Origin: Thermoguttaceae bacterium
GTDB lineage: Bacteria > Planctomycetota > Planctomycetia > Pirellulales > Thermoguttaceae
DNA length: 34,412 nucleotides
Assembly (NCBI GenBank): GCA_017652805.1
Contig: JAGCAH010000104.1
Location: forward strand, 1-34,412
Reading direction: 5' to 3'
The translations under genes and the position numbers were made by a program. This document shows positions 1 to 34,412 of this stretch, piece by piece (position 1 is the first letter of the stretch; every line of letters begins with the position of its first letter). The notes beneath the pieces are model-generated. The model worked only from the letters and a program-made list of their open reading frames with translations, had not been told where the DNA came from and made no database searches.

Positions 1-643
1 GCTCGTTCAGAACGGGGCGACCCCAGTCGAGAACGACGCCGCGCCGCTGGTTTGCCTTTCCGCTTTCGGTCCGAAACTGGTTCTGAAACGAGGTGATCGA
101 CCTGCCGCGGCTTCGAATAATCTCCAGAGCTCGGATAATCCTCCGCGTGTCGTTCGGATGGAGCCGCGCCGCGTCGTCGGGCGCCCGTTCGGCGAGAAGC
201 CGATGGAGCGACCCCGGCTCGGCCGCCTCGCGCTCGGCAAGTTCGGCGCGATACGCCGCGTCGGCGGGGGGGCCTTCGAAAATCCCGCAGAGCGCCCCTT
301 TCAAATAGAGAGGCGTCCCCCCCACAAAGAGAACCCGCTTCCCCCGCGCGCGAATCTCCTCGCCGGCTCGCGCTGCGTCTTTCAAATAATTGGCCAGGGA
401 GTACTCCTCCCACGGATCGCAGACGTCGATCAGATGGTGCGGAACCCCTTCCCGCTCCCCGACCGTCGGTTTGGCGGTTCCGATATCCATCATTCGGTAG
501 ACCGCCATCGAGTCGAGCGAGACCACCTCGGCGCCAATCAGTTTCGCGAGTCTCACGCCGATCTTCGTCTTCCCCCCGGCGGTCGGTCCGGTCAGAAAGA
601 ACGCCTCGGCGATCGGAGGAATGGTTCCGTCCCTCTCGGTCAC
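1..643 (-). CDS. miaA: tRNA dimethylallyltransferase MiaA, C-terminus cut by window edge
   Basis: Transfers a dimethylallyl group to N6 of A37 in tRNAs reading UNN codons (i6A37), the first step of ms2i6A formation in the cytoplasm. I translated the minus strand from a GTG at 643. The first 214 residues show the P-loop GPTAGGKT (about residues 21-28), DSMAVYRMMDIGTAKP (the family's DSxQVYRxMDIGTAKP block), a VGGTPLYLK segment and HPNDTRRIIRALE, all in family order. Family length is about 300 residues, so roughly 90 are missing beyond base 1. The GTG start is chosen because GTGA overlaps the recQ stop codon by four bases, a translational-coupling arrangement. It is the last gene of a chain that also holds miaB, the next enzyme of the same pathway. 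Confidence 0.93.
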   Translation of the reverse strand, partial: MTERDGTIPPIAEAFFLTGPTAGGKTKIGVRLAKLIGAEVVSLDSMAVYRMMDIGTAKPTVGEREGVPHHLIDVCDPWEEYSLANYLKDAARAGEEIRARGKRVLFVGGTPLYLKGALCGIFEGPPADAAYRAELAEREAAEPGSLHRLLAERAPDDAARLHPNDTRRIIRALEIIRSRGRSITSFQNQFRTESGKANQRRGVVLDWGRPVLNE

Positions 644-2496
644 AGAAGCCCCTCCTCCCCCGGCGACTCGGCGATATATTCGGCGATCACGTCAAGGAAA
701 TCCTGACCGTACCGTTTCATCTTGTATTCGCCGACTCCCGAAAGTTCGAGGAGTTCCTCCCGCGTCATCGGTTTCCGTTCGGACATCTCCAGAAGGGTAT
801 TGTCGCTGAAAATAAGATACGGCGGCATGTGGTTTGCCGCGGCGAGCTCGGTTCGCCGGGTTCGCAGAAGATCGAACAGATCCGGATCGCCCCGGTCGAC
901 GCCGCGTTCCCGCATAGCGGCGCGCGATTTCTTTGGCGCGCGCTTTTTCGTTTCGGCCGACACGAAATCGATCAGTTCAAACGACTCATTCCCGCGCAGG
1001 ATCTCAAACCCGAGTTCGGCGGTTTGCGGAATCGGGTAATCGGTATCGGGCCGCATTCGAGCCGCCCCTTTGCAGACGAGCGCGTTAAAGAGGAAATGCC
1101 AATATTTTTTCGGCTTCTCCTTCCCGACCCCGTAGGTCGGAAGCGCGTCGTGCGCGAACTTCCGGATCCGTTCGGTCTTGGCGCCGACCAGCACGTCGAC
1201 CAGATGCCCGATCCCGAACCGGTTTCCGGTTCGCTGCATCGCCGAAAGCGCTTTCTGGGCGTCAACGGTCGCGTCGACGCGCTTGATCGCGCCGCGGCAG
1301 AAGTCGCAGTGTCCGCAGTTGTCGTTCGGGTACTCTTCCCCGAAATAGCGGAGGATCGCCTTGCGGCGGCACTCGTCCGACTCGGCGTAGCGGATCATCT
1401 GCTTGAGTTGCTCGCGGGTCACCTCGCGCGTTTGCGGATCCTCGTATTTCTCGATAAAAGAGTTTTGGAGCACCACATCCTGATACCCGAACAGAAGGAG
1501 ACACCGCGACGGCGCGCCGTCGCGGCCGGCACGGCCGGTCTCCTGGTAGTACCCTTCGATATTTTTCGGCAGGTCGGCGTGAATCACAAATCGGACGTTC
1601 GGTTTATCGATCCCCATTCCGAACGCGATCGTCGCCACCACCACCTGAATCCGGTCGTAGGTAAAAGATTCCTGAACGAGGTTCCGCTGTTCCGAGGTCA
1701 TTCCGGCGTGATACGGAAGCGCCTCGATCCCGTGCTTTTTGAGCATCAGGGCGGTCTCCTCGACCTTTTTACGCGTTCCCCGATAGATAATCCCCGGCTG
1801 ACCGTCGGCCGTTTTCAGAAAATCGAGGATCTGGCGGTTCAGGTCGTCTTTCCGAAGAACCGTATAGTCCAGGTTCGGCCGGTCGAACGAGGCGCGGACT
1901 TCAAAAGGATGCCGCAGACCGAGGCGCGACCTGATATCGTCGGCGACTCGGTCGGTCGCCGTCGCGGTGAACGCGGCAATCGGCGCGTCGGGAAAGAGTT
2001 CCGCGATCCGTCCCAGCTGAAGATAATCGGGACGGAACTGATGTCCCCATTCCGAAATGCAGTGAGCCTCATCGATCGCGAAAAACGAAATCTTATTATC
2101 GAGAAGCTTTTCGACGAACCCAGGGCTGTTGAACCGTTCCGGTGAGATATATAAAAGGTCGAGTTCGTTGCGCCGCATCGCGCCGAGCGCTTTCCCGTAT
2201 TCCGACGCCGATGTGGTCGAGTTGATCGTCGCGGCGCGAAGCCCCGTCTCGCGGGCCGAATCGACCTGATCTTTCATCAGCGAAAGGAGCGGGCTGATCA
2301 CCACGCAGACCCCTTCGAGCACCACTGCCGGGAACTGGTAGCAGAGTGACTTCCCCCCGCCGGTCGGCATGACGGCAAAGACGTCCTGGCCGCGGCAGAT
2401 CGCCTTAATGATCTCTTCCTGATAGGGGCGGAATGAACTGAACCCGAAGACCGATTTCAGCAGATTGGTCCCGAGATTATCCGGCTGCTGCGTCAT
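640..2496 (-). CDS. recQ: ATP-dependent DNA helicase RecQ
   Basis: A 3'-5' superfamily 2 DNA helicase for recombination and fork repair. The 618-residue protein has the full RecQ layout. The helicase core has the Walker A motif TGGGKS (45-50), the DEAH box in IDEAHCISEWGHQFRPDY (from about 141) and the QETGRAGRDG motif VI. The zinc-binding subdomain has CRRKAILRYFG followed by CGHCDFC (about 385-410). A winged-helix region follows, and the C-terminal HRDC domain includes LLELSGVGEYKMKRYG. Length matches E. coli RecQ (about 610). Its start lies inside the 3' end of miaB (20-base overlap) and its stop overlaps miaA, so it is translated as part of a miaB-recQ-miaA unit. No key residue looks missing. 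Confidence 0.96.
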   Translation of the reverse strand: MTQQPDNLGTNLLKSVFGFSSFRPYQEEIIKAICRGQDVFAVMPTGGGKSLCYQFPAVVLEGVCVVISPLLSLMKDQVDSARETGLRAATINSTTSASEYGKALGAMRRNELDLLYISPERFNSPGFVEKLLDNKISFFAIDEAHCISEWGHQFRPDYLQLGRIAELFPDAPIAAFTATATDRVADDIRSRLGLRHPFEVRASFDRPNLDYTVLRKDDLNRQILDFLKTADGQPGIIYRGTRKKVEETALMLKKHGIEALPYHAGMTSEQRNLVQESFTYDRIQVVVATIAFGMGIDKPNVRFVIHADLPKNIEGYYQETGRAGRDGAPSRCLLLFGYQDVVLQNSFIEKYEDPQTREVTREQLKQMIRYAESDECRRKAILRYFGEEYPNDNCGHCDFCRGAIKRVDATVDAQKALSAMQRTGNRFGIGHLVDVLVGAKTERIRKFAHDALPTYGVGKEKPKKYWHFLFNALVCKGAARMRPDTDYPIPQTAELGFEILRGNESFELIDFVSAETKKRAPKKSRAAMRERGVDRGDPDLFDLLRTRRTELAAANHMPPYLIFSDNTLLEMSERKPMTREELLELSGVGEYKMKRYGQDFLDVIAEYIAESPGEEGLL

Positions 2497-3880
2497 GACC
2501 CGACCCCGTGCCGCTGGAAGATTGAACTTTACCGAAAAGAGTAAACGGGGTCGAGCCGACGATATTCATCGTCTGAAACGTGCCGATCAGGGAATCGGGC
2601 CCGTCGAAGACGACAATCCGGTCGGTCGGAGTTCGTCCGGAGAGCTGACCTTCCTTCTTTCCGTGCCCGTCGACTAGAATTTCGACCGTCTCCCCCACCA
2701 GCGCGCGATGCGCCTCGGCGCTGATCGCGTCCTGAACCGCCAGCAGTTCGTTGTTTCGGCGGCGTTTCACTTCGTCGGGAACATCGTCGTCGTAGAGCTG
2801 CGCCGATTTCGTACCGGACCGCTGGCTGTATTTAAAGATGAACGAGTTCTTAAAGCGGGTATCGCGCACCAGGCGGACCGTCTCCTGAAACTCATCTTCC
2901 GTCTCGCCGCAAAAACCGACGATAAAGTCGCTGGTGATCGCCGCGCCGGGAATCGTCTCGTAGATTCGGGCGGTCAGGTCGCGGTACTCGGCGGCGGAAT
3001 AGTGCCGGTTCATCCGTTTCAAAACCGAGTCGGCGCCATGCTGGGCGGGAACGTGCAGGTACGGCACGGCGGTCGGAAGATCGCGAACCGCCTGAAGAAG
3101 CCGGTCGGTCATTCCGGTCGGGTAACTGCTCACGAAACGTACCCGCCGGATCCCGTCGATCGCGTCGATCCGTTCCAAAAGGTCGGCCAGAACCGCGGTC
3201 TTCCCCCCCTCGCTGTATTTATAGAGGTTAACCGACTGTCCCAGGAGGGTCACCTCGACGCACCCCTGGTCGGCGAGAGTTTTGACCTCGCGAACGATCT
3301 CGTCGGCGGGCCGACTCTGTTCCGGTCCGCGCACCGAGGGGACGATGCAATACGAGCAGAATCGGTCGCACCCGAACATAATCCGCACCATCGCCTGAAA
3401 GAGATGCGGACGCGTTTCGGAAAGGCGGATCGGGTCGTACTGACGGAAACTTTCGCGCACCGCGCCGGCCGACTCCCGTTTCCGGAACCGATCGATACTG
3501 ACCGCCATCTGCGGTCCTTCCCCCATCGAGGCGGCATCGACCAGATCGGGAAGCCGATCGAGCTGTCCCGGGCCGACCACCACGTCGACGTGGGGGGCGC
3601 GTCGAAAGATTCCCCAGCGGTCTTTTTGCGCCATACACCCGAAAACGCCGATCACGCCGTCGGGATGGAACGACTTCCAATGTTTCAGGCGGCCGAGCGC
3701 GCTGTAGATTTTCTCCTCGGCATGCTCGCGCACGCTGCACGTATTAAAAAGAATGACCTCCGCCTCTTTTTGAGAATCCGCTTTTGTGTACCCACGCGAA
3801 ATCAGAAGCGAAGCGGCCAGTTCGCTGTCGAGGACGTTCATCTGACATCCGGTTGTCACGATATAGAACTTCCTGTTCAT
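2477..3880 (-). CDS. miaB: tRNA-2-methylthio-N6-dimethylallyladenosine synthase MiaB
   Basis: Radical-SAM methylthiotransferase that converts i6A37 to ms2i6A37 in tRNA. The N-terminal UPF0004 domain carries the three auxiliary-cluster cysteines C12 (TTGCQMN), C48 (FNTCSVR) and C82 (FGCMAQ). The radical-SAM cluster motif is CDRFCSYC (C171, C175, C178). A TRAM-type domain ends the protein near residue 440, followed by a short Ser/Gly tail. The 467-residue length fits MiaB, and the spacing fits MiaB better than MtaB or RimO. The start ATG overlaps the stop of the upstream hydrolase (ATGA), and the 3' end runs 20 bases into recQ. The MiaA substrate-maker lies two genes downstream in the same chain. 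Confidence 0.95.
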   Translation of the reverse strand: MNRKFYIVTTGCQMNVLDSELAASLLISRGYTKADSQKEAEVILFNTCSVREHAEEKIYSALGRLKHWKSFHPDGVIGVFGCMAQKDRWGIFRRAPHVDVVVGPGQLDRLPDLVDAASMGEGPQMAVSIDRFRKRESAGAVRESFRQYDPIRLSETRPHLFQAMVRIMFGCDRFCSYCIVPSVRGPEQSRPADEIVREVKTLADQGCVEVTLLGQSVNLYKYSEGGKTAVLADLLERIDAIDGIRRVRFVSSYPTGMTDRLLQAVRDLPTAVPYLHVPAQHGADSVLKRMNRHYSAAEYRDLTARIYETIPGAAITSDFIVGFCGETEDEFQETVRLVRDTRFKNSFIFKYSQRSGTKSAQLYDDDVPDEVKRRRNNELLAVQDAISAEAHRALVGETVEILVDGHGKKEGQLSGRTPTDRIVVFDGPDSLIGTFQTMNIVGSTPFTLFGKVQSSSGTGSGHDAAAG

Positions 3881-4887
3881 CGGGCGACGCTCCCGGCATT
3901 AACGGCGCTGTGCGTCTCCATCCGAGCCAGACTGTTGAAAATGGTGTCCGAACCGGCTCCGAGGAGTTCCAGCGCGGCGCCGTCCCCCTTGAGATAAGCC
4001 GACCAAAAAAGGGTCGTTGCCGCGCGGATCACGTTCTGATAATCCGCGTCGGTCGACTTCAGACGCGCCCGAAGATGTCCGCTGTAAACCATATGGTCGC
4101 CGCCGTCTAAAATGACGTGGTACCGGTTGCTGTGAACCATGGCGTCGAACGGAATCCGCCGCTGCCAGGCGCGCGTCGAACCGACGATTCCGTCATCGCG
4201 CGTCCCGGCAATCGTCATACACGGAACCGTGATGTTTTCATAGACCACCTCGGCGTGGGCGGCGTCGCAGAAGACGGGCGGACTGAGCGGCGCAATCGCC
4301 GTCACACGCGGATCTTTCAGCGAAGGGCCCCCGTCGGGGGGGAGCTGACCGGCAACCAGGAGTGCGCCGAGCGCGCCCAGGTCGTTCCCCGAAGCGCCGA
4401 TCCGGGACAGGTCCATGATGGACGCGAAAGAGGTTGACTCGCTCCCCGGCGACGAAAGGCGGTCGATCACAAAGCTGATCGCCAGCGCGCGGTCGCGGGC
4501 ATTCCAGTATCGGCGATAGAGCTCGCGCAATTCCGAGACCGCGCGGATTCGACCCCGCCACTGCGCCTCGTCGGTTTCCGGATGATGGATAAAAATCGAG
4601 ATCAGGCCGCGGGAAGCCCACATATTCCCGAGATAGGCGAACTTTTCCGGCGCCCCTCCCAGTCCGTGCGAATAGATCACCACGGGCGAGAGCTCCTGCG
4701 TATCGGCGGGATAATAGACGAGCGCCTCGACCTTGAGCTCCGAATGGGAAGCGGACCAGGTAACCTGAGATTTCGCGACCGAGTAGACGGGACGGACGAA
4801 CTCGCTTTGAGCGGGCGAAACGGAAGAGAATCCCGCCGACGTCCCCGCCGCAGCTCCGATCAACCGAAGAAAATCACGTCGTAACAT
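3877..4887 (-). CDS. Tat-exported alpha/beta hydrolase with Asp at the nucleophile elbow
   Basis: Secreted alpha/beta-hydrolase-fold protein of 336 residues; substrate unknown. The N-terminus (RRDFLRLIGAAAGTSAGF) is a twin-arginine signal peptide. Recognisable fold elements are the oxyanion-hole segment SHGLGG (73-78), the elbow GNDLG (167-171), an acid-loop candidate GTRDDG (D231/D232) and the catalytic-His candidate GGDHMVY (H265). The related PAF-acetylhydrolase/dienelactone-hydrolase group normally has GHSFG at the elbow. Here the codon at 4383-4381 is GAC, so Asp169 replaces Ser. It may use an Asp nucleophile as in haloalkane dehalogenases, or be non-catalytic. The first gene of the chain, it overlaps miaB by four bases although no functional link is obvious. 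Its promoter leaves only a very short leader. Confidence 0.8.
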   Translation of the reverse strand: MLRRDFLRLIGAAAGTSAGFSSVSPAQSEFVRPVYSVAKSQVTWSASHSELKVEALVYYPADTQELSPVVIYSHGLGGAPEKFAYLGNMWASRGLISIFIHHPETDEAQWRGRIRAVSELRELYRRYWNARDRALAISFVIDRLSSPGSESTSFASIMDLSRIGASGNDLGALGALLVAGQLPPDGGPSLKDPRVTAIAPLSPPVFCDAAHAEVVYENITVPCMTIAGTRDDGIVGSTRAWQRRIPFDAMVHSNRYHVILDGGDHMVYSGHLRARLKSTDADYQNVIRAATTLFWSAYLKGDGAALELLGAGSDTIFNSLARMETHSAVNAGSVAR

Positions 4888-4901
4888 ATCTGTTCCAATC
4901 G

Positions 4902-4930
4902 AGTATGAGCCGAAACGGCGTTTCGGTCAA
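4902..4930 (-). promoter_or_regulatory. Sigma70-like promoter for the hydrolase-miaB-recQ-miaA chain, with palindromic spacer
   Basis: On the minus strand TTGACC (4930-4925), a 17-base spacer and CATACT (4907-4902) form a plausible promoter. The predicted start near 4896 leaves a leader of only about 8 bases before the ATG at 4887. The spacer and last bases of the -35 box hold a perfect inverted repeat, CCGAAAC-GGC-GTTTCGG (4910-4926), where a repressor could block polymerase. Confidence 0.55.
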
Positions 4931-5001
4931 CCGGCGGTTTGCGCTTCTGTCACCAAGCCGCGAAAAGAACCTTCGGGCATCACGGACGGGAAAAAACGAA
5001 G

Positions 5002-5088
5002 CGGATGAGGTGGGATTCGAACCCACGGACGGCGTAAACCGTCGCCGGTTTTCAAGACCGGTCCCTTCAACCACTCGGGCACCCATCC
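5002..5088 (-). tRNA. tRNA-Ser (anticodon UGA)
   Basis: An 87-base class II tRNA on the minus strand. The acceptor stem pairs GGATGGG with CTCATCC (one G-U), and the discriminator is G as expected for serine. The anticodon loop CTTGAAA is closed by CCGGT/ACCGG and gives anticodon TGA. A long variable arm (GACGG/CCGTC) is present, and the T arm is GTGGG-TTCGAAT-CCCAC. The 3' CCA is not encoded. Confidence 0.96.
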
Positions 5089-5099
5089 GAACTCCCCTC

Positions 5100-5127
5100 A
5101 TTTTAGAATCACGGGAAGAAATGTCAA
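5100..5127 (-). promoter_or_regulatory. Promoter of tRNA-Ser
   Basis: Minus strand TTGACA (5127-5122), 16-base spacer, TAAAAT (5105-5100). Predicted transcription start near 5093, five bases before the mature tRNA. Confidence 0.7.
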
Positions 5128-5202
5128 GCGCCCAAGAGGCGTTCCGTCTCCGTCCGCGACGGTCGAAACGCCGCCGGATCGGCGCTGTTTTTCACGCGCC
5201 GG

Positions 5203-6852
5203 TCAGTTCCCGTAAAGGGCCAGATGCCGGTAATAGACTTCCATGCAGTAGATCGAAAGGCAAGTCACATAAAGCCGTCCGCCGCCGAAGCAGTAGTCGT
5301 CGTCGGCCGGATCCCAGCTCCCCGCCTCGGCGCTTCCCTCCGGCACCTGATGCGCGGGAATCTCCCTGCTGAGCGCGCGATTCCACGTCTGCCAATAGTG
5401 GCTTCCCGCGCCGAGTTGCTTCAGCATCATCGACGCCGAATACCAACCGTAGACATTCGTCCGCCGCCGCGCGGCGGGGTTATCCCCTTTCGCGTTCGAC
5501 GGGTACCGAACGAGGTTTTTGGGCTGAATCAGGTTTTCCGCGCCGCGGACAAGATGCGGGTTCTGCCGATCCCAACCGAGATATTCGCGGCAGAGAAGCC
5601 CGGTCGCCGTCATCGAGGGGCGTTCGGACCGGTCGACTGTCGAATAAAAATAGTCGTCCCCGCCGTTGAGCGAAATCAGATCGAGGAACCCTTCGATCCG
5701 CTCGAACGTCTCGTCCGGCACATAGAGTCCGGCGGCGCGCGCCGACATGAGCGCCATCAGACACCAGCCGGTCACCGAAAGGTCGCTTTCGATCGACATC
5801 TCTTTCACGACCTGTTTCCGTTCCTTGTTCCGCACCAGAACCCAGTCGGTCCATTCTTCGACGTCGTAGCGCCACCCCCCCTGGCGGCGGTTCTGCCGTT
5901 CGACCAGATAGTCCACAGCCTTCTGCGCGGCGTTTAAGAGATCCTTCCCCTTTTCGCCCTTTTTTTCCATACCGATCAGTTCGCAGATCCCGATCGTGCA
6001 GATCGCCTGCGTATAGAAACGCCCGGTCGAGACCCCTTCGAAATCCCGAAAGAACGAGCCGTTCTCCCCCTGTTGTTTCAGAAGCCATTTCCACGCTTTC
6101 TTGACCTGCTGACGGTATTTTCCGGCGAACCGCGTGTTTCCGTCCCCCTGAAACGCCAGAAGCGCCAATCCGGTCGCGGCAGTGTGGTTGTCGGCCACCG
6201 CCCCGTCCCGATACGGTTCTTTCAGACTCCATGAACCGTCGGGGAGCTGCTGATTCTTCAGCCAGACCAGACCGCGGTTGACCGCGTCGATCGTCAGCTG
6301 ATTCCCGCCGTATTTCGAAAGGAGATCGTTCTTCGTTCCCGGGTCGGTTCGTCCGTCGAAAAGCGAGGTGATATCGATTCGGGAAGCTTCGGTCTGCGTC
6401 AGGAGCGAGTCGCTCTTTTCGTCGAAATCGAGTCGTTCCGGAGCGATCTGCTCGTCGATCTTTGTCTCTTCGGGCATCGTCAGCTCGTACTGTTCGGCAG
6501 GATTCGGGTCGGCATTCCCTTCATCGAGAGTTTCGACGTCGAGCTGATCCCCCAGTCGGTCGCTGAAGACCGCGTCGATCATCATCGGGTGTTTCACACG
6601 CGCCTGAAAGAAAACAAGCGCCAAAAGGATCAGAAAAACGATATTGATCACGCCGCTCAGAAGCGCCGACATGATCTTTTTCGGCAGAGGAACCGGCGCG
6701 GCGTTGCTTAGGATCGGTTCCCCTTCCGCGGCGCGGTCGAGAAACTCGGCGTCTTCCGAAGTCAGAACATAGGAACCCTCATCCCCGTTCTCTTCCGGCG
6801 GGAAAGGGGGCGGCAGATGATATTCCTGGTAAAAGGGGGGAAGTTCAGACAA
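5203..6852 (-). CDS. Membrane-anchored squalene-cyclase/prenyltransferase-like repeat protein
   Basis: A 549-residue single-pass membrane protein. Residues 1-55 are Pro/Glu-rich and presumably cytoplasmic. A hydrophobic segment spans about 61-83, an acidic linker follows to about 180, and then a large domain carries repeats of the alpha/alpha-barrel squalene-cyclase type. Examples are GLVWLKNQQLPDGSWSL, WLLKQQGENGSF and YLVERQNRRQGGWRY, each with the W-L-x(n)-Q-x-x-x-GS/W pattern. I see no intact DXDD catalytic motif of a hopene cyclase, so cyclase activity is not supported; this is better called a repeat-domain protein of unknown function. Such anchored proteins are common in planctomycetes. 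It stands alone between tRNA-Ser and sbcC, with its own candidate promoter about 120 bases upstream. Confidence 0.75.
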   Translation of the reverse strand: MSELPPFYQEYHLPPPFPPEENGDEGSYVLTSEDAEFLDRAAEGEPILSNAAPVPLPKKIMSALLSGVINIVFLILLALVFFQARVKHPMMIDAVFSDRLGDQLDVETLDEGNADPNPAEQYELTMPEETKIDEQIAPERLDFDEKSDSLLTQTEASRIDITSLFDGRTDPGTKNDLLSKYGGNQLTIDAVNRGLVWLKNQQLPDGSWSLKEPYRDGAVADNHTAATGLALLAFQGDGNTRFAGKYRQQVKKAWKWLLKQQGENGSFFRDFEGVSTGRFYTQAICTIGICELIGMEKKGEKGKDLLNAAQKAVDYLVERQNRRQGGWRYDVEEWTDWVLVRNKERKQVVKEMSIESDLSVTGWCLMALMSARAAGLYVPDETFERIEGFLDLISLNGGDDYFYSTVDRSERPSMTATGLLCREYLGWDRQNPHLVRGAENLIQPKNLVRYPSNAKGDNPAARRRTNVYGWYSASMMLKQLGAGSHYWQTWNRALSREIPAHQVPEGSAEAGSWDPADDDYCFGGGRLYVTCLSIYCMEVYYRHLALYGN

Positions 6853-6976
6853 CGATAAACTCCAAACGATTCCCGGAGCCTTTCCGCGCGTCCGGAAGGG
6901 AGGCGAAAAGGAAAAGGGACTCTCCCCAACCCCCGAAAGCGGACCGACCGCACGTGATGGTTATAGCTATTGGGGT

Positions 6977-7005
6977 ATTATACCCTATGCGGAATGAATC
7001 CCGAA
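6977..7005 (-). promoter_or_regulatory. Candidate promoter of the repeat-protein gene
   Basis: A perfect minus-strand TATAAT (6982-6977) sits 17 bases below a weak -35 (TTCGGG). The -10 lies in the palindrome GGTATTATACC. The predicted leader is about 118 bases. The -10 is convincing; the -35 is not. Confidence 0.4.
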
Positions 7006-7033
7006 CGGCAATTTGACGCGCGCGCCATCCCAT

Positions 7034-7081
7034 AAAAACGGGCGGAACCGGGCGCGGAAATCCCGCGCCTCGGCTCCGCCC
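7034..7081 (-). terminator. Rho-independent terminator of sbcC
   Basis: On the minus strand GGGCGGA...TCCGCCC (outer arms at 7040-7046 and 7075-7081) encloses an inner stem GGCGCGG/CCGCGCC, followed directly by a T-run (complement of AAAAA at 7034-7038). It lies 27 bases beyond the sbcC stop. Confidence 0.75.
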
Positions 7082-7107
7082 GGCAAGCCGACTTTTCGGA
7101 AAAAGGA

Positions 7108-10100
7108 TTATTTCTTCTTCGACGATTTAGAAATCTTCGACAGATTCTCGGCACTCGAGACTCCGGGACCGCTCAAACGGCTGTATCCGGTCGTCCCGAC
7201 CGGATCAACACAGATTTGAGTTTGAATCGGGCTGTCTTCACCCCGGAGCTTCTCGACATGTGTGATAATTCCGATCATCTTTCCGGTATCGCTCAGCCCT
7301 TCCAACGCGGCGATGGCGCCGTCGAGCGACTCGTCATCGAGAGTGCCGAACCCCTCGTCCAAAAAGAGGGAATCAATCCGCGCGTTCCTTTCGGCCAGGC
7401 GCGAAATCCCGAGTGCCAGAGCCAGGCTGACAATAAACCGTTCCCCGCCGGAGATGTTTTCAATCACGCGTTCCACATCCCCCTGAAACCGGTCAATCAC
7501 ACTCAAATCGAGCGTCCGCTCTTCATCCGTCCCGGATTCTTTCTCCTGTTTTTCCTGCTTTGTCTGCCCCTGATCATTCAATTTGAGCCGCCGAGTCAGC
7601 AGATAGCGGGGTTTAATCGTCTTCAGGAACTGGTTTGCGTACCGAATCACCTGTTCAAACGTGAGCGACTGCGCGTAGTCTGAAAACGTGGTTTTCGAAG
7701 GACCGATCACATTCCAGAGTTCCTGCCACTTATCCAGCTCTTTCTTGACGCCCGCCTGTTTTTCCCGCAGATCGCCCTGTCGGCTCCGGTTTTCCTCGTC
7801 TTTGCCTTGTGTTCTCTTTTCCTCTTCGAGTTTCTCCTCAACCTCTTTCTTTTCGTTTTCCTTTGCGCCAAGCTCCGTTCGAAGTTCTTCGTCGCTCTTT
7901 TCCGTTTTCTTTTCGGCCTTCTTGCCGTTCAGGCTTTTCTGATAGGTCTTCTGCGCCCCTTCGAGAAAAGACCTCTCTTTTTCCAGCGAATCCTTTTCGA
8001 GACGAAGCCGTTTCATCGTTTCTTCATCGAGACGGGCGTCTTCATACTTTTCGCGGTTTTCGAACCCCTTTTCCGCCAGATTCCCGTTAAACAAATCATC
8101 CGCGTCCTTCACCGCATTTTCGGCTTCTCCCCGGTTCGCCGTCAGCCGCCTTTCATCTTTCCCGGCCTGTTCCAGTGCGGCTGACGCCTTGCCGTGGGCC
8201 TCTTTCGCCGCGTCGTATTCTCTTTTCGCGCGGTCGACATCCTGTTCCAAACGTTTTTCTTCGGTATCGGGGTCTTTCTCACCCAGACATTCCCCGCGTT
8301 CTTTTTCCTTTGTTTCCAACGCTCTCTTAGCGTCGGCAAGCGCCGCTTGAGCTTCGGTCAGGGCTTTTTGAGCGCTCTCCAGGCGGATCTCATATTCCTT
8401 GTGCCGGAGACGCAGTTCGGCCAGCTCGGTATTGAGCGAGCTCTCTTCGCCTTTCTTTGCGTTCCACACATCAAGACGATTCTGCAAACGGGCGAGAACG
8501 GCGGCCGGATCGAAAGACTCCTCTTCGGAAACGCCGAGTTTGTCCAGGGTCTCCCGAATCTCCGTCTCCTTCTCTTCCAGACACGCCGCAGCCCTGACCG
8601 TCTCGGTCTTGCGGTTCTCGTATCCGCGTCGGCACGCCTCGGCTTCCGCTTTTTTCAAATTCACCTCTCCTTGAGACTCGATTAGCTCCTTTTCCGCGCC
8701 GGCCTTTTCACGCTCCGCGTCTCGGATATTCCATTCGAGCTGTTTTACACTCTCGAGCTCCGCATTCCGCGTTTCGAGTTTCCGTTCAAGCTCGTCCGCT
8801 TTCGGAACATTCCCTTCTCCCAAAGGGTGATGAAGCGATCCGCAGAGGGGGCACGGTTCCCCGTCTTTCAGCATTTTGCGGTGCTTGTCCATCGTTCTGG
8901 CGGCAATGACTTTCTCTTTGAGCGTCTCAATTTCGGCTTCAAATTCAGCCTGCGTTTTCCCCTTCAGAACGGCATTCTTTTTATTTTCCAAATCGCGGAT
9001 CGCTCCGTCCGCCTTCACGACGGCCCCCTTCCGCGTATTGTATAGTTTTTCTGCGTTTTCGAGCAGGGTTTCGGCTTCCGAGAGTTCCTTTCGGGCTTCG
9101 GACTCCAGATCCATTTTTGTTTTGCAATCCTTCTTCAGCTCCTCGTAAGCGGTCTGGGCGTCCTCAATTGTTTTACGGCTTTCGGCAAGCTCCGCGTCGG
9201 CGGAATGATCTTTGAAATAATCCTGAAGTGTCTGAAGTTTCGAGTTCTTCGCTTGGAGCCGCTCGTTATGGTCATCGAAATCGCTTTTCATCCGATCCCG
9301 ATCCGATTCCCTCCTCGTCTTTTCCTCCCTCGTTCGTTCCCAATTCGCGCGGAGGGCGGTAAGCTCCCCATCGATTTTCCGGGCCCGGGCGATCGCCGGC
9401 GCGGCGTCTTTTTTCCGCGTCTGCGCGTCCTCCAGCGATTTTTTCGCGCTCTCTTCGTTAAGTTTTGCCTCTTGAACAGACTTCTCCCAGGTGGGAATTT
9501 CGTCCTTGACTTTCGCGAGCTCCGCGTTGATAGCCCGTAACGCATTCTCCTTTGATATCAGATTGGCGTAGGAACCGTAGATAGCCTGAGCGTCGTCGGC
9601 TCGCCGGAGTTGTTCCGCTTTCGGAGCGAACGCATTGATCTTTTCGGTATGCTCGGCAATCTTTTGGTTCGTGCCGGAGAGTTTTGCCGTTAAATCTTCA
9701 ATCTCAACAAGCCAACGCCGGTTCTCCTCAACCGTTTTGATTTGTGTTTCAATCTTTTTTCTCCGGGTTTCCAGTTCTGAAATACGGCGGTTCAGTTCCG
9801 CAAGTTCTGAGTCGGAGAGGACGGAAATTTCATTCAGCCGTCCGCCGAGATCGGAGTACCGCTCCTCCAGGTTTTTCAGCTTGGTTCGGGCTTTTTCGGA
9901 AATTCTGGCATACTTCTTTTGGCCGGTAATCTTGGTGAAGATGGCCATTTTATCCTTATCTTTCGCTTTCAGGAACTGATCGAACGCGCCCTGAACCACA
10001 TAAGCCGTTTTACAAAACTGATCGAAATCGAGTCCGAGGATCCGTTCGACCTGACAAACCGTCTCTGACGTTTTATCGGCCAACAGCCGATTCCCGTCCG

Positions 10101-10449
10101 TCTGGTCACTGATTTCATGGGTCGCTTTCTGCAGTCTTCCCCCCTTGCTCCTGTGCTGTGCCCAGGTGGCGAGATAGCGTTTCCCGTCTTCGGTTTCAAA
10201 AAGAAGTTCCGCGCGGCAAATCGACTCGCCGATCGTCAGAACGTTATTCTGGTCTCCACTCGGTTTCGTCCGCGGCGTTCTTCCGAATAGCGCAATACAG
10301 ATGGCGTCAAAGATCGTGGTTTTCCCGGCACCGGTCGGTCCCGAAATCAGAAAAAGACCGTTATCGGCATACGCGGGATCATCAAAACGAATGACAACGG
10401 CATCTTTGAGCGAATTGATATTCTGGATTGTCAGTCGCACTAATTTCAT
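7108..10449 (-). CDS. sbcC: Exonuclease SbcC (Rad50-like SMC ATPase)
   Basis: ATPase and coiled-coil subunit of the SbcCD nuclease, which cuts DNA hairpins and blocked ends. Walker A GPTGAGKT is at residues 37-44. Long Lys/Glu-rich coiled coils flank the zinc hook CPLC (533-536), which sits at mid-length as in Rad50. The signature ISGGE begins near 999, Walker B LFLDEG is at about 1028, and the protein ends in a Lys-rich tail. Length is 1113 residues (E. coli about 1050). I start at the ATG at 10449 rather than the one 15 codons upstream because AGGAGG lies seven bases before it and the upstream codons overlap sbcD. It follows sbcD by 13 bases, so the two are co-translated. Composition is more AT-rich than flanking genes, partly explained by coiled-coil Lys/Glu content. 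Confidence 0.95.
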   Translation of the reverse strand: MKLVRLTIQNINSLKDAVVIRFDDPAYADNGLFLISGPTGAGKTTIFDAICIALFGRTPRTKPSGDQNNVLTIGESICRAELLFETEDGKRYLATWAQHRSKGGRLQKATHEISDQTDGNRLLADKTSETVCQVERILGLDFDQFCKTAYVVQGAFDQFLKAKDKDKMAIFTKITGQKKYARISEKARTKLKNLEERYSDLGGRLNEISVLSDSELAELNRRISELETRRKKIETQIKTVEENRRWLVEIEDLTAKLSGTNQKIAEHTEKINAFAPKAEQLRRADDAQAIYGSYANLISKENALRAINAELAKVKDEIPTWEKSVQEAKLNEESAKKSLEDAQTRKKDAAPAIARARKIDGELTALRANWERTREEKTRRESDRDRMKSDFDDHNERLQAKNSKLQTLQDYFKDHSADAELAESRKTIEDAQTAYEELKKDCKTKMDLESEARKELSEAETLLENAEKLYNTRKGAVVKADGAIRDLENKKNAVLKGKTQAEFEAEIETLKEKVIAARTMDKHRKMLKDGEPCPLCGSLHHPLGEGNVPKADELERKLETRNAELESVKQLEWNIRDAEREKAGAEKELIESQGEVNLKKAEAEACRRGYENRKTETVRAAACLEEKETEIRETLDKLGVSEEESFDPAAVLARLQNRLDVWNAKKGEESSLNTELAELRLRHKEYEIRLESAQKALTEAQAALADAKRALETKEKERGECLGEKDPDTEEKRLEQDVDRAKREYDAAKEAHGKASAALEQAGKDERRLTANRGEAENAVKDADDLFNGNLAEKGFENREKYEDARLDEETMKRLRLEKDSLEKERSFLEGAQKTYQKSLNGKKAEKKTEKSDEELRTELGAKENEKKEVEEKLEEEKRTQGKDEENRSRQGDLREKQAGVKKELDKWQELWNVIGPSKTTFSDYAQSLTFEQVIRYANQFLKTIKPRYLLTRRLKLNDQGQTKQEKQEKESGTDEERTLDLSVIDRFQGDVERVIENISGGERFIVSLALALGISRLAERNARIDSLFLDEGFGTLDDESLDGAIAALEGLSDTGKMIGIITHVEKLRGEDSPIQTQICVDPVGTTGYSRLSGPGVSSAENLSKISKSSKKK

Positions 10450-10462
10450 CGTCTTCCCTCCT

Positions 10463-11737
10463 TCACTCCCCCTTTTCGTTTTCCTCTTCGTCAATCTCCC
10501 GAATCAGTTCCAGCAAAAGATTCCTCAGGCCCTGCCGTCTTCCTTCCTCAACTTTTTTATCTTCCATCCGGCGATCGAAGACGTCCATTTCCGTCAGCTC
10601 ATCGAGCGACTCTCCTTCGGACACGGAAATCATTCCCTCGGACAGACGGGAGTTCCTGTTGGACGTGCCGCAGCAGACCAGTTTCTTCCCGTTCAGATGC
10701 CGGCTGACCTGCTGATGGAGTTCCGGAATATATTCCCCCGTATTCGTCACTTTGAAGTAGCCGGTCCGACCGTCGCATTCCGCTTCGAACGTGTCGAGTG
10801 CCGAAAGGATTTCCTGAATCGTCGCTCCGGAAATATTCTTCATTAGCCGGAACCGCGGAATTTCGATCTCCCGGACATTCACGGCTCGGCCGTCGAACTC
10901 GGCCAGACAGACATTCTTTTTATACGCCAGCTCGTCAAACCCAATCGGAACGATCGATCCGCTGTATCGGATATGCTCATGATTTTCAATCGAATATCCG
11001 CGGTGAATATGTCCCAGAGCGATATAGTCGGCTGATTCGGGAAAAACATCGAGCCCGGCGCTTTCGAGTCCTCCAAGCGGCAAATCCCTGACGCCGTCGT
11101 CGGCGGAACGGTACTTTTCGCTCCCCCTGGTAAAAAGGTGACCGGTCACAATCAGCGGAACTTCTTTTCCGAACTCCTTCATAATCCGCGTGCGTTCGGC
11201 CTCGGCCAGGGCGCCGACCTCATCATAATGTCTTTTCACCCCTTCGCGCATCTTTGCGGTCTTTTCCTCTTGGGATTCGCCCGGCTGAACAGTCCGCAAA
11301 AATTTTTCGTGAACATACGGAACCGCGCAGACAACAGCTTCCGGCTCGCCGTTTTCATCCGAAAGAACGATCACTTCCCGCTCGAGATTCTCCGGATCAA
11401 CCCCGCCGACAAGATGGACGTCCATCTTGTCGTACACATCAAAAAAACCGGCCGGCGCATTGATCCGCCCCGTACTGTCATGGTTTCCGCCGATGACAAC
11501 CAAATGCCGACACCCGGTTTTCGTTAGTTTCCCGATAAAGTTATAAAACAGCCTGATCGCATCGATCGGGGGATTGCGTGTATCGAAAACATCTCCGGCT
11601 ATCAGAAGAAGGTCAACGTGTTCCGATCGGATTTGCTCCAACATCCAGTCGAAGACGCTGCCAAATTCATCATTTCGTTTCTCCGTTTCACCGAACTGAT
11701 TTCCCAAATGCCAGTCCGAAGTATGAAGCAGCTTCAT
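10463..11737 (-). CDS. sbcD: Exonuclease SbcD (Mre11-like phosphoesterase)
   Basis: Catalytic nuclease subunit of SbcCD. All metallophosphoesterase motifs are visible in order: HTSDWHLG (5-12), AGDVFDTRNPP, GGNHDS, GHLFTRG and ALGHIHRGY. These hold the two-metal ligands of Mre11/SbcD nucleases. The protein has 424 residues (E. coli SbcD about 400). I start at the ATG at 11737, where the protein begins MKLLHTSDWH as in the family and AAAGGTG sits just upstream; the ATG 12 codons earlier lacks this. It is first of the sbcDC pair. The 146-base gap to the hpt gene upstream contains a TTATTTAAATAA palindrome (11751-11762) but no promoter I can defend. Confidence 0.95.
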   Translation of the reverse strand: MKLLHTSDWHLGNQFGETEKRNDEFGSVFDWMLEQIRSEHVDLLLIAGDVFDTRNPPIDAIRLFYNFIGKLTKTGCRHLVVIGGNHDSTGRINAPAGFFDVYDKMDVHLVGGVDPENLEREVIVLSDENGEPEAVVCAVPYVHEKFLRTVQPGESQEEKTAKMREGVKRHYDEVGALAEAERTRIMKEFGKEVPLIVTGHLFTRGSEKYRSADDGVRDLPLGGLESAGLDVFPESADYIALGHIHRGYSIENHEHIRYSGSIVPIGFDELAYKKNVCLAEFDGRAVNVREIEIPRFRLMKNISGATIQEILSALDTFEAECDGRTGYFKVTNTGEYIPELHQQVSRHLNGKKLVCCGTSNRNSRLSEGMISVSEGESLDELTEMDVFDRRMEDKKVEEGRRQGLRNLLLELIREIDEEENEKGE

Positions 11738-11790
11738 AAACACCTTTCGTTTATTTAAATAACCTCTCGGCAAAAGGAAATCGCTGAAGA

Positions 11791-11809
11791 CGGCGGAGAA
11801 TCTCCGCCG
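11791..11809 (-). terminator. Hairpin between hpt and sbcD, possible weak terminator
   Basis: A perfect 8-base stem, CGGCGGAG/CTCCGCCG, with a 3-base loop lies 75 bases beyond the hpt stop. The following minus-strand bases (TCTTCAGCGATTTCCTTTT) are only partly T-rich, so this may be an attenuator or an mRNA-end stem rather than a full terminator. Confidence 0.35.
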
Positions 11810-11883
11810 GATTTCGGGAAGAGAAAAGAACTCCGCCTCTCCGCGCGATGCAGCGCGCCAATCCGGAACGTTCCCGTACGTAT

Positions 11884-12429
11884 CTACAGCGTGGGGGATT
11901 TTTTTGAAAAACTGTATATCGAGGGATACTGACGGAAATGTCCCCCGCCGTCAAGTCCGTATCCGCCTACAAAAACGTTTTCAATCGTTCTGCCGACGAA
12001 TTCGGGTTTAAAGTCGACTTCACGCCGCTCGAACTTGTCAAGGAGAACCGCCGAAGCGATCGACCGGGCTCCCTTCTCCCGGCAGTAACGGAAAAAAGTG
12101 TCCAGCGTGCGGCCGGTATCGATCAGATCGTCGACGATCAGAACATCGCGTCCCTCAAGAGAGGCGGTAGGTTCGTACAGAATCCGGACATTCCCGCTCG
12201 AGTCAAAAGCGTTACCGTAACTGGAGGCCCTGATAAACTCGATCTCCATGTCAAACGTCAGTTTCCGAACCAGGTCGGCCAGAAAGATGAACACGCTGTT
12301 GAGAATCCCCAGAACCAGCACGGGCGGTTCGCCTTTTCGGGAACCGTAATAACGGTTGATTTCGCCGCCCATTCGAACGACAAGCTCCTGAATTTCCTCT
12401 TCCGAAACGATTAGTCTTCCCTGATCCAT
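11884..12429 (-). CDS. hpt: Hypoxanthine phosphoribosyltransferase
   Basis: Purine salvage enzyme that joins hypoxanthine or guanine to PRPP, giving IMP or GMP in the cytoplasm. The diagnostic PRPP-binding motif VLIVDDLIDTGRTL is present. The pyrophosphate loop GILNSVFIFLADLVR, the segment SAVLLDKFERREVDFKPEFVG and VGGYGLD follow the Hpt order. Length (181) is typical. One oddity is the pyrophosphate loop, which usually reads L-K-G and here reads L-N-S. The GYGLD segment is followed by GGGHFR instead of the common YAExYR. The gene is 36 bases downstream of the channel gene on the same strand, with an AGGAG nine bases before the ATG, so it is probably transcribed with it. Confidence 0.88.
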   Translation of the reverse strand: MDQGRLIVSEEEIQELVVRMGGEINRYYGSRKGEPPVLVLGILNSVFIFLADLVRKLTFDMEIEFIRASSYGNAFDSSGNVRILYEPTASLEGRDVLIVDDLIDTGRTLDTFFRYCREKGARSIASAVLLDKFERREVDFKPEFVGRTIENVFVGGYGLDGGGHFRQYPSIYSFSKKSPTL

Positions 12430-12465
12430 CGGTTCACACTCCTATTCTGCCCGCGGCGGTTAAAG

Positions 12466-13254
12466 TCAGCCGATTTGTTGCCGATTGCCGTCGGTGTCGG
12501 CGGCCCGATTCCCCGACTCAATCAGCCAAAGCCCGCCGGCGACGACCAACGCGCCCCCGACGATATTCCCCAAAGTCACCCAAAGGAGGTTCTGAAAGAG
12601 CCCGGAAAACGGGATCGTCAGATCTCCGCCCGAGACGACTTGGGTTGCCATGCCGACCGGGATAAAGTACATGTTGGCGATCGAGTGCTCGAACCCGCAA
12701 TAGACGAACGCGAAAACCGGCAGGAAGGTCGCGATGATCTTTCCGGCGGTTCCTTTTGCCTTGATCGCGCACCAGACCGCAATACAGACCAGGATATTGC
12801 ACCCGATCGCGCGAACGAACATTTCGCACGGCGGGAGCGACGTTTTCATTTCGGCGGCGGCGATCATCCCTTTCGCCAACCGTCCGGCGAAAAGGCGATA
12901 CGTCCCCCCCCAGATCACCAGGTTCACCAGGAAGAGGGAGCCGACCAGGTTCCCGAGATAGACAACGCCCCAGTTTTTCAGAAGCGCCCCTTTCCCGAGC
13001 GCGCGATCATAGACCGAATACGCCATCAGGCTGTTCCCGGTAAAGAGCTCGGCGCCGACCAGAACAACCATAATCAACCCAATCGGAAAGACGGCGGCGG
13101 CGGCGAACTTCCCCCCGACCGGAGCGAACTCGACCGACGCGATCTGACTGCAGAGCGCGCCGAACGCGATAAACATTCCCGCGAAGAAGGCGGCGGTAAA
13201 CGATTTGCGAAACGGAAGACTCCCTTTTTTCAGGGCAATTTCGTTATAGTTCAT
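12466..13254 (-). CDS. Formate/nitrite transporter (FNT) family channel
   Basis: Inner-membrane pentameric channel for small monovalent anions such as formate, nitrite or hydrosulfide. The 262-residue protein has about six hydrophobic segments, the AELFTGNSLM segment in the first half, and GFEHSIANMYFIP with the conserved central His that lines FNT pores. The start is the ATG at 13254 (MNYNEIALKKG). It has GAGGGAG just upstream, whereas the longer open frame adds 36 basic, non-family residues that cross the promoter. The segment VCIAVWCAIKAKG fits FocA/NirC proteins, but the substrate cannot be decided from sequence. An anaerobic formate role would suit the rubrerythrin-bearing organism; that is inference. 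It heads the hpt-containing unit. Confidence 0.88.
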   Translation of the reverse strand: MNYNEIALKKGSLPFRKSFTAAFFAGMFIAFGALCSQIASVEFAPVGGKFAAAAVFPIGLIMVVLVGAELFTGNSLMAYSVYDRALGKGALLKNWGVVYLGNLVGSLFLVNLVIWGGTYRLFAGRLAKGMIAAAEMKTSLPPCEMFVRAIGCNILVCIAVWCAIKAKGTAGKIIATFLPVFAFVYCGFEHSIANMYFIPVGMATQVVSGGDLTIPFSGLFQNLLWVTLGNIVGGALVVAGGLWLIESGNRAADTDGNRQQIG

Positions 13255-13329
13255 CAGTACTCCCTCACTTGCAATCCGCCTTAAAGAACGACCCGCGTTC
13301 GGCAAGTTCCGCCGCCGGGTCAAAAGGAA

Positions 13330-13358
13330 AGGATACCATACCCCGCGGCGTCTGTCAA
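13330..13358 (-). promoter_or_regulatory. Promoter of the FNT channel gene
   Basis: Minus strand TTGACA (13358-13353), 17-base spacer ending in TGG, TATCCT (13335-13330). This is a consensus -35 with an extended -10. The predicted leader is about 70 bases before the ATG at 13254. Confidence 0.75.
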
Positions 13359-13440
13359 ACAAAGAGGCCGGACAGAAACGCCGCGCGGCATGAAAATACC
13401 GTGCGGCATCGCCGGACGCGAAACGACGGAGCCCCGCGGA

Positions 13441-13794
13441 TCATTCGGCGGTCTTCTCTCCGTTTTTGATCAGCGAATTCTCGTCGACGCAGCAGATGAC
13501 CCCCACTACCCCCTGCTTCTTGACGACATAGAGAACATGCCCGACCGCGGTTCGGCCGATTTTATCGTAGAGGCGCCCGGCCGAGACGCTTTCGCCGAGA
13601 ACCGTATACGGAGCGTTCGCCACGTACCCAACCTGCCCGAGTCCTTCCATTTTAACTTTGATAGCCTCGGAATCGTGTTTGTTCTCCGGCTCTTTCTCCA
13701 GTTGGACCGCCGTCCCGTCCTTCATGATACCCTTCAGAAATTCAATCCCGTAGTAATGGTTCGTTCCCGTAATCGTAAAATAAATCTTAGCCAT
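13441..13794 (-). CDS. Free-standing HIRAN-domain protein
   Basis: A 117-residue protein that is almost entirely one HIRAN domain, the module found at the N-terminus of Rad5/HLTF helicases, where it binds 3' ends of single-stranded DNA. Family-like elements are the start FTITGTNHYYG, the LEKEPENKHDSEAIKVK block (the conserved E-P-x-N-x-H/Y-D-x-x-A-I core) and GQVGYVANAPYTV. There is no helicase or nuclease domain attached and none adjacent, although sbcDC lies further along the same strand. The start has AAGGAG seven bases upstream. An extended -10 promoter lies about 160 bases upstream. Binding of damaged or stalled DNA ends is plausible by family but unproven for the free-standing form. Confidence 0.82.
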   Translation of the reverse strand: MAKIYFTITGTNHYYGIEFLKGIMKDGTAVQLEKEPENKHDSEAIKVKMEGLGQVGYVANAPYTVLGESVSAGRLYDKIGRTAVGHVLYVVKKQGVVGVICCVDENSLIKNGEKTAE

Positions 13795-13931
13795 TTCGGA
13801 TCTCCTTATTCAGAATCCCAAACCAAGCGGCAGTTTCACTGTCCGCCGAAATCAAGTGAACCGGTATCGTGACAAAAATCACACCGGAAAGAATTTTCAC
13901 GCAAAAACAAACATCTTCTTTTTGACAAAAA

Positions 13932-13948
13932 TAGTGATATTATTACTA
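13932..13948. promoter_or_regulatory. Palindromic operator candidate in the HIRAN leader
   Basis: TAGTGATA-T-TATTACTA is a 17-base inverted repeat with one mismatched position per arm. It falls at about +3 to +19 of the predicted HIRAN transcript. Size and AT content resemble Fur/PerR-family boxes, but the match is not specific. Confidence 0.4.
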
Positions 13949-13957
13949 ATCAACGCT

Positions 13958-13985
13958 ATTATAGCATTAGATAAATCTCTGTAAA
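13958..13985 (-). promoter_or_regulatory. Promoter of the HIRAN gene
   Basis: Minus strand TTTACA (13985-13980), 16-base spacer ending TGC, TATAAT (13963-13958). A perfect extended -10. Predicted leader about 157 bases. Confidence 0.6.
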
Positions 13986-14164
13986 CCCTTATTTCGTAAT
14001 ATTTTAAGTTTTTTTGTCGGAAACAGCAATTGTTAAAAATTTCTTTAAATTTGAATTCGGGTTCACGGGAAAGCCAGCCCAACGGTCAGTTCACTCATCC
14101 AACCTCTGTCCCGCACGACAAGCGAAAACCCGCTCGTCCGTCCGCCCCTCCAAAAACTTTTATT

Positions 14165-14183
14165 GATAACGAGTCTCATTATT
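14165..14183 (+). promoter_or_regulatory. Fur/PerR-box-like operator
   Basis: GATAACGAGTCTCATTATT matches the classical 19-base Fur-box consensus (GATAATGATAATCATTATC) at 14 of 19 positions and runs into the -35 box of the perR promoter. This placement suggests autorepression and metal/peroxide control of the downstream rubrerythrin genes. Confidence 0.6.
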
Positions 14184-14210
14184 GACTTTCTCGAAAACTT
14201 CGTTTATACT
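14182..14210 (+). promoter_or_regulatory. Promoter of perR, predicted leaderless start
   Basis: TTGACT (14182-14187), 17-base spacer, TATACT (14205-14210). Only six bases separate the -10 from the ATG at 14217, so transcription should start at or beside the start codon. Confidence 0.75.
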
Positions 14211-14216
14211 TTCACC

Positions 14217-14630
14217 ATGCAAAAGGAAGATGTCAGAAACCGAAACACTCGGCAGCGTGAATTGATCATCCGTCTCATGGACGGGAATTATGATCATCCG
14301 ACCGCCGATGAGATCTATGAGCTCGCCCGGAAAGAGGATCCGAGAATCAGCCGGGGGACCGTCTACCGAAATCTCAATCTCCTTGCTGAGACGGGACGGA
14401 TTCGCAGACTCGCCGTAAACGGCGGGGCGGATCATTACGACTGTCGGCTCAAAGATCACTATCACTTCGTTTGCCGGAACTGCAACAAGGTCTTCGATAC
14501 TCCAATCCCCTACGCCGATTCACTGAATCACACGCCGGAAGGGATGGACGGGTTCAGGACGGAATGGCACAATCTTCTTCTCGTCGGCCTCTGTCCGTCG
14601 TGTGTCGGCCGGGAAGAAAAAGAAAGGTAG
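14217..14630 (+). CDS. perR: PerR-type Fur-family peroxide/iron regulator
   Basis: DNA-binding metal-dependent repressor, 137 residues. The winged helix is residues about 10-70 ([23 protein letters not shown]). The regulatory metal ligands fall exactly ten positions before those of B. subtilis PerR: H27, D75, H81, H83 and D94, where PerR has H37, D85, H91, H93 and D104. Asp rather than Glu at the last position favours PerR over Fur. The structural zinc site is CRNC (86-89) and CPSC (126-129). I start at the ATG at 14217 because the promoter -10 lies directly upstream and the longer frame adds 18 residues across the promoter. Rubrerythrin follows 62 bases later, which supports a peroxide-sensing role. 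Confidence 0.9.
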
Positions 14631-14692
14631 ATTTCGGTAATCCCCGCACGGACCGGGGCAATCCGAAAAACAAGCATTTGAGGAGAAAAGTC

Positions 14693-15232
14693 ATGTCGAA
14701 CAAGTACGCGGGAACAAAAACGGAAAAGAACCTGATGGAAGCGTTCGCCGGGGAATCCCAGGCGAGGAACAAGTACACCTACTTCGCTTCGGTCGCCAAA
14801 AAAGAGGGATACGAGCAGATCTCGGCTCTCTTCCAAAAGACCGCCGACAACGAAAAAGAGCACGCCAAGATGTGGTTCAAGGAGCTGGAAGGGATCGGCG
14901 ACACGCCCGCCAACCTTGCCGCCGCCGCCGACGGTGAAAACTATGAATGGACCGACATGTACGAGGGATTCGCCAAGACCGCGGAAGATGAAGGGTTCAA
15001 GGCGCTGGCGGCGAAATTCCGTCTGGTCGCGGCGATCGAAAAGCACCACGAGGAACGATACCGCGCCCTTCTGAAAAATATCGAGACAAGTCAGGTCTTC
15101 GAAAAGAGCGAGGTCAAAATCTGGGAATGCCGCAACTGCGGTCATATCGTGGTCGGTACAAAAGCTCCGCAGGTCTGCCCGGCGTGCAATCATCCGCAGA
15201 GCTTTTTCGAAGTCTGCGCCGAAAACTACTAA
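14693..15232 (+). CDS. rbr: Rubrerythrin
   Basis: Cytoplasmic non-haem diiron peroxidase that reduces hydrogen peroxide to water in anaerobes. The 179-residue protein has the ferritin-like four-helix domain with diiron ligand motifs ESQAR (E21), NEKEH (E54, H57), the mid-helix glutamates of AKTAEDEG, and EKHHEER (E116, H119). A C-terminal rubredoxin-like domain follows with CRNC (146-149) and CPAC (162-165). The start is the ATG at 14693 with GAGGAG upstream; the longer frame is noise overlapping perR. It lies between perR and a rubredoxin-glutamate synthase fusion (12-base gap), so all three are likely one PerR-controlled transcript. Confidence 0.95.
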
Positions 15233-15244
15233 GGGGTAATCTTC

Positions 15245-16636
15245 ATGGCAAAATACAAATGCGCGATTTGCGGTTACGTCTACGACGAAGAAAAGGAGAG
15301 CGCTCCCTTTTCCGAACTGAAAGCGTGCCCCGCCTGCTTTCAGCCGACCAGTTATTTCGAGAAGATTGACGAGTCCGCCGACACTTCCGAAAACCGCGCG
15401 GCGGCGGATCTTCCTCTCGCCTACGATGAGAGATACGCAAAACCGGATCCCTCGATCCCCCACATGGACGACATCCACAAGATTGCGGTCACCGGCGAGT
15501 CGATACACGCGGCGATGGCGACGACGATGCGCGTTCCCGGGTTCGACGAGATCCTGATTCTGGGCGCCGGACTCGACCCGATGCCGCTCGAAAGCGACGC
15601 GCCCGTCGACACGACGACCGTGATCGGACCGAAAGCCGCTAAACCGATGATTCTCGAAAATCCGGTCTACGTCTCTCACATGTCGTTCGGCGCGCTGTCG
15701 AAGGAAACGAAGATCGCTCTTGCCAAAGGGAGCGCCATGGCGCACTCGGCGATCTGTTCCGGAGAAGGCGGCGTCCTGCCAGAAGAGATGAGCGCCGCGG
15801 CGCATTACATTTTCGAATATATCCCGAATCGTTACAGTCTCACCGACGAGAATCTGAAGAACTCTTCCGCGATCGAAATCAAGATCGGCCAAGGAACCAA
15901 ACCCGGGATGGGGGGGCATCTTCCGGGGAGTAAAGTCACTCCCGAGATTGCCGCCGTCCGAGGTAAAACGGTCGGCGAAGATATTCAGAGCCCGTCCCGA
16001 TTCCCCGGGATCAATACGCGCGAAGATCTCAAAGCGCTCGTTTCGGAATTGCGCGAGCGTTCCGAAGGACGCCCCATCGGAATCAAACTCGCGGCGGGCC
16101 ACATCGAAAGTGATCTCGCCTTCGCCCTGGCGGCAAATCCCGACTTCATCACATTCGACGGCCGCGGCGGTGCGACGGGTTCCAGTCCGAAGTTCCTCCG
16201 TGACGCGACGAGCGTTCCGACGGTCTACGCGCTCCATCGAGCTCGAAAATACCTCAACGAACACGCCGAAGGCGTCTCTCTGGTGATTACCGGCGGCCTG
16301 CGGGTCTCATCCGATTTCGCCAAGGCGATTGCGATGGGCGCCGACGCGGTCGCCGTGGCGAGCGCCGCGCTGATCGCCGCCGGATGTCAGCAGTACCGAA
16401 TCTGCGGAAGCGGACTCTGCCCCGTCGGGATCGCCACGCAGGACGAGGAGCTGAGAAAGCGGCTCGACGGCGATGCCGCCGCACGGCGCGTCGCGAATTT
16501 CCTGAACGTCTCGCTCGAAGAGCTCCGGATGTTCGCCCGTATCACGGGACACGTGAGACTTCACGACCTTTCGACCGCCGACCTGGAAACGATCAGCAGC
16601 GAAATCGCCGATCACACGAATATCAGACACGTGTAA
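15245..16636 (+). CDS. Rubredoxin-like domain fused to FMN-binding glutamate synthase domain
   Basis: A 463-residue fusion. Residues 1-40 form a short rubredoxin-like knuckle, CAIC (6-9) and CPAC (28-31). The 18-residue gap is shorter than in classical rubredoxin. Residues about 80-450 are the FMN/iron-sulfur half of glutamate synthase: SHMSFGALSKETK, GQGTKPGMGGHLPG, the FMN region TFDGRGGATGSSP, and the 3Fe-4S cysteines C381, C387 and C392 with the C-x5-C-x4-C spacing. There is no glutamine amidotransferase domain and no GltD partner, as in archaeal-type or glutamate-synthase-related proteins. Its place just after rubrerythrin suggests an electron-transfer or redox role, with the rubredoxin-like domain passing electrons. 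Whether it makes glutamate is unknown. Confidence 0.88.
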   Translation: MAKYKCAICGYVYDEEKESAPFSELKACPACFQPTSYFEKIDESADTSENRAAADLPLAYDERYAKPDPSIPHMDDIHKIAVTGESIHAAMATTMRVPGFDEILILGAGLDPMPLESDAPVDTTTVIGPKAAKPMILENPVYVSHMSFGALSKETKIALAKGSAMAHSAICSGEGGVLPEEMSAAAHYIFEYIPNRYSLTDENLKNSSAIEIKIGQGTKPGMGGHLPGSKVTPEIAAVRGKTVGEDIQSPSRFPGINTREDLKALVSELRERSEGRPIGIKLAAGHIESDLAFALAANPDFITFDGRGGATGSSPKFLRDATSVPTVYALHRARKYLNEHAEGVSLVITGGLRVSSDFAKAIAMGADAVAVASAALIAAGCQQYRICGSGLCPVGIATQDEELRKRLDGDAAARRVANFLNVSLEELRMFARITGHVRLHDLSTADLETISSEIADHTNIRHV

Positions 16637-16654
16637 ACAAGGCGCGGTTCATAA

Positions 16655-16682
16655 GCCGGCGGCCTCTGCCGCCGGTTTTTTT
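16655..16682 (+). terminator. Rho-independent terminator of the perR-rbr operon
   Basis: A perfect stem CCGGCGGC/GCCGCCGG with loop CTCT (16656-16675) followed by seven T residues, 19 bases beyond the fusion-gene stop. Confidence 0.92.
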
Positions 16683-17090
16683 ATGCCGACTTTTCCTCCT
16701 TCCAGCCCTCTGCAGAGGGCTGGAAGGAAACCCAAGATCTTCTACGATACAAGCCTTTTAGCTGTCCAAAAAATCCAGTCCACCTCAGAACGCCCCTCCT
16801 CTTTTCAAAAAAATTTCTCCAAATCAGCCGTCTTCAGCTTGTAAACCGATTTTATTTCAGTTAAACTGGATAAAAAGTGAGCCTTTGCCAGATAAAAAGA
16901 GACTCTTTCCGCGCACGTTTTGCCGTCTTCAATCCGCGGCAAACCCATGCCCGGGGGCTTTTTCGGTTGACAAACAGGTTTCATTTCAAGCCGATGAGTC
17001 CGGTTCCGAAATGTCGGACCGGAGACACTATTTGCGGGGCGTGTCCTTTGTTCTCGGGTTCGTTCCGCGCTAACCAGAAGAGGTATTATA
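16683..17090. other. Intergenic region upstream of the first Gfo/Idh gene
   Basis: About 400 bases without a gene. It holds the 32-base palindrome, an AT-rich stretch around 16,800-16,890, a TTGACA (16967-16972) with no -10 at the right distance, and a stem-loop (16999-17023, 10 paired bases with one bulged T, loop AATG) in the likely leader. A weaker promoter candidate is TTGTAA, 17 bases, TAAACT near 16,840-16,867. The start codon at 17091 has AGAGG seven bases upstream. Confidence 0.5.
16697..16728. repeat. Perfect 32-base palindrome
   Basis: Sixteen bases, TCCTTCCAGCCCTCTG, are followed with no spacer by their exact reverse complement, centred on CTGCAG. No T-run follows on either strand, so it does not look like a standard terminator. 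It lies 14 bases after the perR-operon terminator. Confidence 0.85.
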
Positions 17091-18464
17091 ATGAAACGAC
17101 GTGATTTTCTGAAAACGAGCGGCCTTGTTGCCGCCGGTTTAAGTGTGGCCCGCGGCGCCCAGGCTGCCGGCGATGATTGTATCAAGATCGGTCTGGTCGG
17201 CTGCGGCGGCCGTGCCCGCGGCGCGGTCCAAAACCGTCTCTCCTTTGAGGACAACTGCAAAGTCGTCGCCATCTGCGACGCGTTCGAACAGAACGCCAAG
17301 AGCGCCGCCGAAGCGTTCCGCGCCACCGAAGACGAGCGCTACACTTTCGACGATGATCATGTTTTCTGGGGTTTCGAAGCCTATAAGAAGGTCATTGACG
17401 AATGCGATCAGGTTCTGATCGTCACGACCCCGGCGTTCCGCCCGATCCACTACCTGTATGCCGCCAAAGCCGGAAAGCATATCTTCATGGAAAAACCGTG
17501 CGCGGTCGACGTCGGCGGGTACAAACTCGCAATGGAAGCGAACAAGATCGCCGACGAAAAAGGCCTGGTCGTTGTGGTCGGCTATCAGCGCCATTACGCT
17601 CCCAGCTACCAGCAGATGATGGAAAAGATCGCCGAAGGCGCGATCGGCGATATCATCTACACCCGCGTTTACTGGAACGACGGCGGGATCTGGGAACGCG
17701 GCCGTCAGGCGGGCGATACCGAAATGCAGTATCAGATGCGCAACTGGTACCATTTCAACTGGCTCTGCGGCGACGGGATCGTCGAACAGCATTGCCACAA
17801 CATCGACGTCTCGAACTGGATTCACTGCAAGGGTGATTTCAAGGGGCCTCTCTCCCACCCGGTCAAAGTCAACGCGATGGGCGGCCGCCAGGTTCGCCGG
17901 TTCCCGCGGTTCGAGAATTCCGGCTACCGTTATGACCACTACTTCTGCGAATTCACCTATGCCGACGGTTCGCAGATGTTCAGCCAGTGCCGTCACCAGG
18001 GGAACACCTGGAGCAACGTTTCCGAATTCGTTTACGGAACCAAGGGGAAAGGGAACTCCGGCGGTCTCTATGACAACGACGGCAACGCCATTTGGACATT
18101 CCAGGGTCCCGATTGCAACCCGTACGACGAAGAACACCGCCAGCAGGTCGAATGGATCCGCAAGGGTGAGGCTCACAACGACGGCTGGTTCGCCGCCTAT
18201 TCGAGTATGACCAGCGCGTTCGGGCGCATGGCCGGCTGCTCGGGTCAGGAACTGAACTGGGACGACGCCGTCGAAAACGGCCGCAGCGAGTTCCCCTACG
18301 AACAGGCGCTCGCCGGAACGATGGACTGGGATACCCTCCCGCCGGTCCTCCCCGATACCGAACCTCCGGCGCAGCCCGCCGAAGGCCAGCTCATTTACGA
18401 AAACTCCGTCCCGGTTCCGGGCGAGTGGAAATGGCAGAAAGAAGCTCCCGCCGCTGAAGCCTGA
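17091..18464 (+). CDS. Tat-exported Gfo/Idh/MocA family oxidoreductase
   Basis: NAD(P)-dependent sugar or glycoside oxidoreductase of 457 residues; substrate unknown. The N-terminus (KRRDFLKTSGLVAAGLSVA) is a twin-arginine signal with AQA before the mature protein, so it folds with its cofactor before export. The Rossmann motif GLVGCGGRARG is at about 34-44. The catalytic-lysine motif EKP is at 134-136 (HIFMEKPCAVD). Downstream GDGIVEQHCHNIDVSNW holds the conserved H-x-x-D type active-site segment. Length and layout fit the large planctomycete group of secreted Gfo/Idh/MocA proteins. It is followed by its own terminator, so it is monocistronic, with carbohydrate esterase genes just downstream. 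Confidence 0.9.
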   Translation: MKRRDFLKTSGLVAAGLSVARGAQAAGDDCIKIGLVGCGGRARGAVQNRLSFEDNCKVVAICDAFEQNAKSAAEAFRATEDERYTFDDDHVFWGFEAYKKVIDECDQVLIVTTPAFRPIHYLYAAKAGKHIFMEKPCAVDVGGYKLAMEANKIADEKGLVVVVGYQRHYAPSYQQMMEKIAEGAIGDIIYTRVYWNDGGIWERGRQAGDTEMQYQMRNWYHFNWLCGDGIVEQHCHNIDVSNWIHCKGDFKGPLSHPVKVNAMGGRQVRRFPRFENSGYRYDHYFCEFTYADGSQMFSQCRHQGNTWSNVSEFVYGTKGKGNSGGLYDNDGNAIWTFQGPDCNPYDEEHRQQVEWIRKGEAHNDGWFAAYSSMTSAFGRMAGCSGQELNWDDAVENGRSEFPYEQALAGTMDWDTLPPVLPDTEPPAQPAEGQLIYENSVPVPGEWKWQKEAPAAEA

Positions 18465-18493
18465 TACGTTTAATCACGGTTGATCCGCAAAAA

Positions 18494-18518
18494 GGCGCGC
18501 GCAAAGCGCGCCTTTTTT
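18494..18518 (+). terminator. Terminator of the first Gfo/Idh gene
   Basis: Stem GGCGCGC/GCGCGCC with loop GCAAA, preceded by A5 and followed by T6, 29 bases after the stop codon. The A- and T-runs make it potentially bidirectional. Confidence 0.9.
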
Positions 18519-18597
18519 AGTCTTCCCAGCAAACGCGGAAAGGCGCGGCGGCACAAATTGATACACAAGACTGGCACCATTCAGATTTTCGGGTACG

Positions 18598-19872
18598 ATG
18601 ATGATACTGATCTTTCTGCTGACGTTCTTCGCGACGGTCGCAGTCTTCGGTTCCGATGAGGAACGGAACGAAAACTTCGACGAGTCGAAAGTCGTCCCCT
18701 ACACTCTTCCCGACCCGCTGATTTGCAGCGACGGCACTCCGGTAACCTCGCCCGAACTCTGGACGGAAAGGCGTCGGCAAGAGATCCTCGATCTTTTCGC
18801 GACGCAGATGTACGGAGTCATGCCGCAGTGCGACCATTCAAAACTGCGGTGGGAAACACGGCGCGTAAACCCAGCGGCTCTCGGTGGAAAAGCCGTTTTC
18901 AAAGAGGTGCGGATTTGGTTTGACGCACCGAACCCATATCCGAAAATCGATATTCTCGTCTGTCTTCCCCGCAATTCGGAACGGCCGGTTCCCGCGTTTC
19001 TGGGTCTCAACTTCAACGGGAATCACACGATCAGCGACGACGCGTGGATCTCCCCGCCCGACGGTTGCGATGGGGTTCATCTTCGCGGCAAAGATCCGCA
19101 AACCGAACGGGGAACGATGAAACACCGCTGGCCGATCGAAAAGATCGTCGACCGGGGCTACGCGCTCGTCACCGGTTACTATGAGGAGATCGATCCGGAT
19201 TTTGACGACGGGCGCCAAAACGGGGTTCATCCCCTCTTTGCCCCTTTCGAAGCCGATATTCCGGAACCTTCCCGCGCGGCGACGTTCACCGCCTGGGGGT
19301 GGGGACTCTCGCGAATTCTCGATTGTCTCGAAGAGATGCCTGAAATCGACGCTCGGCGCGTCGCGCTCGTGGGACATTCGCGGCTCGGAAAGACCGCTCT
19401 CTGGACGGGCGCCGGCGACCAGCGGTTCGCGATGGTCATTTCGAACGATTCCGGCTGCGGCGGCGCGGCGCTTTCGCGGCGCAATTTCGGGGAGACACCG
19501 AAACTACTCGTGACGGTGCGCCCCCATTGGTTCTGCCCCTATTTCCGCCGCTACACCGACGACCCGCAACAGATCCCGTTCGACCAGCATGAGCTGATCG
19601 CACTCATCGCGCCGCGGCCGGTCTATATCGCCAGCGCCGACGATGACCTTCCGGCCGACCCGAAAGGAGAATATCTCGCGGCTCTCGCCGCCGATCCGGT
19701 CTATCGGCTCCTTGGCACGGACGGAATCGGCGGCGCGACCGACACCCCGCCGGAGGCGGACCGTCCGGTCGGCGCGACGATCCGTTATCACCGCCGAAGC
19801 GGGAAACACGACCTCACCGTATACGACTGGGAACAGTACATTAGTTTTGCCGACATGTATATAAAGCAGTAG
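18598..19872 (+). CDS. CE15-type glucuronoyl esterase-like hydrolase, copy 1
   Basis: Probable secreted esterase cleaving 4-O-methyl-glucuronoyl esters that link glucuronoxylan to lignin. The 424-residue protein begins with a hydrophobic signal (MMILIFLLTFFATVAVFGS). The alpha/beta-hydrolase elbow is GHSRLGKTALW (nucleophile S261), followed by ISNDSGCGGAALSRR and the His motif SGKHD (H404), which is the bacterial CE15 pattern. The mature N-terminal block DPLxCxDGTPVT-PELWTE-RR is shared with its neighbour. No clear ribosome site precedes ATG 18598; a second ATG follows at 18601. A weak promoter-like TTGATA (18558) lies upstream. The next gene is a paralogue of equal length 34 bases away. Confidence 0.85.
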   Translation: MMILIFLLTFFATVAVFGSDEERNENFDESKVVPYTLPDPLICSDGTPVTSPELWTERRRQEILDLFATQMYGVMPQCDHSKLRWETRRVNPAALGGKAVFKEVRIWFDAPNPYPKIDILVCLPRNSERPVPAFLGLNFNGNHTISDDAWISPPDGCDGVHLRGKDPQTERGTMKHRWPIEKIVDRGYALVTGYYEEIDPDFDDGRQNGVHPLFAPFEADIPEPSRAATFTAWGWGLSRILDCLEEMPEIDARRVALVGHSRLGKTALWTGAGDQRFAMVISNDSGCGGAALSRRNFGETPKLLVTVRPHWFCPYFRRYTDDPQQIPFDQHELIALIAPRPVYIASADDDLPADPKGEYLAALAADPVYRLLGTDGIGGATDTPPEADRPVGATIRYHRRSGKHDLTVYDWEQYISFADMYIKQ

Positions 19873-19906
19873 AAAACACCGTTTCCGTTAAAAAGGAGTC
19901 ACGCCA

Positions 19907-21181
19907 ATGAAAAACTTATTCATCGTGTCTGTTCTGGCCGCCTGCGCCTGGACCGCCGCCGTCTGCTCGGACGAGTGGAAAGAAAACGAAGACGAGTCGA
20001 AAGTCATTTCCTACACCCTTCCCGATCCGCTTCTCTGTCAAGACGGCACTCCCGTAACCACCCCCGAACTCTGGACCGAAAAACGGCGCGGTGAAATTCT
20101 CGAGATGTTCCGTATGCAGATGTACGGGATGATGCCCGATTACGACAAATCGAAATTCCGCTGGGAAACTCTGCGTGTCAATCCGGTTGCCCTGAACGGG
20201 AAAGCGGTCTTTAAGGAGATCCGCATTTGGTTCGATGCGCCGAACGCCAGACCCAAAGTCGATATCCTCGTCTGTATTCCCCGCAGCGCGGCCGGACCGG
20301 TCCCCGCTTTCCTGGGCTTTAATTTTTATGGGAATCACGCCGTGAGCGACGATCGATGGATATCACTTGCCGATTGTCCCGACGGAACCCGTGTACAGGG
20401 AAAAGATCTCGAGACACAGCGGGGACGCTCGAAAACCCGTTGGCCGATTGAGACGATCATCGATCGGGGATACGCCCTTGTTACCGCCTACTACGAAGAG
20501 ATCGTGCCGGACTGCAACAACGAACGTTCTCTCGGAGTCTACCCTCTTTTTGCCTCCTTTGAAGAGAATCTTCCCGAACCTTCGCGCGCCGGAGCGATCA
20601 CCGCCTGGGCATGGGGACTTTCGCGGATTCTTGACTGCCTTGAAAACATTCCCGAAATTGACGCAAAACGCGTTGCCGTGATGGGTCATTCACGGCTTGG
20701 GAAGACCGCGCTCTGGGCGGGAGCGAATGACCCGCGGTTCGCCCTGGTGATCTCAAATGATTCCGGCTGCGGCGGGGCAGCCCTTTCACGCCGAAATTTT
20801 GGAGAGACGCCGGAATTTATGGATCAGGTTATCCCGTACTGGTTCTGTCAGTATTACAGCCGCTACGCAAAAGATCCGACGCAAATTCCGTTCGATCAGC
20901 ATGAACTGATCACCTTAATCGCACCGCGTCCGGTTTACGTCGCCAGCGCCGACGAAGACCTCTGGGCTGACCCGAAGGGGGAATTCCTCTCCGCGTGGAA
21001 TGCCGATCCGGTCTACCGTCTTCTCGGAACCGCGGGAATCGGCGGCATCGCCGACGTTCCGCCCGAAACGAACGTTCCGGTCGGCGAGGTGATCCGTTAC
21101 CACCGCCGAAGCGGCAAACACGACGTAACGGATTTCGATTGGAACGAATATCTCAATTTCGCCGACAAGTACATGAAGTAA
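19907..21181 (+). CDS. CE15-type glucuronoyl esterase-like hydrolase, copy 2
   Basis: A 424-residue paralogue of the preceding gene, alignable end to end without obvious gaps but with many substitutions, so the duplication is not recent. The signal peptide is MKNLFIVSVLAACAWTAAVCS. The catalytic elbow is GHSRLGKTALWAG (S262), with ISNDSGCGGAALSRRNFGE and His in RRSGKHD (H405). Active-site segments are conserved between copies, while the region before the elbow (residues 150-215) and the C-terminal loop vary, suggesting different substrate preference. AAGGAG lies ten bases before the ATG, a much stronger ribosome site than copy 1. It is co-transcribed with copy 1 and ends at a strong bidirectional terminator. 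Confidence 0.87.
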   Translation: MKNLFIVSVLAACAWTAAVCSDEWKENEDESKVISYTLPDPLLCQDGTPVTTPELWTEKRRGEILEMFRMQMYGMMPDYDKSKFRWETLRVNPVALNGKAVFKEIRIWFDAPNARPKVDILVCIPRSAAGPVPAFLGFNFYGNHAVSDDRWISLADCPDGTRVQGKDLETQRGRSKTRWPIETIIDRGYALVTAYYEEIVPDCNNERSLGVYPLFASFEENLPEPSRAGAITAWAWGLSRILDCLENIPEIDAKRVAVMGHSRLGKTALWAGANDPRFALVISNDSGCGGAALSRRNFGETPEFMDQVIPYWFCQYYSRYAKDPTQIPFDQHELITLIAPRPVYVASADEDLWADPKGEFLSAWNADPVYRLLGTAGIGGIADVPPETNVPVGEVIRYHRRSGKHDVTDFDWNEYLNFADKYMK

Positions 21182-21192
21182 CACAATATTTT

Positions 21193-21235
21193 CCCAATAA
21201 AAAAGCCCGCCGTAAAGCGGGCCTTTTTTATTGGG
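21193..21235. terminator. Bidirectional terminator between CE15 copy 2 and the EF-G2 gene
   Basis: An 18-base-pair stem (CCCAATAAAAAAGCCCGC with its complement, one bulged C) and loop CGTAAA. The A6 and T6 stretches inside the stem serve as U-tracts on both strands for the two convergent genes. Confidence 0.93.
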
Positions 21236-21254
21236 ACACTCTTGAAAGAGGTGA

Positions 21255-23354
21255 TTACTCTTCGTCTTCCTGCAGGTCGGCGGCGGCGATCACCTGCGCC
21301 TGGACGTTGCCCGGAACGACGTCGTAACGATTGAACTCAATGACGTAGCTCCCCTGGCCCCCCGTCATACTGGCGAGCGAGCGGCTGTAGGTCATCACTT
21401 CGGCGAGCGGAATCTCGGCCTTGATGACCTGCATGCCGCCACCGGCCGATTCGCTTCCGGTCTGCCGACCGCGGCGGGTCGAAAGGTCCGAACAAATATC
21501 ACCGACCTTGTCATCCGGAACGGTGACTTCGAGGTTCACGATCGGTTCGAGAAGCGAAGGACGCGCTTCCTGGAAGACGTTCTTAAAGACGTTCGACGCA
21601 GCGGTCTTGAACGCCTGCTCGTTACTGTCGACCGGGTGGTATTTCCCGAAGTGGACTTCGACGCAGAGGTCCTGAACGTGATAACCGGCGATAACGCCCT
21701 TCTCCATCCGTTCTTTGAACCCCTTTTCAATGGCGGGCATAAAGTTGGCGGGAATCGTACCGCCGACGACCGAGTCGATCCAGAGGAAGTTGTTTTCGGG
21801 GAAATGCTTGAACTCCTTCATCGACGGGAACCGCTCTTTGTTCGTCGCGAACTCTTCGGGATCGGTTCCGCCCGGGAACGGATACATGCGGATATGGACT
21901 TCGCCGAACTGACCGGCGCCGCCCGACTGCTTCTTGTGGCGGTACGAACCGCTCGCTTCGGCCTGGATCGTTTCACGATACGGAATCTTCGGCTCTTTCG
22001 TTTCGAGTTCGACCTTATCGCGCCGCTTCAGGCGTTCTTGCAGAACCTGGAGATGAAGCTCGCTCATCCCGGTGATGATCAGCTGTTTGGTCTGGTCGTT
22101 CCGTTCGACCAGGAAGGTGTTGTCCTCTTCGGCGAGCTTGGTAAGCGCGCCGCTGACCTTCGCTTCGTCGCCGCGGCTCTTCGGCGAGGCAGCCAGACCG
22201 ACCATCGGGGTCGGGAACGCGAAGGCGGGGAAGGTCAGGTCGCCGAGCGAGGTACCGGTGTGGAGTTCTTCACTCTTGGTCACCGCCACAATCGAGCCGG
22301 GCCCGGCTTCGTCGACCGGCTGGAGCTGATCGGCCTGAATTTCAAAAAGCTGCGCGATCTTCAGGCCGCGGCGCGACGACGAGGCGGCAATCTGCATTCC
22401 GGTCTTGAGCGTACCGTTAAAGACGCGCATGTAGTTAATCTTCTGAACGAACGGGTCGATCCGGGTTTTGAAGACGTGCGCGGCGACCGGGCCGTTCGGA
22501 TCGGCTTTCAGTTCAACGTCGTTCCCCTCGGCATCCTTGACCGTACGGGTCAGGAAGTTCGCCGGAAGGGCGTAGGCGGCCAGGGCGTCCATCAATTCGT
22601 TGAGCCCGACCTTTGTCTTCGACGAGACGCAGAACATCGGAATGAGCGAACCTTCGACCATCCCCTTGGCGATCAGCGCCGACATCTGAGCTTCGTCGGG
22701 AAGTTCCCCTTCGAAATATCTTTCCATCGCGGCGTCATCGACCGAAACGATCGATTCGATGAGCGATTCGTGAATCTGAGCCGGATCGACCAGAGCGCCG
22801 GCGGCGTCGGCCGGAGGATTGAGTGTGCTGACCACACCCGAGAATTCATGACCGTGCCCGATCGGAACGTTGAACAGAACCGCTTCCTGACCGAAGACGT
22901 CCTGAATGTTGGCGATAAGGGATTCGAAATCGATATTGTCGCCGTCCATCTTGTTAATAATCACCAGGCGGCCAAGTCCCGCCTTCTTCGACTCGGCGAA
23001 AACGCGGCGGGTGTTGACCTCAATCCCGGACTGCGCGTTGATCACGATCGCGGCGGTGTCGACGCCGCCGAACGAACCGATCGTCGCGCCGATGAAATCC
23101 GGGTAACCGGGGTTATCGACGATATTGAACCGTTTCCCGGCGTGGTCGAAATGGATAATGCTCGATTCGATCGAGTACTTATGGGCTTTTTCTTCGTCGT
23201 CGAAGTCACAGATGCTCGAACCGTCGTCAACACTGGCGTTCTTGTTCACCGTCCCCGTCACGCAGAGGAGGGTATCGGCGAGAGTCGTCTTTCCCGAACC
23301 GCCGTGACCGCAGAAGGCAATGTTACGAATATTCTCGGCTGTGAATTTAGACAT
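21255..23354 (-). CDS. Elongation factor G-like protein (EF-G2 type)
   Basis: A 699-residue translational GTPase with all five EF-G domains. G1 is GHGGSGKT (16-23) instead of AHIDAGKT. G3 is DNPGYPDF (80-87), with Tyr84 where canonical EF-G has the catalytic His of DTPGH. G4 is NKMD (134-137). Domain IV carries SYRHKKQSGGAGQFGEV. These substitutions define the EF-G2/FusA2 group rather than housekeeping EF-G or tetracycline-resistance TetM-type proteins. No ribosomal protein genes or tuf are adjacent, which also argues for a paralogue. Its function is unsettled; the mycobacterial EF-G2 has been reported to lack ribosome-dependent GTPase activity. A promoter is visible upstream, and the 3' end faces the bidirectional terminator. 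Confidence 0.9.
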   Translation of the reverse strand: MSKFTAENIRNIAFCGHGGSGKTTLADTLLCVTGTVNKNASVDDGSSICDFDDEEKAHKYSIESSIIHFDHAGKRFNIVDNPGYPDFIGATIGSFGGVDTAAIVINAQSGIEVNTRRVFAESKKAGLGRLVIINKMDGDNIDFESLIANIQDVFGQEAVLFNVPIGHGHEFSGVVSTLNPPADAAGALVDPAQIHESLIESIVSVDDAAMERYFEGELPDEAQMSALIAKGMVEGSLIPMFCVSSKTKVGLNELMDALAAYALPANFLTRTVKDAEGNDVELKADPNGPVAAHVFKTRIDPFVQKINYMRVFNGTLKTGMQIAASSSRRGLKIAQLFEIQADQLQPVDEAGPGSIVAVTKSEELHTGTSLGDLTFPAFAFPTPMVGLAASPKSRGDEAKVSGALTKLAEEDNTFLVERNDQTKQLIITGMSELHLQVLQERLKRRDKVELETKEPKIPYRETIQAEASGSYRHKKQSGGAGQFGEVHIRMYPFPGGTDPEEFATNKERFPSMKEFKHFPENNFLWIDSVVGGTIPANFMPAIEKGFKERMEKGVIAGYHVQDLCVEVHFGKYHPVDSNEQAFKTAASNVFKNVFQEARPSLLEPIVNLEVTVPDDKVGDICSDLSTRRGRQTGSESAGGGMQVIKAEIPLAEVMTYSRSLASMTGGQGSYVIEFNRYDVVPGNVQAQVIAAADLQEDEE

Positions 23355-23462
23355 CTGTTGGTTTCCTCACATAAAAATATTTGGTGACGGTTTCAGGAAG
23401 AAATCATCCGGCAAGAGACACCTCTGACCTAAAGGGATCTTCCCATAAAATGACTTCCTATA

Positions 23463-23490
23463 TTTATACCTTCTAAACGGCAATCGACAA
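23463..23490 (-). promoter_or_regulatory. Promoter of the EF-G2 gene
   Basis: Minus strand TTGTCG (23490-23485), 16-base spacer, TATAAA (23468-23463). Predicted leader about 100 bases. Confidence 0.55.
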
Positions 23491-23499
23491 GGGGATATA

Positions 23500-23527
23500 T
23501 TGAACCGAATCCTCTTTTCCCTATAAT
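23500..23527 (+). promoter_or_regulatory. Promoter of the arrestin-like gene, predicted leaderless start
   Basis: TTGAAC (23500-23505), 16-base spacer, TATAAT (23522-23527). The first in-frame ATG (23526) lies inside the -10 box, so it cannot be the start. Transcription should begin at about 23534-23538, at or just before the ATG at 23538. Confidence 0.6.
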
Positions 23528-23537
23528 GATGGGCGTT

Positions 23538-24137
23538 ATGGAATACTCCCCTCAAATTCCCATTGTCTTCGACACGCGCGAAAGCTGGGCGTATCAGCCG
23601 GGCGATTCGCTCTCGGGAAAATTCTATCTTGACGGGATTAACAGCGACGCGATTTCGACCGTTGAGCTTTCGGTTCTCTGGCAGACCGAGGGGAAAGGAA
23701 ACGTCGACTTCGGAATCCACCACCTCGAACGGCGGGCCGTCCGCAAAAACGAGAGCGTCGGCGGCAAACAGCCCCTCTGGTTCGACGACAGCAAGGGGAA
23801 CAGCTTCAACGTTCGGCTCCCCTCCTCTCCCCTTTCGTACGATGGGGAACTGATCAAAATCTACTGGCTTGTTCGGGTTCGCGTCTTCATGGAAGACGGG
23901 AGGGTCTTTACCGACGAGCACGTCTTTCGGCTTGGCGACCTCACGAGCCTTCCCCTCCTGCGTAAAGGGATCGAAAAGACCGAATCGGTCAACGGCAGCG
24001 GCAAATCCGCCGAACCGGAATCTCCCGCCGGGCTGAAATCGACTGCCGAGCCGGCCAAACCCGCCGAGCCGGAATCCGAGCCTGACACGCAGGCCGCCCC
24101 CCCTCAGTCCGCAACAGAGGCCACGGCGAATGATTAA
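23538..24137 (+). CDS. Arrestin-like beta-sandwich protein with Pro/Ala/Glu-rich tail
   Basis: A 199-residue protein without signal peptide or membrane segment. Residues 1-145 alternate in a beta pattern, with WAYQPGDSLSGKFYL near the start and LPSSPLSYDGELIKIYWLVRVRVF in the middle (given here as the region about 94-118). This resembles arrestin-fold or Spo0M-like proteins by pattern only, not by a close match. The last 50 residues are low-complexity Pro/Ala/Glu/Ser repeats, probably disordered. The start at 23538 is chosen from promoter position. The stop overlaps the next gene by eight bases, so it is coupled to a P-loop ATPase. The pairing looks like a planctomycete gene cassette of unknown function. 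Confidence 0.6.
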   Translation: MEYSPQIPIVFDTRESWAYQPGDSLSGKFYLDGINSDAISTVELSVLWQTEGKGNVDFGIHHLERRAVRKNESVGGKQPLWFDDSKGNSFNVRLPSSPLSYDGELIKIYWLVRVRVFMEDGRVFTDEHVFRLGDLTSLPLLRKGIEKTESVNGSGKSAEPESPAGLKSTAEPAKPAEPESEPDTQAAPPQSATEATAND

Positions 24138-24867
24138 GGCCAACACACCCTCGTCCGTTTCGGGAGTCTCGTTCAATCCGTTTTCCGTCGGCTACGTTCA
24201 ACCCGGTTCCATCCCTTATTTTTTCGAACCGACATTCATCGAAGAGATCCGCCGGTCCGCCTCGTCCCTCTACGTTCAGGCGTTCGCCGAGGCGTTCCAG
24301 AAAAAAATGGAGCTATCCACCTGGATCGGATGTCGGTATCTGGACGAGAAGTTCGCCGCCGGGCGGTATCGCGCCCAGGTGGTCGGCCCGCACGGGAGCG
24401 GAAAATCGACGATGACCGAGTCGTTCGCCAAATACCTTAACCTAACCGGAATCGGCGTGGTGAAATCGGCGATCCATTCCGGTACGCATACCCTGCCCGA
24501 CGAATTGCGCGCCGAACTCGATCGGCGTCCCGCCGATGATGCGGTAAAATGTGTCGTGATCTTCGACGGATACGAACAGTTGGGCGCGCTCAGCCGACTC
24601 CGCCTGCGCCGACTCTGCCGATCGAAAAATCTGGGACTCCTGGTCACGACACATAAACGGCAATGGTTCGTCGGACCGGTTCTCTATCGAACGGCGACAT
24701 CGGATGAAACGCTTGAAAAGATTGTCTCTTATCTGCTCGACGATTCGCAGCGCTGTCCGGGCAAGACGATCCTCCGCGAACTGCGCCGCCGTCATAAAAA
24801 CAACGTCCGCGCCATTCTCGACGGTCTCTACGACTGGTGGAATGGCGCGCGCCGCGGGACCGTTTAA
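24130..24867 (+). CDS. Small P-loop ATPase coupled to the arrestin-like gene
   Basis: A 245-residue cytoplasmic nucleotide-binding protein. Walker A is GPHGSGKST (86-94). Walker B is CVVIFDGYEQL (141-151, with D146 and E149), and a sensor-like LLVTTH follows near 178. An N-terminal motif, NPFSVGYVQPGSIPYFF (16-32), precedes the P-loop and may be a partner or nucleotide-lid segment. The C-terminus (ILRELRRRHKNNVRAILDGLYD) is helical and basic. It belongs to no named family I can assign; similar short P-loop proteins occur in planctomycetes. It starts eight bases inside the preceding gene and ends eight bases from the convergent GIDE-LemA gene. Confidence 0.65.
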   Translation: MIKANTPSSVSGVSFNPFSVGYVQPGSIPYFFEPTFIEEIRRSASSLYVQAFAEAFQKKMELSTWIGCRYLDEKFAAGRYRAQVVGPHGSGKSTMTESFAKYLNLTGIGVVKSAIHSGTHTLPDELRAELDRRPADDAVKCVVIFDGYEQLGALSRLRLRRLCRSKNLGLLVTTHKRQWFVGPVLYRTATSDETLEKIVSYLLDDSQRCPGKTILRELRRRHKNNVRAILDGLYDWWNGARRGTV

Positions 24868-24875
24868 GAATCTCT

Positions 24876-26171
24876 CTACACCTCTATCTGAACCGGCGGG
24901 CGTTCAAACTCCTCGGCGTGGAAATACTCCTGCCTCTTGACGCCGCTCAGCCGGGCGACGAGCCCTTCGGGGAACGCCTCGCACCGACTGTTCACATATT
25001 CCACCGTGTCGTTGTAATACTGCCGCGCCAGCGCGATCCGGTCTTCGGTTTCGACCAGGTTCTTTTGAAGGTTCAGAAAGAGCGGTTCGCTTTTCAGCTG
25101 GGGGTACTTTTCGATCACGGCGAGCATCCGGTCCGCGACCGGAACCAAAACCCCTTCCCGATTGGCGTCGGAAACCGTCTTCACCTCGAGCTGCGAACGG
25201 AGCGCGGCGATCGCCTCCTGCGTTTCGGCCTCGTAATCGCGGATCCCCTTCACCGCGTCGACCAACGGGGTGATCAGCGAATAGCGGCGTTTCAGTTCCA
25301 CGTCGACATTCGATCTCGCCTGTTTCGATCGGTTCTTCAGTCTCACCATCGACTGATGCACAATCCAGAGCCAGCCGGGAAAGAGCGCCGCCAGACCGAC
25401 GGGAATCCCCCAAAACGAATCGACCCAGTTTTGAAACGTCACGCCGAAAATCAGCATGGAAATCAGAACAAAGACCACCCAGGAAGCAACCGACGCCGAA
25501 TGAACACCCGAGGTGATCTCCTCTTCCGTCCTGGTGGAAATCAGATACTCGGGATGCTCCTTATCCCACGCCACTTCGGCCGCCACTGCGTCGTCCCGAA
25601 CCCGCGCGCGGCCCGAGACGAAGATCGTCTGACCGAGAAGAATCGCCGACTCGGAAAAGCGCCGGTTCCCGGTCGAATCGGAAATCGCTTCGCGGGGACC
25701 GTGCTTATAGTAAAGCGGGTCGTCCTCGGTACACGTCTCGTAGAAGGTGGTTTTCGGCTCAATTTTCGCCTTTTCGGGATTGATCCGCACGACACCGGTT
25801 TCGTCCTTTAAATAAAAAGGCTTCACATTCGTAAAACCGTCGACGGTGGTCCAACCCGAGGTCACCCGCTCTTCCATTTCGGTATAGGTTTTGCCGTTCG
25901 AGTCTGTGCGTGTGACAGGAACCGTTTCGGTCCGCCGCCATTCTTCTTCGACCGACCAGGAATACCAGACCGCATCTTGCGACGTCAGCGTGGTTTTCAT
26001 CGGCAGGGAGAGTACGGCTTCCCCTTTCAGCTCCACCTCGCCGACGAAGACCGCGACCGTTTTCGACGTCGGCGTATCTTCATAGAGACGCCGACGCCGT
26101 TCATTCGCGATAAACGCCCAGTAACAGATCGGGCCGAAAATCAGAGAAACAAGAGCGGCAATGATTATCAT
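24876..26171 (-). CDS. GIDE-like domain fused to LemA domain, three membrane segments
   Basis: A 431-residue membrane protein. A first membrane helix (about 3-22) is followed by a beta-rich domain (about 35-210). That domain has VFVGEVELKGEAVLSLPMKT, a WYSWSVEEEW segment and SGRARV, resembling the GIDE/BAM domain of the mitochondrial E3 ligase MUL1. Two further membrane helices (about 229-247 and 254-272) lead into a LemA domain (275-425) with the signature SNVDVELKRRYSLITPLVDA and the late block ARQYYNDTVEYVN. No RING finger is present. LemA proteins are widespread bacterial membrane coiled-coil proteins of unclear function, so the role of the fusion is unknown. It begins three bases after the alcohol dehydrogenase stop, so they share a transcript. 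Confidence 0.75.
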   Translation of the reverse strand: MIIIAALVSLIFGPICYWAFIANERRRRLYEDTPTSKTVAVFVGEVELKGEAVLSLPMKTTLTSQDAVWYSWSVEEEWRRTETVPVTRTDSNGKTYTEMEERVTSGWTTVDGFTNVKPFYLKDETGVVRINPEKAKIEPKTTFYETCTEDDPLYYKHGPREAISDSTGNRRFSESAILLGQTIFVSGRARVRDDAVAAEVAWDKEHPEYLISTRTEEEITSGVHSASVASWVVFVLISMLIFGVTFQNWVDSFWGIPVGLAALFPGWLWIVHQSMVRLKNRSKQARSNVDVELKRRYSLITPLVDAVKGIRDYEAETQEAIAALRSQLEVKTVSDANREGVLVPVADRMLAVIEKYPQLKSEPLFLNLQKNLVETEDRIALARQYYNDTVEYVNSRCEAFPEGLVARLSGVKRQEYFHAEEFERPPVQIEV

Positions 26172-26174
26172 TGT

Positions 26175-27335
26175 TTATTCCGCGGTGTCGTTCAGTATTT
26201 CGATGATCTCCTTCCCGCCGATATTCGCGCGGTCGCCGAACTTTTCGCCCCGCGCGTCGACCGCCGCGGCGACCGATTTGATCACCTCGTCGGTGATCCC
26301 GTATTCCTTGCGGGACGGGGTGATCCCCGCTTCGGCGAAAAAGTCGACCGTCTTCTGGATTGCCTCGTCAATCACCTTGTCTTTATCGGTTCCGGTGATT
26401 CCCCAGACGCGTTCGGCGTATTGCAGAAGCTTCTCTTCCTTCTGGCGGCGCTGATGGCGGTACGCGGCGGGAAGAACCAGCGCCAGCGTCTTGGCGTGGT
26501 CGGTATTGGTGCGGGCGGTCAGTTCGTGCCCGATCATATGGATCATCCAGCACTGAGCGGTACCGACGTTGATCCAGCCGTTTTCGGCAAGCGTCGCCAG
26601 CCAGCAGAGATTGGCGCGCGCGTCGTAGCTCTGCGGGTCCTTCTTGATCCAATGCGCCGTCTCGATCAGGGCGAGCATCAGCGCTTCGGCCTGACGATCC
26701 TGTGCGACGGCTCCCATCGGATGGGTGGCATACTGCTCAATGATATGAACGAAGATATCGACGATCCCGTTCGAGATCTGACGCGGGGGAAGGGAAAAGG
26801 TCGTCGTCGGGTCGATAATCGAAAACCGGCAGAAAACCTTCTCGGACCAGAGACAGAGCTTCTGGTCTTTTTCACGGCGCGAGACGACCGCGTAGGCGTT
26901 CATCTCGGACCCCGTCGCCGGAAGGGTGATCACCGAGGCGATCGGAACGGCCTCTTTGATCGGTGCCCCCTTTTCGAGAATGTCCCATGGGTCTTCCCCT
27001 TCGGGGTATTTGATCGCCGCGGCGATGAACTTGCTCCCGTCCAGGGTCGAGCCGCCCCCGACCGAAAGGATGAAATCGATTTTCTCTTTTTTGGCCAGTT
27101 CGACCGCCTTCATACAGGTGGCATATTCCGGGTTCGGCTCAATCCCGCCGAATTCGACCACCTGACGACCCCCGAGCGCCTTTTTGACCTGGTCGTAGAC
27201 CCCGTTTTTGAAGATCGAGCCGCCGCCGTAGGTCAGAAGGATCTTCGCGTCGGCGGGAAGGAGTTCCCCGAGTTTGGCGATCTGTCCGTTCCCGAAAACA
27301 ATTTGAACCGGATTCCTGTATTGAAAATTATCCAT
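26175..27335 (-). CDS. Iron-containing alcohol dehydrogenase, YqhD/butanol-dehydrogenase type
   Basis: NAD(P)H-dependent aldehyde reductase of the group III metal-dependent family, 386 residues. YGGGS (36-40) and the cofactor motif SVGGGSTLDG (91-100) match YqhD-type enzymes. Metal ligands D193, H197, H266 and H280 fall one position before the D194, H198, H267 and H281 of E. coli YqhD. The start PVQIVFGNGQIAKL and IEPNP also match. Likely roles are removal of aldehydes from lipid peroxidation or fermentation; the sequence does not decide between them. The gene has a strong promoter and AGGAG before the ATG. The GIDE-LemA gene follows on the same transcript. Confidence 0.93.
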   Translation of the reverse strand: MDNFQYRNPVQIVFGNGQIAKLGELLPADAKILLTYGGGSIFKNGVYDQVKKALGGRQVVEFGGIEPNPEYATCMKAVELAKKEKIDFILSVGGGSTLDGSKFIAAAIKYPEGEDPWDILEKGAPIKEAVPIASVITLPATGSEMNAYAVVSRREKDQKLCLWSEKVFCRFSIIDPTTTFSLPPRQISNGIVDIFVHIIEQYATHPMGAVAQDRQAEALMLALIETAHWIKKDPQSYDARANLCWLATLAENGWINVGTAQCWMIHMIGHELTARTNTDHAKTLALVLPAAYRHQRRQKEEKLLQYAERVWGITGTDKDKVIDEAIQKTVDFFAEAGITPSRKEYGITDEVIKSVAAAVDARGEKFGDRANIGGKEIIEILNDTAE

Positions 27336-27417
27336 TGGTCTCTCCTTTATCCATTCCCGCTCTGCGGAACATTAAACCTTGACCGGACGCGGCACGCACT
27401 TCCGCGCCGCCGTCTTG

Positions 27418-27446
27418 ATTATAGGGGGAAAGAAAATCCCGGTCAA
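27418..27446 (-). promoter_or_regulatory. Promoter of the alcohol dehydrogenase gene
   Basis: Minus strand TTGACC (27446-27441), 17-base spacer, perfect TATAAT (27423-27418). Predicted leader about 76 bases. Confidence 0.8.
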
Positions 27447-27485
27447 CAACTGCAGAGTATTTTTCATAAGATGGTCCGCGCCGCT

Positions 27486-27513
27486 TTCAAACGGTTCGCG
27501 TTTTCGCTATATT
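27486..27513 (+). promoter_or_regulatory. Candidate promoter of the CE7-type esterase gene
   Basis: TTCAAA (27486-27491), 16-base spacer, TATATT (27508-27513); leader about 56 bases containing a small GCGCC/GGCGC hairpin. Confidence 0.45.
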
Positions 27514-27575
27514 TATGGAGAGATCGTTAACCGAAAACCGCGCCATTCGGCGCACTTTGGAAATGAGGCCGACCA

Positions 27576-28874
27576 ATGCTTAAACCGAATCAAAATCAAT
27601 TTACCACGTTCCCGATCCGTGCCCTCCGTCTTGCCGCGGCGGGCGTCCTTCTCCTTTTCGTCCTCCTGCCGACGGCGCTTCGGGCGGGCGATATCTCCTT
27701 TTACGGCGAGACCGATAAGGATCCGCTCACCTATGCGCCGGGAGAAGAGATCGTCTTTAACGTTCAGCTCCTCGATGACGGACAACCCTGCGGCGGCAGA
27801 ACGGTTCGCTGGCTCCGAACCGGCGATGACGGAAAAACCGAAGAGGGGGAAGCGGTAGCCAGCGCCGATGAGCCGATCGTCGTTCGCACCTCAATCGAAA
27901 CCCCCGGTTTCGTCTGGCTGAAAGTCGTTGCGCTCGACGAGGCGGGAAACAATATTCCCGGCGAAAACCATGAGTTCAACGGCGGCGCCGGTGTACTCCT
28001 CGATCGGCTCGGAAGCGCTCCCGAACCGGACGACTTCGACGCGTTCTGGGCCCGTCAGAAAGAGCGTCTCGCCGAAGTCCCCCTTGAAGCGCACCTGACC
28101 GAAGTCGATTCGCCCGACGAAAACGTCAAATGCTACGATCTGCGGGTCGACTGCGTCGGCACCCCCGTCTCCGGCTACTTCTGCCTCCCGGCCGAAGCGA
28201 AAGAGAAATCGCTCCCGGCGCTTCTGGTTCTGCAAGGTTACGGCGTCGCATCGGCGAGTAAAGAGACCGCCGCCGGAAAGACGCACCTGGCGCTCTGCAT
28301 CAACGCGCACGGGATCGAAAACGGCCGGGACGCGGCGTTCTATAAGAACCTGTTCGACACGACGCTGAAAAGCTACGGTCTTCCCGCCGCGTCGAATACC
28401 GATCCGGAAACATCCTATTGGAACGGCGTGGCGATGCGCGTCATGCGCGCGCTCGAGTTCCTGAAATCGCGCCCCGAGTGGGACGGAAAGCATATCACCG
28501 TTACCGGAGGAAGCCAGGGAGGATTCCAGTCGATCCTCGCCGCCGCGCTCGACGGCGACGTCACCGCGTGCCATCTGAACGTTCCGTGGTTCTGCGACGT
28601 TTCGGGAACCGCGCTCCAGGCGCGGAACCACTCGATCTTCCGCCCCGAATGGACCGAGGCGCTCGCCTACTATGACGGGGTGAACCACGCCAAGCGGATC
28701 AAATGCCCCGTTACGATTTCGGCTGGGCTGGGCGACTATGTCTGTCCCCCGTCGGGCGTGATGACCCTTTACAACAACCTGAACGTTCCGGCTAAACTGA
28801 CGTTCATTCAGGGGAACACCCACGGCCATACGATGAAGAACGGCGGAAAATTCACGGTCGAAAAGAACCAGTAG
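27576..28874 (+). CDS. Secreted CE7-type acetyl (xylan) esterase with extra N-terminal beta domain
   Basis: Probable acetylxylan esterase/cephalosporin-deacetylase-family hydrolase, 432 residues. A signal segment spans about 14-37 (ALRLAAAGVLLLFVLLPTALRA). Residues 38-140 form an Ig-like beta domain (YAPGEEIVFNVQLLDDG) not found in minimal CE7 enzymes of about 320 residues. The catalytic domain starts at PDDFDAFWARQ, a CE7 hallmark, and carries GGSQGG (nucleophile S313), the acid in GLGDYVCPPSG (D387) and a His in NTHGHT (H416 or H418). GAGG lies eight bases before the ATG. With the two CE15-like genes it gives this locus three predicted secreted esterases, consistent with deacetylation of xylan or similar glycans. 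Confidence 0.87.
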   Translation: MLKPNQNQFTTFPIRALRLAAAGVLLLFVLLPTALRAGDISFYGETDKDPLTYAPGEEIVFNVQLLDDGQPCGGRTVRWLRTGDDGKTEEGEAVASADEPIVVRTSIETPGFVWLKVVALDEAGNNIPGENHEFNGGAGVLLDRLGSAPEPDDFDAFWARQKERLAEVPLEAHLTEVDSPDENVKCYDLRVDCVGTPVSGYFCLPAEAKEKSLPALLVLQGYGVASASKETAAGKTHLALCINAHGIENGRDAAFYKNLFDTTLKSYGLPAASNTDPETSYWNGVAMRVMRALEFLKSRPEWDGKHITVTGGSQGGFQSILAAALDGDVTACHLNVPWFCDVSGTALQARNHSIFRPEWTEALAYYDGVNHAKRIKCPVTISAGLGDYVCPPSGVMTLYNNLNVPAKLTFIQGNTHGHTMKNGGKFTVEKNQ

Positions 28875-28886
28875 TCCGCTTTGCGC

Positions 28887-28918
28887 CGCGTGCCGCGTCC
28901 AACAAGGCGTGGCACGCG
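28887..28918 (+). terminator. Stem-loop after the CE7 esterase gene
   Basis: Arms CGCGTGCC and GGCACGCG enclose a 16-base loop, 12 bases beyond the stop. There is no T-run, so termination is doubtful. Confidence 0.25.
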
Positions 28919-28947
28919 CGTCCGCCCCGGATGCCGCTTCGGACGCC

Positions 28948-28975
28948 TTGAACAATCCCGAAAAGACCATAGAAT
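28948..28975 (+). promoter_or_regulatory. Promoter of the Nudix gene
   Basis: TTGAAC (28948-28953), 16-base spacer, TAGAAT (28970-28975). Predicted start near 28982, leader about 35 bases with AGAGGG before the ATG. Confidence 0.6.
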
Positions 28976-29016
28976 GAACTCGTTCTTTCCAAACCCTGAA
29001 AAGAAAGAGGGTCTCT

Positions 29017-29550
29017 ATGTCTCAGGATGAAAACGAAATCATCTTCTCCTGTCCCATCTTTAAACTCGAAAAGACCTGGCAGCTCGGCCGCAACGGAAAG
29101 AAGCATACCCGCTACGTGATCCGACATCCGGGCGGGGTCGGCATTCTCCCGATTCTCCCGAGCGGTGAAATCCTCCTAATCAGGCAGTTCCGCGTCGCGG
29201 TCGGCCGGTACATCTACGAGATCCCCGCCGGAATGCGCGAGCCGGGGGAAGCCCCTCTGGTCACCGCCCAGCGGGAACTGAAAGAGGAAACCGGGTATAC
29301 CGCCGAAAAATGGACCCCCTACCCGTTCTTTTACGCCTCGCCCGGCTACCTCGACGAAAAGCTCTTCCTCTTTCTGGCCGAAGACCTGATCCCGGGCGAA
29401 AGCGCCCTCGAAGACGGTGAAAACCTTTCGCCCCTTTCCGTTTCGCTCGAAAAAGCGCTCGAAATGATCGATGCGGGCGAAATTGAAGACGGTAAGACGG
29501 TCGGCGCGATTCTCCGTTACGCTCTCAATACTCCGTTTGGGAAAAAATGA
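29017..29550 (+). CDS. Nudix hydrolase, ADP-ribose pyrophosphatase type
   Basis: Cytoplasmic Mg-dependent pyrophosphohydrolase, 177 residues. The full Nudix box begins at GMREPGE and continues with REL-K-EETGY, matching G-x5-E-x7-RE-U-x-EE-x-G-U. The N-terminal strands (RHPGGVGILPILPSGEILLIRQFR and YIYEIPAGM, about residues 46-75) and a downstream SPGYLDEKLFLFLAEDL match the NudF/ADP-ribose pyrophosphatase group, where a Pro-Gly near the box is typical. The exact nucleotide substrate remains open. It has its own promoter and is followed by an extended -10 for the next gene, so it is probably monocistronic. Confidence 0.9.
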   Translation: MSQDENEIIFSCPIFKLEKTWQLGRNGKKHTRYVIRHPGGVGILPILPSGEILLIRQFRVAVGRYIYEIPAGMREPGEAPLVTAQRELKEETGYTAEKWTPYPFFYASPGYLDEKLFLFLAEDLIPGESALEDGENLSPLSVSLEKALEMIDAGEIEDGKTVGAILRYALNTPFGKK

Positions 29551-29556
29551 TATAAT
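29548..29556 (+). promoter_or_regulatory. Extended -10 promoter of the beta-helix/dockerin gene
   Basis: TGATATAAT (29548-29556) is a perfect extended -10 overlapping the Nudix stop codon. No recognisable -35 lies 16-18 bases upstream. Predicted start near 29563, leader about 48 bases. Confidence 0.5.
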
Positions 29557-29610
29557 TCTGTTGGTGAAGCCTTGCATTTACATCCTCGCAGACGCATAAA
29601 GGGTACCCCG

Positions 29611-31509
29611 ATGAAACGATCATTCCTGAAATCCCGTAAACTTCACTTAGAATCGCTCGAAGAGCGGCGCCTCCTCTCGGTCAACTGGGTCGTCACCACA
29701 AACATCGACTACTCGGCGTGGGTCGAAGACGACTCGATTATCTGCCTGCGCGAGGCGATCAGCCGTGCCGGGGACGGCGATCTGATCACGTTCAGCCCGA
29801 ACCTTCCGGGAACCACGTTTACGCTGAAATACGGCGAACTCCCGATCCGTTCGGCCCTCACCATCGACGGCGACAGTCTCCGTGCCGCCAGCGGAACCAA
29901 CCGTCTGGTCATCAACGCCAACAGCAGAAGCCGAATCTTCAACATTGCCGAAGGCGCTTCGCTCACCCTTCGTTCAGCGAACATGACAAACGGCTACTCG
30001 GCAGGCGACGGCGGCGCCATCTACACCAAAGGGACACTGACGCTCGAAAACTGCAACATCACCGCCTCACGAGCTAAGGAGGGCGGCGGGATATTCTCGT
30101 TCCATGCCGACGTTTCTATGAACGGCGGATCCGTCACCAATTGTTCCGTCTCCGAATTTGGCGGGGGCCTGTACATCTATTGGGGGTCCCTCACCCTGGA
30201 CAGTGTTACGGTCAGCAACTGTTCGTCGGATATGTCGGGAGCCGGAATCGACGTCAGCGACGCCGAAACCTATATTACCCATTCGACCATTTCGAATAAC
30301 CGAAACACCAATTCCTACTATTTCGCCGCGGGGATCTACGCTCACGGGGGATACATGTCGATCTCCGACAGTGAAATCGTCGGAAACGTCAGTTACAACT
30401 ACGGCGGCGGTATCTACATTCACGATATGGAAGCGGTCATTACCAACTCGCTCATCGCCGGCAACAAGTCGACCTACACGGGGGCGGGAATCGAGAACTT
30501 CGGACAGCTGACCCTGCGTCAATGCACGATCACCGGAAACCACACGACCGGCGAATATTCCGGCGGCGCCGGCATCTTCAACTACTACGGCAAGGGAATG
30601 TACATCGACGCCTTCAACTGCATTATCGCCGGAAACACAAGCGCCTCGGGGAAAGAAACCTGCGATTACGAAGGGAACGGCTATGGTCACGGTTACAACG
30701 TTCTGACAAGCAACACGAACGACTGGACATCCATCGACACCTTCATCGAATACGATCCGACTCTTCCCCTCTTTACCGACCCCGATGAAGGGATCTACAG
30801 GCTCACCGAAGGGTCTCAGGCAATCGACCTGGGCGAAGACGGCTACGCGATCTACGATGACGGTTCCGACATCGAGTACGATCTTGCGGGGGAAGACCGC
30901 TTCTACGGCGTCTGCGTCGACCTGGGCGCGTATGAATATTCCCCCTTAACCCCTCTGGCCGCGCCGACCGGGGTTACCGTCACCGCCGCCGGGGCGAATC
31001 GCATGCGCGTCACCTGGGACGAGGTCGCTAATAACAACGGGTACAAAGTGGTGTGGTCCGACGACCAGATCAACTGGAACGAGGCCTACTGCGTCGAAAA
31101 CACCATCCGCGTCACCGGACTTGCGTACGGCGAGACGTATTACTTTAAAGTGATGGCGATGGGAGACGACGTCACATATGAAAATTCCGACTTCTCGGCT
31201 TCGGTCGCCTCCCTGGTCTGTCCCGTCGATATCGACGGGGACGGGTTCATCGGACCGGGCGACAGCGCCTTCCTTTCCGGAGCCTGGTTCACTTTCGAAG
31301 GGGGTCCGAACTGGAACGAGCGGTACGATATTGACGGGGACGGGTTCATCGGGCCGGGCGACAGTTCCTTCCTTTCGGCCAACTGGTTCAAGATGGCGGA
31401 TGACCCGACGTTTGTCTATCCCAGCCCGCTGGCCGCGGCGATCAGTTCCCAGGATATTTTCGCGTCCCTCGACGAAGAACTCGAAGAGATTTTAGAGAAT
31501 ATGTTCTGA
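29611..31509 (+). CDS. Surface beta-helix / fibronectin III / dockerin protein with LEPR-XLL-like N-terminus
   Basis: A 632-residue protein. The N-terminus carries LESLEERRLLS (about 11-21), a form of the planctomycete LEPR-XLL motif, with no ordinary hydrophobic signal peptide. Residues about 90-350 hold at least seven GGxI/AGI-type rungs (GGAIYTKGTLTLENC, GGGIFSF, GGGLYIYWGSLTLDS, AGIDVSD, AGIYAHGG, GGGIYIHD, AGIENFGQLTLRQC), a right-handed parallel beta-helix of the Pmp/pectate-lyase fold. A fibronectin III domain (about 450-535) follows, then two dockerin-type calcium loops (DIDGDGFIGPGDS at 540 and 573). The start is the ATG at 29611, with AAAGGG upstream and the motif placed as usual. 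A surface or glycan-binding role is likely; I see no catalytic residues I can name. Confidence 0.83.
   Translation: MKRSFLKSRKLHLESLEERRLLSVNWVVTTNIDYSAWVEDDSIICLREAISRAGDGDLITFSPNLPGTTFTLKYGELPIRSALTIDGDSLRAASGTNRLVINANSRSRIFNIAEGASLTLRSANMTNGYSAGDGGAIYTKGTLTLENCNITASRAKEGGGIFSFHADVSMNGGSVTNCSVSEFGGGLYIYWGSLTLDSVTVSNCSSDMSGAGIDVSDAETYITHSTISNNRNTNSYYFAAGIYAHGGYMSISDSEIVGNVSYNYGGGIYIHDMEAVITNSLIAGNKSTYTGAGIENFGQLTLRQCTITGNHTTGEYSGGAGIFNYYGKGMYIDAFNCIIAGNTSASGKETCDYEGNGYGHGYNVLTSNTNDWTSIDTFIEYDPTLPLFTDPDEGIYRLTEGSQAIDLGEDGYAIYDDGSDIEYDLAGEDRFYGVCVDLGAYEYSPLTPLAAPTGVTVTAAGANRMRVTWDEVANNNGYKVVWSDDQINWNEAYCVENTIRVTGLAYGETYYFKVMAMGDDVTYENSDFSASVASLVCPVDIDGDGFIGPGDSAFLSGAWFTFEGGPNWNERYDIDGDGFIGPGDSSFLSANWFKMADDPTFVYPSPLAAAISSQDIFASLDEELEEILENMF
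31228..31389 (+). repeat. Duplicated dockerin loop
   Basis: Two near-identical copies of about 60 bases start at 31228 and 31327, 99 bases (33 codons) apart. Each encodes DIDGDGFIGPGDS followed by FLS-x-x-WF. Only scattered third-position changes and a few codons differ. Confidence 0.9.
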
Positions 31510-31536
31510 CACCCGCTACGGTTCGGACGGTTTGGT

Positions 31537-31578
31537 ACGAAAGAAGGCTTTCACTTTACGGTGAAAGCCTTCTTTCGT
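31537..31578. terminator. Long stem-loop terminator between convergent genes
   Basis: An 18-base perfect stem (ACGAAAGAAGGCTTTCAC and its complement) with loop TTTACG, followed on the plus strand by TTTT. It lies 27 bases after the dockerin-protein stop and 22 bases from the end of the opposing Gfo/Idh gene, and may act on both strands. Confidence 0.85.
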
Positions 31579-31600
31579 TTTACTCCTCGTCATGTGTGTC

Positions 31601-33028
31601 TCAAACTTCGGGAAGCGCGAACTCTTTCCGCTGTTCGCGGTGAATGAACGATGCCGCCTGGTCATCGCCGACGATCGTCTCTTTGACCGGATCCCACTGA
31701 ATGACCCGCCCCAGACGCGCGGCAATCCCGCTCAAGTGGCACATGTTCGCGGTCAGCACATGGCTGTCAACGTCCGAAATCGGCTTGCCGCCGTTTTGAA
31801 TGCAGTGGATGAAATTGTATTTATGTTCATAGAACGCGCGGTCCTGACTGGCGCGGGCCTCCGACTCGGGACTGAACGGAACGCCGTTGTTCAGCGCGAT
31901 GTAGTCCTCTTCCTTGAACTGTTCGGCGATTCCGTCTTCGATCACCTTGCCGACAACGCGACCGCGGCTGACGTGAATCCGCCCCTTGGTTCCTTCAAAG
32001 AGAATGCCATTCCCGTCTTTCGAACTGTCGCAGACGTTGAACACCAGACCGTCGGCGAATTTATGATAGACGTTGAACCGTGTCGCCGTGTTGAACTGAT
32101 CGTCGACCGTCGGATAACCGTCTTTATACGGAACGGGGTGTTCGGCGTCCCGCCCGTCGATTTCGACCGGGCCGTCGCCGGCGTTCTGCCGACCGAGCGC
32201 CCAAAGGGCGATATCGATGTGGTGCGCACCCCAATCGGTAAACTTCCCGCCGCTGTATTCATACCACCAGCGGAACTGATAATGGCACCTGCTGAACGCC
32301 GGGAATTCCGCCTGCGCCGGTTCCCACGGAGTGTTCGAGTTCCCGTCGGACGAGATGTAATCGACATAGGGGGTCTGACCGAGCCACATATTCCAGTCGA
32401 GCGACGCGGGGACCTCCGCTTTCGGAATCGCCGGAGAGGACGGGCTGCCGCCGATATCGACCGTCACCTTCTTCACCTCTCCCAAATAACCGCCCCGAAT
32501 GACGAGTGCCGCAAGCATGAACTCGTCATGGAAACAGCGCTGCATCGTCCCAACCTGGAAGACGCGGTTGTATTTATGAACCGCTTCGCGGATCAGACGG
32601 TTCTCTTCAAGGGTCAGGGTCAGCGGCTTTTCGCAGAAGACGTGCTTCCCCGCCTGCATCGCTTCGATGGCTATCTTGGTATGCCAATGATCCGGCGTGG
32701 CGATCAGAACCGCGTCGATATCGTCCCGATCGAGAACGCGGCGATAGTCGGCGTAGGTGTCGGGAGCGATCACTTTATCCCCCTCTTTCCGCCCGTACCC
32801 GCATTCAAGGGTGTTCGCCAGACCGAACTTCGAATCGACGTCGCACAGGGCGACGAGATCAACGAGCTTGTCGAAGTACGACATATCGAGCCGACCCTGT
32901 CCGCCGCATCCGATCGCCGCCATACGAAGGCGCCCGGTATCGCTTTCAGCCCGCGCTTTCGGCAGAGCAAAATAAGGAGTGGCCGCCGCAACCGCCGCGG
33001 CTTTGAGAAAATTTCGACGTGTGGTCAT
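31601..33028 (-). CDS. Second Tat-exported Gfo/Idh/MocA family oxidoreductase
   Basis: NAD(P)-dependent oxidoreductase of 475 residues, different from the one at 17 kb in most positions. A twin-arginine signal (TTRRNFLKAAAVAAATPYFA, then KARA) is followed by the Rossmann motif AIGCGGQGR (38-46). ATPDHWHTKIAIEAMQAGKH precedes the catalytic EKP (133-135). The active-site segment WGAHHIDIALWALG matches the W-G-x-H-x-x-D-x-x family pattern, with Asp and His positions intact. This DHWH-type subgroup is abundant in planctomycetes and is thought to act on sugars or polyols; the substrate is unknown. It is alone on its strand, with a candidate promoter and palindrome upstream. Confidence 0.92.
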   Translation of the reverse strand: MTTRRNFLKAAAVAAATPYFALPKARAESDTGRLRMAAIGCGGQGRLDMSYFDKLVDLVALCDVDSKFGLANTLECGYGRKEGDKVIAPDTYADYRRVLDRDDIDAVLIATPDHWHTKIAIEAMQAGKHVFCEKPLTLTLEENRLIREAVHKYNRVFQVGTMQRCFHDEFMLAALVIRGGYLGEVKKVTVDIGGSPSSPAIPKAEVPASLDWNMWLGQTPYVDYISSDGNSNTPWEPAQAEFPAFSRCHYQFRWWYEYSGGKFTDWGAHHIDIALWALGRQNAGDGPVEIDGRDAEHPVPYKDGYPTVDDQFNTATRFNVYHKFADGLVFNVCDSSKDGNGILFEGTKGRIHVSRGRVVGKVIEDGIAEQFKEEDYIALNNGVPFSPESEARASQDRAFYEHKYNFIHCIQNGGKPISDVDSHVLTANMCHLSGIAARLGRVIQWDPVKETIVGDDQAASFIHREQRKEFALPEV

Positions 33029-33121
33029 TGTTCCGATATCCTTTCTCGATTATGTCGTAGCTCTGAAAAATAACTCTGCATGGACGAGTTGCGGCTCTTC
33101 TTCCGTTTTTCGTCTTTCCCC

Positions 33122-33150
33122 ATTTTAGCGATTATGCTAAAAAGAAGCAA
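33122..33150 (-). promoter_or_regulatory. Candidate promoter and operator of the second Gfo/Idh gene
   Basis: Minus strand TTGCTT (33150-33145), 17-base spacer, TAAAAT (33127-33122). The -10 and spacer overlap an inverted repeat TTTTAGC-GATTAT-GCTAAAA (33123-33142). Leader about 86 bases. Confidence 0.45.
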
Positions 33151-33203
33151 GCAAGAGGGGAAAAAGGTGCTGCGCGAGAAAGCCACGGCGGAACCGCCCC
33201 CCC

Positions 33204-33231
33204 TGGACGATTCCCCGAATCACGCTAGAAT
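33204..33231 (+). promoter_or_regulatory. Promoter of the initiator tRNA
   Basis: TGGACG (33204-33209), 16-base spacer, TAGAAT (33226-33231). Predicted start near 33238, seven bases before the mature tRNA. Confidence 0.5.
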
Positions 33232-33244
33232 AACGGCATATTGA

Positions 33245-33317
33245 CGCGGGGTGGAGCAGTTGGTAGCTCGCGAGGCTCATAACCTTGAGGTCAGGGGTTC
33301 AAGTCCCCTCCCCGCCA
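33245..33317 (+). tRNA. Initiator tRNA-fMet (anticodon CAU)
   Basis: A 73-base tRNA with anticodon loop CTCATAA. Initiator features are an unpaired first position (C1 opposite C72), the A11-U24 pair in the D stem (GAGC...GCTC) and G30-C40/G31-C39 beside the loop. Two points differ from the E. coli initiator: position 72 is C rather than A, and the third anticodon-stem pair is A29-U41 rather than G-C. The T arm is AGGGG-TTCAAGT-CCCCT and the discriminator is A. CCA is not encoded. Confidence 0.93.
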
Positions 33318-33323
33318 CTAAAC

Positions 33324-33360
33324 CCGCAAGTGCCGTTTAACAGGTATTTGCGGTTTTTTT
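33324..33360 (+). terminator. Terminator of the initiator tRNA
   Basis: CCGCAA/TTGCGG outer stem with an inner TGCC/GGTA stem (one G-U pair), followed by seven T residues. Confidence 0.8.
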
Positions 33361-33417
33361 GTTTTATGCCAACCTTAAGGAATTCATTCCCGATTATCCA
33401 AAAGAAAGGCCGTTCCG

Positions 33418-34086
33418 ATGCCAGCGCGCCCCTCGTCGTCCCCTTCCGTCAATTCCGACGAACTCCGGCGGCGCAAACGGATTCTCAAAAAGCTGAACGC
33501 GGCGTACCCGCAGGTCGGCTGCACCCTCGACCACTTCAATCCGTTCCAGCTTCTGATCGCGACGATCCTTTCGGCGCAATGTACCGACAAGCGGGTCAAC
33601 GAGGTCACTCCCGGTCTTTTCAAACGGTTCAAAACCCCCGATGACTTTCTCCGCGCCGGGATTCCCGAAATCGAAGACGCGATTCGTTCGACTGGCTTCT
33701 ATCACAACAAGGCAAAAAACATCTACGCGCTCTGTAAGCGTTTGAAAGAGGATTTTCACAGCGAGGTTCCCTGCACGATCGACGAGCTGGTCAACCTGCC
33801 CGGAGTCGGGCGGAAGACCGCCAACGTCGTTCTGGGCAACGCGTTCGGGATTGTCGAGGGAATCGTCGTCGATACCCACGTCGGGCGGATCAGCCGTAAA
33901 CTCGGACTGACCGAAGCAACCGACCCCGAAAAAGTCGAACGCGACCTCGTCTCGTTCGTGCCGAAAAAGGAGTGGGTCGATTTCAGCCACCGTCTCATCA
34001 CCCACGGCCGTCAGATCTGCCGTGCCCGGCGTCCCCTGTGCGGCCAGTGCCCTCTGGCCTCCGACTGTCCCTCGGCGGAAAAATAA
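33418..34086 (+). CDS. nth: Endonuclease III
   Basis: Base-excision DNA glycosylase/AP lyase that removes oxidised pyrimidines. The 222-residue protein has the helix-hairpin-helix LPGVGRKTANVVLG with the catalytic lysine (GRKTA), the catalytic Asp in VVDTHVGR, and the 4Fe-4S cluster motif C-x6-C-x2-C-x5-C (CRARRPLCGQC then C). An early LLIATILSAQCTDKRVN segment is also typical. It carries about a dozen more N-terminal residues than the E. coli enzyme (211). AAAGG lies eight bases before the ATG. It sits just after the tRNA terminator, and its stop is two bases from the stop of the convergent FAD oxidoreductase gene, with no terminator between. Confidence 0.96.
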   Translation: MPARPSSSPSVNSDELRRRKRILKKLNAAYPQVGCTLDHFNPFQLLIATILSAQCTDKRVNEVTPGLFKRFKTPDDFLRAGIPEIEDAIRSTGFYHNKAKNIYALCKRLKEDFHSEVPCTIDELVNLPGVGRKTANVVLGNAFGIVEGIVVDTHVGRISRKLGLTEATDPEKVERDLVSFVPKKEWVDFSHRLITHGRQICRARRPLCGQCPLASDCPSAEK

Positions 34087-34088
34087 CC

Positions 34089-34412
34089 TTACGGCTTTTC
34101 CAGAACCTGCCCGTCGGCGCGAAGCCGCTCTTCGAGCCGCTCGTAGGGGAGATCGGCGGGAGAAAGACCCGCCTCGATCGAAAGAACCGCCGCGGTCGCC
34201 GCCGACTGCCCCAGAATCATGAAGACCGGTTCCATCCGAATCGAGCCGTAGGCGATATGCGTACAGCTGACGCAAACCGGCACCAGTAAGTTCGAGCATT
34301 CCTCCTTTTTCGGCACCAGTGCCCGAAAACTGACCGGATAGGCCCCGCCGGGCGGCACCTGAACATCCCCTTCATTCCGAACAACGGTATGTCCTTCTCC
34401 GTCCGCGGCAGC
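34089..34412 (-). CDS. FAD-dependent oxidoreductase, C-terminal part only
   Basis: The last 107 residues of a larger protein that enters from the window's right edge; the frame is open to base 34412. The visible part has [28 protein letters not shown]-like [18 protein letters not shown], then [19 protein letters not shown] and a final [16 protein letters not shown]. This is the conserved C-terminal block of the FAD_oxidored (PF12831-like) proteins abundant in planctomycetes, where GQSAATAA forms part of the FAD site. The N-terminal Rossmann fold and any signal peptide lie outside the window. Substrate unknown. The stop faces nth across two bases. Confidence 0.85.

Follow-up and report, generated by a model that had tools for sequence, protein, structure and literature searches.

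Two overlapping genes for an arrestin-like protein and an ATPase

We analysed a 34,412-nt contig of a Thermoguttaceae bacterium (Planctomycetota; hereafter the window), which carries on its forward strand a gene for an arrestin N-lobe-like protein (ARR) and, overlapping its 3′ end, a gene for an ATPase (Table 1). The eight-base overlap, claimed in an earlier note made from the sequence, is borne out by the coordinates of the two reading frames. Homologues of ARR were found in 37 of 40 related genomes and those of the ATPase in 36 of 40, nearly always in single copy; both reading frames are therefore real, conserved genes rather than chance ORFs. Short overlaps are recurrent: when the ATPase start codon closest to the ARR stop codon is taken, 45 of 107 scored loci have a four-base overlap and seven an eight-base overlap, lengths that rest on inferred start codons.

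The pair lies between a divergent EF-G-like gene and a convergent gene whose product is a membrane protein joining a GIDE E3-ligase-like domain (E 1.6e-15) to a LemA domain (E 6e-38). Upstream, two adjacent paralogous genes for 424-aa secreted hydrolase-like proteins (18598-19872 and 19907-21181, both +) form a tandem duplication common to close relatives, and the window contains two tRNA genes (5002-5088, −; 33245-33317, +). The neighbouring genes yielded no clue to a cargo.

Table 1 Features of the ARR–ATPase locus and its flanking genes in the window
Feature	Position (nt)	Strand	Basis or remark
EF-G-like gene, divergent from ARR	21255-23354	-	Named from its sequence
Sigma-70-like promoter match TTGAAC-16-TATAAT, directly 5′ of ARR	23500..23527	+	Weak evidence (match to the consensus)
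ARR, arrestin N-lobe-like protein, 199 aa	23538..24137	+	ATG 23538, TAA 24137
ARR arrestin-fold beta-sandwich (modelled), residues 1-135	23538..23942	+	Disordered tail after ~135
ARR/ATPase gene overlap, eight bases	24130..24137	+	ORF coordinates
AAA+ ATPase, 245 aa, one module (ASCE core and helical lid)	24130..24867	+	ATG 24130, TAA 24867
ATPase conserved N-terminal arm NPFSVGYVQPG, residues 16-26	24175..24207	+	Family form NPFSTRxxRPG
ATPase Walker A GPHGSGKST, residues 86-94	24385..24411	+	Family alignment
ATPase Walker B strand end DGYEQL, residues 146-151	24565..24582	+	Family alignment
ATPase invariant H175, after fourth core strand	24652..24654	+	Sensor-1 region by position
ATPase invariant R227, in lid	24808..24810	+	Sensor-2 position
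LemA/GIDE gene, convergent with ATPase gene	24876-26171	-	Domain matches

ARR adopts the fold of a single arrestin lobe in structural models

In the AlphaFold model of ARR (84 family sequences), the first 135 residues form a confident beta-sandwich, except for a loop near residues 71-80, and the C-terminal tail is of low confidence and disordered, in agreement with the architecture that the earlier note had read from the sequence. Conserved positions in the domain comprise W48, G52-K-G54, D57 and the motif LPxSPLSYxG..W, the counterpart of the LP..S(Y/F).G motif found in arrestin lobes. Foldseek returned as the best PDB matches the N-lobe of ARRDC3 (E 5e-7), TXNIP, Spo0M, Vps26 and arrestins, while VIA-align placed Vps26A first (Z 12.3, rmsd 3.0 over 117 residues) and gave Z 10.6 for Spo0M (rmsd 2.7 over 113 residues). 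Nearly all of the best structural matches listed by the two methods belong to the arrestin clan, and at the level of fold the domain is a lobe of the seven-stranded arrestin beta-sandwich type. Judged from these models, ARR almost certainly has an arrestin fold.

In the profile searches that the earlier note had proposed for both proteins, the arrestin signal of ARR was weak by sequence. The window's protein stays below the Pfam Arrestin_C cut-off (13.5 versus 27.7 bits), and Arrestin_N has no match in the window's genome; across the family, each of the two models matches 36 of 84 members. When the family profile was compared with PDB sequences, 16 of the 17 matched were arrestins, TXNIP, ARRDC3 or Vps26, each with a poor E value. 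The description of the first protein as arrestin-like thus holds for its fold, with ARRDC3, Vps26 and Spo0M as the nearest solved structures, but not for a whole arrestin: ARR is a single lobe, as opposed to the N-lobe and C-lobe joined in one soluble chain of arrestins and Vps26.

An ATPase built as one complete AAA+ module

The earlier note had described the second protein as a minimal P-loop ATPase with clean Walker A and B motifs, a conserved N-terminal motif and no known effector domain. The motifs were confirmed (Table 1), and with them a Walker A and B signature typical of AAA+ proteins; "minimal", however, understates a protein whose AlphaFold model (pLDDT 93) comprises a whole AAA+ module, core and lid. 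The lid is made up of helices at residues 192-242 with R227 at the sensor-2 position, and residues 11-245, i.e. the entire module, align with chains of RFC, ORC and Cdc6 (Z up to 12.8). Structure comparison returned RFC, ORC, Cdc6, MgsA, MuB and Hda as the closest folds, whereas a profile search of PDB sequences gave mainly matches confined to the P-loop. No domain beyond the AAA+ module was found in the 245 residues.

Across the family, K92 of Walker A (100%), H175 and R227 are invariant, D146 of Walker B is conserved in 97%, and the N-terminal arm is kept almost without exception (N16 and P17 100%, F18 99%). No arginine other than R227 is invariant, including at the canonical arginine-finger position, for which reason an active ATPase ring is not assured; R164, which precedes strand 4, is an arginine in 78%.

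A membrane protein may supply the second lobe

In most of the neighbourhoods examined, although not in the window's genus, a gene for a membrane protein of ~440 aa (MEM) lies upstream of ARR. DUF3592 (PF12158) scored 38.1, 51.8, 28.3 and 50.2 bits in four of these proteins against a cut-off of 25.3, and just below it in a further one (locus L097); the domain falls between predicted transmembrane segments 1 and 2. Hydropathy and charge counts suggest four transmembrane segments in total; DUF3592 would then face outward, and both the basic N-terminus and the C-terminal 140 residues would lie inside. Variants of MEM that retain the C-terminal region but have no DUF3592 between the first two segments occur at L081, L101, L102, L103, L191 and other loci. 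At L271 (G285:C38), two tandem DUF3592-like membrane proteins match the MEM lobe in their C-terminal part, with no ARR match nearby.

A direct profile comparison of the C-terminal region of MEM with ARR was not significant, and a PDB profile search with this region gave no matches. A connection comes from single-chain proteins in divergent planctomycetes, the first part of which matches the ARR profile and the last part the profile of the MEM C-terminal region. One of these (L262) scores 38.9 bits to the former and 64.4 bits to the latter, and exceeds the Pfam cut-offs for both Arrestin_N (65.3 versus 24.9 bits) and Arrestin_C (32.0 versus 27.7 bits). One or two transmembrane segments are predicted between the parts in the nine single-chain arrestins that were checked. 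Because these proteins join both parts, ARR is most simply read as an N-lobe and the end of MEM as a C-lobe, so that, to go by their profiles, one arrestin would be split over two genes.

MEM and ARR are also fused at L106 and L243, in the order C-lobe then N-lobe. A clustering of neighbours placed ARR and MEM in one cluster, apparently through the L106 fusion, and was not counted towards homology; a two-lobe model of this fusion was dropped because MAFFT aligned the MEM rows with the ARR lobe.

The components stay together through rearrangement

Of 124 distinct ARR loci, 116 had enough uncut sequence on both sides to be scored for gene order; 97 of them showed the order MEM–ARR–ATPase, and a part was missing in the remaining 19. 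In the window's genome, MEM lies on another contig (G000:C234:2507-3691), 132 nt by profile match downstream of, and in the same direction as, a gene resembling the RpoA C-terminal domain, and five other genomes of the genus have MEM equally close to such a gene (132-181 nt). This gene, encoding a small protein (for example L115:3775-4197, −), is found upstream of MEM at 57 of 113 loci. In the window and in three relatives, the ARR–ATPase pair adjoins the EF-G-like gene. In this genus MEM has therefore most likely kept its old place beside its usual upstream neighbour, and ARR and the ATPase have relocated jointly. The opposite split was seen in another genus (g54), where MEM and ARR remain together and the ATPase is encoded elsewhere, with all parts kept. 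What the earlier note had called a two-gene cassette is a pair linked across planctomycetes, as proposed, but belongs to a set of three components. Of the two outcomes that the note would have counted against its reading, separate occurrence of the genes in most genomes and a first protein whose predicted structure is no arrestin fold, neither was observed.

At three divergent loci a related ATPase gene lies directly 5′ of a single-chain arrestin gene, overlapping it by eight bases in G386 and by 17 bases in the ORF listing of G222, and abutting it in G197. Such single-chain versions, together with the reversed order, make plain that the lobes vary in their covalent state, whereas an ATPase often remains close by.

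Far from occurring independently, the genes co-occurred in the phylum sample: among 294 genomes, a full-length ATPase (a match of over 90 bits) was present in 23, and all 23 had both lobes. Ten more of the sampled genomes had both lobes without this ATPase by that profile, a number that falls to seven once the divergent ATPases of G386, G222 and G197 are counted. In one genome (G441), a fragmentary ATPase match lies at the end of a 3.8-kb contig, and no lobe was found. The co-occurrence of ATPase and lobes gives a Fisher p of ~1e-26, a value that ignores relatedness, with positives spanning about ten families. A genome-wide pattern search returned 80 loci among the matches listed, all from planctomycete records or from MAGs named merely as "bacterium"; given that the profile searches covered Planctomycetota, a restriction to this phylum does not follow. 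Plasmids searched with one of the single-chain arrestins gave no match.

A proposed membrane-tethered arrestin adaptor

Computation establishes the folds of ARR and the ATPase, the gene order, the joint occurrence, the joint relocation and the natural fusions, and the structural part of our interpretation—an arrestin lobe and an AAA+ protein in a three-component system—is very probably correct. To this we infer the topology and lobe fold of MEM, a physical complex and an action of the ATPase. Taken as a whole, we propose a membrane-tethered arrestin adaptor of three components in which the ATPase would control docking of the N-lobe on the membrane C-lobe, and assign this reading a probability of roughly 0.4.

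ARR and the single-module ATPase would be made together from their overlapping genes and form a soluble complex, which we propose because the genes overlap and have relocated jointly. The C-lobe would be the predicted cytosolic end of the four-segment MEM, with DUF3592 on the outer side. The ATPase might then spend ATP to load the ARR N-lobe onto the membrane-bound C-lobe, or to strip it off, and the completed two-lobe arrestin could grip a membrane protein or lipid and alter its activity or placement. The trigger is perhaps a signal sensed through MEM, possibly from outside. A narrower version, in which a clamp-loader-like AAA+ protein assembles the arrestin out of its two lobes, the N-lobe being soluble and the C-lobe anchored in the membrane, would amount to an ATP-gated arrestin and an undescribed bacterial machine; this we regard as doubtful. 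If true, it would be a prokaryotic arrangement that could have a bearing on how the arrestins and Vps26 of eukaryotes arose.

Among the alternatives, an unlikely one that nevertheless survives best is a signalling regulator similar to Spo0M, with the lobes as a pathway scaffold and the AAA+ protein as a slow nucleotide switch, and with no ATP-driven assembly or disassembly. It would fit the likeness of the ARR fold to Spo0M, the weak matches of the ATPase family to STAND/NACHT models and the lack of an invariant arginine finger; yet Spo0M is a soluble two-lobe protein, whereas here one lobe would be anchored in the membrane. The Spo0M model (PF07070), for which controls gave matches, had none in the window's genome and matched only one of 84 ARR family members (E 0.29). 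A lower probability attaches to the ATPase being an Hda/ORC-like DNA or replication factor, tethered by arrestin and MEM so that DNA is positioned or regulated at the membrane. Its best folds fall in this group and one family member matches the Hda model weakly (E 3e-4), but the 245-aa protein has no DNA-binding domain, the partners of arrestins are usually binders of protein or lipid, and no replication neighbour is conserved across lineages.

The earlier note had suggested trafficking in compartmented planctomycetes, which would give the system a trafficking or coat function inside their membranes, retromer-like through its Vps26-like lobe. This we consider improbable: the N-lobe of Vps26 leads the VIA-align matches and MEM would provide membrane anchoring, but a common fold proves no function, none of the present results shows trafficking, and experiments favour a modified Gram-negative cell plan for planctomycetes and argues against endocytosis-like uptake (Boedeker 2017, PMC5394234). 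A defence or conflict system of membrane sensor, adaptor and STAND-like ATPase, which the component layout and the weak STAND-model matches recall, is very improbable, as the genes are near-universal, single-copy and vertically inherited in the order, whereas defence genes are patchy and mobile; the proteins carry no known effector domain, and the PADLOC defence models gave only weak P-loop-level matches, to mads_8 (E 3e-4 to 7e-3). Coincidental synteny of unrelated housekeeping genes has next to no credibility and is largely contradicted: most loci come from one order with vertical inheritance, so that adjacency is partly phylogenetic inertia, but the shared move of ARR and the ATPase in the window's genus, the converse separation in g54, where every part is retained, the ATPase-first order in divergent lineages, the fusions and the recurrent short overlaps all speak against it.

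Comparison with known systems

Arrestins are central to receptor control and sorting in eukaryotes. With alpha-arrestins (ARRDC3, TXNIP) and beta-arrestins (PF00339, PF02752), ARR has the arrestin-lobe fold in common, and its single-chain planctomycete relatives exceed both Pfam cut-offs; ARR itself differs in being one lobe below these cut-offs, with an AAA+ partner and a second lobe that would reside in a membrane protein, and no receptor or ubiquitin-ligase motif is known in its system. In Vps26 both lobes belong to a single soluble chain that binds Vps35; compared with Vps26 and Vps26C (retromer, retriever), the planctomycete lobes appear separated, anchored to the membrane and linked to an ATPase. 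The ATPase aligns over its whole module with the clamp-loader/ORC-Cdc6/Hda group, from which it is set apart by a single module without a DNA-binding or extra domain, by the NPF N-terminal arm and by its linkage to an arrestin gene. MEM carries the domain of DUF3592 membrane proteins (up to 51.8 bits), to which two transmembrane segments and a putative C-terminal arrestin-like lobe are added; the DUF3592 part has been lost in some.

Spo0M, the sporulation control protein of Bacillus subtilis, is like ARR a prokaryotic protein of the arrestin clan, but ARR consists of one lobe, with an ATPase and a probable partner lobe borne by a membrane protein. A 2008 survey of the clan names only Spo0M as a prokaryotic family (Alvarez, PMC2515105). 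The open-access literature yielded no description of planctomycete arrestins or of the MEM–ARR–ATPase system, which is apparently a known fold in an undescribed arrangement. It would add a further, widespread arrestin family in planctomycetes, with lobes split between membrane and soluble protein and a dedicated AAA+ partner; since the partners are defined, the complex can be tested and the lobes occur naturally both in one chain and split, the role of bacterial arrestins becomes directly testable. One highly divergent MEM–ARR pair (L122, in G029), the ARR of which lies just above the Spo0M cut-off, is a possible bridge to Spo0M.
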